64,000 bases of DNA from Rhodoferax ferrireducens (GTDB lineage Bacteria; Pseudomonadota; Gammaproteobacteria; Burkholderiales; Burkholderiaceae_C): the NCBI RefSeq assembly GCF_003347515.1, contig NZ_QEII01000298.1, forward strand, positions 186,001 through 250,000, written 5' to 3'. The position numbers were made by a program, and so were the translations under genes. The notes beneath the pieces are model-generated. The model was not told the origin of the DNA and did not search any database. It worked only from the letters and a program-made list of their open reading frames with translations. Each line of letters begins with the position of its first letter. The first letter of the stretch is position 1. This document shows positions 1-64,000 of the stretch, piece by piece.

Positions 1-71
1 AGCATGGCTACCACAGGGCCTGCAACAGCAGGGATTTTCCGGGTTCCGAGAGAAGGCGGATTACAAATCAT
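1..71 (-). CDS. Partial start of the next eps-cluster gene, probably the XrtA-associated outer-membrane protein
   Basis: Only about 23 codons lie inside the window; the reading frame opens with ATG at 71 and stays open to the window edge. It begins 24 bases after the stop of the tyrosine kinase gene on the same strand. The visible peptide starts MICNPPSLGTRKIPAVAG and becomes hydrophobic, as a signal peptide would. In XrtA-type loci the gene after the tyrosine kinase usually encodes a TIGR03016-type outer-membrane beta-barrel protein. The identification therefore rests on gene order, not on the peptide. No strong ribosome binding site is visible. Confidence 0.4.
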   Translation of the reverse strand, partial: MICNPPSLGTRKIPAVAGPVVAM

Positions 72-95
72 GACTGAACGTGACAGCGAATATAG

Positions 96-1007
96 TTAAG
101 CTTGCGGCTGCTCATGCCCGTAGCCGTATCCCTGTCCGTATCCGCGTCCGTATCCATACTGCCCCATGAAGACAGCTTTTGCCTGATTAAGCAACATTAA
201 CTTGACGGGGCATGCCTCAATAGTGGCGAGCGCTTGCCGAACTTCTGACTGCAAGGTTCTTTCAGCTTGTACCACCACCACAATCTGGCCCATATGAGAC
301 GCGAGCACCCGCGCCTCCGTGGTGAGAAGAAGCGGTGGTGAATCAAAAACAATGATGCGGTCCGCATAGCGCTTTGCCATATCATCCAACAACCGAATCA
401 TTGCATCGCTGGCCAACAACTCTGTGGCGCGCGCATGCGGTGTTCCACTGGGCAAAATGGTCAGCTTCTCAATGTTGGTTTTCAACAGCATGCTTGACAT
501 ATCCTTTGACTCATCAAGCACCAGATCAAGCAACCCGGGGCCAGAGGGAAGCCCCAGCACGCGCATGACAGACGGACGCGCCACGTCGGCGTCCACGAGC
601 ATGACTGTGTTATCCAACTCGGTGGCAATGCTCAGCGCCAAATTGATGGCATTGAAACTCTTGCCCTCGCCGGGCAGCGCGCTGGTAATCATGATCAGAT
701 TGCCATTGACGATTATCGAGGCGCCCTTGCCCATGGCGTTTTGAATCAATGGCCGCTTGATCACCCGGAATTGATCTGCAATTTCGGACCGGGGCGCATT
801 GGGGCTAACAATTCCCGCCGTAGCAAGTGCATCCAGGTCAATTTCAACACGCCTGGACAGCGGCGCAGGCTGCCCCTCAGGCGTTCCGATATCAGGATTT
901 TTGGCCGTAATGGATGGAGTCGCAAGGGTCTGCGTAGCAGGCATATCTACACCCGCCTGGCGAAGCTGTTCCAAGCGTTGCGCCGCCTGTTCGATCAAGC
1001 TACTCAT
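96..1007 (-). CDS. XrtA-associated tyrosine-protein kinase (CpsD/CapB/Wzc-C family)
   Basis: A cytoplasmic bacterial tyrosine autokinase that works with the chain-length protein to control exopolysaccharide polymerisation and export. The 303-residue protein has a Walker A motif (LPGEGKS, about residues 111-117), the Walker A' motif typical of BY-kinases (VMLVDADVARP, about 135-145) and a Walker B strand (IIVFDSPP, near 218). The C-terminal tail is a Tyr/Gly cluster (GYGRGYGQGYGYG), the expected autophosphorylation site. About 100 residues of low-complexity N-terminus precede the ATPase domain. It starts 7 bases after the chain-length gene stops. The kinase is a separate protein, as in Gram-positive CpsC/CpsD pairs and XrtA loci, rather than fused to the membrane partner. 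A possible partner phosphatase lies at 14870. Confidence 0.93.
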   Translation of the reverse strand: MSSLIEQAAQRLEQLRQAGVDMPATQTLATPSITAKNPDIGTPEGQPAPLSRRVEIDLDALATAGIVSPNAPRSEIADQFRVIKRPLIQNAMGKGASIIVNGNLIMITSALPGEGKSFNAINLALSIATELDNTVMLVDADVARPSVMRVLGLPSGPGLLDLVLDESKDMSSMLLKTNIEKLTILPSGTPHARATELLASDAMIRLLDDMAKRYADRIIVFDSPPLLLTTEARVLASHMGQIVVVVQAERTLQSEVRQALATIEACPVKLMLLNQAKAVFMGQYGYGRGYGQGYGYGHEQPQA

Positions 1008-1014
1008 ATTTGAT

Positions 1015-2589
1015 TCATCCTGCCCGCCCCGACAAAAGGGAGAAAATAATCATTCCTCCAATAAAAACACCAACTAAGCCACCTGAAGCACCCAGAAACT
1101 TCTTCAAATCAGATTTTTCTTTCTGCACAGCCCCTTCACCCATTACCAGGGTAACCACACCAAGCAGCGGTAACCCAATCGCATCTCTCAGAGAACGTGC
1201 ATCGTAAAAAACGGCGCGCAACTGACTTGCGACAAAGGCGACCGCAAGCCCGGCACCCAACGCAGCCAACAAAGCAAGGGGCAGGAGCAGCAGACGATTG
1301 GGCGCCACCGGATTGGGAGACACGCGCGGCGGGTCTATCAGACGAAAATCGACAACGCCAGCGGAGCTCTCCAGCTCACCCGACATCGTTGCCGACTCTC
1401 TGCGGGACACAAGGTCGTTATAGTTTCTCTTGTTGATTTCGTAGTCACGATTCAACTGGGAGTATTCCGCTTCAATTTGCGGGGCTGTCTTCATCAACTC
1501 ACGAGCCCGGTTGAAACGCGCCTCGTACTCACCAACCCTTGCTCGCAGGGCAGCGACTTGCACCTCCGCGCTGGCCTGCATGCGATTGAGTTCCTGATAG
1601 GCCAAGCTGTTGGTCGCCCCCGACTCGGGGTTGGCCATTGCGGTCTTACGCAATTCTTGCACTTCTTTGCGCTTGATTTCTTCGAGCTCTTTAATCAGAC
1701 GCCTGGCGTTCGAAACATCAGGATGTTGCTCGGTAAAACGCTGTAGCAATCCATCAAGATATCGCTTCTGCGCGTCAATGCGCGCATCAATTTCAGGTGT
1801 CGAGATCGACATGGCTGATTCTTGCAGCAGGCTACGCGACGTTATATTGGCGTTTTGCGATTTTTCGGCGTCCAACTGACGCTTTGCTGCATCACGCGCG
1901 TTTTCTGCCTCACGCAATTCCAGTCGGGCTTGACTCAGTTGACTGCTCACGGCACTAAGCTGCCCGGCCATGTCTTTCCCGTCGGCGGCTTGAGTTTCAA
2001 TGTTTCGAACCTTGTATTCCTTCAAACGAGTTTCAGCTTCTTCGAGCTTGGCCACATAGGCCTTGATCTGCTCATCGATGAACATTTTGGCCGCATTTGA
2101 ATCCTGACGGGTGTTCCCCAAACTTGATTCAACAAAAATTGAAACCAGGGACTGAATCACTCTTTTGGCTTTGTCCGGACTGGTGTCACGATACGACAAC
2201 ACGTAAAGGTTATCCCGGCCGACATTCTGGATTTGAAGCGTCTTCATCAGATTATCAATCAATGCGTCCTGCGCGCTCTTGGATTGACTTTTCAAATCAA
2301 GGTCTGCCATGCGAATGAGCTTTTCGACATTGGGACGACTGATGAGTGTGCGGCTCAACATCGCCACCTGTTGCTCAATATTGGGTTGCACCGTCAAGCC
2401 CGACATCAAAGGCTTCAAAATGGACTGCGTGTCCACAAAAATGCGGGCGGTTGCCTCGTATTTATCGGGCACCGACAGCACAACCACCGAACCAACGCCG
2501 GTAACCACCCAGGCAACCAGCAGGCCCAGCCAGCGATGCTTCCACATGCCTCTGGCGATAGTTAATATTTGGCTAATCAGGTCATCCAT
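1015..2589 (-). CDS. XrtA-system polysaccharide chain-length determinant protein (Wzz/EpsF-like)
   Basis: An inner-membrane co-polymerase that sets exopolysaccharide chain length and activates the neighbouring tyrosine kinase. The 524-residue protein has an N-terminal Wzz domain with a membrane segment (about residues 18-38, LGLLVAWVVTGVGSVVVL), and a long charged helical periplasmic region (about 160-400) with coiled-coil character. A C-terminal membrane segment after a proline-rich stretch (VSPNPVAPNRLLLLPLALLA, around 425-450) is followed by a final hydrophobic helix near the end. It lies between the export lipoprotein gene and the kinase gene in one operon. The length and double C-terminal membrane region fit the XrtA-associated subfamily, not O-antigen Wzz (about 330 residues). 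Confidence 0.92.
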   Translation of the reverse strand: MDDLISQILTIARGMWKHRWLGLLVAWVVTGVGSVVVLSVPDKYEATARIFVDTQSILKPLMSGLTVQPNIEQQVAMLSRTLISRPNVEKLIRMADLDLKSQSKSAQDALIDNLMKTLQIQNVGRDNLYVLSYRDTSPDKAKRVIQSLVSIFVESSLGNTRQDSNAAKMFIDEQIKAYVAKLEEAETRLKEYKVRNIETQAADGKDMAGQLSAVSSQLSQARLELREAENARDAAKRQLDAEKSQNANITSRSLLQESAMSISTPEIDARIDAQKRYLDGLLQRFTEQHPDVSNARRLIKELEEIKRKEVQELRKTAMANPESGATNSLAYQELNRMQASAEVQVAALRARVGEYEARFNRARELMKTAPQIEAEYSQLNRDYEINKRNYNDLVSRRESATMSGELESSAGVVDFRLIDPPRVSPNPVAPNRLLLLPLALLAALGAGLAVAFVASQLRAVFYDARSLRDAIGLPLLGVVTLVMGEGAVQKEKSDLKKFLGASGGLVGVFIGGMIIFSLLSGRAG

Positions 2590-2671
2590 CGGATATTGTC
2601 TTTGCGGTCAGAGTTTTTGGACGCTGCAAAGCCTTCATCAAGCGAAGCAGCACGCAGAAGTGAAGCCCGCC

Positions 2672-3307
2672 TTAGAACCAGCCTTGCGGAATAATCAGAA
2701 TATCGCCCGGCTTAACTTCGACATTGGCCGATATGTCGCCGCGCTTGATGAGGTCTTTGATGCGCACAGAATAGCGTTTATCACCCTCTGATGCACGCGT
2801 GATGGACGCCCCATTTCCATCAGCAAAGTCAGTTAACCCGCCTACTGCAATCATCACATCCAACAAAGTCATATTTTGTTTGTAAGGCAAGGCTTGGGGT
2901 TTGGCAGCCTCGCCGACGACCCGAATTTGCTCGCTGTAAGGGCCAACAAAGCCGGTGACAATGACCGTCACCACTGGGTCGCGTACCAGTTTACCCAACA
3001 CCTTTTCAACTTCGCGGGCAATCTCTACCGATGTCTTGCCTTGCGCCACCAACTCATCGACTAAAGGCATAGTAACCTTGCCATCTGGCCGCACAGGTAC
3101 TGACATGGAGAGCTCGGGATTGCGCCATACACTGATGTTCAAGGAGTCTCCAGCACCCACAATGTAGTTGTAATCCGGGGTGGCTGCGGCAGCTGGCGCC
3201 GGAGGGTAGACAGGAGAAAATCCTGCGCAACCCGCGACAAGACTGACCAGCAATCCGAGCGCCGCCCAGCAAGACCCGAGTTTTAGAATGATGCAAAGAC
3301 TTTTCAA
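2672..3307 (-). CDS. Polysaccharide export lipoprotein (Wza/EpsE-like, Poly_export + SLBB)
   Basis: The outer-membrane export component through which the exopolysaccharide leaves the cell. The 211-residue protein has a lipoprotein signal with lipobox LVAGC (about residues 23-27). A polysaccharide-export domain follows (YIVGAGDSLNISVWRNPELS, then PVRPDGKVTMPLVDELVAQG) and one SLBB-type repeat with TLLDVMIAVGGLTDFADG. It is shorter than Wza (about 380 residues), as usual in XrtA loci. The start codon is TTG at 3307, chosen because AGGGGA lies 5 bases upstream and the signal peptide begins there. It is the first gene of the visible eps operon; 82 bases separate it from the chain-length gene. Confidence 0.93.
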   Translation of the reverse strand: MKSLCIILKLGSCWAALGLLVSLVAGCAGFSPVYPPAPAAAATPDYNYIVGAGDSLNISVWRNPELSMSVPVRPDGKVTMPLVDELVAQGKTSVEIAREVEKVLGKLVRDPVVTVIVTGFVGPYSEQIRVVGEAAKPQALPYKQNMTLLDVMIAVGGLTDFADGNGASITRASEGDKRYSVRIKDLIKRGDISANVEVKPGDILIIPQGWF

Positions 3308-3487
3308 AGCGTTTCCCCTAGACAGGTTGAATGCATTCGTTTGACGCGAGGGCAGAAATTTAGCGGATCTGCTTGAATGGCCAAGTACGAATCATGCTTT
3401 CTAGTCTGCCTTCAACGACTTTAAATACCTTGATATTTCTCAAGATAGTCACAGCCCTGTTACAGAATTTGGCGGATTCCTAAATGC

Positions 3488-4801
3488 TTACCCCGGCAAA
3501 AACCGAGTAGCATTGTCCAAGTCTTCATGGATTGCGCCAGCCTTGAGCACGCCGACAAGTTTTCGCCAGGGCAAATCCGCTTCAGCCAATCTGAAGCCGT
3601 ATAGCCCGTGAGCGCCATTGTATTTTCCACGTACTGCCATGGCTCTAATAATCGATTTTTCCTCACTCCCCAATCGAATTCTGGCCTCGCCCCAAGCATT
3701 TATGGGCAGGGGGACTTTGGAGTTCGCCAGAAAGCCGTCATCGGAAAACTCCACCACCTGTAGGGCGTAGACGTCTGTTTTTTCGGGACTGATGACAGAG
3801 AAAATGCCGGGGCATTTGAGTGAATAGCGTTGATGCTTGCGCTGCCGACTCGGGAAATTTGACTCGGACAAATCAGCTGGTAGTACCTGCTTATACTCCG
3901 GGAGGTTATAGATGGAATGCAGCAGTCCCTTCTCTCTTTCACTTAGATTTTCAAAAGTCCGGGTACGTTGGTTAAAAAAATAGTCGAGCAAATTCGGTGT
4001 CATCACTGGATCATTTGTCGAGAAGTAACGCCGACGTGGCATCACAATATTGCGCAGGCGGCTTCGCATCAGATACACATAAAGATTCTTGCGCCTCGGT
4101 TTCTTTTCATAAACCCGTTTGAAAAGTCCAGGGGCTGCATGCAGGTCAATAGTTGCGCCTACTGCCGGGGCTCCGTTGGCGAAGTCGTAGTTTTCAACCT
4201 CGTTTTCTTTCAATCTTTCAAAGAGCAAAAGAGACTCGTACATTTCAATCCGATTCGGATTGACGGCAATCACAAGATGCCGCGTATCGAAGAAGGTGGT
4301 GCAGTATTCATACATGAATTTCATCAGAGGGAACAATATCATCCCGCCGGTGTTCCTGAATTTTGGATGTACCGCAAGCGCTGATACTTCAGCTATTTGG
4401 CCGATTTCCTCGCGAATTGCGTGCAGGTCAAAAATGGACTGCAAAGGAAATCCGAAAACACTTTCGCGGATCAGCGAAAGTGTTCCAACAACCTCGCCAT
4501 CAAATTCGGCGCAGAGCGTAGTCGTGGTGGGCAGCGCGTGGTAGATCGTGACACGCATGCCTGACGGGTCAGGTCGCATGAAGCCGCTGCCAACGTAGGC
4601 ATCATGCAGGAGCCTGAAACACGCTTCTAGCTCTTCTTTCGTTTCCGCTATTTTGAGGACCAGACGTTTGTCGGGTTTGGGATCGCAATCAACAAAAGAC
4701 CTGTACACGGCAAACCGAAGGGGCCTCGGGAAGTATGAAAATACTTTCCGAAGTGTATGGTGCAAGAGTCTTCTCGCACCTGATACATATGGATTGTTCA
4801 T
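3488..4801 (-). CDS. FeeM-like N-acyl amino acid synthase fused to a PilZ domain
   Basis: The N-terminal part (about residues 45-250) matches the PEP-CTERM/exosortase-associated acyltransferase family related to FeeM N-acyl amino acid synthases, which join an acyl-ACP fatty chain to an amino acid. Visible fold landmarks are AYVGSGFM, GEVVGTLSLIRES, EVSALAVHPKFRNTGG and AVNPNRIEMYESLLLFE. The C-terminal 119 residues are a PilZ domain with RKHQR (RxxxR, about 321-325) and EFSDDG (about 351-356), the c-di-GMP contact motif with Asp replaced by Glu. Association of long-chain N-acyl amino acid synthases with PEP-CTERM/exosortase loci is established knowledge. The fusion suggests that acyl transfer is switched by c-di-GMP, which is inference. 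It sits 180 bases upstream of the eps operon on the same strand. Confidence 0.8.
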   Translation of the reverse strand: MNNPYVSGARRLLHHTLRKVFSYFPRPLRFAVYRSFVDCDPKPDKRLVLKIAETKEELEACFRLLHDAYVGSGFMRPDPSGMRVTIYHALPTTTTLCAEFDGEVVGTLSLIRESVFGFPLQSIFDLHAIREEIGQIAEVSALAVHPKFRNTGGMILFPLMKFMYEYCTTFFDTRHLVIAVNPNRIEMYESLLLFERLKENEVENYDFANGAPAVGATIDLHAAPGLFKRVYEKKPRRKNLYVYLMRSRLRNIVMPRRRYFSTNDPVMTPNLLDYFFNQRTRTFENLSEREKGLLHSIYNLPEYKQVLPADLSESNFPSRQRKHQRYSLKCPGIFSVISPEKTDVYALQVVEFSDDGFLANSKVPLPINAWGEARIRLGSEEKSIIRAMAVRGKYNGAHGLYGFRLAEADLPWRKLVGVLKAGAIHEDLDNATRFLPG

Positions 4802-5011
4802 TCAACCGTTTGCAGCGTTGCCAATTTGCGCATGAAGGGATGGTTTGGAATAGTGTTATCCACACCATCATTTCTCGTACTCCAAAGCATTGCATTGACA
4901 AATACGATGTTCCCTTAAGAAAAATCGCGCCGTGTCGGGATGAATCCAAGAGAAACAGCAGATACCAGACAATCGACTGAACACTTTGCAGATGGCCACT
5001 GCGTCACTAAC

Positions 5012-5890
5012 TCAACCGTCAGATTGTCCGCGCAACACAGGCCGTATGAACTTCAACAGCAATTGTTGCAACGGGTTGGAATTCCCAAACGGACGCCAGG
5101 TCAACTTAAGCTTTTGATGATAGGCATCGAAATGCATCCCCCACGGAGCCGCTTTGATGGAGCCTCGGCCCAGCAATACCTTCAAGACAGATGTACCCAT
5201 CACCCCAGCACATAAGTCGCAGGCCATGATTGTTGACGGGCCCCTCTTCTCCTGAAAATTAACCGCGTCGGGCGCCACCAGGTAATCACGTTGAACCATT
5301 GCTGGCGACAGGCCGGCAATGAACCGCGCGTATTGCTCCTGTGATTCGTGGCCATCTACCTTGAAGTACTTTTCAAAACTCATGCCCTCAGGACGAAAGT
5401 AAAGGAACGCAGTGCCCATGCCGAGCGGTGCCGCCGTCAGCGCGGGAATTCCTTTTTCCCGACACTTCGCGAACACCATGCGGCGGGCCGGCAGCGCAAA
5501 GAAGTCCAATCCATCCACATAAACATCGACGTCACGCAAAAATTCGTCAACATTTTCAGGCGTGACGCCTTGCGGAGACAGGCGCAGATCGATCTCGGGA
5601 TTAATGTCGCGCGCCATCCGGGCGACTGTGTCGATCTTGGGCTGCCCCATAAAAGGCATAAACGCGCCAGCTTGCCGGTTCATGTTGTGCACATCGAAAT
5701 TGTCAAAATCGGCAATATTGAAATTGGCGATGCCCAAACGGGCCAGCGTAAGCAAATGCGCACCGCCAACGCCGCCCAGCCCGGCAATCGCGATGCGAGA
5801 CTTTTTCAATTTAGCCTGTTCGCGCTGTGTAACCCAGCCAATATTGCGTGAAAAAGCACTGTCATAGTCAAAGGAGATTGCGGCGGCCAT
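5012..5890 (-). CDS. ThiF-family (E1-like) adenylyltransferase
   Basis: The family adenylates a carboxyl group, usually the C-terminus of a small protein, using ATP. The 292-residue protein has the nucleotide loop GLGGVGG (about residues 37-43), the DFDNFDVHNMNRQ segment (about 61-73) that carries the acidic and Arg residues of E1 enzymes, and a conserved Lys (about 85). Near the C-terminus, ACDLCAG could supply a Cys, but no second CxxC pair for structural zinc is evident. ATG at 5890 was chosen over an in-frame GTG at 5902 because a purine-rich TGAGAG lies just upstream of the ATG. It is divergent from the nitroreductase, about 60 bases away. No ubiquitin-like or ThiS-like partner is encoded nearby, so the substrate is unknown. 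Confidence 0.85.
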   Translation of the reverse strand: MAAAISFDYDSAFSRNIGWVTQREQAKLKKSRIAIAGLGGVGGAHLLTLARLGIANFNIADFDNFDVHNMNRQAGAFMPFMGQPKIDTVARMARDINPEIDLRLSPQGVTPENVDEFLRDVDVYVDGLDFFALPARRMVFAKCREKGIPALTAAPLGMGTAFLYFRPEGMSFEKYFKVDGHESQEQYARFIAGLSPAMVQRDYLVAPDAVNFQEKRGPSTIMACDLCAGVMGTSVLKVLLGRGSIKAAPWGMHFDAYHQKLKLTWRPFGNSNPLQQLLLKFIRPVLRGQSDG

Positions 5891-5950
5891 GGATACTCTC
5901 ACTGTGTTAGATTTTGTATTGTGCCCCCGAAATCAACGCAAGGAAAACCA

Positions 5951-7021
5951 ATGAGTCGTGACACGCTGACCCACATTCTTGACCTCGCGCGCTGGGCACC
6001 CAGTGGTGACAACACACAACCGTGGCGGTTCGAGATCGTGGACGATCATCTGATCCGGGTACATGGCACCGATACGCGCGACCATATCCTTTATGACTAC
6101 GACGGGCACCCGAGCCACATCGCCCACGGCGCGTTGCTTGAAACGATTCGAATTGCGGCGTCTGGCTTTGGCCTGACAACCAACTGGACTATTTCGTCAG
6201 AAGGCGATGATCGAAATCCGACCTACGATGTAAGTTTGGCCCACAGCCCGACGATCGTCCAGGACCCGCTCCTCCCCTGCATTGAGATACGAACGGTGCA
6301 GCGCCGACCCATGAAAACCAAGCCGCTGACGGACACGCAGCGCCGGGCACTGATTAACGCTGCAGGCGATGGATTTCACGTGCAGCTGTTCGAGTCCTGG
6401 GGAGATCGAATGAAGGTTGCCAGCCTCCTGTGGGGCAGTGCGAAAGTGCGACTGACCTGCCCGGAAGCTTATCCAGTTCATAAAGAGATCATCGAGTGGC
6501 GCGCTCGCTACAGCAAGGACCGCATTCCGGAACAGGCCATCGGCGTTGATCCGGCGACCGCGCGACTGATGGAATGGGTCATGCAAAGCTGGGAACGCGT
6601 GGCCTTCTTTAATCGTTATCTTTTAGGCACGGTGGCACCGCGTATCGAGCTCGACTTGCTGCCCGCGCTATGTTGCGCCGCACATCTATTGGTGCGACCC
6701 CAACGCGCCCCTGAGGTACTCGCAGACTGGGTTCATCTTGGCATCGCAGTGCAGCGAGTCTGGCTGACGGCGACGCACCATGGCTTGCACTTGCAACCGC
6801 AGATGACCCCTCTGATTTTCCGTTGGTACGCCCGCGCGGGGCGTCAATTTTCCAGCGAGCCGGCACTGTTTGAACAAGCGCTCAAGTTGTCTGGTGACTT
6901 TGAGAAAATCGCCAATGCAACAGCGAAGGATGATTTTGGCTTTTTCGCTCGAGTTGGAATCTCGCCAGTGCCACAAAGCCGCTCGATCAGACAAGACCTT
7001 GCGGCGCTGATGAAGAGGTGA
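5951..7021 (+). CDS. Nitroreductase-like flavoprotein
   Basis: A 356-residue protein whose N-terminus (LARWAPSGDNTQPWRFEI, about residues 12-29) carries the flavin-contact motif of the nitroreductase superfamily, in the form found in Acg-like and ThiF-linked members. A C-terminal segment (HHGLHLQPQMTPLIF) fits the second half of the fold. It likely binds FMN and carries out an NAD(P)H-linked redox step on an unknown substrate. ATG at 5951 was chosen over an upstream in-frame start because AAGGA lies 7 bases before it and the family motif begins soon after. Its divergent pairing with the ThiF-like gene and its closeness to the FeeM-PilZ gene suggest one small pathway, which is inference. Confidence 0.8.
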   Translation: MSRDTLTHILDLARWAPSGDNTQPWRFEIVDDHLIRVHGTDTRDHILYDYDGHPSHIAHGALLETIRIAASGFGLTTNWTISSEGDDRNPTYDVSLAHSPTIVQDPLLPCIEIRTVQRRPMKTKPLTDTQRRALINAAGDGFHVQLFESWGDRMKVASLLWGSAKVRLTCPEAYPVHKEIIEWRARYSKDRIPEQAIGVDPATARLMEWVMQSWERVAFFNRYLLGTVAPRIELDLLPALCCAAHLLVRPQRAPEVLADWVHLGIAVQRVWLTATHHGLHLQPQMTPLIFRWYARAGRQFSSEPALFEQALKLSGDFEKIANATAKDDFGFFARVGISPVPQSRSIRQDLAALMKR

Positions 7022-7204
7022 GGCGAAGTAGGACGGTGCACCGACAATCAGCACGATGGCCACCAGCACTATGATGTGATGGCGTTGGCTATGGCACGCT
7101 GCAGCGTACGATGATTGCCGCCCGCCCCCACTGACATGCGGCCTGAAGCAACACCCGTCCGGGGGCTGCCACCTGAAGATACTTTTACGACTTGGCGTGG
7201 CACT

Positions 7205-7270
7205 TTCAAAATGGCCTGATTAGCATCCCAACCCCGCGCGGGGGTGGGATGCTAATCAGGCCACTTTGGA
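7205..7270. repeat. Large near-perfect palindrome
   Basis: Perfect 19-base arms (7212-7230 and 7245-7263, left arm beginning TGGCCTGATTAGCATCCCA) flank a centre that is itself a CCCCGCGCGGGG palindrome with a single A/G mismatch. Beyond the arms, six further bases on each side pair after one mismatch (one as a G/T pair). There is no T-run, so it does not look like a terminator. It could be a miniature transposable element or the joined ends of a lost insertion sequence. Confidence 0.85.
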
Positions 7271-7490
7271 GATTATTTTTGTTCGATGCTGTCAATTGCA
7301 GCCGTAAGGTCCATACGACGATTCCAAGCATCGGCAAATCAAGACTAAAAGTTCTGGCCGCGATATTCAGGTTCAGGCGTGCCAGCGATTACTACAGCGC
7401 CTCCTGGGATGAGCACTGCACCACCCAACGTCCTTCCTGACAAGATGAGCTGTGAAGAACACTTGCTCTGGGGTAATTTAACGGATGATA

Positions 7491-7528
7491 AAAAGGCCCT
7501 GCGCTTTCTGGCTGGCTTAGCGCAGGGC
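7491..7528 (-). terminator. Rho-independent terminator reading leftward
   Basis: Arms GCCCTGCGC (7496-7504) and GCGCAGGGC (7520-7528) are perfectly complementary with a 15-base loop. Read on the minus strand, the stem is followed by a short CC and then TTTTT. No minus-strand gene is evident upstream of it, so it may end a small RNA or a lost gene. Confidence 0.55.
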
Positions 7529-7660
7529 ACACCAACGGAGTAAATGGCTGTCGAATTCCTTTACATCGCAATCCGACCTGTGCGGGTGGCACACTGTAGT
7601 TCGACACGATGTTGATGAATTTTCTTTGTAAATCAACGCGTTAGGCAGGACCACCAAAAC

Positions 7661-7678
7661 TTGGCCCGTGTTTTGCTT
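7661..7678 (+). promoter_or_regulatory. Sigma-54 (-24/-12) promoter of the PEP-CTERM gene
   Basis: TTGGCCCGTGTTTTGCTT has the invariant GG (7663-7664) and GC (7675-7676) exactly 10 bases apart, and matches the YTGGCACG-N4-TTGC consensus closely. It lies 66 bases before the start codon of the PEP-CTERM gene. RpoN control of PEP-CTERM genes through the PrsK/PrsR system is established for some bacteria. Confidence 0.75.
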
Positions 7679-7743
7679 ATAGAGCTGGTCTCTAGCCTCC
7701 GCTTCCGACTAAACCTTAACCCACCCTGACAAGGAGAAACCAT

Positions 7744-8655
7744 ATGAGACTGCTTAAGAAATCGCTGATCGCGGCGTCCATTGCCGCGCTAGCCCAAGTG
7801 AGTGCCTTCGCCGCCCCGCTCACTTGGTCCTACGACTGGGGTGCGGCCAATACGGCCTTAGGCGTTGCCCCGGCCGTTCTGCTCTCTAACCCGACCGATG
7901 AACTGAAATTCACGGCCGAAAGCGTCGTCAGGTTCACGGACGGCGCTGGACAGGGGGTGGGAACCGGTGCTGGTGTGGTCTCTGCGGGTGATGCTTTTGT
8001 CGACTACATCATCATCCGTATTGACCAGTTGTTTCTTGGCGGCAATGTCAGCAGCCAACCTGGCTACCAAACCTTACGGGAAATCACAGTGACGGCCCAG
8101 CTCACCGGGACGCAACTGACCGCTAACACCTATTCGGTCGCCAACGGTGGCATCATCAATTTCCTTTACGACTCGGGTGCCGGGTTCACTACTGCGGACT
8201 TCGCGAGCTTGGCCACCTTCCTTGACGGCAATGGCGTTCTCGGTGCCGCGCTCTTAGCCGAGCATGGGGTGACTCGTAGCCCCAGCGGAGGTCTGAACAG
8301 CAATAACCTTCCTGACGGCACCATCGACGTTACCATGGACCTAGTCGACGATCTTGCCCTTGGAGACTTCGAGGTCAGTACGGGAGGACTGAGCATTGAC
8401 GGTTTGGTAGTAGGCATTGCCGACGGAAATAACCACGTCTGCACTGATTCCGGCGGGTCAGCGAGCTGTTTCTCGAACACCGCCGCTATCCTAGGCGTCT
8501 TCGGTGCTGGGGGGTTGGGTGCTGGCGAGTTTCAGTTCCACACCAGGAGCGACGGTTCGTTCGTCAAGGATCTGCCCGAGCCGAGCAGCTTAGTCCTCAT
8601 GGGTGCTGCACTGCTGGGACTGGGTGCGGTCGGCCGTCGGCGTCGTCAGAGCTGA
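7744..8655 (+). CDS. PEP-CTERM sorting-domain protein
   Basis: An exported protein expected to be processed at its C-terminus by exosortase XrtA and then anchored or released at the cell surface. The 303-residue protein has a signal peptide (about residues 1-23, SLIAASIAALAQVSAFA) and a C-terminal PEP-CTERM tripartite signal: LPEP near residue 277, a hydrophobic helix (LVLMGAALLGLGAVG) and a basic tail (RRRRQS). The middle is low in charge and rich in Gly, Ala, Ser, Thr and Asp, with two Cys around CTDSGGSASCF. No known domain was recognised in the body. AAGGAGA lies 8 bases before the ATG. It has its own sigma-54-type promoter and terminator, so it is a single-gene unit. Confidence 0.9.
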   Translation: MRLLKKSLIAASIAALAQVSAFAAPLTWSYDWGAANTALGVAPAVLLSNPTDELKFTAESVVRFTDGAGQGVGTGAGVVSAGDAFVDYIIIRIDQLFLGGNVSSQPGYQTLREITVTAQLTGTQLTANTYSVANGGIINFLYDSGAGFTTADFASLATFLDGNGVLGAALLAEHGVTRSPSGGLNSNNLPDGTIDVTMDLVDDLALGDFEVSTGGLSIDGLVVGIADGNNHVCTDSGGSASCFSNTAAILGVFGAGGLGAGEFQFHTRSDGSFVKDLPEPSSLVLMGAALLGLGAVGRRRRQS

Positions 8656-8691
8656 TCTTCAAGACCCGCAGAAAGGAGCGGGCACACACTC

Positions 8692-8721
8692 AAAAGGCCC
8701 CGCCATGAAGCGGGGCCTTTT
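8692..8721 (+). terminator. Rho-independent terminator of the PEP-CTERM gene
   Basis: A 12-base perfect stem (AAAAGGCCCCGC / GCGGGGCCTTTT) with a 6-base loop, ending in TTTTG, lies 36 bases after the stop codon. It is near-symmetric and could stop transcription from both sides. Confidence 0.9.
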
Positions 8722-10455
8722 GTCATTTTGAGTCGGATACCGGTTGAAAAACCAAACTTCACTGCACGGAATATCTCTCAAGAAACACCACCCAAGTGAT
8801 TGATTTGTAATGGCGTTTTTATACGGCTTATTCAACGGCGACGAGTTTCATGCCCATCTTATCTTGGTGGCGCGTTGTGTCAATTGGCGCAGGATCCGAT
8901 CGCGGTAGCGCTCTTCGTAGTAATCCTGTCCTTGGTCGGTGTACTCCTCGCCTTTGGTCAGCATCGTGTGGATCAGCCGCGCCAGTTTGTGAGCGGCGGC
9001 TGTCACGGCCTTGGGTTTGTCCATGCGTGAGCACATGCGCCTGCAATACGCACCGAGCGCCGATTTGCTGCTGCGCAGCGCAGCCGCAGCCAAACGCAGC
9101 GCTTGCGCGGCGCGGTTAGCGACCCGCTTGGCCTTGCCACTCATCACTTTGCCGCCGGTGATCTTGGTGCCCGGACACAGACCCAGCCAACTCGCGAAAT
9201 GGCCAACGCTGGGGAATCGCGATATATCTGCACCAGTCTCTGAAATCACCGCCAGTGCCGTGGTCACGTCGATGCCGTCGATGCGTGTCAAGTCCATGCC
9301 ACACATTTTGAAGAGCTGCGTGCACAAATCGAACTTTGGTGCGTTGCGCGCCCATCCGCGCTTTTTGCCTTTGGCCGGTTCCCCGTCATGAGCCTGCAGA
9401 CTTTGCAACTGGGCCTCAATCAGGACGTCACACTGAGCCACCTGAGTAGCGATGAAATCGAACGCGTCCAGCGCCTGCTTGAGTGCAAACAGATGCTCAG
9501 ATCGCCAGTTGCCTTGCAGGCTTTTGGTAATCTCTTCGATGCTGGCGTGAATACGCACATTCTTCATCGCTGCCAATACGAGACCGTCACGCTCACCTGC
9601 GACGATGGCGCGCAAAATCTTCTGGTCGGTCTCGCCCACCACGTCCGAGATGACATTGGCCCGCTGCACGTTCATCTGCGTGAGCGCCTTTTGCATGTGC
9701 TGCACATGGCGACCCTGGCTGCACAGCAGCATGGCGCGTTGGCGCCATAGCGAACGTAACACACAGATGACATCGGCGGGTCGAAACGCGCCGCTGAGCA
9801 AGCCATAAGTCATGAGCTGCTGCAGCCACTGGCAATCCAGCACGTCGGAATTGCGTCCCGAGACGTTCTTGACGTAACGCGCGTTGACCAGCAGCACGGT
9901 GAAACCGCGTTGCTCCAGCAGTTCGAACAGAGGTATCCAGTAGACGCCGGTGGACTTCATCGCCACCGTGTCCACGCCACAAGCGTCGAGCCAGTCGGCC
10001 AAGACATTCAGGTCGCCCGTGAAGCTGGGGAATTCGCGCACCGGTTGGTCGTCACGATTGGGCGGTACGGCCACGAAATGCGATGCGCTGCCGATATCGA
10101 TGCCAGCGGCGTTGGGGTGGGTGATCGTCAGGGCGACGCGAGACTTTCCCGGTTTGAGGGGAACAATGAGATTGCGTTTGGCCATACTTTGCTCCATCAA
10201 ACAAGCTGGAATGTGGCGCCGCATCGGGTACGTCGTCTTGCTCACCCTCTCAAACGGCATATCGGTGCAGCAGTTGCAAACCGCCGAACCGATTCACCAA
10301 TGTCGATGACGTCACCCAGGACCACGCTAACTTGCGGGCAATTGGCACCATTGCTACATCGGTCTTCAGCGGCACCGCATTCCACCATGCAACAACAACG
10401 CCAACACGTGTTTCTTCGGCGCGATTTGCGGCAACGGGCCGATTACTTCGCTAAC
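8722..10455 (-). mobile_element. IS110-family insertion sequence, boundaries approximate
   Basis: The element must lie between the PEP-CTERM terminator (ending 8721) and the stop of the beta-barrel gene (10456). About 126 bases of non-coding DNA lie downstream of the transposase gene and 270 bases upstream. In the IS110 group the bridge RNA is normally encoded in the stretch upstream of the transposase, and the 10186-10455 interval is long enough to hold one. Neither neighbouring gene is disrupted. Confidence 0.5.
8848..10185 (-). CDS. IS110-family transposase
   Basis: A DEDD-type recombinase that moves the element using a bridge RNA. The 445-residue protein has the N-terminal RuvC-like domain (AGIDIGSASHFVAVPP near residue 27, then VAMKSTGVYWIPLFELLEQ and NSDVLDCQWLQQL) and the C-terminal IS116/IS110/IS902 domain (IDGIDVTTALAVISETG, SWLGLCPGTKITGGKVMSG). 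The C-terminal domain holds the serine used in catalysis. ATG at 10185 was chosen because GGAG sits just upstream and the family begins there; a longer in-frame start at 10260 lacks support. The frame is intact, so the element may still be active. IS110 elements lack conventional terminal inverted repeats and none was found, so exact ends cannot be given. Confidence 0.9.
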   Translation of the reverse strand: MAKRNLIVPLKPGKSRVALTITHPNAAGIDIGSASHFVAVPPNRDDQPVREFPSFTGDLNVLADWLDACGVDTVAMKSTGVYWIPLFELLEQRGFTVLLVNARYVKNVSGRNSDVLDCQWLQQLMTYGLLSGAFRPADVICVLRSLWRQRAMLLCSQGRHVQHMQKALTQMNVQRANVISDVVGETDQKILRAIVAGERDGLVLAAMKNVRIHASIEEITKSLQGNWRSEHLFALKQALDAFDFIATQVAQCDVLIEAQLQSLQAHDGEPAKGKKRGWARNAPKFDLCTQLFKMCGMDLTRIDGIDVTTALAVISETGADISRFPSVGHFASWLGLCPGTKITGGKVMSGKAKRVANRAAQALRLAAAALRSSKSALGAYCRRMCSRMDKPKAVTAAAHKLARLIHTMLTKGEEYTDQGQDYYEERYRDRILRQLTQRATKIRWA

Positions 10456-11727
10456 TTAGAAATAGTAGGCTCCCAAGACTTGGATTACACGGCGATCCGG
10501 CAATATTCCAAATTCACTGGTGGGGTTGCCGATGTTCTGCTGCAGCTGCAAGGTCAGATCGAAGCTCGGCCAGTGATGGCGCAGTTCTATCCAGGCCAGC
10601 CGACTCTCGTCGCCTGGATTGAGACGAAGGTATGCGGTCAGATCCAAGTCCTTAAATAGCAGACTTTTTTGCGTGACATAGATCAGGTAAGCCTGCTGGG
10701 GTGCCAATTCCTGGAGCCGCAGGGCTTCACGCAGGTACGTCAGCTGGGTCTGTGGCGCTAAGCCAAGGGCAGCCCAGTCTGACTGATTCAGGCCAAAGCC
10801 GTTGTACTGGTATTCGGCCGTGACGGACAACTTGCTACGCGTGGTGTAGGTGATCCCACTGACAAAGCGATTGCGCGTGGTCGCGCTTACCGGGAAAGCC
10901 AATGCGCGGCTCAGCAAGTCGGGCTCACTGCCTCGCGACCATTCCATGTGTGCTACTGCGGCGTCCGACAGCAAGGCCGTCAAATTGGCGCCCAGCGTCG
11001 GCGACCTCCCGTTTTCCTTATAAACCAGCACTTGGCTACTAATGCGTTGCGAAAATTGAGTGCCTAGCGCGATCAAGGCGCGGTCCCGGTTGTTGGTTGA
11101 CCCTAGGTCCAGGCTCCAGCCGTCCGGATTGGGGCGATCTGCCAACTTCGGTGAAAAGGCAACTGATAACGAACCGTTGGTCCAGAGGCTTTGTGCACGC
11201 AACATGACCGAGCCAAGTCGATTTTCGCGAAGCGCAAAAGGATCAGCGGTGGTCACGACGCGTAAGCTGCCGTCACGGAAAAAATCGGTGGGGTTGTAGC
11301 CGTAGCCCGGCCCATAGCGCAGATTGATACGGCCAAACTCCAACACTGTGTTTTCACTCTCGGGCTGCCAACTCAAATAGGCCTCGCGCAGGCTGTTTAC
11401 GGTCTCATCAGCACCTGCATCTCTGGGATGAACGTGATCAAGGCGGTCAGAAATGATGGCGCGAAAACCCGGCGCAAGCGATGCCGAATGCGAAAAATCC
11501 AGCGATCCGCGTCCAATGTTGCGACTGTCTGGCAAGTAGCGTTGACTGGCGTTGCCGATTGCGCCCTCGATGAAAAACTTGGTGTTGCGGGCGGCTTCAG
11601 GAGCTACTTCTGGCGCGCTTTCCAGGCTCAGGGCCTCAACCTCCGCGTCTGCGCCCAGAGCGGGCATCGCCTGGGTGAATGCCACCGCGAGAAAGGAACA
11701 ATAAACGGCATGGGTGAATGAGCGCAT
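10456..11727 (-). CDS. Predicted outer-membrane beta-barrel protein of an ABC envelope operon
   Basis: A 423-residue protein with a signal peptide (MRSFTHAVYCSFLAVAFTQA, cleavage near ALGA) and an aromatic C-terminus (GAYYF) typical of outer-membrane proteins recognised by BamA. Alternating strand patterns such as TVLEFGRINLRYGPGYGYNP and LSVTAEYQYNGFGLNQ support a barrel. ATG at 11727 was chosen because it gives a clean signal peptide; a longer in-frame start at 11847 does not. It is the last gene after an ATPase, a permease and a LolA-like protein, 4 bases after the LolA-like stop. It probably gives the system an outer-membrane exit or anchor, which is inference. I do not recognise the family more closely. 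Confidence 0.75.
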   Translation of the reverse strand: MRSFTHAVYCSFLAVAFTQAMPALGADAEVEALSLESAPEVAPEAARNTKFFIEGAIGNASQRYLPDSRNIGRGSLDFSHSASLAPGFRAIISDRLDHVHPRDAGADETVNSLREAYLSWQPESENTVLEFGRINLRYGPGYGYNPTDFFRDGSLRVVTTADPFALRENRLGSVMLRAQSLWTNGSLSVAFSPKLADRPNPDGWSLDLGSTNNRDRALIALGTQFSQRISSQVLVYKENGRSPTLGANLTALLSDAAVAHMEWSRGSEPDLLSRALAFPVSATTRNRFVSGITYTTRSKLSVTAEYQYNGFGLNQSDWAALGLAPQTQLTYLREALRLQELAPQQAYLIYVTQKSLLFKDLDLTAYLRLNPGDESRLAWIELRHHWPSFDLTLQLQQNIGNPTSEFGILPDRRVIQVLGAYYF

Positions 11728-11731
11728 GGGC

Positions 11732-12502
11732 TTAGTCCGGTTGGAAGCGAGGCAGGTAATCTCTTTGCATCCACGTATCAGGAATGGCGCGTGCCTTGTA
11801 GTCAGAAAAGCGCATGAGCGTGACCGACTGGGGATTAAGACCGTCAATGATCACGGTCTCGGTCGGGCGCTCGGCGCCGAGTTGGGGCTGAAAGCGGCGG
11901 TAGTAGGCCGTCTTGAGCAGGCGCGACGATTCGGCGAAAAAGCGCGCCTTGAGGGGCCGGTTGTTTTCAACGTCAACCCATATCTCGATGCTGGCATAGG
12001 TGACATCCGGTGCCGCTGCCGTGAGGGCAAGTTTGTGTGCCTTGCGTGTGCGGCGCTCGCCATCCTGAATATCCTCATCGACCACCCAAGTCGCCTTGTA
12101 ATCTTTCGCTAAATTCACGGTAGCCACATCGCCATTGGACGCCTGCCCCAACAAGCGCTGTTGCGGGGACAGACGAACACTCGCCTTACTGGTCGGATCG
12201 TAAAACCACATGTCATTGCCGTTCTTGAGCATTAACTTGCCCACGTCCCGCGCGGGCAAGACAAAACGGATCAGGCTGGCGAACTGGCCGCCCTGCTGTT
12301 GCGTCCGGGAGTAGCTGGTCAATGTGCTGGTGTCGACCTGCTTGCCCGCCTGGAATTCAGTTAAGGTGACGGTAACGCTGAACGGGCGTCCCGGGTTGCG
12401 AATGGCATCGCTGGCGGCCAGTATCTCTTCCGCGCTCGGCGCGGACCATGCCAGGCTAGACCCAAATAGAAACGAAAATAAAAACAGACCGAATGACTTC
12501 AT
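11732..12502 (-). CDS. Outer-membrane lipoprotein-sorting protein (LolA-like periplasmic carrier)
   Basis: A 256-residue periplasmic protein with a signal peptide (LFLFSFLFGSSLAWSA, cleavage near residue 22) and the LolA-like/DUF of outer-membrane lipoprotein-sorting proteins. Markers include SAEEILAASDAIRNPG, GNDMWFYDPTSKASVRLSPQ and a long beta-rich body ending in MRFSDYKARAIPDTWMQRDY. The fold carries acyl chains in a half-barrel cavity. ATG at 12502 has a purine-rich GAGAGAGG about 8 bases before it. It lies 19 bases after the permease stop and 4 bases before the beta-barrel gene, so it likely takes hydrophobic cargo from the permease to the barrel. Confidence 0.85.
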   Translation of the reverse strand: MKSFGLFLFSFLFGSSLAWSAPSAEEILAASDAIRNPGRPFSVTVTLTEFQAGKQVDTSTLTSYSRTQQQGGQFASLIRFVLPARDVGKLMLKNGNDMWFYDPTSKASVRLSPQQRLLGQASNGDVATVNLAKDYKATWVVDEDIQDGERRTRKAHKLALTAAAPDVTYASIEIWVDVENNRPLKARFFAESSRLLKTAYYRRFQPQLGAERPTETVIIDGLNPQSVTLMRFSDYKARAIPDTWMQRDYLPRFQPD

Positions 12503-12521
12503 GATCGTGGACCTCTCTCTA

Positions 12522-13919
12522 TCAGACGTGGCGCAAGGCCTCGACCACATCCAGGTGCGCGGCCCGGTACGCGGGCCACCAAGCCGACAGGATCGCAATG
12601 CCGATGAGGCCGAAGGTCGTGCCAATGATCATGCGATTTTCCCCCCAGACGTTGACCGTGAACGGCACCAACTCAACGTTGCCTGGTGGCAACCAAGGCA
12701 TACCGATCTGGTTGATGATGACAGACAACATCAACGCCAGCACAACGCCGAGCAAAGCCCCGCACAAGCCAAGCAGGGCTCCTTCCGTCACGAACAAGCG
12801 AAGAATTCCGGCGCGCCTCAGCCCAATAGCACGCAGGGTACCTATCTCGACAGTACGTTCAACAACCGTGGTATTCATCGTGTTGCTGACCGTAAATAAA
12901 ACGATGCCCCCAATCAGAACAAAAACGAAACCAAATATGGTGTCAAACATCTGCATGGTCTGGACATAAAAAGGATTCAGCGCCCTGAAGTCCAACACAG
13001 CCAGCGGTTGGCGGGAGGAAAAGTTGGCCAGTATCGGTGCCAGACGCGCCAGCGCCGCCGGAATCTGATCAGAGTGGCGCAGTTGAAGCATGATCGAAGT
13101 TGCACTGGGTGGTAATTTCCCATAGATCAACTGCTGCAGCTGCGCAAGATGCATCATCATGGAGACTTCATCCAGCTCTTTGACGCCCTGATCTTCGGCA
13201 CGAATCACTTCCAATGACGTGACATTCGGTGCGCCCCGAGCGTTAACGACCAGTACTTCAATCCTGCGTGGGCTGGCCCCGCCAGAGGCGGATGCAACCG
13301 GCGTTTCTTGCAGGCTGAGCTGGGCGACGTCGTCCGGCAAACTGGCGCCGTCGGACTTCGCTTCCTTTTCGGGCTTGGGACAACGGGCAATCTGTAACGC
13401 ATCGCATAACTGCAATACCCGCGCCACACCAGTACCTACGACGGCGGCATCTTTTGCGGCCCCTTCCAGGGCAGACAGCGGAGCCTTGGTGCGTAGATCA
13501 AAATCGTTCCAGCGCCGCATACGGTTGATGTCTTCTGCAACAAACCCATGGCCGATGATAGTGCGGGACACGCTGGCCGCGTAATTGCCCGCAATACCGC
13601 CAAACTGTAAGGTTGGTGTCGCTACTAAGATCATTTTTTGCAACGCTTCATCGCTTTGAATGGCATCTAGGACCTTTGTGTAGTCGGCTATGCCATAGGC
13701 CGTCGGATTGCCGCTACCGTAAAGATAAAAATCCCGATGCTGAATTTGCAGATGCCCCCCCTTTTGCACGTGTCTCGTATGCAACTCGTAATTGACGTTG
13801 GTGCTGAAGCCGCCGAACAAGAGTATCGAGGCGGCGCCTATCGCCATCGCCAACAAGGTGGCCAACGAGCGGCGACGGTTGCGCAAGAGATTGCGCACAG
13901 CCAGGGACAAGGTCATCAT
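12522..13919 (-). CDS. ABC transporter permease, FtsX/MacB-like
   Basis: An inner-membrane permease of the LolC/E-MacB class. The 465-residue protein has one N-terminal membrane segment (LATLLAMAIGAASILLFGG, about residues 17-36), a large periplasmic domain (about 40-330) and three C-terminal segments (FVFVLIGGIVLFTVSNTMN; LFVTEGALLGLCGALLGVVL; IGTTFGLIGIAILSAWW). The motif VERTVEIGTLRAIGLRR is the coupling helix typical of FtsX-type permeases. Its ATG overlaps the ATPase stop codon by four bases (ATGA). It belongs with the ATPase, the LolA-like protein and the beta-barrel as a mechanotransmission-type envelope system. Confidence 0.92.
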   Translation of the reverse strand: MMTLSLAVRNLLRNRRRSLATLLAMAIGAASILLFGGFSTNVNYELHTRHVQKGGHLQIQHRDFYLYGSGNPTAYGIADYTKVLDAIQSDEALQKMILVATPTLQFGGIAGNYAASVSRTIIGHGFVAEDINRMRRWNDFDLRTKAPLSALEGAAKDAAVVGTGVARVLQLCDALQIARCPKPEKEAKSDGASLPDDVAQLSLQETPVASASGGASPRRIEVLVVNARGAPNVTSLEVIRAEDQGVKELDEVSMMMHLAQLQQLIYGKLPPSATSIMLQLRHSDQIPAALARLAPILANFSSRQPLAVLDFRALNPFYVQTMQMFDTIFGFVFVLIGGIVLFTVSNTMNTTVVERTVEIGTLRAIGLRRAGILRLFVTEGALLGLCGALLGVVLALMLSVIINQIGMPWLPPGNVELVPFTVNVWGENRMIIGTTFGLIGIAILSAWWPAYRAAHLDVVEALRHV

Positions 13920-14653
13920 GGCGCGTCTTCCTCGCCTTGGCGACGAATGCCGTGAATCGCTCCATCCTTCAGAAAAATCGTGTCGTCAGCGGCCTTGATC
14001 ACATCAGGATCATGGGACGAAAATACAAAGGAGACCTCGTAACGATCCACCATCTGGCGCATCAAGGTCAGAATGGCGGCGCCAGTCTGACTGTCCAGAT
14101 TGGCCGTTGGTTCGTCAGCGATAACCAACTTGGGCTTTCGGGCCAAGGCGCGGGCAATGGCCACCCGTTGGCGTTGCCCGCCAGACAATTGGCCCGGAAA
14201 ATATTTTGCTTTGTCTTTCAAGCCCACCGCGTCGAGCAGCTTGGGGACCCGTTCACCCCGTTTCTTTGCCGAGGCGCCTGCCAGCAACAAAGGATATTCG
14301 ACGTTCTCATACGCGCTCAGGACAGGTAGCAAGTTGAAATTCTGAAAAATGAACCCGATATTTTTGGCGCGAAAATCCGACAGAGCATCGTCTGTCAAGT
14401 CGCCCACCTTGCAGTCCGCCACGATGATTTCGCCCATGTCAGGCTTGTCGATGCAGCCGATCATGTTGAGCAGGGTCGTTTTGCCACTGCCCGAAGGGCC
14501 CAGTAGCACCGTAAAACATGCCCGGCGGATGAGGATATCAACCCCCTTGATCACCGGGACACTAACTGTATCCATGTGATAGGTCTTTTCGACTCGCGTA
14601 AGAATGGCCACCGGCCGGTGATCTACCGTTTTCTCCGCCGCCTGTTCTGTCAT
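13916..14653 (-). CDS. ABC transporter ATP-binding protein, LolD/MacB-like
   Basis: The 245-residue ATPase that drives the following FtsX-like permease. Motifs in order are Walker A GPSGSGKTT (about residues 52-60), Q-loop IFQNFNLLPVLSAYENVEYP, signature LSGGQRQRVAIARAL and Walker B KLVIADEPTANLDSQTG, with the switch His in FSSHDPDV. The LolD-type NLDSQTG segment places it in the MacB/LolD group. It is the first gene of the four-gene operon and shares four bases with the permease. Confidence 0.94.
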   Translation of the reverse strand: MTEQAAEKTVDHRPVAILTRVEKTYHMDTVSVPVIKGVDILIRRACFTVLLGPSGSGKTTLLNMIGCIDKPDMGEIIVADCKVGDLTDDALSDFRAKNIGFIFQNFNLLPVLSAYENVEYPLLLAGASAKKRGERVPKLLDAVGLKDKAKYFPGQLSGGQRQRVAIARALARKPKLVIADEPTANLDSQTGAAILTLMRQMVDRYEVSFVFSSHDPDVIKAADDTIFLKDGAIHGIRRQGEEDAP

Positions 14654-14869
14654 GCATCGCCCCTATTCGTGATTGCACAACGGCTTTCTCAGACGGTGCG
14701 ATCCTAGCTGTTTGAACTTCGCTCTTTTTATCAATTATTACCGCTTCCTCATCTGAAGCCAAGTGCATGATCGACTAAGCTGATACGCTTTCGCTTGCCG
14801 TAAGAACCCGAAAATTGGCAAGTGTCTGTTACGAATTCCCAGAAAATGAGCGTTCTGAGATATCCTCCA

Positions 14870-15340
14870 ATGACGAAACTACTGATGGTCTGCATGGGCA
14901 ATATCTGCCGCTCGCCGATGGCGCAGGCGGTGACCTTGCATCTGGCGGAAGTATCGGGTCTTGCGCGCAATATCCAGGTCGATTCGGCCGGGACCCATGT
15001 CGGTCGTTGCGGCATGCACCCTGACCCCAGGGCTGCCACGGCGCTGTCTGGACGTGGATATCGAATAGGTAAAAGTCGCTCACGTCAGGTCACCGAACGC
15101 GACTTCGAGCGCTATGACCTGGTACTGGCGATGGACCATGCAAACCTGAACGATCTGTTGCGGATCTGCCCTGCTGAGCAATCGCACAAATTAAGGTTGC
15201 TTCTCGAGTTCGCCCAGAGCTTGGACGTCCGCGACATTCCTGACCCCTATTACGGCAACGTCCAAGGCTTTGAGCGCGTCCTTGACCTGTGCGAAGCCGC
15301 CGCGCGGGGCCTGGTCAAGCACTGCCAAACTGCGCCGTGA
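14870..15340 (+). CDS. Low-molecular-weight protein-tyrosine phosphatase
   Basis: A cytoplasmic phosphatase that removes phosphate from tyrosine residues, commonly those of exopolysaccharide tyrosine kinases. The 156-residue protein has the catalytic loop CMGNICRS (C-x5-R, about residues 7-14), the family sequence SAGTHVG, and the general-acid loop DPYYG (Asp near residue 123). ATG at 14870 places the P-loop at the usual distance from the N-terminus; in-frame starts at 14822 and 14846 would add an atypical extension. It is divergent from the ABC operon. It likely opposes the kinase at 96-1007, although the genes are 14 kb apart. Confidence 0.92.
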   Translation: MTKLLMVCMGNICRSPMAQAVTLHLAEVSGLARNIQVDSAGTHVGRCGMHPDPRAATALSGRGYRIGKSRSRQVTERDFERYDLVLAMDHANLNDLLRICPAEQSHKLRLLLEFAQSLDVRDIPDPYYGNVQGFERVLDLCEAAARGLVKHCQTAP

Positions 15341-15346
15341 TTGTTT

Positions 15347-16354
15347 TTACACCGTGTAATAGTCGCGGTACCAGGCGACAAAACGCGCGACGCCGTCCTG
15401 GACGCTGGTGCCAGGCACAAAGCCAACCCAATCCTGCAGGGCATCGGTATTGGCATAGGTTGCCGGCACATCGCCATCCTGCAGGGGCAGCAGGCGTTTT
15501 TCAGCCTTCTTGCCCAGCGCATCTTCAATGCAGGCAATGAAATCGAGCAGCGGCACCGGGTTGTTGTTACCAATGTTAAACACGCGGTAAGGCGCGCTGC
15601 TGGTGGCCGGATCAGCCAAAGCGGGGTCATAGGCGGGATTGGCGACAGCCACCCGGTCCAGCACGCGGATGACGCCCTCGACAATGTCATCCACGTAAGT
15701 GAAGTCACGCTTCATATCACCGTGGTTGAACACGTCGATGGGTCGTCCTTCCAAAATGGCCTTGGTAAACAGGAACAAAGCCATGTCAGGCCGGCCCCAG
15801 GGGCCGTAGACGGTGAAGAAGCGCAGACCGGTGGTGGGCAGCCCATACAGATGACTGTAGGTGTGCGCCATCAACTCGTTGGCCTTCTTGGTGGCGGCAT
15901 ACAAGCTGACGGGGTGATCCACGCTATCGTGCTCGGAAAACGGCATCTTGGTGTTGCCACCATACACGCTGGAGCTTGACGCGTAAACCAGGTGCTGAAC
16001 TCCTTCGTGGCGGCAACCCTCCATGATGTTTACAAAACCCACGATATTGCTGTCGATATAGGCGTGCGGATTTTGCAGGGAATAGCGCACACCCGCTTGG
16101 GCGGCCAGGTGAATAACGCGATCAAATTTCTCGGTAGCGAAGAGCTGAGCCATGCCCGGTCGATCGGCCACGTCCAGCTTGACGAAGCGAAAACCCGCGT
16201 GGGGTGTCAGGCGCTTGAGGCGACTTTCTTTCAGGGTGACGTCGTAATAATCATTGAGATTGTCCAAACCCACCACTTCATCGCCACGCGCCAGCAGGCG
16301 CAGTGCTGTGGTCATGCCAATGAAGCCAGCCGCCCCCGTCAGAAGTATTTTCAT
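15347..16354 (-). CDS. NAD-dependent UDP-glucuronate/UDP-glucose 4-epimerase-like
   Basis: A short-chain dehydrogenase-type enzyme converting a UDP-sugar for polysaccharide synthesis, probably UDP-glucuronate to UDP-galacturonate. The 335-residue protein has the NAD-binding GAAGFIG (residues 7-13), the [17 protein letters not shown] segment diagnostic of the UDP-glucuronate 4-epimerase group, YASSSSVYG, and the catalytic Tyr and Lys in [11 protein letters not shown] (near 150-160). [14 protein letters not shown] and [12 protein letters not shown] are also typical. It converges with the phosphatase gene, 6 bases away. Confidence 0.92.
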
Positions 16355-16389
16355 AGATCGATGTTTGAACCCGTTTATTCGGGCTAATC

Positions 16390-16749
16390 TTAATGCTTGC
16401 CAGCCAAAGAGCTTGCGTTGACATCAATGACATCGGCCGCATCGAGAAAAAAAGAGCTCATGAGCTTGGCCGCAACGCCCAATACACCGTGCTTGCGATT
16501 GATCCGAACCACTTCACCATCGCAAGCCAGCTTTTGCCTCTGCCCATGGACATGCACCTCAACAGAAAAATGCACATGCGAACCTGGATCCTGCGTCATT
16601 TCAGTTTCGAAATAGATACCGGTGGCGCTGATATTGCGGGTCAGGCCCTGAACGCCACCGATCTCGACCGGCAACTCCGTATCGAATCGGTCAGCGCCCC
16701 GCCCATGCGCCAAAGACGGTGTTTTGCTTTGTGAATTTATGTGTTTCAT
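16390..16749 (-). CDS. PilZ domain protein
   Basis: A 119-residue single-domain PilZ protein. It has RGADR (RxxxR, about residues 18-22) and NISATG (the N-x-S-x-x-G motif, about 37-42), so both c-di-GMP contact motifs are intact. It starts 36 bases upstream of the epimerase on the same strand, so the two may be co-transcribed. This would link c-di-GMP to polysaccharide precursor supply, which is inference. The 255 bases upstream (16750-17004) show no gene. Confidence 0.85.
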
Positions 16750-17004
16750 GCTTCGGCAATATCAGCGACCATTCCACGCACAATTCGTGCAATCGGCCTA
16801 AAGCCGCCCAATCAAGCGTCCACCTGACCAGACTGAGTAGCATGAACTGCGCCGGGACAAAGCCATAGCCAAAAAATTCATGCCAAATCAATGACTTAAG
16901 GCTTTTTTCGAGGACTTGCCGAAATGGCTTGATCCAACTATCGCGCGAAACTGTAAGCTAATCCGACATCTTGCAGGATCATCCGCACCGCCCCGGTTAC
17001 GGGG

Positions 17005-17844
17005 TCACAAACCCAGCCGTCGGCAAATTTCCACCGTCGCCACACTCTGGTTCATGGCGTAAAAATGCAGTCCCGGTGCGCCGCCGGCACGCAATTGCTC
17101 ACACAGATCGGTCACCACGTCCAGGCCGAAGGCCTTGATCGAGACCACATCATCACCAAAACTTTGCAGGCGCAGGCGAATCCAGCGCGGGATCTCGGCG
17201 CCGCTGGCGTCGCTGAAGCGCATGAGCTGGGTCGAGCTGGTGATGGGCATGATGCCGGGCACCACGGGAATGCTCAGTCCCAGCGCATCGACCTCTTCCA
17301 CAAAGCGGAAGTAGGCGTCGGCGTTGTAAAAGTACTGGGTAATGGCGGAGTTGGCGCCGGCTTTGACTTTGGTGGCGAAGGCCTGCAGGTCCGCCGCGGG
17401 CGACTTGGCTTGGGGGTGGACTTCGGGGTAGGCGGCTACTTCGATGAAGAAATCGTCGCCGGTCTCAGCCCGGATGAACGCCACCAGATCACTGGCATAT
17501 TGGAATTCGCCACCCGCGCCATAGCCGCTGGGCAGGTCACCGCGCAAGGCCACCAGGCGTTTCACGCCCATGGCTTTGAGCGTGGCCAGCTGCTCGCGCA
17601 CGGTGGCACGGGTGGCACCGATGCACGAAAAGTGCGAGGCGGCGCTCACGCCCTCGGCCAGAATGTCGCGCACGGTGTTGAACGTACCCTCTTGCGTGGA
17701 GCCCCCCGCACCAAAGGTGACCGAGCAAAACTCGGGTTTCAGGGCGTACAACTGCTGACGCACCAGGCGCAGCTTTTCCACACCCTCAGGGGTTTTGGGC
17801 GGGAAGAATTCAATGCTCAAAGGGGTGCGGGTGATGTCGGTCAT
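17005..17844 (-). CDS. metF: 5,10-methylenetetrahydrofolate reductase
   Basis: Reduces methylene-tetrahydrofolate to methyl-tetrahydrofolate with FAD and NADH, supplying methyl groups for methionine synthesis. The 279-residue protein has the family start IEFFPPKTPEGVEKL, SVTFGAGGSTQEGT, ALRGDLPSG, EVAAYPEVHPQA, TQYFYNAD and PGIMPI. ATG at 17844 gives the standard N-terminus; an upstream in-frame start at 17910 would read through a REP-like palindrome. It is the last gene of the ahcY-tlyA-metF group. A weak CCCCG/CGGGG hairpin lies just past the stop. Confidence 0.95.
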   Translation of the reverse strand: MTDITRTPLSIEFFPPKTPEGVEKLRLVRQQLYALKPEFCSVTFGAGGSTQEGTFNTVRDILAEGVSAASHFSCIGATRATVREQLATLKAMGVKRLVALRGDLPSGYGAGGEFQYASDLVAFIRAETGDDFFIEVAAYPEVHPQAKSPAADLQAFATKVKAGANSAITQYFYNADAYFRFVEEVDALGLSIPVVPGIMPITSSTQLMRFSDASGAEIPRWIRLRLQSFGDDVVSIKAFGLDVVTDLCEQLRAGGAPGLHFYAMNQSVATVEICRRLGL

Positions 17845-17867
17845 GTTGAGGCACTTATTAATTCGTG

Positions 17868-17924
17868 ATTGCGAGCGTAGCGTGGCAAACCAGGAGTCGT
17901 GGATTGCCACGCTACGCTCGCAAT
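17868..17924. repeat. REP-like palindrome between tlyA and metF
   Basis: Perfect 21-base arms (17868-17888 and 17904-17924) around a 15-base loop, with the TTGCGAGCGTAGCGTGGCAA motif of a common REP family. Related copies lie in uvrA (36854-36938) and near 62065. It fills the gap between the start of metF and the stop of tlyA, where it could stabilise or attenuate the transcript. Confidence 0.85.
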
Positions 17925-17939
17925 GACGTCAATGTAGAT

Positions 17940-18764
17940 TTACAAAGCGTTCAGTTTGCGGGCGCAAATGAAAAACTCGCGATTGCCATCGCCGCCTTCA
18001 ATCGGCGAGTCGAACCACGCGGTCACGGTCAGGCCGAGTGCTGTGCAGGCGTCACGCAGGCGCTGCTCAATCAGCGGGTAAAAGCTGGCATCTTTCACGA
18101 TGCCGCCCTTGCCCACCTGACCGGGTTGCAGCTCAAACTGGGGTTTGACCAACGTCAGCAGTGTGCCGCCGCTTTTCAGCAAAGGCACGATGGCCGGCAA
18201 CACCAGGGTTTGCGAAATAAAGGACAGATCGGCCACGATCAGGTCAAACTCGGGCGCGAACTCGGCACCGTCTTCATCATCCTCTTCAACATCAAATTGG
18301 CCGTCAGCCCCCGTGCTGTCTGCGTAAGCAGCTATTAAATCAGCAGCACCCAGATTTCGGGCATTGACCTTTTCGACGCACAACACACGCGGGTCTTCGC
18401 GCAGACGCGGATGCAGCTGGGCGCTGCCCACGTCCACACCCACCACTGACGCAGCGCCGTGCTGCAACAGGCAGTCGGTAAAGCCGCCGGTCGACTGACC
18501 AACATCCAGGCAAGCCAGCCCGGTCACGGACAAGCCCACCTGCTTCAGCGCCGCCTCCAGCTTCAGGCCGCCACGCGACACATAGCGCGCCTCAGAGTCG
18601 TCCAGCAGCTTCAGTTCAGCCTCTAGCGGAATCTCGTCACCGTTTTTGGTGACGGTCTTCCATTCAGTGCCTTTGAGCCACTGCACGCCGTCGGCGATCA
18701 GGCGCTGGGCCTGCGAGCGCGTGCTGGCAAGTTGCCGTTGAACGAGTAATTGGTCAGCACGCAT
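17940..18764 (-). CDS. tlyA: TlyA-family rRNA 2'-O-ribose methyltransferase (hemolysin A family)
   Basis: A SAM-dependent RNA methyltransferase with an N-terminal S4 RNA-binding domain (RADQLLVQRQLASTRSQAQR, residues 2-21) and an FtsJ/RrmJ fold. The SAM-binding region contains CLDVGQSTGGFTDCLLQHGA, followed by VGVDVGSAQLHP, DLIVADLSFIS and LVKPQFE. The 274-residue protein is slightly longer than usual. An acidic and alanine-rich stretch (about residues 140-165) coincides with a copy of the dispersed element at 18294-18347. It lies between ahcY and metF, so its by-product S-adenosylhomocysteine is handled by the same operon. Confidence 0.9.
   Translation of the reverse strand: MRADQLLVQRQLASTRSQAQRLIADGVQWLKGTEWKTVTKNGDEIPLEAELKLLDDSEARYVSRGGLKLEAALKQVGLSVTGLACLDVGQSTGGFTDCLLQHGAASVVGVDVGSAQLHPRLREDPRVLCVEKVNARNLGAADLIAAYADSTGADGQFDVEEDDEDGAEFAPEFDLIVADLSFISQTLVLPAIVPLLKSGGTLLTLVKPQFELQPGQVGKGGIVKDASFYPLIEQRLRDACTALGLTVTAWFDSPIEGGDGNREFFICARKLNAL
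18294..18347 (+). repeat. Dispersed 54-base element, copy 1 (inside tlyA)
   Basis: The pattern is AAATTGGCC, then a CAGCCCCCGT box, a TGCGTAAG box and a final AGCTATTAAAT. It matches the copies at 24074, 30355, 33041, 38726 and 62276. It is in frame within tlyA but in the opposite orientation to the gene. Confidence 0.7.
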
Positions 18765-18798
18765 GATGTGTAGGTGTCATTCAGAAGAAAAGCGAGGC

Positions 18799-18843
18799 GG
18801 CATGGATTGCAGGTCCCTCCCGCAATCCAATGCCGGTTTTTTT
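18799..18843 (+). terminator. Hairpin with T-run between ahcY and tlyA, reading rightward
   Basis: GGCATGGATTGC (18799-18810) pairs with GCAATCCAATGCC (18822-18834) with one bulged A, followed by GGTTTTTTT. The T-run lies on the plus strand, although the genes on both sides are on the minus strand. It would therefore stop antisense transcription entering ahcY from the left. Confidence 0.55.
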
Positions 18844-20377
18844 AATAGCGGTACGTGTTGGCTTTGTAAGGGCCAGCCTTGCTCACGCCGATGTAGGCGG
18901 CTTGTTCGTCCGTGAGTTCAGACAGCATGGCGCCGACTTTTTTCAGATGCAAACGCGCCACTTTTTCGTCCAGGTGTTTGGGCAACACATAAACCTTGCC
19001 GGTCTTGTATTCCTTGGGCTTGGTGAACAGTTCGATCTGGGCGATGGTCTGGTTGGCAAAGCTGGACGACATGACAAAGCTGGGGTGGCCGGTGCCGCAA
19101 CCCAGGTTCACCAGACGGCCCTTGGCCAGCAGGATGATGCGTTTGGACGGGGTCTTGCCCTTGGCCGGGAAGATGACGTGGTCGACCTGCGGTTTGATCT
19201 CTTCCCACTTGCATTTGGACAGCGAAGCGACGTCGATTTCATTGTCAAAGTGGCCGATGTTGCAGACGATGGCCTGGTCCTTCATGGCCGCCATGTGTTT
19301 GTAGGTGATGACGTTTTTGTTGCCGGTGCAGGAGACAAAAATATCGCACTTGTCGGCCGCGTATTCCATGGTCACGACCTTGTAGCCTTCCATCGCGGCC
19401 TGCAGCGCATTGATCGGGTCGATCTCCGTCACCCAGACCTGCGCGGAGAGTGCGCGCAGCGCTTGGGCCGAGCCCTTGCCGACGTCGCCGTAACCGGCGA
19501 CGCAAGCCACTTTGCCGGCAATCATCACGTCGGTGGCGCGCTTGATGGCGTCCACTAGGGATTCGCGGCAGCCGTACAGGTTGTCGAACTTGCTTTTGGT
19601 CACCGAGTCGTTGACGTTGATGGCGCGCAAGGCCAGTTCGCCACGGGCCGCCATTTCGTTTAAGCGCAGCACGCCGGTGGTGGTTTCTTCGGTCACGCCG
19701 ATGATGTTTTTCAGGCGACGGCTGTACCAGGTCGGGTCCAGCTTGAGCTTGGCCTTGATGGCGTTGAACAGGCAGATTTCCTCTTCGCTGCCGGGCTTGG
19801 CCAGCACCTTGATGTCTTTCTCGGCCTTGGCACCCAGGTGCATCAGCAAAGTGGCGTCGCCGCCATCGTCCAGAATCATGTTCGGGCCTTCAGCCGCAGT
19901 GCCTTTTTTGCCACTGAATTCAAAGATGCGGTGGGTGTAATCCCAGTAGTCAACCAGCGTCTCGCCCTTGTAGGCAAACACCGGGGTGCCGGCTTCCACC
20001 AAGGCCGCCGCGGCGTGGTCCTGGGTGGAGAAAATATTGCAGGAAGCCCAGCGCACTTCAGCGCCGAGGGCTTGCAGGGTTTCGACCAGCACGCCGGTCT
20101 GGATCGTCATGTGCAGCGAGCCGGTGATTCGTGCGCCTTTCAAAGGCTGGGCCTTGGCGAACTCTTCACGAATCGCCATCAGGCCGGGCATTTCGGTCTG
20201 GGCAATGTTCAATTCCTTGCGGCCCCAGGCGGCCAGGCTCAGGTCGGCGACAACAAAGTCTTCGACTTTGGCGACGGCCTGGAGGGCGGCCTTCACGGCG
20301 GCTTTGGCCGGGGCTTTAACGGAGGCCTTGGCCAGGGTTGTCACTTGGGTTTTGACGGATTTCAATACGGCGCTCAT
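18842..20377 (-). CDS. ahcY: Adenosylhomocysteinase
   Basis: Cleaves S-adenosylhomocysteine to adenosine and homocysteine using bound NAD, clearing the inhibitor made by methyltransferases. The 511-residue protein has the family segments [48 protein letters not shown] (NAD binding), [11 protein letters not shown] and a C-terminus ending in KPNTYRY-like KANTYRY. The first 45 residues are an extra Ala/Lys/Val-rich tail before the catalytic domain begins at [21 protein letters not shown] at 20377 was chosen over 20410 as the one with GGAG upstream. It is preceded by an SAH riboswitch. Confidence 0.97.
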
Positions 20378-20439
20378 GCTTGACTCCAAAAAATGATTTT
20401 GAAAAATCACCGCTCGCGCAGGAGAAGCTTTCGGGAAAG

Positions 20440-20556
20440 ACTCACCTCACAGAGCAGTGGGTGAGCGCGGTTGATGCGGTGAATGGCGGGGCGCCAACTC
20501 ACGCGGTCCGAGCCTCGTTCACTGGGTGTGAACTGCAACGCTCCTCGGAAGGCTGT
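20440..20556 (-). ncRNA. SAH riboswitch upstream of ahcY
   Basis: Read on the minus strand, the leader contains CCGAGGAGCGTTGCAG, then GAGGCTCGG and then GCGCTCACC, the conserved sequence blocks of the S-adenosylhomocysteine riboswitch. CCGAG pairs with CTCGG, and GAGCG with CGCTC to form the pseudoknot stem. It ends about 60 bases before the ahcY start codon. SAH riboswitches are known to activate ahcY operons when SAH builds up, so ahcY, and probably tlyA and metF, should be induced by SAH. Confidence 0.88.
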
Positions 20557-20767
20557 GATTCTACCTATTCCGGATTATGTTTTTCATGCAGCGCTGGCGA
20601 TGACGACGACAGAGCGAATTCGTCGTGAACTATTCCCGCCCCTGCAACTGATCGATCCGTCGCAGTGCTCGTCTCTGGCCTGCCCGCATGTCGGATTTTT
20701 TTACATAGTCGATCCACCCACCCAATTCTCCACGCGCAACTCGTTGATTTTCCTCAAAAAACATAAA

Positions 20768-20787
20768 GCGGCATTATTTTTGCTTTT
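20768..20787 (+). promoter_or_regulatory. Sigma-54-type promoter of the second PEP-CTERM gene
   Basis: CGGCATTATTTTTGCTTT has GG (20770-20771) and GC (20782-20783) exactly 10 bases apart and a good TTTGCTT -12 element. The -24 element is weaker than at 7661. It lies about 45 bases before the ATG of the PEP-CTERM gene. Confidence 0.6.
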
Positions 20788-20829
20788 AACGATTTGTTAC
20801 ATCATTTACTTAACCACAGGAGAATAACG

Positions 20830-21744
20830 ATGAAGATGAAATTGAAATCGTTAGTGAGCGCCGTCGCTTTGGCTCTAGCGGGCACCACGGTGCTGGCTGG
20901 CCCGGTGATCATTGACGGCACTGACGCAAACGACCACGGTTTTGCCTCTGGCAGCGCGAACTTCTCTGGTTGGCTGTATATGCAACGCGCTTTGGAGAAC
21001 TTGGCTGCGACCGTCAATCCCAGCGCCACCAAAGTGGTGGTTGATCTGGGCACAACAGGTAGCCAAGCTGGCGCTGCAATTCTTTCAGCATTCAATCTCT
21101 CATCCCTGCCCGGATCGGGCTGGACTCTTTTGAACGTCGACGGGGCAGCGGCCATCTCCGCCCATCTGGCCAGTTTGTCGACCGCCAACACGGGCATTCT
21201 TTACCTCCCGACCTTCGGTAATTCCGGCGGAGACCTTACTTCTGCTGAAATGGCAGCGATCAACGCCGGCGCAGCCAGCATCAACACTTTTGTTGGCGGC
21301 GCAGGCACCCCGCTAAACGGGGGCGGGCTATTCTCGATGGGAGAGTCCGGAACGGGCGCCTACGGCTGGCTCACGACCTTGATCCCAGGCATCATTGCCA
21401 CTGATGTAGGCGGCGGCGGAATCGGCACCAACATCACGCTGACGGCGGCGGGCTCAACAGCCTTTGCAGGCGGACTTACAGACTCCGACCTGGCCGGAGC
21501 TGACCCGTGGCACGGCCACTTCAGTGGCGACCTGGGTGGCTTGAGCGTCTTGGGAGTCGCCCTTCAAGGCGCAACGTCGCGCAATGTGATCATTGGAGGC
21601 GGTGCAGGCACAGTTATTGGCTGCGGGCAACCTGGTCAAGTTGCCTGTCCAAACAGCGTTCCAGAACCTGAAACGCTGCCGCTGGTGGCTATCGCTGGTC
21701 TGGCTATGTTGTTCAATGGCTTGCGCAGGCGCCGGACGAAGTAA
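20830..21744 (+). CDS. PEP-CTERM sorting-domain protein
   Basis: A 304-residue exported protein with a signal peptide (KSLVSAVALALAGTTVLAGP, cleavage near residue 23) and a C-terminal exosortase signal: PEPETLP, a hydrophobic helix (LVAIAGLAMLFNG) and basic LRRRRTK. The body is rich in Gly, Ala, Asn and Thr, with a Rossmann-like run (VVVDLGTTGSQAGAAILSAF) and several GGG turns. CGQPGQVACP near the end holds two Cys. It resembles other secreted PEP-CTERM proteins but no enzymatic domain was recognised. AGGAG lies 7 bases before ATG at 20830. It forms its own unit between a sigma-54-type promoter and a terminator. Confidence 0.9.
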   Translation: MKMKLKSLVSAVALALAGTTVLAGPVIIDGTDANDHGFASGSANFSGWLYMQRALENLAATVNPSATKVVVDLGTTGSQAGAAILSAFNLSSLPGSGWTLLNVDGAAAISAHLASLSTANTGILYLPTFGNSGGDLTSAEMAAINAGAASINTFVGGAGTPLNGGGLFSMGESGTGAYGWLTTLIPGIIATDVGGGGIGTNITLTAAGSTAFAGGLTDSDLAGADPWHGHFSGDLGGLSVLGVALQGATSRNVIIGGGAGTVIGCGQPGQVACPNSVPEPETLPLVAIAGLAMLFNGLRRRRTK

Positions 21745-21769
21745 TTCAAGCGAACAACGGTCACGTCAG

Positions 21770-21795
21770 AGCCCTTCCGTGGAAGGGCTTTTTTT
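21770..21795 (+). terminator. Rho-independent terminator of the second PEP-CTERM gene
   Basis: A 9-base perfect stem (AGCCCTTCC / GGAAGGGCT) with a 2-base loop and seven T residues, 25 bases after the stop codon. Confidence 0.92.
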
Positions 21796-22044
21796 CGTCT
21801 GAAGTTCGGCGCTGCGGGTTGCAGCATGGCCGAACGCGAACAGGGTGTGAGCATAAATTCAGCCGCCCTTGCCACCCCGTTAAAATCCAACGCCTGCGCG
21901 CGGCGGTTGAGTCGGACCGAGTGGATTGCCCTTCGAAGGGCGACCAACCGATCTTTGACGTTGATTCCGGCGGCATTTTCAGCGTGCCCCAAGCCGCGGA
22001 CTTCCCCGCTCGCCTCGCATCCTGATATTTTTTGGATTTTTATC

Positions 22045-23676
22045 TTGTCATTCCTCGCCGAAACCCGCCGTCGCCGCACCTTTGCCATCATCTCCCACCC
22101 TGACGCGGGTAAAACCACGTTGACCGAAAAGCTCTTGCTGTTCTCGGGCGCGATCCAGATCGCCGGCAGTGTCAAGGCACGTAAAGCGACCCGCCACGCC
22201 ACCAGTGACTGGATGGAAATCGAGAAGCAGCGCGGCATTTCGGTCGCATCAAGCGTGATGCAAATGGTGTACCGCGAGCACGTCATCAACCTGCTCGACA
22301 CCCCCGGTCACAAGGATTTCTCGGAAGACACCTACCGCGTGCTGACCGCCGTGGACTCGGCGCTGATGGTGATTGACGCCGCCAACGGTGTCGAAGCGCA
22401 AACCCGCCGCCTGATCGAGGTCTGCCGCCAGCGCGACACGCCCATCATCACCTTCGTCAACAAAATGGACCGCGAAGTGCGCGAGCCACTGGACATTCTG
22501 GACGAGATCGAGCGCGAACTCGGCATGCCTTGCGTGCCCATGACCTGGCCGGTCGGCCAGGGCAAGACCTTCGGCGGCATCATCAACCTGCGTACGCGGG
22601 CCATGACGGTGTTCGAGCCCGGCAGCGACCGCGGGCCGAAGGACTTCACCACCATCCCCATGAGCGATCAAGCCACCCTGCTGAAACGCTTCGGCCACGA
22701 GTTCGAAACCGCCATGGAAAGCATGGAACTGGCCACTGGCGCCTCGCCTGTCTATGACCACGACGCCTTTCTGGCCGGCAAGCAAACCCCGGTGTTTTTT
22801 GGCTCGGGCGTCAACAACTTCGGTGTCATGGAAGTGCTGGACGCGCTGGTCGATCTGGCGCCCTCGCCCCAGTCCCGCACCAGTTCCTTCGTGGTCAACA
22901 GGCAGCCGGTCATTAAAGAGGTCCAGCCAGAAGACGACTTCTTCTCGGGCGTGGTGTTCAAGGTGCAGGCCAATATGGACGCCAACCACCGCGACCGCAT
23001 TGCCTTTGTGCGCATGGCCTCGGGCAAATACACGCCGGGCATGAAGCTCAAGGTCATGCGCACCGCCAAGGAGCTGCGCCCGACCAGCGTGGTGACCTTC
23101 ATGAGCCAGCGCCGCGAGGCCGTGAACGAGGCCTACGCCGGCGACATCGTGGGTTTCACCACCCATGGCGGCGTGCAGCTGGGCGACACCATCACCGACG
23201 GGTCCGTGAACCTGCAGTTCACCGGCTTGCCCTTCTTTGCGCCCGAATTGTTCATGACCGTGGTACTGCGCAACCCCTTGCGCACCAAGCAATTGCAGCA
23301 AGGCCTGGCGCAGCTGGGGGAAGAAGGCGCGATTCAGGTGTTCCGGCCTGAGGTCGGCGGCAACATGCTGCTCGGTGCCATTGGTCAGCTGCAGTTTGAA
23401 GTGGTGCAGCACCGCCTCAAAGGCGAATACGACGCCGACATCCGGCTGGAAAGCAGCCAGTACACCGGCGCGCGCTGGATCACCGCCGACACCCCGGCCG
23501 AACTCAAGACCTTTTGCGAGGCCTACCCGATGCGCATGGCGCGCGATGCGGCCAACACGCTGGCTTATCTGTGCACCTCGCCCTATGACGTGCGGCTGGC
23601 GCAGGAGCGTTTTCCGAAAATCCACTTCCACCCGCTGCGCGAGCACGCCGGGCTGGCACTGCAAAGCGCTGGTTGA
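22045..23676 (+). CDS. prfC: Peptide chain release factor 3
   Basis: A GTPase that removes release factors RF1 and RF2 from the ribosome after termination. The 543-residue protein has RRTFAIISHPDAGKTTLTEK (G1), the RGISVASS switch, DTPGHKDFSEDTYR (G3) and FVNKMDRE (G4), followed by the RF3 C-terminal domains. The start is uncertain. TTG at 22045 puts the G1 motif at the position found in relatives (E. coli RF3 has 529 residues). The open frame continues upstream to 21826, but the extra 73 residues do not resemble RF3, so they are excluded. The 248 bases from the terminator to this start show no other gene. Confidence 0.93.
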   Translation: MSFLAETRRRRTFAIISHPDAGKTTLTEKLLLFSGAIQIAGSVKARKATRHATSDWMEIEKQRGISVASSVMQMVYREHVINLLDTPGHKDFSEDTYRVLTAVDSALMVIDAANGVEAQTRRLIEVCRQRDTPIITFVNKMDREVREPLDILDEIERELGMPCVPMTWPVGQGKTFGGIINLRTRAMTVFEPGSDRGPKDFTTIPMSDQATLLKRFGHEFETAMESMELATGASPVYDHDAFLAGKQTPVFFGSGVNNFGVMEVLDALVDLAPSPQSRTSSFVVNRQPVIKEVQPEDDFFSGVVFKVQANMDANHRDRIAFVRMASGKYTPGMKLKVMRTAKELRPTSVVTFMSQRREAVNEAYAGDIVGFTTHGGVQLGDTITDGSVNLQFTGLPFFAPELFMTVVLRNPLRTKQLQQGLAQLGEEGAIQVFRPEVGGNMLLGAIGQLQFEVVQHRLKGEYDADIRLESSQYTGARWITADTPAELKTFCEAYPMRMARDAANTLAYLCTSPYDVRLAQERFPKIHFHPLREHAGLALQSAG

Positions 23677-23682
23677 GCAAAC

Positions 23683-23750
23683 CGTCATTTCGGGCTTGAC
23701 CCGGAATCCGGTCGCACGCCGCTGGACTCCTGCCTTCGCGGGAATGACGG
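23683..23750. repeat. REP-like repeat after prfC
   Basis: Two half-elements (CCGTCATTTCGGGCTTGAC and TGCCTTCGCGGGAATGACGG) face each other, with outer ends CCGTCATT and AATGACGG complementary. This is a second REP family, distinct from the one at 17868. It may serve as the 3' end of the prfC transcript. Confidence 0.75.
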
Positions 23751-23784
23751 TACAAAACAGTTTTCATCAAACAATTAACAAGCC

Positions 23785-24639
23785 GTGAAGCCACTCTCAC
23801 ATTGGCCACTCGAAGACCGGCGCCAGCTCCTCGGTGTCTTCACCGACATCGACGACACACTGACGACCGAGGGCGCGATCACGCCCGACGCCTTGCAGGC
23901 GCTCGGCGCGCTGAAAGCGGCCGGCCTGCATGTGATTCCCATCACCGGCCGTCCGATTGGCTGGAGCGAGCTGTTTGCGAAGGGTGATCCTGCCCGCGGC
24001 CTTTTGCCCTGGCCGGTCGATGCCATCGTGGCCGAAACCGGCGCGGTCGCCTTTGTCGGCCAAAATTTAGATGAAATAGGCATCCAGCCCCCGTCCCCCC
24101 TGCGCAGACAGCTATCAAAACTATACCAACAGGATGCCACCACGCGGGCCGCCAATTACCGCCGGATGCAGGACGTGGCACGCCAGGTGCTGCGTGAGGT
24201 GCCCGGCGCCCAGCTCTCGCAGGACTCGCCCGGCCGCGAAACCGACATCGCCATCGACCACAGCGAGTTCACCCATCTGGGCCCGGACCAGATCGCCCAG
24301 GTGGTGCAGATCATCCGAGCCGCCGGCATGACGGCCACCGTCAGCAGCATCCACATCAACGGCTGGTTTGGCGCCCACAACAAACTGGTCGGCGCACGCT
24401 GGATCGTGGACAGACTGTTCGGCCGCGACCTGGAGGCCGAGCTGAAGCGCTGGGCTTTTGTCGGCGACTCGACCAACGACCAGGTGATGTTTGAACATTT
24501 TTCGCACAGCGTCGGTGTTGCCAATGTGCGGCGTTTTGAGGCCCAGCTGAAGCACTTGCCGCGCTACATCACAGCCAGTGTGCGCGGCGCTGGTTTTGCC
24601 GAGGTGGCGGCGGCCATTTTGCAGGCACGACGCCCGTGA
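23785..24639 (+). CDS. HAD-superfamily phosphatase (type IIB, sugar-phosphatase-like)
   Basis: A 284-residue HAD hydrolase with the nucleophile motif FTDIDDTLTTEG (DxDxT, about residues 19-23), ITGRPIGWSE (motif II Thr) and the metal-binding motif WAFVGDSTNDQVMFEHF. The large cap inserted between them places it in class IIB with mannosyl-3-phosphoglycerate and sucrose phosphatases; the substrate is unknown. The start is GTG at 23785. Residues around 95-115 (EIGIQPPSPLRRQLSKLYQQ) are encoded by a copy of the dispersed element at 24074-24125, so this part of the cap is probably inserted sequence. Its stop overlaps the GTG of the MFS gene by four bases. Confidence 0.82.
   Translation: MKPLSHWPLEDRRQLLGVFTDIDDTLTTEGAITPDALQALGALKAAGLHVIPITGRPIGWSELFAKGDPARGLLPWPVDAIVAETGAVAFVGQNLDEIGIQPPSPLRRQLSKLYQQDATTRAANYRRMQDVARQVLREVPGAQLSQDSPGRETDIAIDHSEFTHLGPDQIAQVVQIIRAAGMTATVSSIHINGWFGAHNKLVGARWIVDRLFGRDLEAELKRWAFVGDSTNDQVMFEHFSHSVGVANVRRFEAQLKHLPRYITASVRGAGFAEVAAAILQARRP
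24074..24125 (+). repeat. Dispersed 54-base element, copy 2 (inside the HAD gene)
   Basis: AAATAGGCATCCAGCCCCCG, then TGCGCAGACAGCTATCAAAA ending in CTATA. It lies in frame and in the same direction as the gene. Confidence 0.75.
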
Positions 24640-25835
24640 ACGCGCAGCCGTCGACCGGCATCCCTACCCACCCTGGCGCGCGGCTGGGCTTGCTCAGCAT
24701 ATTTGGCTCCACGTTTTTTGAGCTGATCGGCTACTTCATGCTGCTGCCGCTCTTGCTGCTGCGACTCAAAGGCGCCGAGGTGTCCACCACCGTGGCCGGG
24801 CTGTTTGCCGCCACCGGCTGGCTGGGCGTTTTTCTGGTCACCCCGTTTGCCTCGGCGGTGACCCAGCAACTGGGACGCCGGCAAACGCTGTGGCTGGCCG
24901 CTGCCCTGCCGGTGATTTCGTCCGTGGGCTTTGCGCTGAGCAACACACTCTGGCTGTGGTTTGTGCTGCAGCTGGTCGCCGGGGTGGCGTCCGGCCTGCG
25001 CTGGGTGCTCGCCGAGGCCATCGTCGCCGAGTTTTGTCCGCCGGGCCAGCGTGGCCGCTATGTCGGCATTTTCGAAACCATGGTCGGCGCCACATTTGTC
25101 ATCGGCCCGGCGACCCTGGTGTGGGTGGGCGCGAACAGCCCGCATGCGCTCTGGGTGGTGATCGCTTTTTTCACCATCGCCTTGGGCTGGAGCGCGCTGA
25201 TACCGCCACTGCCGCCGGCCGCCGATATACACACCGCCCGGGTCGGCCTGCACGGCGTCTGGCACGCGCTGCGGGCGCACCCCATCATCATGCTGGCGGG
25301 TTTTGTGGGTGGTTTTTTCGAAAGCGGCGTGACCTCTATCCTGCCGCTGTACGGCCTGGCACTGGGCCTGAGCGCCGCCACCGCCGCGCTGCTGGTCTCA
25401 AGCAGCGGACTCGGCAGCGCCCTGACCATGTTGCCGGCCGGGATGCTGGCCGACCGGTTTACCGACCCCAGCCAGGGGCGGCGCACCCTGATGGTGATGT
25501 TTGCCGCCCTCACCCTGGTCGCCACCTGCGTCATCCCCGTTGTCGCGCACATCGCCTGGCTGGCCTGGCCGCTGGTGTTTTTGTGGGGCGGCGCCGGCGG
25601 CAGCCTCTACACCCTGGCCATGATCGACATCGGCTCGCGCGAGCAGGGCATCACCCTGGTCAACAGCACGGCGGTGCTGGTGCTGACCTACACCCTGGGT
25701 GGCCTGGTGGCGTCCGGGGCGTCAGGGGCACTTATCCAGTGGTCGCCCACGCTGGGCTTTCCGGCGCTGCTGGTCAGCGTGGCCGGTGTGGGTCTGGTGG
25801 CGTTGATCCGGACGCGCCGGTCCCGTCACATTTAA
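24636..25835 (+). CDS. MFS transporter
   Basis: A 399-residue inner-membrane protein with about 12 hydrophobic segments, beginning with FGSTFFELIGYFMLLPLLLL. The loop between segments 2 and 3 contains QQLGRRQTLWL, a form of the MFS A-motif, and the repeat in the second half is near MLADRFTDPSQGRRTL. The substrate is unknown. The start is GTG at 24636, overlapping the HAD stop (GTGA), so the two genes are translationally coupled and perhaps act on the same compound. Confidence 0.88.
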   Translation: MNAQPSTGIPTHPGARLGLLSIFGSTFFELIGYFMLLPLLLLRLKGAEVSTTVAGLFAATGWLGVFLVTPFASAVTQQLGRRQTLWLAAALPVISSVGFALSNTLWLWFVLQLVAGVASGLRWVLAEAIVAEFCPPGQRGRYVGIFETMVGATFVIGPATLVWVGANSPHALWVVIAFFTIALGWSALIPPLPPAADIHTARVGLHGVWHALRAHPIIMLAGFVGGFFESGVTSILPLYGLALGLSAATAALLVSSSGLGSALTMLPAGMLADRFTDPSQGRRTLMVMFAALTLVATCVIPVVAHIAWLAWPLVFLWGGAGGSLYTLAMIDIGSREQGITLVNSTAVLVLTYTLGGLVASGASGALIQWSPTLGFPALLVSVAGVGLVALIRTRRSRHI

Positions 25836-25904
25836 GCCGCCCCGGCGCGCGCCCCAACACGACAATGCAAGCTACATCAAGAACACTTTTCACCCGGAGC
25901 CTCC

Positions 25905-26357
25905 ATGTTTTTTGCCGTTGATCTCGCCACCGTCACCCATGGCATCCAGCTCGCTGTGGCCCCGGTTTTTTTGCTGACGGCCGTGGCGGCGATGATCGGC
26001 ACCGTGGCCGGCCGGCTGGCACGCATCATCGACCGCGCGCGCATTCTCGAAGACAGGATTGAAGCCGCGCCGGCCGGCGAGGCCATGACACCGGCCTATG
26101 AGGAGCTGGGGAGTTTGCGGGTGCGTGGCAGGTTGGTGAACATCTGCATCGCCCTGCTCACCTTCTGCGCCATCCTGATCGGACTGACCATCGTGGCGCT
26201 CTTTCTCGGCGAAACCACGGAGATGCAAATCCTTCGCCTCGCGACGGTCTCGTTTCTGTCGGGCGTGGTCTGTTTCCTGCTGGCGCTGCTGTGCTTTTTG
26301 ACCGAAACGGTGTTGGCCACGCGGATACTCAAGTTCGCCCAGCCCAAAGCGTCTTAA
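25905..26357 (+). CDS. DUF2721 domain membrane protein
   Basis: A 150-residue inner-membrane protein with three hydrophobic segments: GIQLAVAPVFLLTAVAAMIG (about residues 12-31), a pair-forming central one (NICIALLTFCAILIGLTIV) and a C-terminal one (VSFLSGVVCFLLALLCFLTE). The RLARIIDRARILEDRI segment after the first helix is typical of DUF2721. Function is unknown. Its ATG has CGGAG upstream. Its 3' end overlaps the kinase gene by four bases in convergent orientation. Confidence 0.85.
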   Translation: MFFAVDLATVTHGIQLAVAPVFLLTAVAAMIGTVAGRLARIIDRARILEDRIEAAPAGEAMTPAYEELGSLRVRGRLVNICIALLTFCAILIGLTIVALFLGETTEMQILRLATVSFLSGVVCFLLALLCFLTETVLATRILKFAQPKAS

Positions 26358-27841
26358 AACGGCGCGTCCAGGTCGCGGTTCCAGATCGGCTTCAATTTTG
26401 CCGCCTGTTCGACCAAGCGCTCAAACGGCAAAGCCTGTTTGACCAGGATCACCGTGCAGGGCGCATCCATGGCCACCTTGATTGGCACGGTGGCGACAAA
26501 GCGTTGCGTCATCAGGCCGTGCGTGGCGGCGCCCATGACGATGAGACTGACCTGGTTGCCGGCCGCGTAATTCACCAGCGCCTGCGCCACATCGCCCGAC
26601 TCCAGCACGTGGTAGGAAGTCTGGTGACCCGGCATGTCCAGCGGCTGTGCCCACTGGCGCAGGCTGGCGAGGTAGCGGCGGTGCACACTGGTCTCGCTGG
26701 TCAAGTCGCTGGAGGCGTTGGTCTGGCCGGGTGAGATCACGGTCACGCAGGCCAGGCGGGCGCCGGGACGCGTCCCCAGCGAACGCGCCACGGCCTGGCG
26801 CAGCGAGTACAAGGTGGCGTCGCTCACGTCTTTGTGCGGGATCGCCACCATGACGATGGGCACCTCTTCAATTTGCTGTGCCGGCAGCGGGCTGGGCTGG
26901 TAGTGCATGCCGGCGGCCTTGAGCCAGCGCTTGAAATGGGTGCCAAAGCCGGTGCCCGTGAGATTGCGGCCGCGCGCGGTCACGGTGATCTGCTCGGGGT
27001 TGCGCAAGTCAAACGCCAGATGGGCGGCCGACGGATAGCGCTTGTCCGCCTCGGGCTCCAGGCAACGCAGAATCACTTCCTGCAGCCACTCGGGCAAGTT
27101 CGGCTGCAGCTTGCGCGGCGGCGTCGGGTCCATCCACAGGCGCTGGCGCAAGCCGCCCTCGGTCTGCGGCGCGCCAAACGGCAGCTCGCCGGTGGCCAGC
27201 TGGTACAGCATGACGCCAATGGCAAAAATATCGCTGCGCGGGTCGCCGCGTACGCCCACCACTTGCTCCGGTGCAATCCAGGCCGGCGAGCCGACCGCCT
27301 TGCGCAGCTGTTCGGCCAGCAGATCCGGGTAGAGCGCGTTGCACGACAAGCCAAAATCCAGCAGCACCGCGCTGCCGTCGGGGCGGATCAGCACATTGGC
27401 CGGCTTCAAATCGAGGTGCACCGTGTTTTGCTGGTGCAGGCTGTGCACCGCCAGCGCCACGGCCGCGCCCAGGCGGGCCAGCTCGTCAGCCGCCGGGCGC
27501 TCGGGCGCCTCCAGCCAGTGCTCCAGGGTTTGGCCGGGTACGTACTCCATGACGAGATAGGGCACGTTTTCCAGGTCGCCCGCGGCCACAAAGCGCGGCA
27601 CATGCGGGCCCGACAAGGCCTGCATGATCTGGTGCTCGACCTCAAAACTGACGATGGTCTCGGCGCCGTCCCCGGCCGTCATGCGCGGGATCTTCATGGC
27701 CAGCGGGAAGCCGGGATCACTCGCGCCGTCGCTTTCGCCCTGCGTGTAATGCACGCGGTAGATGTGGGCCATGCCCCCGGAATGGATGCACTCGTCGATC
27801 GTAAAACCGTCCAGCTGCGCGCCGGGCTCCAGCAGCTTCAT
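26354..27841 (-). CDS. Serine/threonine protein kinase fused to a universal stress protein domain
   Basis: A cytoplasmic Hanks-type kinase of 495 residues. The kinase domain (about residues 1-285) has a Gly-rich start (IHSGGMAHIYRVHY), the Lys in PLAMKIPR, the catalytic loop HLDLKPANVLI, DFGLS and an activation segment ending in GSPAWIAPEQ. The C-terminal part (about 325-485) is a UspA-like domain (VPIVMVAIPHKDVSD, then LIVMGAATHGLMTQRFVATV), which may bind ATP or sense stress. There is no membrane anchor. It overlaps the upstream phosphoesterase by ATGA, so a kinase and a phosphatase may be made as a pair. Confidence 0.92.
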   Translation of the reverse strand: MKLLEPGAQLDGFTIDECIHSGGMAHIYRVHYTQGESDGASDPGFPLAMKIPRMTAGDGAETIVSFEVEHQIMQALSGPHVPRFVAAGDLENVPYLVMEYVPGQTLEHWLEAPERPAADELARLGAAVALAVHSLHQQNTVHLDLKPANVLIRPDGSAVLLDFGLSCNALYPDLLAEQLRKAVGSPAWIAPEQVVGVRGDPRSDIFAIGVMLYQLATGELPFGAPQTEGGLRQRLWMDPTPPRKLQPNLPEWLQEVILRCLEPEADKRYPSAAHLAFDLRNPEQITVTARGRNLTGTGFGTHFKRWLKAAGMHYQPSPLPAQQIEEVPIVMVAIPHKDVSDATLYSLRQAVARSLGTRPGARLACVTVISPGQTNASSDLTSETSVHRRYLASLRQWAQPLDMPGHQTSYHVLESGDVAQALVNYAAGNQVSLIVMGAATHGLMTQRFVATVPIKVAMDAPCTVILVKQALPFERLVEQAAKLKPIWNRDLDAPF

Positions 27842-28590
27842 CGCCCCTGCTCCAGCCGGTCGGCAAAAAACGCCGGCAAACCGGCCCGCCGGATGGCGGC
27901 TGCCGCCGCGTGGTGGTCGTACGAAACGCGGTGAAAAGTCAGCTGCAGCTTGTCGGTATCAAACAGGGCGTACATGGCCTGCGGATTGCCATCGCGCGGC
28001 TGGCCCGCCGAGCCGATCGTGGCCAGCCAGTGGCGATGGCGCGGCACCGGCACCGCAATGCCAGGCGTCGGCAGGAACTTCATCAACCCAGCCCCCACAC
28101 CCCGGTAATACAGGGTTTGCTGGTGCACATGGCCGCCAAACACATAGCGCACCTCGGGCCAGGCGGCGGCTGCGTCCAGGCTGGCGGCGGCGGCGCGCTG
28201 GTCGTACACATAGCGCCACAAGGCGGGGTCGTCCACGCTGGCGTGCACGAGCAGAACATGGCGTTCCTGAAGGGTCAGGGGCAAGCTGTCGAGAAAATGG
28301 CGCTGGTGGTCGTCGAGTTGCGCGTGGGTCCAACGGGCCGAGGTCTCCCCCACGGTCTTGATCTCGGCCGGTGGCGCCACGGCCATCGCGTCGTGATTGC
28401 CCTTGATGAGCAGCGCGCCGCCGGCAGCCAATTCCTGTGCCTGTTCGACCACGGCCGCGGGGTCGGCGCCGTAACCCACCAAGTCGCCCAACAGCGCAAA
28501 CTGTTGCGCTCCCTGTGCACGGGCATGGTCCAGACAGGCATCAAAGGCCTGAATGTTCGCGTGAATATCTGACAGCAAAGCCAGCTTCAT
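27838..28590 (-). CDS. Metallophosphoesterase
   Basis: A 250-residue calcineurin-like phosphoesterase. Metal-ligand motifs in order are LSDIHANIQA (D-x-H, about residues 7-9), LLGDLVGYGADP (GD), KGNHDAMA (GNHD), HASVDDP and FGGHVHQQ (GHxH). The family includes protein phosphatases and phosphodiesterases. Its coupling by a four-base overlap to the Ser/Thr kinase makes protein dephosphorylation a reasonable guess. It is probably the first gene of the pair. Confidence 0.88.
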   Translation of the reverse strand: MKLALLSDIHANIQAFDACLDHARAQGAQQFALLGDLVGYGADPAAVVEQAQELAAGGALLIKGNHDAMAVAPPAEIKTVGETSARWTHAQLDDHQRHFLDSLPLTLQERHVLLVHASVDDPALWRYVYDQRAAAASLDAAAAWPEVRYVFGGHVHQQTLYYRGVGAGLMKFLPTPGIAVPVPRHRHWLATIGSAGQPRDGNPQAMYALFDTDKLQLTFHRVSYDHHAAAAAIRRAGLPAFFADRLEQGR

Positions 28591-28639
28591 GTTGCTCCTT
28601 GAGTATTCTTTGCAACATCATGCCCGATCGCGCTGACGG

Positions 28640-29686
28640 CTAGCTTGTTTGTTGCTCGAATCCTTCGAGCACATTGACGGCATTGACGCCGATCTCCGCC
28701 ACGGCGTAGCCGCCCTCGAAGACAAACACGGTGGGCAGGCCTGCGGCGGCCAAGTCTTCGCCCACCCGCAGATAGTCTTCGCTGCGTAGCCTGAAGCCCG
28801 AAATCGGGTCGCCCTCGAAGGTATCGAGCCCCAGCGACACCACCAGCGCCTGCGCGCCGAAGCGTGCAATGCCTTGCAGGGCGTTCTTCAGTGCTTCACG
28901 CCAGGCGGCAAAGTCGCTGCCCCGGGGCAGCGGCAGGTTATGGTTGAAGCCCAGCCCGGCGCCGGCGCCCTGTTCGTCCGCGTAACCCAGGAAAAACGGG
29001 TATTCGGTGTGCGGATCGCCATGGATACTGGTAAACAGCACGTCCGAACGCTCATAAAAGATGGCCTGTGTACCGTTGCCGTGGTGGTAGTCGATGTCGA
29101 GGATCGCCACGCGTTCCGGCCCGCTGTCGCGCAAGTGTTGCGCCGCCAACGCGGCATTGTTCAGAAAACAATAACCGCCAAAGAAATCAGCCCCGGCATG
29201 GTGGCCGGGTGGACGCGACAGGACAAAAGCCGAACGCGCACCCTGCATCAACTGCTCGGCCGCGGCAAAAGCGCAGTCCGCCCCGACACGGGCGGCGTTC
29301 CAGGTGCCGGCGGTCAGCGGCGAGCCGGCGTCATAAGAGAACAAGCCCATGCGCGCCGAAAAATTGGCTGGCAACACATCGGTTCTGAAAGTACGGGCCG
29401 GCCAGACCGACGGCAGGGCATCACGCGCGGCGTTGGCCGGGTCCAGCGCCACCCACTCCTCCCAGGCGCCCGCCAGGAAGTCAAGATAGCGCGGGGCGTG
29501 GATGGTGGTCAATGCCGGCACGTCAAACCGGGACGGCGACCTGATCTCTCCCAGTTGCCGGCGCTGGAGCTCCTGCAACACATAGTCGACACGGGCGGGC
29601 ACTTCAAAACACGGCACCAGGGCGCCGCGAAACATTTCAAGCTTGCCCTGGTGCAGGGCGTGGTGGGGATTGAGGTAGGCGATCAT
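28640..29686 (-). CDS. Histone deacetylase family protein (acetylpolyamine/acetoin-type amidohydrolase)
   Basis: A zinc-dependent deacetylase of 348 residues. Landmarks are LSRPPGHHAGADFFGG (active-site His pair, about residues 157-163), DIDYHHGNGTQAIFY (zinc-binding Asp and His), SLGLDTFEGDPISGF (second Asp) and FEGGYAVAEIG. Bacterial members remove acetyl groups from polyamines or other small amines; the substrate here is not determined. It is divergent from an Lrp-type regulator 118 bases away. Confidence 0.9.
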   Translation of the reverse strand: MIAYLNPHHALHQGKLEMFRGALVPCFEVPARVDYVLQELQRRQLGEIRSPSRFDVPALTTIHAPRYLDFLAGAWEEWVALDPANAARDALPSVWPARTFRTDVLPANFSARMGLFSYDAGSPLTAGTWNAARVGADCAFAAAEQLMQGARSAFVLSRPPGHHAGADFFGGYCFLNNAALAAQHLRDSGPERVAILDIDYHHGNGTQAIFYERSDVLFTSIHGDPHTEYPFFLGYADEQGAGAGLGFNHNLPLPRGSDFAAWREALKNALQGIARFGAQALVVSLGLDTFEGDPISGFRLRSEDYLRVGEDLAAAGLPTVFVFEGGYAVAEIGVNAVNVLEGFEQQTS

Positions 29687-29743
29687 CTTGCAAGGGGATG
29701 GAAAAACACCATCAAAGTATGCCGTTGGCAGGGCGAACCCGCT

Positions 29744-29773
29744 TTGCTTTTTTGAGGTGTCTGAGCCTATGAT
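29744..29773 (+). promoter_or_regulatory. Sigma-70-type promoter of the Lrp-family gene
   Basis: TTGCTT (29744-29749) and TATGAT (29768-29773) lie 18 bases apart, about 30 bases before the start codon. The AT-rich stretch just after the -10 box (AGTAGATCAAACTAATTTAA) may hold an autoregulatory site. Confidence 0.5.
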
Positions 29774-29804
29774 TTAAGTAGATCAAACTAATTTAAAGTC
29801 GAAA

Positions 29805-30290
29805 ATGAGTTCAAAAAATTCAAAGCAGGACCTGGATCACGTCGACCTGACCATTCTTCGTCTGCTGCAGCAAGATGGCACCCTGTCCAATCCCCAGCTC
29901 GCCGAGCAGGTGTCTCTGAGCGTCACGCCGTGCTGGCGCAGGCTCAAGCGCCTGGAACAAGACGGTTTCATCACCGGCTACCAGGCCAACCTCCATCGCC
30001 GCAAACTCGGCCTGGACGTCCTGGCTTTTGTCCAATTAAGCTTTCTGGTGGTGACCGACGTGTCGATCCAGCTTTTTGAGGAGGTGATCCGGGGCTGCCC
30101 CGAAGTCCTGTCCTGCCACAAAGTCACGGGCCAGGCCGACTACCTGCTCCAGGTCGTGGCGAAAGACCTGGATGCTTATAGCGATTTTGTCGACAACGTG
30201 TTGCGCGTCATACCCGGCATCAGCATGATTCACTCCAGCCTGGCCATGCGCGAAATCAAGGCATCCAACCGGTTTCCGGTGCCGGATTAG
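29805..30290 (+). CDS. Lrp/AsnC-family transcriptional regulator
   Basis: A 161-residue DNA-binding regulator. The N-terminal helix-turn-helix (LRLLQQDGTLSNPQLAEQVS, then VTPCWRRLKRLEQDGFI, about residues 18-55) is followed by the RAM ligand-binding domain (LSCHKVTGQADYLLQVVAKD, and VIPGISMIHSSLAMREIK at the end). It is divergent from the deacetylase gene and may control it in response to an amino acid or amine, which is inference from position. Confidence 0.92.
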   Translation: MSSKNSKQDLDHVDLTILRLLQQDGTLSNPQLAEQVSLSVTPCWRRLKRLEQDGFITGYQANLHRRKLGLDVLAFVQLSFLVVTDVSIQLFEEVIRGCPEVLSCHKVTGQADYLLQVVAKDLDAYSDFVDNVLRVIPGISMIHSSLAMREIKASNRFPVPD

Positions 30291-30354
30291 CGTTTCCAAA
30301 TTGACATTGAAAGCCAACCAATATCACGCCGCCAGCCCCAAAAACTTCAAGAAG

Positions 30355-30407
30355 AATCAGCCGCTGGCGCACATCCCGCATGCCTGCATAGCTACTATTT
30401 TCATAGC
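30355..30407 (+). repeat. Dispersed 54-base element, copy 3 (intergenic)
   Basis: AATCAGCCGCTGGCGCACAT, then CTGCATAGCTACTATTTTCA and TAGC. It lies between the Lrp gene and gspA; the rest of this 255-base gap shows no gene. Confidence 0.7.
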
Positions 30408-30545
30408 CAAATCAATGGCAAAAACGTGAGTGACAATGCAGCGTCCAGTCCAAGCTTTTTTTCCGGCTCTTCCAGGTTGGTTGCCGATGATCCCGCCACA
30501 GCGGGCGCCTGACCGCAAAAGTCTCACTCTTTTAAATGGGGTCCT

Positions 30546-32186
30546 ATGTACTCGCACCATTTCGGCCTGACGCAAGACCCGTTTTCCATCGCACCCGACC
30601 CCCGCTTTCTCTTCATGAGCGAGCGCCACCGGGAGGCGCTGGCGCACCTTCTTTACGGCGTGACCGGCCCGCACAAAGCCGCCAGCGGCGGCGGCTTTGT
30701 GCTGCTGACGGGCGATATCGGCACCGGAAAAACCACCATCTGCCGCTGCTTTCTGGAGCAGATTCCCGCCGACTGCCATGTCGCCTATATCTTCAACCCC
30801 AAGCTCACCGTCACCGAGTTGCTGCAGTCGATCTGCGAGGAGTTTCATGTTGCGGCGGTAGCCGGGGCCTCCCGGCCGCCCACGGCCAAGGACTACATCG
30901 ACGCGCTCAATGCCTTTTTGCTGCAAAGTCACGCCGCCGGGCAAAGCAGCGTTCTCATCATCGACGAGGCGCAGAACCTTGAAGCCGATGTGCTGGAGCA
31001 ACTGCGCCTGCTGACCAACCTGGAAACCAACGAGCGCAAGCTGCTGCAAATTGTGCTGATTGGCCAGCCCGAACTGCGCGCCATGCTGGCCCGCCCGGAG
31101 CTGGAGCAGCTGGCCCAGCGCGTGATTGCGCGTTTTCACCTGGACGCGCTGACCGAGGCCGAGAGCACGCAGTACATTCAACACCGTCTGGCCGTGGCCA
31201 GCCACACCGGCCCGCTGCCGTTTGAGCGCCAGGCGCTGCAGCGCATTCACCGCCTCACGCATGGCGTGCCACGCCGCATCAACCTGCTGTGCGGACGCGC
31301 GCTGCTGGGCGCGTGGGCGAATGGGTTGCACCGGGTGGACCGGACGGTGGTGAACAAGGCGGCGGCCGAAGTGTTCGGGCCGGACCTCCCGCACCTACCC
31401 AGCGCCAGCCCAAGGCCGGTCGCCTACGCGCTGGGCGGCCTCGCCTTGCTGGCCGCAGCCGCGCTGACCGGTTTTCTGGTGTGGCCCGGCCCGCCCGCAG
31501 CCCGTCAGACGGGCGCCTCGCCGCCGATCCGGGGGGCGCCGATGGCCCAAAACCCGGTCGAAGAGATCGACGCCCTGCTGCCGCAACTGCCGCCTGACAT
31601 CAACCTGGCCTGGCGCGCGCTGGCCCCGGTCTGGAAACTGCCGGCCAGCGACGGCGACCCCTGCCAGGTCGCTGGCGTGCAGCAGCTTCAGTGCTACCGC
31701 GCCGACAAACTCACCGTGCCGCTGCTGCGCCAGCTTGATCGCCCCGGCATCCTGACCTTACAGGCGGACAACGCCCCCCCGCTGTACGCCGTGCTGGTGG
31801 GACTGACCGAGCAGACCGCCACGTTGCGGGTGGGTGCCAGCCTGCATACCGTCCGGCTGATCGCGCTGGGCCGGCTGTGGCACGGCGACTTCGCCACCTA
31901 CTGGCGCCGCCCGCCCGGTTACAGCGCCAAACTGCGCGATGGCAGCAGCGGCCCGGCGATCGAGTGGCTCGCCAGCCAGCTGAGCCGGCTCGACGGCGTG
32001 CCAGCACCGACAGCGGGCGCCTCTGCGGCCCCGCCCGTGCTGGACGCGGCGCTGAGGAAGCGCGTGCAGGCTTTTCAGCACGCACAAGGCCTCATCGCCG
32101 ACGGGCAACCCGGCCCCATGACCTTCATGCAGATCGACAGCGCCACGGATGTGAATGAGCCGCGCCTGCAAACCAACCCGCGATAA
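30546..32186 (+). CDS. gspA: General secretion pathway protein A (ExeA-like AAA ATPase with peptidoglycan-binding domain)
   Basis: With GspB it helps place the type II secretion secretin in the outer membrane through contact with peptidoglycan. The 546-residue protein begins YSHHFGLTQDPFSIAPDPRF, has Walker A GDIGTGKTT (about residues 57-65), Walker B SVLIIDEAQNLEADV and the AAA sensor GQPELRAML. One membrane segment follows (LGGLALLAAAALTGFLVW, about 298-315). The periplasmic part has a region resembling a C39-like domain and a C-terminal peptidoglycan-binding fold (KRVQAFQHAQGLIADGQPGP). gspB starts 5 bases after its stop. No other gsp gene is in the window. Confidence 0.9.
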   Translation: MYSHHFGLTQDPFSIAPDPRFLFMSERHREALAHLLYGVTGPHKAASGGGFVLLTGDIGTGKTTICRCFLEQIPADCHVAYIFNPKLTVTELLQSICEEFHVAAVAGASRPPTAKDYIDALNAFLLQSHAAGQSSVLIIDEAQNLEADVLEQLRLLTNLETNERKLLQIVLIGQPELRAMLARPELEQLAQRVIARFHLDALTEAESTQYIQHRLAVASHTGPLPFERQALQRIHRLTHGVPRRINLLCGRALLGAWANGLHRVDRTVVNKAAAEVFGPDLPHLPSASPRPVAYALGGLALLAAAALTGFLVWPGPPAARQTGASPPIRGAPMAQNPVEEIDALLPQLPPDINLAWRALAPVWKLPASDGDPCQVAGVQQLQCYRADKLTVPLLRQLDRPGILTLQADNAPPLYAVLVGLTEQTATLRVGASLHTVRLIALGRLWHGDFATYWRRPPGYSAKLRDGSSGPAIEWLASQLSRLDGVPAPTAGASAAPPVLDAALRKRVQAFQHAQGLIADGQPGPMTFMQIDSATDVNEPRLQTNPR

Positions 32187-32190
32187 GCCC

Positions 32191-32946
32191 ATGTCCTACA
32201 TCCTCGATGCCCTCAAACGGGCCGACGCCGAACGCGGGCGCGGCGCCGTGCCCGGCTTGCACGCACGCCAACTGACGACCCCCGCCGCCCGGGACACCGA
32301 CAACACGCGACAGCGTCTCTGGCTGGCGGCCGCTGCCGCGACCCTGATGCTGGGCGGCATTGCCGCAGGCCTGTGGTTCTGGCCAACGCCTGACGGCCAT
32401 GCGCGCCCGGCGGCCGTGGAAGCGGCGATGACCAGGCTCCCCGAGCCTGCGCCCGTGGCGCAGAGCGCAGCGATACCAAGACCCCAATCGGCGCCGGTTC
32501 CTCTGCCTATTCCGGCACATGTGCCTGCGCCGGTCCCGGCACCAATACCAACGCCCGTACCCGCGCCGGTTCCTGCATGGCAAGCGACGGTTCCCGCACG
32601 ACCTGCAGCGGCCTCGTCACGGCCCGTCGTCACCGCCGCCGCCCCGGCAACGCCGAAGGCGACGCCCTTGCCCTTGCCGCTCGAAAAAGCCTCTGCTCCC
32701 CAAGCGGCGTTGGCCGCCATCCCGATGCTCAGCGAATTGTCCGAAGACCTCCGTCGCGACATCCCGAAGCTGATCATCACCGGCACCGTTTATTCGGAAA
32801 ACCCGAAGCAGCGGCTGCTGCTGGTCAACGGCCAGGTGCTCTCAGAGGGCAGTCTGGCCGCGCCCGACGTGAACGTGGAGGAAATCGGGACCAAGAGTGC
32901 CGTGTTCAGCTTTCGGGGAACGCGATTCCGGGTGGCGCAGCAATAG
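32191..32946 (+). CDS. gspB: General secretion pathway protein B
   Basis: The partner of GspA. The 251-residue protein starts MSYILDALKRADAERGRG, the family signature, followed by one membrane segment (LWLAAAAATLMLGGIAAGLW, about residues 45-64). A Pro/Ala/Val-rich spacer (about 75-165, with PVPAPVPAPIPTPVP repeats) can span the periplasm as in TonB. The C-terminal GspB domain includes LPKLIITGTVYSENPKQR-like IPKLIITGTVYS and SFRGTRFRVAQ. ATG at 32191 is chosen over an upstream frame opening because the signature begins there. Confidence 0.9.
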   Translation: MSYILDALKRADAERGRGAVPGLHARQLTTPAARDTDNTRQRLWLAAAAATLMLGGIAAGLWFWPTPDGHARPAAVEAAMTRLPEPAPVAQSAAIPRPQSAPVPLPIPAHVPAPVPAPIPTPVPAPVPAWQATVPARPAAASSRPVVTAAAPATPKATPLPLPLEKASAPQAALAAIPMLSELSEDLRRDIPKLIITGTVYSENPKQRLLLVNGQVLSEGSLAAPDVNVEEIGTKSAVFSFRGTRFRVAQQ

Positions 32947-33040
32947 CCGCAATAGCCAACCGGTGGTTTGGCTGATGAGCAGATCAGGCCCGTTCGCGCC
33001 GTGCGCTTTCACGCACTGGACGCAGCTCTAACTTCAAGCC

Positions 33041-33094
33041 AAATCAGCCTCTAGCCACCGTCCTACCTGCGCAAGTAGCTACTATTTATATAGC
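33041..33094 (+). repeat. Dispersed 54-base element, copy 4 (intergenic)
   Basis: AAATCAGCCTCTAGCCACCG, then CTGCGCAAGTAGCTACTATT and TATATAGC. It is the copy closest to the apparent consensus and lies between gspB and the 3' end of uvrA. The final part forms a small hairpin (GCTACTATTTATATAGC). Confidence 0.8.
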
Positions 33095-33126
33095 AAAATA
33101 GAAAACCAAAAACCAGCACCCAAGGG

Positions 33127-36100
33127 CTAGCGCGCCAGCACCGCCGCCAGCGCCACACCGGTGTGCGTGCCCAGCGCCACCACCCCTTCGGGCGTGCTCG
33201 CCGCCACCACGCGGCCGCCGGCCTTGCCGCCGTCGGGCCCGAGGTCCAGCACCCAATCGGCCTCGGCAATCACATCCAGGTCGTGCTCGATCACCACCAC
33301 GCTGTGGCCGCCGTCGACCAGACGGTGCAGCACCTTGATCAGCTTTTCCACATCGGCCATATGCAGGCCGACCGTGGGTTCGTCCAGCACGTACAGGGTG
33401 TGCGGCGCCTTCTGGCCGCGCCGGGTGATGTCGTCGCGCACCTTGCTCAATTCAGTCACCAGCTTGAGTCGCTGCGCCTCGCCGCCGCTGAGCGTGGGCG
33501 AGGGCTGGCCGAGCGTCAGATAGCCGAGCCCGACATCTTTCATCAGTTGCAAGGGGTGGCTGATGTTGGGCATGGCGGCGAAAAACTCCACCGCTTCATC
33601 CACCTCCATCTGCAGCACGTCACCAATGTTCTTGCCGCGCCAGGTGACCGCCAAAGTCTCGGGATTGAAGCGCGCGCCCTTGCAGGTTTCGCACAGCACT
33701 TTCACGTCCGGTAGAAAGCTCATCGCGACAGTGCGGATGCCCTGCCCTTCGCAACCGGCGCAGCGGCCCTCGCCGGTGTTGAAGCTGAAACGGTTGGCGG
33801 CATAGCCGCGCGCCTTGGCCTCCAAGGTGTCTGCAAAGAGCTTGCGGATGATGTCCCAGAAACCGATGTAAGTGGCCGGGCAACTGCGCGGGGTTTTGCC
33901 GATGGGGGTTTGATCGACTTCCAGCACGCGGTCCACGGTCTCGTAACCGGTGACGGACTCGCAGCCGGTCCAGGCGATTTGTTCGCCGGCGGCCAAGGCA
34001 TCGCGGCCGGCTTTGGTGCTGCGCTTTTGCACGGCGCTGTGCACATTGCTCAGAAGCACGTCGCGCGCCAAAGTCGATTTGCCGGAACCGCTGACGCCGG
34101 TGACGGCGACGAGACGGCTCAAAGGCACTTGGGCGGTGACGGTTTGCAGGTTGTGCAGGGAGGCGCCGTGGACGGTGAGCCAGCGCTGCACATCGGGGTC
34201 GGCGACATTGGGATCAGATGCCAAGGTCGAAGCCACTTTTTTCTTTTTCCGCGGCGCAGGAACGAAAACAAATTCCGATCCCGCGTTCACTGCGTGCTCA
34301 CCCACGTTCACGGCAACAGTGCTTGAACTTTTCGCCCCCGTCGCGACCAGGTTCGCGCTGGCACGCAAGGGCATCGCGGTCGGAGCCGGTTCGCCGGGCA
34401 ACGATTTGGCGCTTGCGTATGAGGCGCCCGGCGAACCGGCTCCGGCCGCAGCGGGCACCGCGCCAACGCCAGCCGCAGCGAGAGGCACAAGAACAGAACG
34501 CCGCACCTTCAAAGGATGCTTCATCGCATGCAGCAGATAACGCCCGGTCTGCGAGTCGCCAACCTTGACGATATCGGAGACCGACCCTTCAGCCACCAAC
34601 CGCCCGCCGCGTTTACCGGCACTCGGCCCAATATCGATGATGTGATCCGCATGACGAATGGTGTCTTCGTCGTGCTCCACCACCACCAGCGTATTGCCCT
34701 TGTCGCTTAAAGATTGCAGCGCACCCAGCAGGATCTGGTTGTCCCGCGCATGCAGGCCGATGGTCGGCTCATCGAGCACATAGCACACGCCCTGCAGATT
34801 GCTGCCCAGCTGGGCAGCAAGCCGGATGCGCTGCGCCTCGCCACCGCTCAGTGTCGGCGCGCCCCGGTCCAGCGTCAGATAACCCAGGCCCACCTGCTCC
34901 AGAAACTCCAGCCGGCTTTTGATCTCCGGCACCAGATCGCGCGCAATATCGGTTTCGCGCCGGCTCATGCGACCCAGGCGCTGCAGCGTCTCCACCCACT
35001 GGCGCAAGTCAGTCACACTCAGGCGCGCCAGTTCGGTGATGGCCACCGCGTCGATCGCCAGTTTGGCGTCCCGGCCCTGACTGGCACCGCTCGCCAGCTG
35101 CAGCCCGAACTTGACCGCGCGGGCCGTCGCATTCAGACGCGTGCCCTGGCAGGCGGGACAAGCCGCATCGACCAGGTCCTCCACATCGGCCTCGGCAAAG
35201 GTCTGCTCGCGCCCCTTGTTGTCATCGTCTTTCACCGAATCATCAAACACCTTGCGCTGCTCTTTGGTCAATCTGACCCCGGTGCCGACGCAATCCGGGC
35301 ACCAGCCGTGCTTGCTGTTGTAGGAGAACAAACGCGGGTCCAGCTCGGCATAACTGGTGCTGCACACAGGACAGGCGCGCTTGGTCGAAAAAACGCTCAA
35401 CCTGCCCAAGCCCGCCGTCGAAGTGCCGGCCTGCATGAGCGCCTGCAAACCGCCCAAATCGCTCAGCACATGGACGACACCCTTGCCATGCACTAGCGCC
35501 TGCGCCAGCGCGGCGCGCAGCTGCGCTTCGTTTTCCGGCTTCACATCCAGGCTGAGCACCGGCAGCTCGATCGTGTGCTCCTTGAAGCGGTCAATGCGCG
35601 GAAAACCGGTGGTTGGCAAAAAGTTGCCGTCCACCCGCAAATGCGTGAACCCTCGCGGTCGAGCCCAGTCGGCCAACTCGGTGTACACGCCCTTGCGGTT
35701 CATCACCAAAGGCGCCAGCAGCCCGATGTGCTGACCACGGAAGTTCTTCAGCAGCTGCGCCGCAATGCTGTCCGGCGTTTGTGGCGCCACCGGCGTGCCG
35801 TCGTGGATGCAATGCTGCGTGCCCAGCTTGACGAACAGCAGGCGCAAAAAGTGCCAGACCTCGGTGGTGGTCCCGACCGTCGATTTGCGCCCACCCCGGC
35901 TCAGCCGCTGCTCGATCGCCACCGTCGGCGGAATGCCATACACCGCATCCACCTCCGGCCGCCCCGCCGGCTGCACGATGGAACGGGCATAGGCGTTGAG
36001 CGACTCCAGATAGCGCCGCTGCCCCTCGTTGAACAAAATGTCAAACGCCAGCGTAGATTTGCCCGAGCCAGAAACACCAGTCACAACAGTGAACTTGCCC

Positions 36101-39100
36101 CGTGGAATATCAACACTCAGCGACTTCAGGTTGTGCTCCCGCGCATTGACGATGCGAATCGAATTCTCAGCCGCGTGCAAACCACGATCCGCGGCGGAAG
36201 GGGTTGCGCCGGGCAACGATTTGGCGCTTGCGTATGAGGCGCCCGGCGCAACCCCTTCCGCCGCAGCGAACGCCAAATAAGCACCTCGAGATTCATTCAC
36301 CACATGCACCCCGCCCATCGCCGTCGCATACTCCCGCAAGGCTTTGCCCGTGTGCGACGAAGGATGCTGACGCACGTCGTCAGGGCTGCCATACGCCACG
36401 ACTTCCCCCCCCGCCTCACCCCCTTCAGGACCCAAATCAATCAACCAGTCACTGGCCCGAATCACATCCAGGTTGTGCTCGATCACGATCAGCGAATGAC
36501 CGGCATCCAGCAGCTTGCGCATGGCGCGCATCAGCTTTGCGATATCGTCGAAATGCAGGCCCGTGGTCGGCTCGTCAAACATGAACAGCGCCCCGCGCTT
36601 GGCCGTCGCCTGGCGGCTGGCCGTGGCACTCTTGGCCGCGTCGGCCAGAAAGCCAGCCAGCTTCAGGCGCTGCGCCTCGCCGCCCGACAGCGTCGGCACC
36701 GGCTGACCCAGCTTCACGTACTCCAGACCTACATCCATAATCGGCTGCAGCGCACGCAGGACATCGCGATCGGCTGCAAAAAGAATAGCAGCCTCGCTGA
36801 CCGTCAAGTTCAATACATCGGCGATATTGAGGACGCGTGGAACCGAAGGGGGCATGGATTGCCGCGCTTCGCTCGCAATGACGTCACCCAAATCTACCGA
36901 AGGATGTCCGTCATTGCGAGCAGCGCGTGGCAATCCATTGACTCCAAGCCCACGGTGGGCCGGCCTTTCAATGGTGATTTCAAGAATCTCCGGGCGAAAG
37001 CGCTTGCCGTCGCAGTCCGGGCAGCGCAGGTACACGTCACTCAAGAACTGCATTTCCACATGCTCGAAACCTGAGCCGCCGCAGGTAGCGCAACGGCCGT
37101 CACCGTTGTTGAAGCTGAACTTGGACGCGGTATAGCCACGCTGGCGCGACAGCGGCGCATTGGCAAAAATCTCGCGAATGGCATCCCACGCGCCAACATA
37201 ACTGGCCGGATTCGAGCGCGCTGTTTTGCCAATCGGCGACTGGTCCACAAACACCACATCGCTGAGCTGCTCGGCGCCCAGCAGGCGCTCATGAACACCG
37301 GCCGCCTCCGTGGCTTTGCCAAAGTGGCGCATCAACGCCGGAGCCAAAATATCCTGAATCAAAGTCGATTTGCCCGAGCCGCTGACACCCGTCACGCACA
37401 CCAGACGCTGCAAGGGAAACTCGACCGTGACATTCTTCAGGTTGTGGTCCCGCGCCCCCTCCAGAATCAGGCGCGGCGTGCTCGCCTCCACCAGCCGCTT
37501 GAAGCCCATGCCCACCTGCTTGCGCCCGCCCAGGTAGGCGCCGGTCAGGGTGTCGGCACTGCGCAAATCGGCCGTCGAGCCGTCAAACACAATTTGCCCG
37601 CCGCGCTCGCCCGGGCCGGGGCCCATGTCGATCATGCGGTCAGCCGCCAGCATCACGGCCGGGTCGTGCTCCACCACCACCAGCGTGTTGCCCGCGTCGC
37701 GCAAGCGCTGCATGGCCAGAATGATGCGGTGCATGTCACGCGGATGCAGCCCAATGCTGGGCTCGTCCAGCACAAACAAGGTGTTGACCAGCGAAGTCCC
37801 CAAGGCGGTGGTGAGGTTGATGCGCTGCACCTCGCCCCCGGACAAAGTGCGGCTTTGCCGATCCAGCGTCAGATACCCAATCCCCACATCGCACAAATAC
37901 TTAAGCCGTGTGGAAATCTCCTCAAAAAGGAGTTTCAAAGTCTTGAAATCAGCCGCAGACCGGGCGGGATTGGGGGATGCGGGGGGTGACGATTTGGCGC
38001 TTGCGTATGAGGAGCCTCCCGCATCCCCCAATTCCGCCTGCAGCAAATCGAAAAAGCGCCGCAACCGATCCAGCGGCAGCAACATCAAATCGTGCAAACA
38101 CAGCCCTGGCAAAGCTTCAAGTTGCGGACGGGTCCACTTCACCCCCACCGGCATAAACCGTTTACGAGGATCAAGCACCAAATCGGCCTCCGCCTTGCCA
38201 CCCATACGCCACAACAAGCTCTCTGTCTTCAGCCGCGCACCGCCGCACACCCCACAAGGCGTGTAACTGCGGTACTTGGACAGCAGCACCCGGATGTGCA
38301 TCTTGTACGACTTGGTCTCCAGATACTCAAAGAAGCGCTTGATACCGAACCAGTGCTGGTTCCACTTGCCGTTCCAGTTGGGCGAGCCATGAATCACCCA
38401 GTACTGCTGCTCGGGGGTCAGCTTGTACCAGGGCGTGTCGCGCGGAATACCGGCCGCCTCGGCATGGCGCATCAAATCGTCCTGGGCTTCTTTCCAGGCT
38501 GGTGTTTGCATAGGCTTGACGGCGCCGGCGCGCAAGGTCAGTTTCTCGTTGGGAATCACCAGCCCGTAATCCACCCCGATCACCCGGCCGAAGCCGCGAC
38601 AGGTTTCACAGGCACCGACGGCCGAATTGAACGAAAAAGCCGACGCAATCGGGTCGGCATAACGCACATCGCTTTCCGGACAATGCAGGCCGGTGGAGAA
38701 CTTCCAGATGATCGGCTCCGCAAAAGCTACTGAATTAATAGCATCTTGCGCTTTATCCACGGGGGCTTGAGCCTCATTTAGCACATAAACCGCCAGACGT
38801 CCGCTGCCATGCTTGAGTGCGACTTCAATCGCCTCCACCACGCGCGCACGCTCGGCGCTACCGAGTCGAAAACGGTCGGCCACCACATCCAGTACGAGAC
38901 GAGCCCCCACGCTTGCCACTTCGTGTGCTGCGCTGCCCCCCGAGGGGGCCGTGCCTTGCTTGGGGCGGCCCAGCGCGGCGGCAGCCCCCAAGCTCGCCAC
39001 TTCGCGCCGCGCCTGCACCTTGGTAAAGCCACTAACCGAGAGCCACTGCTCGATTTCTTCCGGCGAGGTGTTGGCGGGCAACTCCACCGGAAAAGTGATG

Positions 39101-39558
39101 GCCAGACGCGGATCAGCCGGCCCCGCCCGCTCGACCAGTTGGGCATAAATACTCTCCGCCGAGTCGTGCCGCACCGGCGCAGCGGTCTCGCGGTCAAACA
39201 ATTGCCCAGCCCGCGCAAACAAGAGCTTCAAATGGTCGTTGAGTTCGGTCATCGTGCCCACCGTTGAGCGCGAGGAACGCACGGGGTTGGTCTGGTCAAT
39301 GGCAATCGCCGGCGGCACGCCTTCCACCTTGTCGACCGCGGGCTTGTCCATGCGGTCCAGGAACTGGCGGGCATAGGCGGAAAAGGTTTCCACATAGCGC
39401 CGCTGTCCTTCCGCATACAGCGTATCGAACACCAGGCTCGACTTGCCCGAGCCACTGGGGCCGGTGACCACCGTCAGCTCGCCGGTGCGAATGTCCAAGT
39501 CAAGATTTTTGAGGTTGTGCTGGCGCGCGCCGCGAATGCGGATGAGACCGTGTGGCAT
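33127..39558 (-). CDS. uvrA: Duplicated UvrA-type excinuclease ATPase (tandem UvrA, 2143 residues)
   Basis: A DNA-damage recognition ATPase of the UvrA family made of two UvrA-like halves in one chain. Four ABC modules are visible. Their Walker A motifs are GPSGSGKSS (near residue 33), GVSGSGKSTLIQD, GVSGSGKSTLAFD and GVSGSGKSTLARD; the signatures are LSGGEVQRINL, LSGGEAQRLKL, LSGGEAQRIRL and LSGGEAQRLKL. Zinc-type Cys pairs include CGVCGG, CATCGG, CPDCDG, CPVC and CAGCEG. Long UvrA proteins of this tandem form are known in Comamonadaceae. Two standard UvrA proteins would total about 1900 residues; the excess is largely encoded by in-frame repeats, listed separately, that fall in linkers and not in catalytic motifs. 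The frame is intact throughout. It may act in repair in addition to a standard uvrA elsewhere. Confidence 0.93.
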   Translation of the reverse strand: MPHGLIRIRGARQHNLKNLDLDIRTGELTVVTGPSGSGKSSLVFDTLYAEGQRRYVETFSAYARQFLDRMDKPAVDKVEGVPPAIAIDQTNPVRSSRSTVGTMTELNDHLKLLFARAGQLFDRETAAPVRHDSAESIYAQLVERAGPADPRLAITFPVELPANTSPEEIEQWLSVSGFTKVQARREVASLGAAAALGRPKQGTAPSGGSAAHEVASVGARLVLDVVADRFRLGSAERARVVEAIEVALKHGSGRLAVYVLNEAQAPVDKAQDAINSVAFAEPIIWKFSTGLHCPESDVRYADPIASAFSFNSAVGACETCRGFGRVIGVDYGLVIPNEKLTLRAGAVKPMQTPAWKEAQDDLMRHAEAAGIPRDTPWYKLTPEQQYWVIHGSPNWNGKWNQHWFGIKRFFEYLETKSYKMHIRVLLSKYRSYTPCGVCGGARLKTESLLWRMGGKAEADLVLDPRKRFMPVGVKWTRPQLEALPGLCLHDLMLLPLDRLRRFFDLLQAELGDAGGSSYASAKSSPPASPNPARSAADFKTLKLLFEEISTRLKYLCDVGIGYLTLDRQSRTLSGGEVQRINLTTALGTSLVNTLFVLDEPSIGLHPRDMHRIILAMQRLRDAGNTLVVVEHDPAVMLAADRMIDMGPGPGERGGQIVFDGSTADLRSADTLTGAYLGGRKQVGMGFKRLVEASTPRLILEGARDHNLKNVTVEFPLQRLVCVTGVSGSGKSTLIQDILAPALMRHFGKATEAAGVHERLLGAEQLSDVVFVDQSPIGKTARSNPASYVGAWDAIREIFANAPLSRQRGYTASKFSFNNGDGRCATCGGSGFEHVEMQFLSDVYLRCPDCDGKRFRPEILEITIERPAHRGLGVNGLPRAARNDGHPSVDLGDVIASEARQSMPPSVPRVLNIADVLNLTVSEAAILFAADRDVLRALQPIMDVGLEYVKLGQPVPTLSGGEAQRLKLAGFLADAAKSATASRQATAKRGALFMFDEPTTGLHFDDIAKLMRAMRKLLDAGHSLIVIEHNLDVIRASDWLIDLGPEGGEAGGEVVAYGSPDDVRQHPSSHTGKALREYATAMGGVHVVNESRGAYLAFAAAEGVAPGASYASAKSLPGATPSAADRGLHAAENSIRIVNAREHNLKSLSVDIPRGKFTVVTGVSGSGKSTLAFDILFNEGQRRYLESLNAYARSIVQPAGRPEVDAVYGIPPTVAIEQRLSRGGRKSTVGTTTEVWHFLRLLFVKLGTQHCIHDGTPVAPQTPDSIAAQLLKNFRGQHIGLLAPLVMNRKGVYTELADWARPRGFTHLRVDGNFLPTTGFPRIDRFKEHTIELPVLSLDVKPENEAQLRAALAQALVHGKGVVHVLSDLGGLQALMQAGTSTAGLGRLSVFSTKRACPVCSTSYAELDPRLFSYNSKHGWCPDCVGTGVRLTKEQRKVFDDSVKDDDNKGREQTFAEADVEDLVDAACPACQGTRLNATARAVKFGLQLASGASQGRDAKLAIDAVAITELARLSVTDLRQWVETLQRLGRMSRRETDIARDLVPEIKSRLEFLEQVGLGYLTLDRGAPTLSGGEAQRIRLAAQLGSNLQGVCYVLDEPTIGLHARDNQILLGALQSLSDKGNTLVVVEHDEDTIRHADHIIDIGPSAGKRGGRLVAEGSVSDIVKVGDSQTGRYLLHAMKHPLKVRRSVLVPLAAAGVGAVPAAAGAGSPGASYASAKSLPGEPAPTAMPLRASANLVATGAKSSSTVAVNVGEHAVNAGSEFVFVPAPRKKKKVASTLASDPNVADPDVQRWLTVHGASLHNLQTVTAQVPLSRLVAVTGVSGSGKSTLARDVLLSNVHSAVQKRSTKAGRDALAAGEQIAWTGCESVTGYETVDRVLEVDQTPIGKTPRSCPATYIGFWDIIRKLFADTLEAKARGYAANRFSFNTGEGRCAGCEGQGIRTVAMSFLPDVKVLCETCKGARFNPETLAVTWRGKNIGDVLQMEVDEAVEFFAAMPNISHPLQLMKDVGLGYLTLGQPSPTLSGGEAQRLKLVTELSKVRDDITRRGQKAPHTLYVLDEPTVGLHMADVEKLIKVLHRLVDGGHSVVVIEHDLDVIAEADWVLDLGPDGGKAGGRVVAASTPEGVVALGTHTGVALAAVLAR
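34381..34444. repeat. Constant-core palindrome, copy A (in uvrA)
   Basis: Perfect 19-base arms (34381-34399 CGGAGCCGGTTCGCCGGGC; 34426-34444 complementary) flank a 26-base core (34400-34425) that begins AACGATTTGGCGCTTGCGTA. On the coding strand the core reads ASYASAKS. It sits in the linker before the fourth ABC module. Confidence 0.95.
36191..36264. repeat. Constant-core palindrome, copy B (in uvrA)
   Basis: Perfect 24-base arms (36191-36214, beginning GCGGCGGAAGGGGTTGCGCC; 36241-36264 complementary) flank a core (36215-36240) identical to that of copy A over 26 bases. The arms differ from those of copy A except for GCCGGGC next to the core. It encodes PGASYASAKSLPG in the linker between the two UvrA halves. 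Confidence 0.95.
36854..36938. repeat. REP-like inverted pair inside uvrA
   Basis: Two facing REP units (36854-36883, ATGGATTGCCGCGCTTCGCT onward; 36909-36938, CGTCATTGCGAGCAGCGCGT onward) lie in frame in uvrA and add about 30 residues, including DVIASEARQS, just before the second ABC signature region. The same family occurs between tlyA and metF and at 62065. Confidence 0.9.
37965..38036. repeat. Constant-core palindrome, copy C (in uvrA)
   Basis: Arms 37965-37983 (CGGGATTGGGGGATGCGGG) and 38018-38036 are complementary at 18 of 19 positions. They flank a core (37989-38012) matching copies A and B over 24 bases. Five bases on each side between arm and core are only partly complementary, so this copy looks older. 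It encodes GGSSYASAKSSPP. Confidence 0.92.
38726..38779 (-). repeat. Dispersed 54-base element, copy 5 (inside uvrA)
   Basis: Read on the minus strand: AAATGAGGCTCAAGCCCCCG, then GCGCAAGATGCTATTAATTC and AGTAGC. It lies in the same direction as uvrA and in frame, encoding NEAQAPVDKAQDAINSVA. Confidence 0.8.
38903..39004. repeat. Repeat unit with direct-repeat ends inside uvrA
   Basis: A 21-base direct repeat (38903-38923 GCCCCCACGCTTGCCACTTC; 38984-39004, 2 mismatches) brackets about 60 bases. These hold a GCCCCCCGAGGGGGC hairpin and a GCTTGGGG/CCCCAAGC stem. It is in frame and encodes REVASLGA and HEVASVGA on either side of a Gly/Ala-rich loop. I associate this repeat type with Comamonadaceae genomes. 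Confidence 0.8.
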
Positions 39559-39734
39559 GTCTTGATGTCTTTCCTGTGGGAGCCAGACATTCTAGGCAGT
39601 TCATCTCGCAGGGCCGCGCCACGGGGTCATCCTGAAGCGGGCCCGATCACAGATCGACCGGATACGGGTAGTTTCCACAATGATAAATATCAAAGAATCA
39701 GGATACAGTGACCCCGACTTACAAGGATTTCAAC

Positions 39735-40841
39735 ATGAGACTTGGACATTCCGTGCTGGGGGCATTGCTGCTGGCGACCATGGGCGTGGCCGCCCAGGCG
39801 CAAATTTTGATCGGCCAGACGGCGGGTTTCACGGGCTCGGTCGCGGCGGGTGTGAAAGAAACCACGGACGGCGCCAAGCTCTATCTGGATGCGGTCAACG
39901 CCAGAGGGGGTGTCAACGGCCAACGGATTGAACTGATTTCGCTGGATGACAAATTCGACCCCAAGCTGGCCAGCGAAAACGCCCGCAAACTGATTGAGGA
40001 GCAGAACGTCCTGGCCATGTTTCTCACGCGGGGTACACCCCACACCGAAGCCATTTTGCCGTTTCTGGACAAGCATGGCGTGCCCCTGATCGGGCCGTCT
40101 ACGGGTGCCATGGTGTTGCATGCACCAGTCAAGAAACATGTTTTCAACGTTCGGGCGACTTATCAGCGTGAAGCTGAAAAGGCCATCGCCCACCTCGCCA
40201 CCATTGGCATCACCCGGATTGCCGTGATCCACGCCGATGACAGCTTCGGGGCGGATGGCCTGACCGGTGCGCAAAAAGGCCTGGCGGGCGCCAAGCTGAC
40301 GCCCGCCGCCGTGGAGAAATTTAACCGCTCCAAACCCGACTTCTCCCAACTCGCCCCCAAGATCGCCAAGACCGATGCGCAGGCGGTCATGATGATCGCT
40401 TCCGGCGCCGCCGTGGTGGACTGCATCAAGGCCTTGAAAGCCGCTGGCAGCAATGCCCAGTTTGTCACGCTGTCCAACAATGCATCGGGCGGATTCATCA
40501 AAAGCCTGGGCGACAATGCCCGCGGCGTCATCGTGACGCAAGTGCTTCCTCAGTCGGTCGGTTACATGCTTGTCAAGGAAGCCAGCGATCTGGCGCGAGC
40601 CAAAAACGTCAACGACGTCAGCCCCGCCATGCTGGAAGGGTTTTCCGCCGCCAAAGTGCTGGTCGAGGCGCTACGGCGGGCCGGCCCCAAACCCAGCCGC
40701 GAGCGCATTCAGTCTGCGCTGGAAGGGATCAAGAAGTTCGATATTGGCGGGCTGGAGGTGAGCTTCAGCACGGAAGATCACACAGGCCTGGACTTTGCCG
40801 ACCTGTCCATCATCAGCAACGACGGCAAATTCAGGCGTTGA
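39735..40841 (+). CDS. ABC transporter substrate-binding protein (Leu/Ile/Val-binding type)
   Basis: A periplasmic binding protein of type I fold, of the LivJ-like family for branched-chain amino acids or related compounds. The 368-residue precursor has a signal peptide (MRLGHSVLGALLLATMGVAA, cleavage after AQA). Family landmarks are LIGQTAGFTGSVAAG, GAKLYLDAVNARGGVNGQRI, LSLDDKFDP-like ISLDDKFDPKLASENARKL and ITRIAVIHADDSFGADG. ATG at 39735 has AAGGA upstream. No permease or ATPase genes lie next to it, so it is an orphan that may use another transporter or serve as a sensor. The 176 bases before it show no gene. Confidence 0.9.
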   Translation: MRLGHSVLGALLLATMGVAAQAQILIGQTAGFTGSVAAGVKETTDGAKLYLDAVNARGGVNGQRIELISLDDKFDPKLASENARKLIEEQNVLAMFLTRGTPHTEAILPFLDKHGVPLIGPSTGAMVLHAPVKKHVFNVRATYQREAEKAIAHLATIGITRIAVIHADDSFGADGLTGAQKGLAGAKLTPAAVEKFNRSKPDFSQLAPKIAKTDAQAVMMIASGAAVVDCIKALKAAGSNAQFVTLSNNASGGFIKSLGDNARGVIVTQVLPQSVGYMLVKEASDLARAKNVNDVSPAMLEGFSAAKVLVEALRRAGPKPSRERIQSALEGIKKFDIGGLEVSFSTEDHTGLDFADLSIISNDGKFRR

Positions 40842-40866
40842 ACCTGAGGAGTAAGCCAACTCACGG

Positions 40867-41346
40867 CTAACCCTTGAGTGCCTGCTCCAGAGCAACGCAG
40901 GACTTGGTGCCAACGGCGTCCTGGATTTTGGGCAGCAGTGCGAGTAAGTCGTCAAAGCCACTGGCCGCTTCCACCGCCAGATTCAGTCTGAAGCCACGCA
41001 AACCAAGACTGGCTGTGAGCTGGGTTGCAATCGGCATGGCGGCGCTGTAGCGCTCTTGGGACGAACGCGAACTGACGGGCAAGGCCGGCGGCGGCTCATC
41101 GGCACTGCTACGGAAGACGCCGGGGCTTAAAACCGGTGCAGCATCACGCGCGGCGACCAGAAAACCCTGTTCGACGAGATGATCAATGTCTTCCTGGCTG
41201 ATACCGAGACCGCTGGTGGAGGCCAGCACCTGCCCTATGGACTTGACACCATCAAACAGAATAAAGGCCGAGCGCTGGCGGGCCGACAACAGGACAGACC
41301 GGGCTTTGAACGCGTGTTGACCCGCTTCCGTTTTTGAAAATTTCAT
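40867..41346 (-). CDS. Small cytoplasmic protein, paralogue of the 43693 gene
   Basis: I do not recognise a named family. The 159-residue protein has an N-terminal part (about residues 4-65) resembling a winged-helix fold: KTEAGQHAFKARSVLLSARQ, FILFDGVKSIGQVL and DIDHLVEQGFL. A Pro/Ser-rich linker (about 70-95) leads to a helical C-terminal part. The same layout and the KTEAG start occur in the gene at 43693, on the other side of the MHS transporter. No membrane segment or signal peptide is present. A regulatory role is possible but not shown. Confidence 0.75.
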   Translation of the reverse strand: MKFSKTEAGQHAFKARSVLLSARQRSAFILFDGVKSIGQVLASTSGLGISQEDIDHLVEQGFLVAARDAAPVLSPGVFRSSADEPPPALPVSSRSSQERYSAAMPIATQLTASLGLRGFRLNLAVEAASGFDDLLALLPKIQDAVGTKSCVALEQALKG

Positions 41347-41430
41347 TGCCGCATTTTAGGGTTTGGACGCGACCAAGTCAGCGCGGATTTACCCTTGCCT
41401 GCAAGCCTGCAGCAGACGATTCGACGACGA

Positions 41431-41589
41431 CTATTTGCTGGCAGGGGCCGAGGCTGGCCCGACGGCAGCTGGCTCATGCATGGCTTCCGTGCCATGTTTC
41501 TCACCGCTTAAATCAATATTGCCACCCTTGCTCAAAATGAACAGGGCCAGGCCCGCAAAAATGGCGAAAGCCACTGCAATTTTCCACAT
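41431..41589 (-). CDS. Small single-pass membrane protein
   Basis: A 52-residue protein with one membrane helix (MWKIAVAFAIFAGLALFIL, residues 1-19) and a hydrophilic tail (SKGGNIDLSGEKHGTEAM, ending in Ala/Pro/Ser). ATG at 41589 has GGGAG 7 bases upstream, a strong ribosome binding site that decides the start. It lies downstream of the MHS transporter on the same strand, after that gene's terminator, so it would be read only by read-through or from its own promoter. Function is unknown. Confidence 0.65.
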   Translation of the reverse strand: MWKIAVAFAIFAGLALFILSKGGNIDLSGEKHGTEAMHEPAAVGPASAPASK

Positions 41590-41626
41590 ATCAATCTCCC
41601 TGAAACAGGCCCCCGCAAATGAGGGG

Positions 41627-41655
41627 CAAAAAATGGCCCTCGCGTGGAGGGCCAT
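41627..41655 (-). terminator. Terminator of the MHS transporter gene
   Basis: Arms ATGGCCCTC (41633-41641) and GAGGGCCAT (41647-41655) with a 5-base loop are followed on the minus strand by TTTTTTGC, 49 bases after the transporter stop codon. Confidence 0.88.
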
Positions 41656-41703
41656 TCAGCTAGGAACCGCGCCAAATCAGCACGGTCAAATCATCAGCAA
41701 ACT

Positions 41704-43362
41704 TTAGTCGTTGGCGTAAATGTCAACGTCCTTGGTTTCCTTGACAAACAGCATACCGATAACAAAAGTCATACCGGCCACGATGATGGGGTACCACAAG
41801 CCGTTATACATATTGCCGGTCTGCGCCACGATGGCGAAAGCGGTGGTCGGCAGCAGGCCGCCAAACCAGCCATTGCCAATGTGATAGGGCAAGCTCATCG
41901 AGGTGTAGCGAATGCGGGTGGGGAACATCTCCACCAGCATGGCGGCGATTGGGCCGTACACCATGGTCACCAGGATCACCAGGTAGGTGAGGATGGCGAC
42001 CACCTTGAAGGAGTCGACCTTGGCCATATCGGCTTTGGCGGGATACCCGGCGGCTTTCAGAGCGTCAGCCACAGCTTTCTTGAACTCGGCATCTTTCGCC
42101 TTGGCCTCGGCCGCAGGCAGACCCTTGGACGTGTAGCTCGGGATCACGGTTGTGCCAATGGTGATGGTCGCCGGTGCACCGGCCGCGCCGACCACATTGT
42201 CATAACTCACTGAAGCGCCGGCCAGCACCTGCTTGGCGATATCGCACGAACTGGTGAACTTGACCGTACCGGTCGGGTTGAACTGGAAGGAGCACTCTTT
42301 GTCGTCCGAGGTCACCACCACTTTGTTCGCGGCCTGAGCGGCAGCCAGCGCCGGATTGGCGGCCTTGGTCAGTGCCGTGAACACGGGGAAGTAAGTCAAC
42401 ACAGCCAACAGGCAACCCGCCATGATGATGGGCTTGCGACCGATCTTGTCTGACCAGGCACCAAACACGATGAAGAACGGTGTGCCGATGAGCAGGGAAA
42501 TAGCCACATAGATGTTGGCGGTCGCACCGTCCACCTTGAGCGCTTGCGTCAGGAAGAACAAGGCGTAAAACTGGCCCGAATACCACACGACGGCTTGACC
42601 GGCAGTCAGTCCGATCAGGGCCAAGATCACGATTTTCAGATTTTTCCACTGACCGAATGACTCGCTCAACGGTGCTTTGGAGGTCTTGCCTTCCGCCTTC
42701 ATTTTGGCGAAAGCGGGCGACTCGTTCATGCTCAAACGAATCCACACCGACACGGCCAGCAAAGCAATCGAGACGATGAACGGAACACGCCAACCCCAAT
42801 CGGCAAATGCAGCCTCGCCAATCAGGGTACGCGTGCCCAGAATCACCATCAGACTCAGGAACAGGCCCAAAGTGGCCGTGGTCTGAATCCATGAGGTGTA
42901 GGCGCCACGCTTGCCTTGTGGCGAGTGTTCTGCGACATAGGTCGCTGCACCACCGTATTCACCACCCAGCGCCAGGCCTTGCAGCATGCGCAGGGCAATC
43001 AGGATCACGGGCGCGGCCACGCCGATGGTGGCGTAGTTCGGCAGGATACCCACGATGAACGTGGACAGGCCCATGATCAGGATGGTCACCAGAAAGGTGT
43101 ACTTACGGCCAATCATGTCACCCAGGCGACCAAACACCAGCGCGCCAAAGGGCCGCACGATGAAGCCGGCAGCAAAGGCGAGCAGCGCAAAAATGAAGGC
43201 CGAACCCTCATCGAGACCGCTAAAGAACTGCTTGGCAATAATGGCGGCAAGTGAGCCGTAGAGGTAGAAGTCGTACCACTCAAAAACGGTACCCAACGAA
43301 GAAGCGAAGATCACCTTCTTTTCTTCGGCGGTCATTGGCCGTGCGGCCGCTGTGGTTGCCAT
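41704..43362 (-). CDS. MHS-family metabolite:proton symporter (MFS) with a long inserted loop
   Basis: An inner-membrane symporter of the ShiA/ProP/KgtP group. The 552-residue protein has the family N-terminus SSLGTVFEWYDFYLYGSLAA, the A-motif FGRLGDMIGRKYTF, and GLALGGEYGGAATYVAEH, which is diagnostic for MHS members. Usual members have about 430-450 residues. The excess is an insertion of about 115 residues (about 330-450) between membrane helices, with two Cys (KECSFQF and SSCDIAK), Gly/Thr/Val-rich beta-like sequence and an Ala/Lys-rich helix. It is probably periplasmic. The substrate is unknown; small organic acids or betaines are typical. Confidence 0.88.
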   Translation of the reverse strand: MATTAAARPMTAEEKKVIFASSLGTVFEWYDFYLYGSLAAIIAKQFFSGLDEGSAFIFALLAFAAGFIVRPFGALVFGRLGDMIGRKYTFLVTILIMGLSTFIVGILPNYATIGVAAPVILIALRMLQGLALGGEYGGAATYVAEHSPQGKRGAYTSWIQTTATLGLFLSLMVILGTRTLIGEAAFADWGWRVPFIVSIALLAVSVWIRLSMNESPAFAKMKAEGKTSKAPLSESFGQWKNLKIVILALIGLTAGQAVVWYSGQFYALFFLTQALKVDGATANIYVAISLLIGTPFFIVFGAWSDKIGRKPIIMAGCLLAVLTYFPVFTALTKAANPALAAAQAANKVVVTSDDKECSFQFNPTGTVKFTSSCDIAKQVLAGASVSYDNVVGAAGAPATITIGTTVIPSYTSKGLPAAEAKAKDAEFKKAVADALKAAGYPAKADMAKVDSFKVVAILTYLVILVTMVYGPIAAMLVEMFPTRIRYTSMSLPYHIGNGWFGGLLPTTAFAIVAQTGNMYNGLWYPIIVAGMTFVIGMLFVKETKDVDIYAND

Positions 43363-43419
43363 ATTTTTGTCTCCTGTATATTTAGTTTGAGTCCACCGAA
43401 TGGAGGCTCGACAGAATTA

Positions 43420-43446
43420 TCAGAGCGGGTTCTGACCCCGCTCTGA
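43420..43446. repeat. Hairpin in the spacer upstream of the MHS transporter
   Basis: A perfect 10-base stem, TCAGAGCGGG (43420-43429) and CCCGCTCTGA (43437-43446), with a 7-base loop. It lies 58 bases upstream of the transporter ATG in the 330-base divergent spacer (43363-43692), which shows no gene. There is no T-run. It may be a leader structure or an operator. Confidence 0.6.
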
Positions 43447-43692
43447 CGCGAAACCAACACAGGCTTGCGGCAAACTGAATACCCGCTGACAAACTAGGGT
43501 GAAACCCTTTGATCAGCTTTCGCCATGTGAGAATCAGGCGCATCCATTCGGGTAAACCCCAACCAGTTTCAGATTGAGTTTTCAGCATGATTCCATAATG
43601 CAGAGAGCCCACAACGGTGAGCCGCAAGGGCGCCCTTGGTCGACGACAACCCGCCTGACAAGAGCCCGCTGAAAAGAGACAGGAGAATCGAC

Positions 43693-44181
43693 ATGACTGA
43701 TCTGGATGTGACTGCGGTTCTACGCAAGACCGAGGCTGGGGTGAATGCCATCAAGCTTAGAGACCGGGCCTTGACGCCCCAACTACGCATGCTGTTGATC
43801 ACGGTGAATGGGGTCAAGACGGTCGCCGAGTTGTCAGCGTCGATGCCCACCCCGGACGAAGCCCTGCAACTCCTGGGTGAGCTGTTGAGCGCCGGATTCG
43901 TACACGAACTGGCTCAGACCCAGCCGGCTTCAAGGACGGCACCCGTAGATGCAAAGACCAGCAGCGTGGCGTCCAATGAAGTGCTGAAAACCGCGATTCG
44001 ACGCGCCACCCGCCTGCTCGTAGACACACTGGGACCCGACGCCGAAAGCCTTTGCCTGCAGATTGAGCGTTGCACCAGCGCGACCCAGTTCAATACCAAG
44101 ATCAGCGAAATCGCCCGCATCGTCGGCGCTATACGATCCGAGAAAAAAGCCGCCGAGTTCTTGCTGGTCACGATTCCGTAG
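43693..44181 (+). CDS. Small cytoplasmic protein, paralogue of the 40867 gene
   Basis: A 162-residue protein of no family I recognise. It shares with the 40867 gene product the N-terminal pattern KTEAGVNAIKLRDRALTPQ, ITVNGVKTVAELSAS and LLSAGFVHEL, a low-complexity middle (about residues 75-95) and a helical C-terminus with LVDTLGPDAESLCLQIE. ATG at 43693 is preceded by AGGAG; the frame is open upstream but without a ribosome binding site. It is divergent from the MHS transporter. Confidence 0.75.
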   Translation: MTDLDVTAVLRKTEAGVNAIKLRDRALTPQLRMLLITVNGVKTVAELSASMPTPDEALQLLGELLSAGFVHELAQTQPASRTAPVDAKTSSVASNEVLKTAIRRATRLLVDTLGPDAESLCLQIERCTSATQFNTKISEIARIVGAIRSEKKAAEFLLVTIP

Positions 44182-44221
44182 GCGACACCGTCCTGGCGGG
44201 AACGACCCCCTAGGCCGGGCG

Positions 44222-44248
44222 CAAAAAAACCCCGCCGCGGCGGGGTTT
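44222..44248. terminator. Bidirectional terminator between convergent genes
   Basis: Arms AAACCCCGCC (44227-44236) and GGCGGGGTTT (44239-44248) with a 2-base loop. The minus-strand reading continues into a seven-T run, fitting the symporter gene that stops at 44274. The plus-strand reading continues TTTCTGTTT after the 43693 gene. Confidence 0.9.
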
Positions 44249-44273
44249 CTGTTTGCATGCAAGCAAGCGATGT

Positions 44274-46394
44274 TCAGTGGGCGGCACTGCCCGCACTGAC
44301 CTTGCCATCCAGGCTGGGGTAGCGCACATGCTCCACCAGCTCCTGAATATCCCGGCCCGGCGCCTTGGTCAGCAGCGACACAATAATGATCACGACAAAG
44401 CCCAGTGGCACACCAAACAGGCCCGCCGAAATGGGCGCGATGTCCCACCAGGTATTGGCCTTGATGATCTCAGGCGTGATGGCTGCACCGCTGTGCGTCA
44501 GCTTGTAGAGCCAGGGCTGCGTGGTCACCATGTAGTAGAACGTGATGCCCAGTCCGGCCAGCATGCCGAGCGAGGCACCCCATTTGTTGGCCCGCTTCCA
44601 GAAGATGCCCAGGGTCAGGGCCGGGAAGAAGGTCGCCGCCGCGAACGAGAACGCCGCCGACACCAGGAACAGAATGTCGGCCGGCTTCTGCGCCGCCACG
44701 TAGGCCGCGCACAGGGCCACCACCAGCAACAGCATCTTGGACACCATCACGCGGCGCGCGGTGGAGGCGTTCGGGTCCAGCACCTTGTAGTACAAGTCGT
44801 GCGACAAGGCGTTGGCGATCGTCAGCAACAAACCGTCCGCGGTGGACAGGGCCGCAGCCAGCCCCCCGGCGGCCACCATGCCCGATACGACGTAGGGCAA
44901 GCCACCAATTTCAGGCGTGGCCAGCACAATGATGTCGCCACCAATGGAGATTTCCGCCAGTTGCAGGATGCCATCCTTGTTGACGTCCACCACCGACAGC
45001 AAACTCGCATCGACCGTGCTCCAGCGCGCGATCCACTCGGGCAAGCTGGCAAAAGGCGTATTCACCAGCACGGTGTACACCTCAAACTTGGCCAACACGG
45101 CCAACGCCGGTGCGGTGAAGTAAAGCAGGAAGATGAAGAACAGCGACCAGCTCACCGACTCGCGCGCTTCCTTCACCGACGGCGTGGTGTAGTAGCGCAT
45201 CAGGATGTGCGGCAGGGCCGCCGTACCAATCATCAGGCAGAACACCAGCGCCATGAAGTTCTTGCGTGAAACATCCTGCGCAGCCTCATCTTTGCCCGGG
45301 AACGGTTGGGCATGGCGAATCGGCGGCGCAGACCGTGCCGCGCTCCCGACACGCGCAGCGGTGTAGGCCGCTTTGGCCGCGGTCTCGTCCTTGGGCAGCG
45401 CGGCCAGGGCCGCAGCGGCGGCATTGATGTCGGCCACCGGGCCGTTCGCCGCTTTCAGGTCGTCAAGCTTCTTCTGGGCGGCGGCCTTGTCGGCGGCCAT
45501 GGAAGCGGGAACATCCTTCAGCTTCTCGACCGCGGCGTCCGAGCGCGCCTTGAAGATGCCACGCACTTCCAGCTCTTTCGGGTCTTTCAGCAGCTGCTCT
45601 TCCTTGGCGGTGATTTTTTCCAGGGTGTAGCCATAAACCGCTTGCGGAATCGGCACTCCGGTGTGCTTGACCGACAGCCAGACCACCGGCAGCAGGTAGG
45701 CAATGATCAAAATCACATACTGCGCCACCTGGGTCCAGGTCACGGCACGCATGCCGCCGAGGAACGAACAGACCAGAATGCCGCCCAGACCGGCAAAAAT
45801 GCCGACCTCGAAAGCCAGTCCGGTCAAACGCGTGGTGATCAAGCCGACGCCATAGACCTGTGCCACCACGTAGGTGAACGAGCACAAAATGGCGCCACAG
45901 ACCCCAATGATGCGTGGCATGTGGCCCTCGAAGCGAGCCCCCAGAAAGTCGGGGATGGTGAACTGGCCAAACTTGCGCAGGTAGGGCGCCAGAAACAGCG
46001 CCACCAGGCAGTAACCACCGGTCCAGCCCAGAATGAAGGCCAGGCCGCCATAACCGGTAAGGTACAGCGTACCGGCCATGCCGATGAAGGAGGCGGCCGA
46101 CATCCAGTCGGCCCCGGTGGCCATGCCGTTGTACATGGCAGGCACGCGACGCCCGGCCACGTAGTATTCCGCCGCATCACTGGTTCGGCTCATGACCCCG
46201 ATGCCGGCATACAGCAGCACCGTGGCCGCCAGGAACAGGTAGCCAATCCAGTTCCGGGGCAGCCCCATTTGCTCCAGGAGGGCGACGACGATCACGAAGA
46301 GAATGAAGCCGCCGGTGTACCAGGTGTAGACCTTGTTCAGGCCCTTCTTGAAGTCGCTTTGCGATTGATTGGTGGATCCGAACATGCCCATCAT
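44274..46394 (-). CDS. Sodium:solute symporter, acetate/carboxylate type (VC_2705-like)
   Basis: An inner-membrane Na+-coupled symporter of the SSS family, related to ActP. The 706-residue protein has YYVAGRRVPAMYNGMATGADWMSAASFIGMAG in its first third, the segment diagnostic for the acetate group, with WTGGYCLVALFLAPYLRKFG and VTWTQVAQYVILIIAYLLPV further on. Members have about 550-590 residues; a hydrophilic Ala/Lys-rich insertion of about 130 residues follows the fifth or sixth helix (about residues 245-375). ATG at 46394 overlaps the stop of the small DUF4212 subunit (ATGA). It is probably a two-part transporter for acetate or another short-chain carboxylate. Confidence 0.9.
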   Translation of the reverse strand: MMGMFGSTNQSQSDFKKGLNKVYTWYTGGFILFVIVVALLEQMGLPRNWIGYLFLAATVLLYAGIGVMSRTSDAAEYYVAGRRVPAMYNGMATGADWMSAASFIGMAGTLYLTGYGGLAFILGWTGGYCLVALFLAPYLRKFGQFTIPDFLGARFEGHMPRIIGVCGAILCSFTYVVAQVYGVGLITTRLTGLAFEVGIFAGLGGILVCSFLGGMRAVTWTQVAQYVILIIAYLLPVVWLSVKHTGVPIPQAVYGYTLEKITAKEEQLLKDPKELEVRGIFKARSDAAVEKLKDVPASMAADKAAAQKKLDDLKAANGPVADINAAAAALAALPKDETAAKAAYTAARVGSAARSAPPIRHAQPFPGKDEAAQDVSRKNFMALVFCLMIGTAALPHILMRYYTTPSVKEARESVSWSLFFIFLLYFTAPALAVLAKFEVYTVLVNTPFASLPEWIARWSTVDASLLSVVDVNKDGILQLAEISIGGDIIVLATPEIGGLPYVVSGMVAAGGLAAALSTADGLLLTIANALSHDLYYKVLDPNASTARRVMVSKMLLLVVALCAAYVAAQKPADILFLVSAAFSFAAATFFPALTLGIFWKRANKWGASLGMLAGLGITFYYMVTTQPWLYKLTHSGAAITPEIIKANTWWDIAPISAGLFGVPLGFVVIIIVSLLTKAPGRDIQELVEHVRYPSLDGKVSAGSAAH

Positions 46395-46651
46395 GCTTCT
46401 CCTTCGGCGACGCCGTATTCGTTGTCGAGCTTGTTCATGTAGTGGGCGTAATACCAGATGATCAGGCAATACACCACCAGCGCCCCTTGCGCCGCCACCC
46501 AGAACGAGAACGGCCAGCCGAAAAAGATGAACGTCATCTCACGGGCAAAAAATACCAGAATGAATGTGACAAAGAACCAGATGCCCAGTAGAAGGGCCGT
46601 GATTTGAAGATTTTTGCGCCAGTACTCCTGGTGCCTAGCCGAAAGTTGCAT
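46391..46651 (-). CDS. DUF4212 small subunit of the sodium:solute symporter
   Basis: An 86-residue protein with two membrane helices (ALLLGIWFFVTFILVFFA, about residues 18-35, and FSFWVAAQGALVVYCLIIWY, about 48-67) and a C-terminal ANxLDNEYGV-type ending (MNKLDNEYGVAEGEA). DUF4212/TIGR03647 proteins are the small partner of VC_2705-like symporters. The four-base overlap with the symporter gene supports translational coupling. Confidence 0.92.
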   Translation of the reverse strand: MQLSARHQEYWRKNLQITALLLGIWFFVTFILVFFAREMTFIFFGWPFSFWVAAQGALVVYCLIIWYYAHYMNKLDNEYGVAEGEA

Positions 46652-46695
46652 AGCTTGCTCCTCTTATCGTTAATTAAAAAACCACCCGACAAAAC

Positions 46696-47316
46696 TCAAA
46701 TCAAGCTTCCGGCCGCCAACCCGGTCTCGCGCTCCAGCTGGGCCGCCACCTTGGGTTCGAACCCTTTCAGGTGGCGAATCACCGCGCGCGCTTCCTCAGG
46801 CTGCTTCAAATCCACATGCACCCGCGCCAGCTGATACCAGCCAAACGGGCTCATGGGCTGCAATTTGGTGTTGTGCTTGAGCGCCTGCACAGCCTCATCC
46901 AGCCGCCCCTGGCGCACCAGCACCAGCCCCAGGCCGTACCAGGCCCGGTCCATCTTGTCCTCGATGCGAATGGCCGCGCTAAACTCGCGCTCCGCCTCTT
47001 CGAGCCGCCCCAGCTCTTCACACACGAAGGCCACGTTGAAGTGGGCATTCGAGGTGTCAGGCACCAGCGCCAGCACCCTTTCGAAATAGGTCAAGGCCAG
47101 CACATGTCGGCCACCTTGCATGGCCTCATAGCCCAGGCTGTTCAGGGCCAGCAAATCGTCAGGCGAGCGCGCCAGGACCGCATGGAAAACCTCGGTGGCA
47201 TGGCCGCGCAGCCCCAGGAACAGCCAGACCTTGGCCTTCCAGTGCAAGGCAAAACGATCAAGACGGCTCAGGCCGGGCGCGCTGGCACGGCTGGTGCGAG
47301 GAATATTCACTGGCAT
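46696..47316 (-). CDS. Tetratricopeptide-repeat protein
   Basis: A 206-residue protein with TPR-like helical repeats across residues 35-185, for example HATEVFHAVLARSPDDLLAL, NSLGYEAMQGGRHVLALTYF and AWYGLGLVLVRQGRLDEAVQ. There is no signal peptide. ATG at 47316 has GGGAG 8 bases upstream and was chosen over an in-frame GTG at 47340. The start overlaps the end of the upstream membrane-protein gene by 10 bases. It is a likely protein-interaction scaffold in the symporter operon, but its partner is unknown. Confidence 0.8.
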   Translation of the reverse strand: MPVNIPRTSRASAPGLSRLDRFALHWKAKVWLFLGLRGHATEVFHAVLARSPDDLLALNSLGYEAMQGGRHVLALTYFERVLALVPDTSNAHFNVAFVCEELGRLEEAEREFSAAIRIEDKMDRAWYGLGLVLVRQGRLDEAVQALKHNTKLQPMSPFGWYQLARVHVDLKQPEEARAVIRHLKGFEPKVAAQLERETGLAAGSLI

Positions 47317-47603
47317 GCTGCCGCTCCCAATTGAAGACACAAATCAATCTTTGCTTTCACTACCAGCACCCAGGCCACGATGAGCCAGCTCGCGGCGGCC
47401 AAAGGAATGTGCCGATCCAGAATCAGCTTCGGGCTGATGCGACGCGTTACCCACAGTGCCGGCTTGGCCGCCACGTCCAGCAATTGCCAGAACACATTGG
47501 TTTGACGCTTGGCCCCCGCCAGTAATCCCAGGATGAAACGCCCGGCGATGAACATCAACGAGAGCTCAATCAGGCTTTTTGCGATAACGATGGCTAGCAA
47601 CAT
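47307..47603 (-). CDS. Small membrane protein of unknown function
   Basis: A 98-residue protein with an N-terminal membrane segment (LIELSLMFIAGRFILGLLAG, about residues 11-30) and a second near the C-terminus (IPLAAASWLIVAWVLVV, about 66-82). Between them is a basic amphipathic stretch (LWVTRRISPKLILDRH). No family was recognised. It is the first gene of the leftward operon that ends with the symporter, and is divergent from the histidine-kinase operon. Confidence 0.65.
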   Translation of the reverse strand: MLLAIVIAKSLIELSLMFIAGRFILGLLAGAKRQTNVFWQLLDVAAKPALWVTRRISPKLILDRHIPLAAASWLIVAWVLVVKAKIDLCLQLGAAACQ

Positions 47604-47699
47604 GAAACTTATTACTTTCTTACAAGGTCTGGCCTCAGACGCAATGTCAGCCGCTCCGCTGACCTGATTCTGACGGCCAACTGAACCGAAACTTACGAA

Positions 47700-47777
47700 C
47701 TAGGTACTAACCATAGCCACATGTTTCACGATGTAACAAATTGACCTTTGCACGCGCCTACCTAGGGAATGTCCTAG
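47700..47777. promoter_or_regulatory. Divergent control region with three CTAG boxes
   Basis: The 221-base spacer between the two divergent operons holds CTAGG at 47700-47704, CCTAG at 47761-47765 and CCTAG at 47773-47777. CTAG is normally scarce in proteobacterial DNA, so three within 78 bases suggest an operator. A TTGACC at 47740-47745 could be a -35 box for the rightward operon. Confidence 0.35.
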
Positions 47778-47824
47778 TCCGGCCAAGGCCTACAATTTGC
47801 CAATATTTTGGGGAGACACGGACC

Positions 47825-48022
47825 ATGCATCACTCCGCCATCACGGGTCAGCGTCTGGTTGCCATCGTGTTGCTGGGCTGCGTGCTGTTCAACTACCCGG
47901 TGCTCTCCCTCTTCAGCAAGCCGGGTGCCTTGTTCGGAATTCCGCTGCTGTACTTGTATATCTTCGTGGTGTGGGCCTCGCTGATTGCGCTGACTGCTTA
48001 TGTGATCGAGCGGCTGGACTGA
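47825..48022 (+). CDS. Small membrane protein coupled to the sensor kinase
   Basis: A 65-residue protein with two membrane helices (LVAIVLLGCVLFNYPVLSLF, about residues 11-30, and PLLYLYIFVVWASLIALTAY, about 40-59). ATG at 47825 has GGGGAG 9 bases upstream. Its stop overlaps the start of the SSS-histidine kinase (TGATG). Its size and layout mirror the small DUF4212/DUF485 subunits of sodium:solute symporters. It is therefore probably the equivalent small subunit for the symporter domain of the sensor, which is inference. Confidence 0.8.
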   Translation: MHHSAITGQRLVAIVLLGCVLFNYPVLSLFSKPGALFGIPLLYLYIFVVWASLIALTAYVIERLD

Positions 48023-50808
48023 TGCTGCAAGGCTGGGTCATCATCAGCGTGTCGTTTGCCTACCTGGGCTTGCTGTTTGGCATTGCCTATTACGGCGACA
48101 AGCGCGCCGATGCCGGACGCTCCATCATCGCCAACCCGGCCATTTACGCCTTGTCGCTGGCGGTTTACTGCACCACCTGGACCTTCTATGGCAGTGTCGG
48201 GCGCGCCGCATCGGCGGGCATTGGTTTTCTGCCCATCTACCTGGGCCCCACGCTGGTGGCGGGGCTGTGGTGGTTTGTGATGCTCAAGATCATTCGCATC
48301 AGCAAGGCCCACCGCATCACCTCGATCGCCGACTTCGTGGCCTCGCGCTACGGCAAAAGCCAGTTGCTGGGCGGCTTGGTGACGGTGATTGCGGTGGTCG
48401 GGGTGGTGCCCTATATCTCGCTGCAACTCAAGGCGGTTTCCAACAGCTTCACGATACTGACCCACTACCCCGACATCGTCATGCCCGCCAAGGCCGCGAC
48501 ACAAGCCCTGTGGCAGGACAGCGCGCTGTACATCGCCATGACGCTGGCCGCGTTCACGGTGTTGTTTGGCACCCGCCATCTGGACGCCACCGAGCGCCAT
48601 GAAGGCATGGTGGCGGCGATTGCATTCGAGTCGGTGATCAAGTTGCTGGCTTTCCTGGCGGTCGGCCTGTTTGTCACCTTTGGCCTGTTCAACGGCATGG
48701 GCGATATCTTTGCGCGCGCCGAGTTGGTGCCCAAACTCAAGGCGCTGATGACGGTCGCCGATTCTGGCAGCAGCTATGGCAGCTGGTGGTCGCTCACCCT
48801 TCTCTCCATGCTCTCGGTCATGCTGCTGCCCCGGCAATTCCAGATCGCGGTCGTGGAAAACGTCAATGAGCAGCACTTGCGCAAAGCGGTCTGGCTGTTC
48901 CCGCTGTACCTGTTGCTGATCAACATCTTCGTGCTGCCAATTGCCCTGGGCGGCATGCTGCATTTCTCCACGGGCCTGGTGGACGCGGATACTTTTGTGC
49001 TGACCTTGCCGATGTCCGAGCGGCACGAAGCACTGACCCTGTTGGTGTTCATCGGTGGTTTGTCGGCGGCCACCGGCATGGTCATTGTGGAGACCATTGC
49101 GCTGTCCACCATGATCTGCAACGACCTGGTGATGCCACTGGCCCTGCGCATGAAGGCCTTGCGCCTGAACGAGCGACACGACCTGTCCGGCTTGCTGCTG
49201 GGCATACGCCGATGGGCCATCGTGGCCATCCTGATGCTGGGCTACATCTACTTCCGGGCCGCGGGCGAGGCCTATGCGCTGGTCGGTATCGGCCTGATCT
49301 CGTTCGCGGCGGTGGCCCAGTTTGCGCCCGCCATTTTTGGCGGCATTTACTGGAAGGGCGGCACCCGCAACGGCGCCATCGCGGGGCTGCTGGGCGGCTT
49401 CGCGGTGTGGGGCTACACGCTGTTGCTGCCCTCGTTCGCCAAGTCGGGCTGGCTGTCGTCAGAGTTTCTGCGCGAGGGTCTGTTCGGGCTGACACTGCTG
49501 CGCCCGCAACAACTGTTTGGTCTGACCGGGATGGACGAGATCTCACACAGCCTGTTCTGGAGCTTGCTGGCCAACCTGGGGTTCTACCTGGGCGTGTCGC
49601 TCACCAGTCGGCCCAGCGTCCAGGAAACGCGGCAAGCCACCGCCTTTGTGGATGTCTTTCGCCATACCGTCGGCACGGCAGGGGGTTCGCGCCTGTGGCG
49701 CGGCAGTGCCCAGGTGCAAGACCTGCTGCCGCTGATTGGCCGCTTCCTCGGGCCGGTGCGGGCGCAGGAGGCTTTCCTGGGTTTTGCCCGGGGCCGCGGC
49801 CTCGCGTCCATCGAGGAATTGAAAGCCGATGCGGAGCTGGTGCACTACGCCGAGACGCTGCTGGCCGGCGCCATTGGCGGCGCCTCCGCGCGGGCCATGG
49901 TGGCCTCGGTGGTGCAAGAGGAGCCGCTGAGCATTGACGAGGTGATGAGCATCCTGGACGAGGCCTCCCAGGTGCGCGCCTACTCCCGTGAACTCGAACT
50001 CAAGTCGCAGGAACTGGAAGCCGCCACCGCCGAACTGCGGGCCGCCAATGAGCGTCTGAAGGAACTCGACCGCCTGAAGGATGACTTCATGTCCACCGTG
50101 ACCCATGAACTGCGCACGCCACTCACCTCGATTCGTGCCTTCTCGGAAATCCTGCTGGAAGATCCGAAGACCGGATTGGCCGAGCGCAAGAAGTTCCTGG
50201 GCATCATCGTCAAGGAAACCGAGCGCCTCACCCGCCTGATCAACCAGGTGCTGGACATGGCCAAGATCGAATCAGGCAACGCCGAATGGCACACCGCCGA
50301 GCTGGATTTGCGCGCAGTGATCGAGGAGTCGGTGGCGGCCACGTCCTCGCTGTTCAACGACCGGCATGTGACGCTGACCCAGGACCTGGCGGCCGGCACG
50401 CCCTTGATCCTGGCCGACCGGGACCGCCTGATTCAGGTGATGCTCAACCTGTTGTCCAACGCGGTCAAATTCTGCGATCCGGCCCGAGGCCTGGTGCATG
50501 TGAGCTTGCGGCAGGAACGCGAGGGCCTGCGCGTGGATGTGCGCGACAACGGCAGCGGCATCAGCGCGGCCGATCAAAAGATCATCTTCGAGCGCTTTCG
50601 CCAGGTCGGCAACACCATGACCGACAAGCCCCAGGGCACCGGCCTGGGACTGCCCATCAGCCGGCACATCGTCGAACGTTTTGGCGGGCGGCTGTGGGTG
50701 CAAAGCGAGCCCGGCCACGGGGCCACGTTCTCGTTTACACTGCCTTTTAACCAGGGCACCAGCGCCCCGGCCGCAGCGCCTCACCCGCCAGATAGGACCA
50801 GCCCATGA
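48022..50808 (+). CDS. Sensor histidine kinase with sodium:solute symporter domain (CrbS/MxtR-like)
   Basis: A membrane sensor that joins a transporter-like input to a kinase. The 928-residue protein has an SSS/PutP-like region of about 13 helices (residues 1-500, with ADAGRSIIANPAIYALSLAV and YCTTWTFYGSVGRAASAGI). A linker and coiled coil (about 630-685) follow, then a HisKA domain with the phospho-acceptor in VTHELRTPLTSIRAF (about 692-706), and a HATPase with LLSNAVKFCD, VRDNGSGIS and GTGLGLPISRHIVERFGG. CbrA- and CrbS/MxtR-type kinases of this design control carbon use, the latter acetate metabolism. It overlaps the response regulator by ATGA. Confidence 0.92.
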   Translation: MLQGWVIISVSFAYLGLLFGIAYYGDKRADAGRSIIANPAIYALSLAVYCTTWTFYGSVGRAASAGIGFLPIYLGPTLVAGLWWFVMLKIIRISKAHRITSIADFVASRYGKSQLLGGLVTVIAVVGVVPYISLQLKAVSNSFTILTHYPDIVMPAKAATQALWQDSALYIAMTLAAFTVLFGTRHLDATERHEGMVAAIAFESVIKLLAFLAVGLFVTFGLFNGMGDIFARAELVPKLKALMTVADSGSSYGSWWSLTLLSMLSVMLLPRQFQIAVVENVNEQHLRKAVWLFPLYLLLINIFVLPIALGGMLHFSTGLVDADTFVLTLPMSERHEALTLLVFIGGLSAATGMVIVETIALSTMICNDLVMPLALRMKALRLNERHDLSGLLLGIRRWAIVAILMLGYIYFRAAGEAYALVGIGLISFAAVAQFAPAIFGGIYWKGGTRNGAIAGLLGGFAVWGYTLLLPSFAKSGWLSSEFLREGLFGLTLLRPQQLFGLTGMDEISHSLFWSLLANLGFYLGVSLTSRPSVQETRQATAFVDVFRHTVGTAGGSRLWRGSAQVQDLLPLIGRFLGPVRAQEAFLGFARGRGLASIEELKADAELVHYAETLLAGAIGGASARAMVASVVQEEPLSIDEVMSILDEASQVRAYSRELELKSQELEAATAELRAANERLKELDRLKDDFMSTVTHELRTPLTSIRAFSEILLEDPKTGLAERKKFLGIIVKETERLTRLINQVLDMAKIESGNAEWHTAELDLRAVIEESVAATSSLFNDRHVTLTQDLAAGTPLILADRDRLIQVMLNLLSNAVKFCDPARGLVHVSLRQEREGLRVDVRDNGSGISAADQKIIFERFRQVGNTMTDKPQGTGLGLPISRHIVERFGGRLWVQSEPGHGATFSFTLPFNQGTSAPAAAPHPPDRTSP

Positions 50809-51182
50809 GCAAACGCATCCTGATTGCGGACGATGAACCGAACATCGTGATCTCGCTCGAGTTTCTGATGAAACGCGAAGGCTTCGATGTGCAGGTGGCG
50901 ATGGATGGCGAGGCCGCCTTGCGGGCCATCGCCACGCAACTGCCGGACCTGATCCTGTTGGACATCATGCTGCCGAAGAAGGACGGGTTTGAGGTTTGCC
51001 AGCAAATCCGCGCCAACCCGGCGTGGCAGCAGCTCAAGGTCGTGATGCTCACGGCCAAGGGGCGCGACACCGAGGTCAGCAAGGGGCTCGCACTGGGTGC
51101 CGATGCATACATGACCAAGCCCTTTTCCACCCGCGACCTGGTGGCCCAGGTCCGCCAACTGCTCGGCCTCACCGCGCCATAG
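50805..51182 (+). CDS. Single-domain response regulator
   Basis: A 125-residue CheY-like receiver with no output domain. It has the acidic pair DDEPN (about residues 9-13), the phospho-acceptor Asp in LILLDIMLPKKDGFE (about 53), VVMLTAKG (Thr) and the Lys in MTKPFSTRDL (about 105). It is translationally coupled to the SSS-histidine kinase. CrbR/ErdR partners of related kinases carry a LuxR-type output. Here the output is missing, so the signal must go to a partner protein, perhaps the neighbouring exonuclease fusion. Confidence 0.92.
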   Translation: MSKRILIADDEPNIVISLEFLMKREGFDVQVAMDGEAALRAIATQLPDLILLDIMLPKKDGFEVCQQIRANPAWQQLKVVMLTAKGRDTEVSKGLALGADAYMTKPFSTRDLVAQVRQLLGLTAP

Positions 51183-51219
51183 CGGCGCGCTGGACGCCCC
51201 CGCGCCTCAATCGATTGCC

Positions 51220-53409
51220 ATGAACCACCGGATCAGGCTCGCAGCCGGACTCGGCATTCTGTATGGCTTGCTGGCCGTGCTCTTCGGCCTTCTCGGCCTG
51301 GTCCTGTGGGGCGACATGCAGGAGGCCGAGCGCCAGGCCGTGCTGGCCATCATGCGGCCGCGCTACGCCATGGCGGTGGTCATCATCCTGCTGGCCTGGT
51401 TCGGGCTGGGGCTGCTGGTCTGGGTTCTGTACCGGGCCTATGCGCTGGCCCCTGTGCGCCTGCGCGAACAGGCGCTGGTGATGGTCAACGCCAACCCCTC
51501 GCTGCGCCTGCAGGAGCTGGGGGCGCCCGAGATCCGCACGCTGGCGCAGGTGGTCAATTCACTGGCTGACCAGCGCGAATCATTGCAGCGCGATGTGGAG
51601 CAGCGGATTCTTGAGGCCAAGGCCTCCGTCGAAGAAGAAAAAAACCGCCTGGCCGCCTTGATGTCGGAACTCACACAAAGCGTGGTCGTGTGCAACCTGG
51701 ATGGCCGCATCCTGCTCTACAACAACCGCGCCCGGCTGCAGTTCCAGGTGCTGGGGCCGGGGGCGCTCGGCGGCAGCGCGGCCCTGATCGGGCTGGGTCG
51801 CTCCATTTTTGCCATGATGGAGCGCAACCTCATCACGCATGCGCTGGAGACCGTGCAGTACCGTCTGCAGCGCGGCAGCGAACAACCCTCCACCAATTTC
51901 GTCACCAGCACGCGCGCCGGGCAGTTGATACGCGTGCAAATGGCGCCGGTGTTCGGCAACGCCGGGCGGCAGAACGCCCCCCCCGCCGGCGCCGCCACCG
52001 ATCGCGTCATCAGCGGCTATGTGCTCATGCTCGACAACATCACCCGCAATGTGGAAACACAAAACCAGCGGGACTCGCTGCTGCAGGCGCTCACCGAGGG
52101 CAGCCGTGCGTCACTGGGCAATGTGCGTGCGGCGGCGGAGAACCTGCTGCAATACCCGGACATGGAGCACGAACAGCGCGAGCGCTTCGTCGGGGTGATC
52201 CGCGATGAAGTGGCGCTGCTGAGCCAGCGCATCAACCACGCCAGCAGCGAGTTCGCCGACACGCTCAAGGCGCGCTGGCCGCTGGAGGACATGCATGGAT
52301 CGGACCTGCTGCAGGCGGCACAACAGCGCATTGCGCAAAAGACCGGCCTCAGCGTCACCGTTGAAGCCATCGCCAGCGATTTGTGGATCAGGGTGGACAG
52401 CTTCTCGCTGCTGCAGGGCCTGTGCCACCTCGCCGCCCGGCTTCAGGAGGCGTGTGATGTGGACGCCGTGGCCCTGCGTCTGCAGGCGTCCGGTCGGCTG
52501 GCGGCGCTGGACCTGCTGTGGTCGGGTCCGGCCCTGGAACCGGCGCTGCTGGCGAGCTGGGAACAGTCCCCCATGCGCGCCGGCGACGAAGGCACGCCCC
52601 TGACCCTGCGCGAGGTGATCGAACGCCACGGCGGTGAACTCTGGCAACAGCACGACCAGGACAGGCCGCTGTCCCTGATCCGCATGCTGCTGCCCACCAC
52701 GGTGGCGCAAGAGGCCGCCGATCCGGCCGTGTGGCTGCGCAACGAGAGCCGCCCTGAGTACTACGACTTCGACCTGTTCCAGCAAACCGAGGAAACACGG
52801 GCGCTGGACGAGCGCCTGCTGACGCAACTCAGCTACACCGTGTTCGACACCGAAACCACCGGACTGGAGCCCTCGCAGGGCGATGAGATCATCCAGATTG
52901 GCGCCACCCGCATCGTCAATGGCCGCCTGTTGCGAAACGAGACCATCGACCAGCTGATTGACCCCCGGCGGCGACTCAAGCCCGAATCCATGGCCATCCA
53001 CGGCATCACCGACGACATGGTCCGGGGGCAGCCCACGATTGACCAGGTCTTGCCCACGTTTCATGAGTTCTGCGAAGACACGGTGCTGGTGGCGCACAAC
53101 GCCGCGTTTGACATGCGCTTCCTGCAACTCAAGGAAACGTCAACCGGCCTCGTGTTTTCGCATCCGGTGCTCGACACGCTGCTGCTGTCTGCGGTGATTC
53201 ACCCCAACCAGGAGTCACACCGGCTGGAGGCCATTGCCGAGCGCCTGGGCGTCAGTGTGATCGGCCGCCACACGGCCCTGGGCGACGCCATCGTCACCGG
53301 CGAGATATTCCTCAGGATGATTCCCTTGCTGGCGGAGCAAAACATCCATACCCTGGGGCAGGCGCGGGCCGCCGCCGCACGCACTTACTACGCGCGCACC
53401 ACTTATTGA
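51220..53409 (+). CDS. Membrane histidine-kinase-like sensor fused to a DnaQ-type 3'-5' exonuclease
   Basis: A 729-residue fusion. Residues 1-70 hold two membrane helices (LGILYGLLAVLFGLLGLVLW and YAMAVVIILLAWFGLGLLVW). A HAMP-like coiled coil follows, then a PAS-like domain (LAALMSELTQSVVVCNLDGRILLYNNRA split near residues 145-172) and a degenerate histidine kinase. The usual phospho-His site is replaced (EGSRASLGNVRAAAENLL) and the ATP-binding motifs are eroded. The C-terminal 190 residues are an intact DEDDh exonuclease: FDTETTG (about 543), HNAAFDMRFL, and HTALGDA with the His and Asp. It may degrade or sense nucleic acid ends at the membrane, or act as a nucleotide-controlled regulator; both are speculation. 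It belongs to the acetate-sensing operon. Confidence 0.85.
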   Translation: MNHRIRLAAGLGILYGLLAVLFGLLGLVLWGDMQEAERQAVLAIMRPRYAMAVVIILLAWFGLGLLVWVLYRAYALAPVRLREQALVMVNANPSLRLQELGAPEIRTLAQVVNSLADQRESLQRDVEQRILEAKASVEEEKNRLAALMSELTQSVVVCNLDGRILLYNNRARLQFQVLGPGALGGSAALIGLGRSIFAMMERNLITHALETVQYRLQRGSEQPSTNFVTSTRAGQLIRVQMAPVFGNAGRQNAPPAGAATDRVISGYVLMLDNITRNVETQNQRDSLLQALTEGSRASLGNVRAAAENLLQYPDMEHEQRERFVGVIRDEVALLSQRINHASSEFADTLKARWPLEDMHGSDLLQAAQQRIAQKTGLSVTVEAIASDLWIRVDSFSLLQGLCHLAARLQEACDVDAVALRLQASGRLAALDLLWSGPALEPALLASWEQSPMRAGDEGTPLTLREVIERHGGELWQQHDQDRPLSLIRMLLPTTVAQEAADPAVWLRNESRPEYYDFDLFQQTEETRALDERLLTQLSYTVFDTETTGLEPSQGDEIIQIGATRIVNGRLLRNETIDQLIDPRRRLKPESMAIHGITDDMVRGQPTIDQVLPTFHEFCEDTVLVAHNAAFDMRFLQLKETSTGLVFSHPVLDTLLLSAVIHPNQESHRLEAIAERLGVSVIGRHTALGDAIVTGEIFLRMIPLLAEQNIHTLGQARAAAARTYYARTTY

Positions 53410-53423
53410 ACCCGCACCGCGCC

Positions 53424-54884
53424 ATGGAACAGACGCCCTTCCCGACTCCGCGCAGCAATGTCCTGGCCATGCACAGCCCCTTGAGCCAGTTGCCCAAGCG
53501 CGCGCCGGTGACGGTCATGCTGGGCACGCCACTGCGCGAAGCGCTGGCCATCATGGACCGCCTGCGCATCGGCTCCATCATCGTGGTGGACGACCATGGC
53601 CGCCTCCCCCTGGGCATTTTCACGCTGCGCGACGTGTTGCACCGCGTGGCACTGCCGCAGGTCAGTCTGGAGGAGCCGATTGCCAGCGTGATGACCGGTG
53701 GCGTCATCACGGTAAAGCCGCACACCACCGCCTATGAGGCCGCCGTCATCATGGCGCGCCGTGGGCTGCGCCATCTGCTGGTGGTCGACGAGGCCGCTCA
53801 CCTGGTCTCCATCGTGTCACAAAACGACTTGTATGCCTTGCAACGCACCAGCCTCAAGGACGTCAGCAACGACATCCGCCAGGCGCGCGACCTGCCTACC
53901 CTGCAGGCCTGCGCCAAGGACATCCAGCGCGTGGCGCTGGCCTCGCTGACGCAGGGCATGGCGGCGGCGCAGCTGACGCAATTCATCTCCACCCTGAATG
54001 ATTTGCTGACCTTGCGCGTGATCGAACTCACCCATGACGAGTTCGACCTGCCGGAGATCAAATGGTGCTGGATCGCGCTGGGCTCGGAAGGCCGCTACGA
54101 ACAAACGCTGTGCACCGATCAGGACAACGGCATCATCTTCGAATCCGAGAACGCCGCCGCCACCGACACGCTGCGCCAGCGTTTCCTGCCGTTTGCGCAA
54201 GCGGTCAACCAGAAGCTCGATGCCTGCGGTTTTCCGCTCTGCAAGGGCGGCATCATGGCGGGCAACCCGCAGTGGTGCCTGTCCCTGCCCGAGTGGCGCG
54301 CCCGCTTCAGTGACTGGATTGAACACCCGCAACCCAAGGCCTTGCTCAACGCAGCGATATTTTTTGACTTCCGCCCGCTCTATGGTTTTGACAGCCTGAG
54401 CGACGCGCTGCGCGACTGGGTGCTCGACGCTACCCGCAACGCGCAGCTGTTTCTGCGCCTGATGGCCGAGAACGCGCTGCAATGCGCACCACCGCTGGGC
54501 CTGATTCGCGATTTCGTGTTCGATGGCAACAAGGATTTCCCCAACACCATCGACCTCAAGATGTATGGCTCGCGGCCTTTCGTGGACGCCGCGCGCCTGC
54601 TCTCGCTCACGCACGGCGTGCGCCAGACCAGCACGGCGCAACGCCTGCTGGGCGCCTCCAGGTCGGTGAACTTTGGCGGCGATGACGTCGCCGCCATGGT
54701 GGACAGCTTCTACTACATCCAGTTGCTGCGCTTGCGCCACCAGCATCAGGTGCTGGGCGAACACGGCGGCGGCAACCGCATCAACCCGGACCTGCTGAAT
54801 GAACTGGATCGCCACATCCTCAAGGAAGCCTTCAAACAGGCCCGTAAACTGCAGAGCCGGCTCAGGCTTGACTACCGACTGTAG
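53424..54884 (+). CDS. CBS-domain protein with DUF294 nucleotidyltransferase-like domain (no cNMP domain)
   Basis: A 486-residue cytoplasmic protein. Two CBS repeats (about residues 25-140, including MLGTPLREALAIMDRLRIGS and VIMARRGLRHLLVVDEA) bind adenine nucleotides in related proteins. The DUF294 part has the nucleotidyltransferase motif GSEGRYEQTLCTDQDNG (about 217-233) and a C-terminal helical domain (RPFVDAARLLSLTHGVRQTS). It resembles GlnD-type transferases. ATG at 53424 is preferred over a TTG at 53406. It follows the exonuclease fusion closely and precedes the ActP genes. CBS-DUF294 and DnaQ genes next to actP are also known in Pseudomonas, but their role there is unclear. Confidence 0.85.
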   Translation: MEQTPFPTPRSNVLAMHSPLSQLPKRAPVTVMLGTPLREALAIMDRLRIGSIIVVDDHGRLPLGIFTLRDVLHRVALPQVSLEEPIASVMTGGVITVKPHTTAYEAAVIMARRGLRHLLVVDEAAHLVSIVSQNDLYALQRTSLKDVSNDIRQARDLPTLQACAKDIQRVALASLTQGMAAAQLTQFISTLNDLLTLRVIELTHDEFDLPEIKWCWIALGSEGRYEQTLCTDQDNGIIFESENAAATDTLRQRFLPFAQAVNQKLDACGFPLCKGGIMAGNPQWCLSLPEWRARFSDWIEHPQPKALLNAAIFFDFRPLYGFDSLSDALRDWVLDATRNAQLFLRLMAENALQCAPPLGLIRDFVFDGNKDFPNTIDLKMYGSRPFVDAARLLSLTHGVRQTSTAQRLLGASRSVNFGGDDVAAMVDSFYYIQLLRLRHQHQVLGEHGGGNRINPDLLNELDRHILKEAFKQARKLQSRLRLDYRL

Positions 54885-55026
54885 CGCGGCGTGTCTTTGG
54901 CCGGAGCGCAAACACAGCATTCAGTTGCAACGTAAGGGACTGGTCAGACCTCGTGTGCAAGATCAGCCCAATGTGCCGACAACACATTCCCTGTATTCCG
55001 TGCAAACCAAACCCGAGGAGACCCAC

Positions 55027-55335
55027 ATGATTGATCCGTTGGTCAACAAAATTCAAACCCACCCAAAGTACCTGGAACTTCGGAAAAAACGTAACGCGTT
55101 TGGCTGGGGCCTGACATTGCTGATGATGGTCGTGTATTACGGCTACATCGCACTGATCGCGTTCAACAAACCCTTTCTGGCCCAGCCGATTGGCGCGGGC
55201 GTGACCTCGCTGGGGATTCCCATCGGCATGGGCGTCATCGTGTTCACCATTGTGATCACGGGCATCTATGTGCGTCGCGCCAACAGCGAGTTTGACGATC
55301 TGACCGCTGCCATTTTGAAAGACGTCTCCAAATGA
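55027..55335 (+). CDS. DUF485 small subunit of the acetate symporter (YjcH-like)
   Basis: A 102-residue inner-membrane protein with two helices ([18 protein letters not shown], about residues 28-45, and [19 protein letters not shown], about 62-80) and the DUF485 pattern [16 protein letters not shown] with [19 protein letters not shown] at 55027 has GAGGAG upstream. Its end overlaps actP by four bases. YjcH-ActP pairing is the usual arrangement. The 142 bases before it show no gene. Confidence 0.93.
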
Positions 55336-57059
55336 AAACAGCAAAAATAACTTTTGTCGCATTGCTGGCACTGCTGGCGGCAGGCTCAGCACTGGCCGCC
55401 GGGGCGGACCTCGGGCAAGTCGAGAAACAACCCACCAACTGGGTTGCCATCAGCATGTTTGCCGGCTTCGTCATCATGACCCTGTTCATTACCAAATGGG
55501 CAGCCGCCAAGACCAAATCCGCCGCTGACTTCTACACCGGCGGTGGCGGCATCACCGGTTTTCAGAACGGCCTGGCGATTGCGGGCGACTACATGTCGGC
55601 CGCGTCTTTTCTGGGTATTTCCGCAGCCGTGATGGCCTCCGGCTATGACGGCTTGATCTACTCGATCGGCTTTCTGGTCGGCTGGCCCGTCATCACGTTT
55701 TTGATGGCCGAGCGCCTGCGCAACCTCGGAAAATTCACATTTGCCGACGTCGCCGGTTACCGCTTCCAGCAAAAACCGATTCGCATTTTTGCGGCTTCCG
55801 GCACGCTGGTGGTCGTGGCTTTCTACCTGATCGCCCAAATGGTGGGTGCGGGTGCACTGATCAAACTGCTGTTCGGCCTGGACTACTGGCTGGCCGTGGT
55901 GATCGTCGGTGCGCTGATGATGATTTATGTGCTGTTCGGCGGCATGACGGCGACCACCTGGGTGCAGATCATCAAGGCCTGTTTGCTGCTGGCCGGTGTC
56001 ACCTTCATGGCCTTCATGGTCATGTCGAACTACGGCTTCAGCTTTGAAGCGCTGTTTGCCGCAGGCGTCAAGGTGAAGACCCAGCTGGCCATTAACGGTG
56101 GTAAGACCGAGGTCGACGCCGCCGCCATTGGGCTGGCCATCATGGGCCCCGGCGGTTTTGTGAAGGATCCGATTTCGGCGATCTCCTTCGGCATGGCACT
56201 GATGTTCGGTACCGCCGGTTTGCCCCACATCCTGATGCGCTTTTTCACGGTGCCGGATGCCAAGCAAGCGCGTAAATCCGTGCTGTGGGCGACCACCTGG
56301 ATTGGCTACTTCTATGTGCTGATTTTCATCATCGGCTTCGGCGCCATCACCCTGGTGTTGACCAACCCTGAGTTTGCGGATACCGCCAAGGGCATCATCA
56401 AGGGCGGCGGCGGCTCGGCCAATATGGCAGCTGTGCTGGTAGCCAAGGCTGTCGGCGGCAATGTCTTCTTCGGCTTTATCTCCGCAGTCGCTTTTGCCAC
56501 GATTCTGGCGGTGGTGGCCGGTCTGACCCTGTCAGGCGCTTCTGCTGTGTCGCATGACATCTACGCCACCGTGATCAAAAAGGGCAAGGCTGACAGCGCT
56601 TCCGAACTCAAGGTGTCGCGCATCACGACACTGGTTCTCGGTGTGGTTGCTGTTGTTCTCGGCATCGCGTTCGAAAAGCAGAACATTGCGTTCATGGTGT
56701 CCCTGGCCTTCGCCATTGCCGCCTCGGCCAACTTCCCGGTGCTGTTCATGTCGGTGCTCTGGAAAGACTGCACGACCAAGGGCGCGGTGATTGGCGGCTT
56801 CCTCGGTCTGTTCTCATCCGTGGCGCTGACCATCGTGTCGCCCTCGGTCTGGGAAGCCACGCTGGGTTACCCCAAGGGTTCGGCGCTGTTCCCTTACACC
56901 TCGCCGGCTCTGTTCTCCATGACCATCGGCTTTGTCGGCATCTGGCTGTTCTCCATTCTGGATCGCAGCCCCAATGCAGCCAAGGAACGTGCCGCATTCC
57001 CGGCGCAGCAAGTGCGCTCGGAAACCGGCTACGGCGCATCGGGCGCTTCCGGCCACTGA
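55332..57059 (+). CDS. actP: Cation/acetate symporter
   Basis: An Na+-coupled acetate permease of the SSS family. The 575-residue protein has a cleavable-looking N-terminal hydrophobic segment ([19 protein letters not shown]), as in E. coli ActP, and the family motifs [36 protein letters not shown] and [17 protein letters not shown]. The length matches the standard (549 in E. coli) and there is no inserted loop, unlike the symporter at 44274. It ends the operon that begins at 47825 and is followed by a terminator. Confidence 0.94.
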
Positions 57060-57112
57060 GACTGAGATTCAACTGAAACGCAGGCCCACAGCCTGCGCTA
57101 TTCAAAGCTTCA

Positions 57113-57137
57113 ACCGGGCCACGTGCCCGGTTTTTTT
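57113..57137 (+). terminator. Rho-independent terminator of actP
   Basis: Arms ACCGGGC (57113-57119) and GCCCGGT (57125-57131) with a 5-base loop and a seven-T run, 54 bases after the stop codon. Confidence 0.9.
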
Positions 57138-57250
57138 GTGTCCGACTATGTGGTGAAACGCACAGACAAAGTTGCGCCCAATCAATACAGTTATTCGTGG
57201 GCCACGCATCGACTTGCCCACGCACACGTCAACCTTTGAAGGACAAGTCC

Positions 57251-58000
57251 ATGAATACACTCAACAAATTCTTGCTTGCATGCGTCCCGGTCGTGGGTCT
57301 TGCCGCCTGTGGTGGTGGCGACACGGCAGACCGGATCGATCTCGCCGACCCGACCGTACGCTTCGTGCATGCCTCACCACTGGCGCCGAACCTGACGCTG
57401 TCCCACGGCACCGTCATCCAGTCGGATGTGACCGACAAGCCTTACAAATTCGCCTCGAACTACTTCAACGTGGATATGGGCGCTTCCGACTGGTCCGTGA
57501 AGACGAGCACCGGCGCTGTGACCCTGGGGACGGTGTCGATCGACCCGGTGCGCGGCAACAAGTACACGATCGTGGCCTTGCCGGCTTCCAATACCGAAAG
57601 CAGCATTTACCTGATCACCGACCCTTACAACAAGCCCCTCACGAGCGACAGTGCCCGGCTGCGAATCATGAACGCATCGTTCAACGCGAGCAACATCGAC
57701 CTGTACATGACAGCGGTCGGTGCCGACATCACAGCGACAGGCCCGACGATCGGGGCCACCGCCTACAAAACCTCTGGGCCGGCCTCGGGCGGCGACTCGA
57801 TTGACATTCCGGGCGGCACCTACCAGATAACAATCACGACAGCCGGCACCAAAACTGTGCTCTTCAAGGGTCAGCGGACTTTCGGCAACAACAATGATAT
57901 CTTGCTCATCAGTGTGCCCGACTCGCTGCTGCCCGGCGCCATCAAGACACTGGTGAAAATCGAGGGAGAAACAGGAACGACCGAAGTGCCCGCCAGCTGA
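57251..58000 (+). CDS. DUF4397 lipoprotein
   Basis: A 249-residue exported lipoprotein with signal peptide and lipobox (LLACVPVVGLAAC, Cys near residue 20). The body carries the DUF4397 beta-sandwich pattern (VRFVHASPLAPNLTL, FNVDMGASDWSV, then a second unit beginning ARLRIMNASFNASNIDLYM). Such proteins are surface or periplasmic and of unknown role. ATG at 57251 was chosen over an in-frame start at 57197 because the lipoprotein signal begins there and AAGGAC lies upstream. It is a single-gene unit between the actP terminator and the following minus-strand gene. Confidence 0.88.
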   Translation: MNTLNKFLLACVPVVGLAACGGGDTADRIDLADPTVRFVHASPLAPNLTLSHGTVIQSDVTDKPYKFASNYFNVDMGASDWSVKTSTGAVTLGTVSIDPVRGNKYTIVALPASNTESSIYLITDPYNKPLTSDSARLRIMNASFNASNIDLYMTAVGADITATGPTIGATAYKTSGPASGGDSIDIPGGTYQITITTAGTKTVLFKGQRTFGNNNDILLISVPDSLLPGAIKTLVKIEGETGTTEVPAS

Positions 58001-58021
58001 CTTTGCATGGAGCGCCGATCC

Positions 58022-58213
58022 TCAGATCTTCGGGTTCTTCGGTGTGTCGGTCACGGGCTTGCCTTCATCGTCCAGGTCCGTGTTGGGCTTGATGGCCGGA
58101 GAGCCCGCGCCTGGCGTGGCGTTGACGTTGTCCTCGACCATGTCGAGAAACTCATCCACCTCGTCGGTCGAGTGCTTGGAGGGTTCGATATGGGCCGGTT
58201 GTTCGCGCGTCAT
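58022..58213 (-). CDS. Small acidic hypothetical protein
   Basis: A 63-residue, highly acidic, hydrophilic protein with no Cys and no membrane segment. It contains STDEVDEFLDMVEDNVNATP and a Thr/Pro/Lys-rich tail (VTDTPKNPKI). ATG at 58213 has AAGGA 6 bases upstream, which decides it over the longer frame opening at 58309. No family was recognised; it looks partly disordered. The 209 bases to the next gene show only small hairpins. Confidence 0.6.
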   Translation of the reverse strand: MTREQPAHIEPSKHSTDEVDEFLDMVEDNVNATPGAGSPAIKPNTDLDDEGKPVTDTPKNPKI

Positions 58214-58422
58214 GGTGATTCCTTTGCGTTGATGGCAGGGACGCTCAGTATCTGCCGCTGACCGCGCGGCGTCTGTCAGTCGGACGGAGGCGCCACGGTA
58301 AGACGGCACCTACAGCCGGTTCGGACGGTGGGCTCTGGCTTTGAATGTGCCCGCCCGCTGCGGCGTCACGGCGACCCAGCCGTGCCTGCTCGGTTTTTTA
58401 GGCACGCGTCATTGATGACGCC

Positions 58423-58776
58423 TCAGGAGTCGTCGCTGGACCACAGGTGAACACGGCTGTAGACATTCACCACACCGGGCACCCGGCTGGCCACCGCGCG
58501 TGCGCGCGACTCATGACTGGGCTGCCTGGCCCACCCGCTGAGCATGACGACACCGTCATTGACCGCCACCTGAATGTCCCGGGCTTTGTCGTCCAGAGAT
58601 GTCTGGATGGCGTCCGTCACGGCGGTGGCAAGCGCCGGGTCACCCACAGCGCTAGCGCTGGATGAATAGGCCGGGGCTCGTTCACCCATCTGCATGGCGG
58701 AACAGCCCATCAGCCCGGCAACTGACAAAACAAGGGCTGGTGGCAAATACAAATACTTGATTTTCAGGGACTTCAT
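58423..58776 (-). CDS. BON-domain lipoprotein (OsmY-like)
   Basis: A 117-residue lipoprotein with lipobox LMGC (Cys near residue 25) and one BON domain (about 45-115), with VTDAIQTSLDDKARDIQVAV, DGVVMLSGWARQPSHESRA and VPGVVNVYSRVHL. BON domains bind phospholipid, and OsmY-like proteins support envelope stability under stress. ATG at 58776 was chosen for the clean lipoprotein signal; AAAGGAAC precedes it by 4-5 bases. Confidence 0.9.
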   Translation of the reverse strand: MKSLKIKYLYLPPALVLSVAGLMGCSAMQMGERAPAYSSSASAVGDPALATAVTDAIQTSLDDKARDIQVAVNDGVVMLSGWARQPSHESRARAVASRVPGVVNVYSRVHLWSSDDS

Positions 58777-58910
58777 TGCAGTTCCTTTCACAAAAAAGCA
58801 AATCAATTACCTCCCCTGCGTCGCCTCACAAATTTTTACTCTCACGAATTGCAGTCTGCATTGCGAATCCTCACGAACCCGAGCTTTAAGACACCTTTCC
58901 GCTGCCCAGC

Positions 58911-59567
58911 TCAGTCCCCACGCAAGTGCCGCAGTTTGATGAAGGCCAGCGCCGCCATCACCGCATCGTTCAGCGCATCGTGGGCGTCACGCAAGGGCAG
59001 GCCCAGATCGATCATCAGGGTGGCAAAACGAAGATCAATGTCAACATTGGCCTGCTGCTGGTAGGCGGGGAGCTGCCTGAATTTGAAGTCGTAATACAGG
59101 GCGGACACCTCGATTTTGGCTTGCGGCAGGCCCTGACCCAGCATGGGGAAGAGCGCCCGATTCAGCATGGCCAAGTCAAACTCCAGGTAATAGCCCACCA
59201 GTGGCCGGCTGCCGATGAAATGCATCAGGCGCTTCATCGCTTCATCCATCGGCAAGCCTTGGGCCACGTCGCGTTCGCGCAGACGATGAATGCGCACGCT
59301 CTCGGCCGAGATCCCGCGCTCCGGACGCACCAGCAACTCGAGCCGATCGCTGGTCATGATGCGGTTGCCGACGATGCGCACAGCACCGATCGAAATGATT
59401 TCATCGGTGCGCACATTCAGGCCAGTGGTCTCGCAGTCCAGCGCCACCCATTCGTTGGCGGGCGGCGGGTCGAACATGAAGCGAAACGCCGGGTCACCCA
59501 GGTGGTACAGCAGCCACTCGCGCTTGAGCGCGGCCCACCAGCGCGAGGGCAAGAGCGGAACGCTCAC
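58911..59567 (-). CDS. 3'-5' exonuclease (DnaQ/DEDDh family)
   Basis: A 218-residue exonuclease with WVALDCETTGLNVRTDEI (DxE, about residue 43-45), SVRIHRLRERDVAQG, LVGYYLEFDLAMLNRAL (motif II Asp) and DAHDALNDAVMAALAF (His and Asp of motif III). About 35 residues precede the catalytic domain. It overlaps the CBS-DUF294 gene upstream by four bases. Together they repeat, in separated form, the exonuclease and DUF294 pair at 51220-54884. The role in carbon metabolism or nucleotide sensing is not known. Confidence 0.9.
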   Translation of the reverse strand: MSVPLLPSRWWAALKREWLLYHLGDPAFRFMFDPPPANEWVALDCETTGLNVRTDEIISIGAVRIVGNRIMTSDRLELLVRPERGISAESVRIHRLRERDVAQGLPMDEAMKRLMHFIGSRPLVGYYLEFDLAMLNRALFPMLGQGLPQAKIEVSALYYDFKFRQLPAYQQQANVDIDLRFATLMIDLGLPLRDAHDALNDAVMAALAFIKLRHLRGD

Positions 59568-61390
59568 GACACCGCTTCCAGATGGAAGCGGTGTCGCAGC
59601 AGGGTTTTGAAACGCTTGACCACGCCCAGCGTGTCCTTGAGCAGGTCACGGTCCAGGCTGCTGAGCCGGCTCACGTCGATGGCGCCGCTCACAGCCTTGC
59701 CGGTGGCCAGCTCGGCCAGCCCGACCTTGAGCTTGAGGCCCATGAAGAAGTGCAGGCTGTCCGTCAGGTCCGTGCCTATGGCTGCCTCCAGCTTGCCGGC
59801 GGCCACCAGCGCCGCGATGCGCCCAGTGGTGCTGGTCTCCATCACGCGGTGCGCCAGCGCCAGACTGCGCACGCCGTGCACCAGCGGGAAAATACCTTCC
59901 TTTTTGAGATTGAGCGGCTGGTCGGCGTCGCCCCGGCCCAGCAGCCGGTTCCACCAGCCATAGCTGCTACCAAAGGAATCAATAGCCGCCGCAAACCGGC
60001 TCAGCATGGCGTCGCTGTCGGTTGCCAGGGCCATCAGGCCGCGCCGGACCGCGTCCAGCAAATGAGCATCGCCACAGACCGTGTGCGCGTCCATGAAAAT
60101 CGCCAGATTCATCAGGCTGTCGCCATCCGGCAGGAGCAACCATTGCCGCGTCATCTGGCCAAATTCACTCGCGCTCTTGCGCCACTGCGGGTTGCTGACC
60201 ATGATGTGGCCCGGGCACTCCGGGTAGCCAAAATCCTTGAGGGCGCTGGAAAAACGCTGGCAGATCGCCTCCAGATCGTCGGGGGGCGTGTAGCCGTCGC
60301 GCAGGATCAGGGCGTTGTCCTGGTCGGTCTTGAGCAATTGCTCGCCGCGGCCCTCGCTGCCCATCACAAACAGGCAGCTGTTGACCACCAGCCCGGCCGG
60401 CGCGATCAATTGCCAGGCACGTTCGAACAGCCGGGCGTTGAGCTGCTGTACCAGCTTGGCGATCAGGTTGACGCGGGAACCGCTGCGGTACAGCAGCGTG
60501 ATCATGCGGGTGATCTGGGCCGCGGCCTGGCTCAGGCCAGCCAGGTCCTTGGCCTCCTCGATCTGCACCGTGATCAGGTGCGACTGGTTGGACAAGAAGC
60601 TGAACAGGTCCAGCGCTTCCAGGATGCCCACCACCGTGGCGCCTTCCACCACGACGACCCGGTGCACCCGGTGGCGCAGCATCACGGCCATGGCGTCGCC
60701 CAGCTGGTCGGCGCTCTGCACCTCGATCAATGAAAAATTGGCCAGTTCACCCACCGCCAGCTGGTTCAGCGGACGGCCGTCCAGGATGGCGCGCTGCAGG
60801 GCCGTAGCGGTAAAAATGCCCAGGCGGGCCGGCACGCTGCGCGTGTCACGCACCAGGACATTGGAGGTGCGCTCGGCTTGAAACAGTTTGACGACGGAAA
60901 GAATATCGGTGGTGGCATCGACAAAGTGGGCCGGCCGCAAAAAAGCCTCGTCCACCCGGGACAGGGTGAGCGACTGCAGCTCGTGCTGACTCTTGCGCTC
61001 GGACAGGGCGCTGAGCTTGTTGCTCAGATCCGAAAACAGCAGCGCACCAAAAGTGGCATTCGACGCAATCAGGTCGCTCACCGCCTGGCGCGCCAGCTGA
61101 TAGGCCACCACCTCCTCGGCCGCCACGAAGCGGCTGCTGACCCGGCCCGCCACCAGGCCCCGGCCATCAAAGCAGTCGTCCGGCCCGTAGGTGGTCGTCA
61201 CCTCGCTACCCTCCAGCTGGGTCACGTAGCCTTTGATGATGACAAAAAGATGAGTCGGCGCGATCCCCACGTCCAAAATCGTCTCGCCCTCGCGAAAATA
61301 AACGACGTCGACGCTGTCGCGCACCAGGCGCTGCTCGTCCTGATTCAGGCAGTCAAACGGGGAGGCGGAAAAATTAAAGGCATTGGGCAT
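59564..61390 (-). CDS. cNMP-binding, CBS and DUF294 nucleotidyltransferase-like protein
   Basis: A 608-residue cytoplasmic protein with a cyclic-nucleotide-binding-like domain (about residues 10-125: VVYFREGETILDVGIAPTH, FDGRGLVAGRVSS), two CBS repeats (about 150-280) and DUF294 with MGSEGRGEQLLKTDQDNAL (about 340-358). The C-terminal helical domain contains FPLVHGVRSLALAHRVMETS. It resembles the 53424 protein over its CBS and DUF294 parts and adds the cNMP domain. A short GCTAC...TAGC segment at 59966-59986 may be a decayed copy of the dispersed element. It overlaps the exonuclease gene by four bases. Confidence 0.88.
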   Translation of the reverse strand: MPNAFNFSASPFDCLNQDEQRLVRDSVDVVYFREGETILDVGIAPTHLFVIIKGYVTQLEGSEVTTTYGPDDCFDGRGLVAGRVSSRFVAAEEVVAYQLARQAVSDLIASNATFGALLFSDLSNKLSALSERKSQHELQSLTLSRVDEAFLRPAHFVDATTDILSVVKLFQAERTSNVLVRDTRSVPARLGIFTATALQRAILDGRPLNQLAVGELANFSLIEVQSADQLGDAMAVMLRHRVHRVVVVEGATVVGILEALDLFSFLSNQSHLITVQIEEAKDLAGLSQAAAQITRMITLLYRSGSRVNLIAKLVQQLNARLFERAWQLIAPAGLVVNSCLFVMGSEGRGEQLLKTDQDNALILRDGYTPPDDLEAICQRFSSALKDFGYPECPGHIMVSNPQWRKSASEFGQMTRQWLLLPDGDSLMNLAIFMDAHTVCGDAHLLDAVRRGLMALATDSDAMLSRFAAAIDSFGSSYGWWNRLLGRGDADQPLNLKKEGIFPLVHGVRSLALAHRVMETSTTGRIAALVAAGKLEAAIGTDLTDSLHFFMGLKLKVGLAELATGKAVSGAIDVSRLSSLDRDLLKDTLGVVKRFKTLLRHRFHLEAVS

Positions 61391-61419
61391 GGCGTGGACC
61401 AGTCATCGAGCCCGAACAT

Positions 61420-62052
61420 TCAACGCCGGATGCCTTGCGCCACGCTTGCAACCGTGTCCCACTGGCGGTCAAACCAGGGGTCACCCGACAGATAGGCCTG
61501 CAGCATGGGCAGCGCGTCCAGGCCCCAAAACAGCTTATCGTCCACCACCAGGGTGGGCACACCAAACACACCCAGTTGCAGGGCCTCATCGGTGTGGGCT
61601 TTGAGCTGGGCCTTGACCTCGTCGCTGTTGACGCCGCGCGCGGGCGTCAATTGCGCCATCAGGGCGGCCAGACGCGCCGGGTCGGTGGCCTCCAGGCCAC
61701 CTTGCCAGACATGGCGGAACAGGGTTTCACACACATAGCGGTTCGGCGCGCCTTGGGCTTCACACGCCACGGCCAGACGCAGCAAGGCCAGCGGGTTGAA
61801 GGGGTGGCTCGCCGGCAATCGCAGGTCCACACCCTGGCTGTGCGCCAGCCACAGCACCTGGCGGTAGGTCCAGTCGCGCTTGGGCGCAATCTCGGCCGGA
61901 CCCAGCTGGCCGTGCTGCTTGAGCAGCGCGGCAAACAGAATCGGCTTGTAGGTCACGCTGTAGCTGTGCCCCATCAGGGCGACCGGCAGTTGTTCAAACG
62001 CCAGGTAGGCGTAGGGCGAGATGAAATCCAGGTAGAAAGTGATGTGTTTCAT
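61420..62052 (-). CDS. 2-hydroxychromene-2-carboxylate isomerase family protein
   Basis: A DsbA-fold, glutathione S-transferase kappa-like enzyme of 210 residues. It starts MKHITFYLDFISPYAYLAFE, with the Ser of the SPY motif in the active site, and continues with PILFAALLKQHG, AHSQGVDLRLPASHPFNPL and FGVPTLVVDDKLFWGLD (cis-Pro region) near the end. Members isomerise hydroxychromene carboxylates in naphthalene breakdown or act on other glutathione substrates; no aromatic-degradation gene is nearby, so the substrate is open. ATG at 62052 was chosen because the family begins there. Confidence 0.88.
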   Translation of the reverse strand: MKHITFYLDFISPYAYLAFEQLPVALMGHSYSVTYKPILFAALLKQHGQLGPAEIAPKRDWTYRQVLWLAHSQGVDLRLPASHPFNPLALLRLAVACEAQGAPNRYVCETLFRHVWQGGLEATDPARLAALMAQLTPARGVNSDEVKAQLKAHTDEALQLGVFGVPTLVVDDKLFWGLDALPMLQAYLSGDPWFDRQWDTVASVAQGIRR

Positions 62053-62064
62053 GGCTTGTGGCAG

Positions 62065-62093
62065 TGGATTGCCGCGCTGCGCTCGCAATGACG
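62065..62093. repeat. Single REP-like unit
   Basis: TGGATTGCCGCGCTGCGCTC followed by GCAATGACG, the same half-unit as in uvrA (36854-36883), lies in the gap between the isomerase start and the YbaK-DUF1289 stop. Confidence 0.75.
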
Positions 62094-62104
62094 AAAATTT
62101 GAAT

Positions 62105-62845
62105 TCATAGCAATGCCTTTGCAGCGAGGCGCTGCTCGATCTGGGTCCACATGGCGCGCTTGGCCGGATCATCCGCGCTGCTCCACAGGCGAATCTCGTC
62201 GAGCGTGCGATAGCAGCCTTCACACAATCCCGTCAGCTCGTTCATACGGCACACCGAGATGCAGGGCGAGGGTACATTTTCCGCTGTAGCCCGCGCCAGC
62301 AGTGCGCGAGCAGCTATCAATTCAGGAACGTTAATGGAGGCATCAGCCGTCGGCGCCTGCACCACATCGGCCACCGGTGCACCCGACAACAGCGCCAGAT
62401 CCTGCGGCCGCAGCTTGAACACGCCGTGCGGATGGCCGGCGGCGGCCCATATTTCTTCAAAGCGGAACAACTCCTGGTCAATCAGCGTCACCGAGGGCGT
62501 GGCGTGGGCAATCGGGGGCACACCGCCAATGGAATATCCGGTTTTGGCTTTGACGAAAGTGGCGTCCGCACGACCCAGCGGCCCCACCAGGGCCGCCACC
62601 TTCTTCTCATCCACCCGCTTATCTCCCGAGGTCACCACCAGCACGGCTGCATCGTCGGACTTGCGGCGAAAGATGATGCTTTTGGCGATCTGGCCCACGG
62701 CGATGCCCAAGGCGTCGGCCGCTTGCTGGGCGGTGCGCGCCGCGTCGTCCAACATGACCGGAGTGTGCGGGTGGTCTTGGGCCTGGAGGGCAGCGACCAC
62801 GCGTTGCACACCTTCTGGCAGGGATTTCAACTCGGCACCACACAT
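62105..62845 (-). CDS. YbaK-type aminoacyl-tRNA deacylase fused to DUF1289
   Basis: A 246-residue fusion. The N-terminal YbaK/ProX domain (about residues 15-155: AADALGIAVGQIAKSIIFR, VVTSGDKRVDEKKVAALVG, GYSIGGVPPIAHATPSVTLI) removes misacylated amino acids from tRNA in relatives. The C-terminal DUF1289 (about 190-225) has four Cys in CISVCRMNELTGLCEGCYR, a likely metal or iron-sulfur site. The linker between the two is encoded by copy 6 of the dispersed element. ATG at 62845 starts 1 base after the HMG-CoA lyase stop. Confidence 0.9.
   Translation of the reverse strand: MCGAELKSLPEGVQRVVAALQAQDHPHTPVMLDDAARTAQQAADALGIAVGQIAKSIIFRRKSDDAAVLVVTSGDKRVDEKKVAALVGPLGRADATFVKAKTGYSIGGVPPIAHATPSVTLIDQELFRFEEIWAAAGHPHGVFKLRPQDLALLSGAPVADVVQAPTADASINVPELIAARALLARATAENVPSPCISVCRMNELTGLCEGCYRTLDEIRLWSSADDPAKRAMWTQIEQRLAAKALL
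62276..62325 (+). repeat. Dispersed 54-base element, copy 6 (inside the YbaK-DUF1289 gene)
   Basis: ATTTTCCGCTGTAGCCCGCG, then GTGCGCGAGCAGCTATCAAT. It lies opposite to the gene, in frame, exactly in the linker between the deacylase and DUF1289 domains. Confidence 0.65.
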
Positions 62846-62846
62846 C

Positions 62847-63755
62847 TCAGTTGCTCCGCTTGTTGAGCAGGGCCGTCGCCGCGCGCGAACCGGATTTGCG
62901 CTGCAGAAAGTCGCTGATGAATTTGCCGGCGTCAATCAGCTTGTCCAGGTCAATGCCGGTCTCGATCCCCATGCCGTGCAGCAGGTAGACCACGTCTTCC
63001 GTCGCCACATTGCCGGTCGCGCCCTTGGCGTAGGGACAGCCGCCCAGGCCGGCGACCGAGGCGTCAAACTGCCAGACCCCCATTTGCAGGCTGATCAGCG
63101 TATTGGCCAGCGCCTGGCCATAGGTGTCGTGAAAATGGCCCGACACATCGTTGATGTCGTAATGTTTCAGCGTCGCTTCCATGGCGCGCTGCACCTTGAG
63201 CGGGGTGCCGACACCGATGGTGTCGGCCACACCGACATGCTGCACGCCGATGCCCTTCATCAGGCCGGCCAGGTAACTAACCCGCGCGGGCGCAATCTCG
63301 CCTTCGTAAGGGCAGCCGACCGTGCACGACATGGCGCCGCGCACATAGATGCCGGCCGCGCGCGCCGCCTGCACCACGGGCGCAAAACGCTCGATGCTTT
63401 CGGCGATCGAGCAGTTGATGTTCTTCTGGCTGAAGGCTTCGCTTGCGGCGCCGAACACCACGATCTCGTCCGGCTTCGACTTCAGCGCCGCTTCAAATCC
63501 CTGCAGATTGGGCGTCAGCACCGAATAACGCACACCAGCTTGGCGCTGGATGCCGGCCATGACCTCGGTGTTGTCCGCCATCTGCGGCACCCATTTGGGC
63601 GACACGAAACTCGTGACCTCGATCTCGGTCAGGCCGGCGTCCTGCAACCGGTGCACCAGCTCGATCTTGACGGCGGCCGGCACTGGCTGTTTTTCGTTCT
63701 GCAGGCCGTCGCGGGGGCCGACATCGACCAGTTTGACACGGGTGGGAATGCTCAT
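62847..63755 (-). CDS. Hydroxymethylglutaryl-CoA lyase
   Basis: Cleaves 3-hydroxy-3-methylglutaryl-CoA to acetoacetate and acetyl-CoA, the last step of leucine breakdown. The 302-residue TIM-barrel protein begins VKLVDVGPRDGLQNEKQPVP (metal Asp and Arg), has TSFVSPKWVPQMAD, VFGAASEAFSQKNIN, GHFHDTYGQALAN (HxH metal site) and the catalytic loop GLGGCPYAKGATGNVATED with its Cys. It is followed directly by the YbaK-DUF1289 gene. No other leucine-pathway gene is in the window. Confidence 0.95.
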   Translation of the reverse strand: MSIPTRVKLVDVGPRDGLQNEKQPVPAAVKIELVHRLQDAGLTEIEVTSFVSPKWVPQMADNTEVMAGIQRQAGVRYSVLTPNLQGFEAALKSKPDEIVVFGAASEAFSQKNINCSIAESIERFAPVVQAARAAGIYVRGAMSCTVGCPYEGEIAPARVSYLAGLMKGIGVQHVGVADTIGVGTPLKVQRAMEATLKHYDINDVSGHFHDTYGQALANTLISLQMGVWQFDASVAGLGGCPYAKGATGNVATEDVVYLLHGMGIETGIDLDKLIDAGKFISDFLQRKSGSRAATALLNKRSN

Positions 63756-63788
63756 TGGGGGTTCCTCAATTGAATCGTACGGCCATGC

Positions 63789-64000
63789 TCAGTAACCGCG
63801 CTCAGGGTCCACGATACCGGCAACCGGATCACCACATTCAAGCGCCATGATCTTGCCCGCAATCTGCGCAATGCTTTCCTCGCGCAGGGTGCGGGCCGAG
63901 GTGTGCGGTGTCAAGCTGATCTTGGGATGCGTCCAGAACGGGTGCTCAGCCGGCAGCGGCTCGGTGCGAAACACGTCCAGCGTGGCGCCGGCCAGATGCC
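63789..64000 (-). CDS. C-terminal part of a D-2-hydroxyacid dehydrogenase (glyoxylate/hydroxypyruvate reductase type)
   Basis: About 70 C-terminal residues are visible and the gene continues beyond the window. The segment GATLDVFRTEPLPAEHPFWT is followed by the HPKISLTPHTSA stretch, whose His is the catalytic base of D-isomer 2-hydroxyacid dehydrogenases, and the end is IVDPERGY. This matches GhrA-like NAD(P)-dependent reductases. It lies 33 bases upstream of the HMG-CoA lyase on the same strand. Confidence 0.88.
   Translation of the reverse strand, partial: HLAGATLDVFRTEPLPAEHPFWTHPKISLTPHTSARTLREESIAQIAGKIMALECGDPVAGIVDPERGY

Follow-up and report, generated by a model that had tools for sequence, protein, structure and literature searches.

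A reading frame at positions 51220-53409 of the window (the whole 64,000-nucleotide stretch of Rhodoferax ferrireducens DNA analysed here) encodes a membrane-bound pseudo-histidine kinase joined to a DEDDh exonuclease. This fusion is conserved and real, and it is not an ordinary protein. Its parts are of known kinds; the new element is their combination, together with a tie to DUF294, a putative nucleotidyltransferase. We propose that the protein is a membrane-tethered 3'-5' exonuclease that would serve as effector of a monocarboxylate-sensing module, its sensor-kinase chassis having been turned into a regulatory scaffold. Based on sequence comparison and a structure model, we estimate the probability of this reading to be about 0.5. 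The tie to DUF294 and the acetate-type module are a better clue to function than control of the nuclease by a receiver protein.

The reading frame was confirmed at exactly 51220-53409 on the + strand (729 aa). Full-length homologues were present in named genome contigs (the best 80 of 488 related stretches, 53-85% identity), and a search of relatives gave a full-length homologue in 12 of 30 genomes, the window's own included, and a half-length fragment in a 13th. The window protein and 91 homologues (80 from the named contigs and 11 from the relatives search) make up an alignment of 92 rows; left out of it were one half-length fragment and the duplicate of the window's own gene. The exonuclease is the most conserved part, with 70 of 199 positions reaching at least 98%, and the membrane part is the least conserved (0 of 75).

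An AlphaFold model of the protein (mean pLDDT 76, pTM 0.35) begins with two long helices, at 3-32 and 35-90, which are followed by a coiled helix at 103-152. A PAS-like domain comes next (154-273), then a DHp hairpin of two helices (275-349) and a CA-like domain (356-494), and the exonuclease occupies 530-729. Because of the pTM of 0.35, the relative placement of the domains in the model is not trusted, and the model is silent on their coupling. In Foldseek, the front part of the model matched WalK, VicK-like 4i5s, ThkA and DivL; matches of the back part were PolC and DnaQ. A PAS-DHp-CA fold was thus present (WalK 9a5d, E 4.5e-20; 4i5s, E 3.6e-15; DivL 4q20, E 4e-10).

The model and a hydropathy script agreed on two membrane helices joined by a short loop in residues 1-90 (51220-51489, + strand). 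Two hydrophobic segments were found in 89 of the 90 homologues measured, which bears out the membrane anchor proposed in the initial annotation of this DNA. The joining loop is only some 10-20 residues long and therefore leaves no space for a periplasmic sensor domain. Residues 103-273 (51526-52038, + strand) form the coiled helix and the PAS-like domain. With Pfam, RNase_T was the sole domain of the window protein above its cut-off (residues 541-697, E 3.6e-37, 128.9 bits versus 24); the PAS and kinase parts went undetected. Weak matches were obtained in relatives, namely PAS_4 in 11 and HisKA in 9 of 33 members (E up to 1), and PAS_9 lay barely above the cut-off in the Paracoccus denitrificans homologue. 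The PAS-like domain of the initial annotation is thus confirmed by its fold and by these weak matches. Other proteins also matched residues 53-155, and we discarded these matches as coiled-coil likeness; their source in the window's own genome is the membrane and coiled segment of another sensor kinase, NarX-like by our reading.

The kinase part (residues 275-494, 52042-52701, + strand) was recognised as a DHp/CA core by alignment, profile, AlphaFold and Foldseek. With a profile of residues 121-505, the VicK-like kinase 4i5s was matched at E 1.2e-9 and structures of the HK853 type at E 5e-5 to 5e-4, in a structure list that also contained some rows due to chance likeness to protein A helices. 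Alignment with 4i5s placed the phospho-acceptor His column at E293, which is Glu in 85, Asp in 5 and Gln in 2 of the 92 rows; here too the initial annotation, which had described an eroded kinase core devoid of the phospho-His, was right. The N-box Asn column (position 406) is occupied by S in 55, A in 11 and N in 7 of the 92 rows. The G1 Asp column is W434 (Trp in 91/92), and the G2 box glycines are absent. With the phospho-His and the N-box, G1 and G2 residues lost, kinase activity of the core is very unlikely. The four Alphaproteobacterial proteins aligned also have no His in the phospho-acceptor column; in two of them a His lies five residues past it, and we did not read this as a phospho-acceptor.

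The dead core is nevertheless well conserved. Its CA region has a mean top-residue frequency of 0.76, and R407, D431, W447 and R469 are found in all 92 rows. The core is therefore under constraint, and the invariant residues speak for a retained scaffold role as far as an alignment can tell. Residues about 278-498 matched the adjacent kinase in eight genomes of the relatives search (E 1e-12 to 5e-4). Descent of the core from the neighbouring CrbS-like kinase is one possible origin among others, since another kinase of the window's own genome equals it in a profile comparison (3.6e-6 versus 1.3e-5).

The core is followed by a linker motif recognised in the alignment, RPEYYDFDLF (residues 511-520, 52750-52779, + strand). 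It is invariant in 92/92 rows except at position 514, which is Y (88 rows) or F (4 rows). Its YDF core is retained in the four Alphaproteobacterial proteins aligned, and a YDF-like core occurs in remote homologues.

Pfam, structure matches and alignment assign residues from about 531 to 729 (52810-53409, + strand) to the DEDDh exonuclease. D543, E545, H626, N627, D631, H684 and D689 are present in 92/92 rows, including all catalytic residues of the D-E-D-H-D set. The active site is apparently intact, and 3'-5' exonuclease activity is predicted; the RNase_T match and the invariant residues support the earlier call of a complete DEDDh domain. Among the matches listed, the best families were of the PolC, DnaQ and DinG types, and the solved relatives were 2p1j (E 4e-33), 9qpc (Z 23.5) and 1j53 (Z 22.1). 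DEDDh enzymes include oligoribonuclease, and the domain could accordingly be a dinucleotide exonuclease, acting on pGpG or similar, that links acetate sensing to cyclic-di-GMP turnover. The cNMP-binding domains in two DUF294 partners would fit such a role. We consider it highly improbable: the family matches point elsewhere, and Pfam found no cyclic-di-GMP domain in seven neighbouring proteins. The Orn family was absent among the 25 of 39 NCBIfam matches and the 50 structure-match rows listed, which by itself says nothing against Orn membership.

In the window, the fusion lies in a row of genes on the + strand. A small membrane protein (47825-48022) precedes the kinase; it has no Pfam family, so that a DUF4212 label for it found no support in the window, and a similar small gene was present in 72 of 80 homologous loci. 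The sensor kinase (48022-50808) has a symporter-like membrane domain, HisKA (residues 686-752) and HATPase_c (799-910) and is without a C-terminal receiver domain. We take it to be of the CrbS type from its architecture. Its residues 8-473 matched a solved 'histidine kinase', 10ed_A (E 9e-76). A lone receiver of 125 aa (50805-51182) overlaps the end of the kinase gene; its D9, D10, D53 and K105 were present in 89/89 rows, and position 83 was T or S. Downstream of the fusion, Pfam identified a putative nucleotidyltransferase with the domains CBS-DUF294-DUF294_C (53472-54884) and a DUF485 protein of the YjcH type (55024-55335). Solved relatives of the former covered the CBS part only, among the matches listed. 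The cation/acetate symporter ActP follows (55332-57059; NF006903, 934.5 bits versus a cut-off of 750). At another place, the window's own genome (C303) also encodes a second, longer CrbS-like protein of about 1065 aa that is 64% identical over residues 3-640 (loci L213 and L220).

A second exonuclease-DUF294 pair was found about 5.5 kb from the fusion, on the - strand (58911-61390). It consists of a DEDDh-type exonuclease (58911-59567; PRK09145, 291.7 bits versus 189) and a DUF294 protein with cNMP-binding, CBS, DUF294 and DUF294_C domains (59564-61390); the end of the latter gene and the start of the exonuclease gene share 4 nt.

The module recurs in other genomes. A CrbS-like gene was located upstream of the fusion in 77 of the 80 homologous loci; a lone receiver lay at most 400 nt upstream in 74/80, and a receiver match was obtained in 79/80. 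CBS-DUF294 was directly downstream in 35 loci and anywhere in the stretch examined in 37, and ActP was seen in 4, figures to be read with the fact that many of the 80 loci end at contig ends. Plasmid pBB1 of Cupriavidus necator N-1 carries, consecutively, DUF485, ActP, a small gene, a CrbS-like kinase (1247 bits), receiver, fusion and CBS-DUF294. The fusion is thus adjoined by CBS-DUF294 and acetate symporter genes both in the window and in C. necator N-1. The order in Paracoccus denitrificans PD1222 is DUF294, small gene, CrbS-like kinase (1093 bits), receiver and fusion. Further arrangements were acs, symporter, DUF294, receiver and fusion (Marivivens); DUF485, acetate symporter, DUF294, receiver and fusion (P. 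yeei); and DUF294, receiver and a fusion split across two annotated genes (Paracoccus SMMA_5). The plasmid stretches of these last three contained neither an annotated kinase gene nor a CrbS-like match. In Neorhizobium (L248), the stretch examined contained symporter, DUF294 and fusion and gave no receiver match.

Kinase, receiver, fusion and DUF294 thus appear in changing company, and the receiver is a plausible candidate for the link between kinase and nuclease. The initial annotation had placed the nuclease under receiver control, and gene order renders this plausible: the receiver is close by in nearly all loci, and receiver-fusion pairs occur with no adjacent kinase in the three plasmid loci. 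Other observations count against it. Among 12 genomes with a short CrbS-like kinase, the fusion adjoins in 9 and a receiver without a fusion is found in 3. Conversely, no receiver match was detected in the flanks examined of the fusions L128 (5 kb upstream), L102, L103 and L248. The first copies of G097 and G228 lie beside divergent DUF485 and ActP genes, with no receiver match in the 1.5 kb examined. Variants L242 and L243 keep the membrane helices, PAS domain, linker and exonuclease and are devoid of the DHp/CA core, which is therefore dispensable in some proteins; L242 is still accompanied by a receiver. Together, the genomes with a receiver and no fusion, L242 and the fusions without a receiver match counter the idea of a receiver dedicated to the fusion, and we now regard it as one possible input. 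Loci L023, L031 and L098 have no CrbS-like kinase upstream, and L098 also has no receiver in 4.6 kb. Genomes L102 and L103 carry two fusion copies each, of which the copy closer to the window's adjoins divergent DUF485 and ActP genes.

These observations also bear on an alternative in which the kinase core would be no more than a vestigial spacer. In that case the exonuclease would simply be anchored and would sense through its PAS domain at most, and the receiver would serve the CrbS-like kinase only, replacing the receiver fused to CrbS/MxtR. MxtR/CrbS indeed has a C-terminal receiver according to the accessible part of PMC7918813, and the three short-kinase genomes, the fusions without a receiver match and the core-less variants all fit this explanation. 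It does not account for the many conserved positions of the dead core, some of them charged or Trp residues that are invariant, with the core missing in L242 and L243 only, nor for the adjacency of receiver and fusion at plasmid loci without a neighbouring kinase. We regard it as possible but somewhat unlikely.

Beta- and Alphaproteobacteria carry the fusion, as do several other families of the class. To judge from these sequences, the fusion is old and widespread, and its parts have stayed joined in two or more classes of proteobacteria. In the class sample, 15 of 229 genomes matched at E 1e-40 or better: 11 with a fusion that includes an exonuclease match (in two copies in three of these genomes), 2 with a fusion whose exonuclease is dead, 1 with a stand-alone exonuclease and 1 with an exonuclease-CBS-DUF294 fusion. 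For every one of the 11 live-fusion genomes, the exonuclease motifs were read in one or more copies. The order sample gave matches in 20 of 250 genomes at 1e-58, three of which (G319, G368 and G415) were contig-end fragments or part-length. Among 89 matching plasmid records, 20 covered at least 80% of the query, including plasmids of Paracoccus, Cupriavidus, Marivivens and Neorhizobium; where annotations were given, they read 'exonuclease domain-containing protein', '3'-5' exonuclease', 'DNA polymerase III subunit epsilon' or 'hypothetical protein'. L118 (662-2737) and L119 (6198-8246) retain the fusion and have lost the catalytic residues of the exonuclease. They belong, with L221 and L222, to one small order, whose four genomes match the profile in the front part only.

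The nearest homologues of the window protein come from Rhodoferax MAGs (78-85%). Rhodocyclaceae MAG proteins (67-71%) also resemble the window protein more closely than do the copies that the relatives search gave from its own genus (about 50-55%), a pattern suggestive of cassette transfer or of mixed binning. Hosts of homologues include Zoogloea, Thauera, Aromatoleum, Paracoccus and Cupriavidus, genera of wastewater treatment and denitrification.

The tie to DUF294 was analysed quantitatively, with the window's genome counted in both samples. In the class, strong DUF294 (E 1e-20 or better) was present in 11/11 live-fusion genomes versus 65/229 overall (Fisher p 5e-7, relatedness ignored). In the order sample, strong DUF294 was present in 18 of 20 matching genomes versus 98/230 (p 3e-5, again with relatedness ignored); the two matching genomes without strong DUF294 are 85% and 87% complete. 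None of the four genomes of the dead-exonuclease order had a strong DUF294 match, and two had weak matches only (E 3e-6 to 4e-6). Since these genomes form one clade, they represent one event. In three genomes (L121, L216 and L219) the exonuclease is fused directly to CBS-DUF294. Of the 30 DUF294 loci that scored best in the class, 23 also contained a DEDDh-type exonuclease reading frame, the window's own locus among them.

To place these exonucleases in a tree, we used a set of 30 loci, comprising 29 DUF294 loci and the window's second cassette; the window's first locus (L164) was left out beforehand. Exonuclease rows came from 22 loci and none from the other 8, the window's second exonuclease being among those without a row. 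All 22 DUF294-paired exonucleases fell in a branch of their own, which has a weak base and lies apart from the fusion branch and from the majority of the remaining DEDDh rows; 21 of them grouped at 100/98. The fusion exonucleases were likewise set apart from the other DEDDh rows in the class sample, with moderate support (85/88), in a tree whose bootstrap was not fully settled. Pairing in two branches of the tree, together with the direct fusions, indicates that DEDDh exonucleases and DUF294 nucleotidyltransferases keep company.

These results also bear on another alternative: a sensor kinase may have captured an exonuclease of DNA repair or proofreading, which would then have no particular connection with carbon metabolism. 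The closest solved relatives are indeed polymerase proofreading domains. Against this stand the separate position of the fusion exonucleases in the tree and the conserved set of neighbours, namely a CrbS-like kinase, a receiver, transporters or acs, and DUF294. We find such a capture very unlikely.

The effector reading can be phrased as a chain of steps. The CrbS-like kinase would sense monocarboxylate flux and phosphorylate the lone receiver. The state of the receiver, the PAS domain or both would alter the scaffold, which is presumed to be dimeric. This change might pass through the RPEYYDFDLF linker and so gate the exonuclease at the membrane. Finally, nuclease and DUF294 nucleotidyltransferase would act on a shared 3' end, of RNA type or of DNA, and carbon use would be adjusted. 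The receiver input and the substrate are the weakest steps. A more specific version, which we consider rather unlikely, makes the two enzymes a writer-eraser pair: DUF294 would add 3' nucleotides to an RNA such as tRNA or mRNA, or to a nucleotidylated protein, the tethered exonuclease would remove them, and the phospho-receiver, docked on the dead kinase scaffold, would set the balance according to acetate or pyruvate.

If receiver or PAS signals gate the exonuclease, this would be two-component signalling with a nuclease as its direct output; if the writer-eraser version holds, the output would edit nucleic-acid ends instead of transcription. The sensing of acetate-type nutrients may be linked in this way to the processing of RNA or DNA. 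The repeated pairing of DEDDh exonuclease and DUF294 provides a testable handle on both families, for which the literature search yielded no substrate, and on the unexplained pyruvate phenotype of Pseudomonas putida pp_0353 described below.

Each part of the module can be compared with a known system. WalK, the VicK-like PAS kinases and DivL, the last of which is itself a pseudo-kinase, have the same order of membrane anchor, PAS, DHp and CA as the fusion. The fusion differs from them in having neither a phospho-acceptor His nor ATP-binding motifs and in its exonuclease output. The proofreading domains of PolC and DnaQ (2p1j, 9qpc and 1j53) share the fold and the DEDDh residues of its exonuclease, which in the fusion stands outside any polymerase and is joined to a membrane sensor chassis. 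The arrangement of the window resembles CrbS/CrbR (MxtR/ErdR), in which a symporter-fused kinase lies beside acetate genes. Unlike CrbS/MxtR as described in the accessible text, the window kinase has no terminal receiver domain; the receiver is encoded by a gene of its own and has no output domain.

A search of the open-licence literature gave no account of the fusion or of exonuclease-DUF294 pairing, which is weak evidence of absence, and the CrbS-family literature searched did not mention 'exonuclease'. A close known counterpart is found in P. putida. According to the accessible part of PMC9927547, pp_0353 (RNase_T) and pp_0354 (CBS) form an operon that is a target of MxtR/ErdR, and ErdR binds the pp_0354 promoter. 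In the same text, pp_0353 is important for growth on pyruvate and growth on acetate is unimpaired in pp_0353 or pp_0354 mutants; a connection with mRNA decay is the authors' speculation. Homologues of the two genes adjoin actP and yjcH in Pseudomonas aeruginosa PAO1 and P. fluorescens NCTC10783 (PMC9927547, accessible part). Compared by description, pp_0353 has RNase_T only in that text, with no membrane, PAS or kinase part. What pp_0353/pp_0354, a pair within the regulon of the CrbS-type system, shares with the fusion and its CBS-DUF294 neighbour is the pairing of an exonuclease with a CBS protein.
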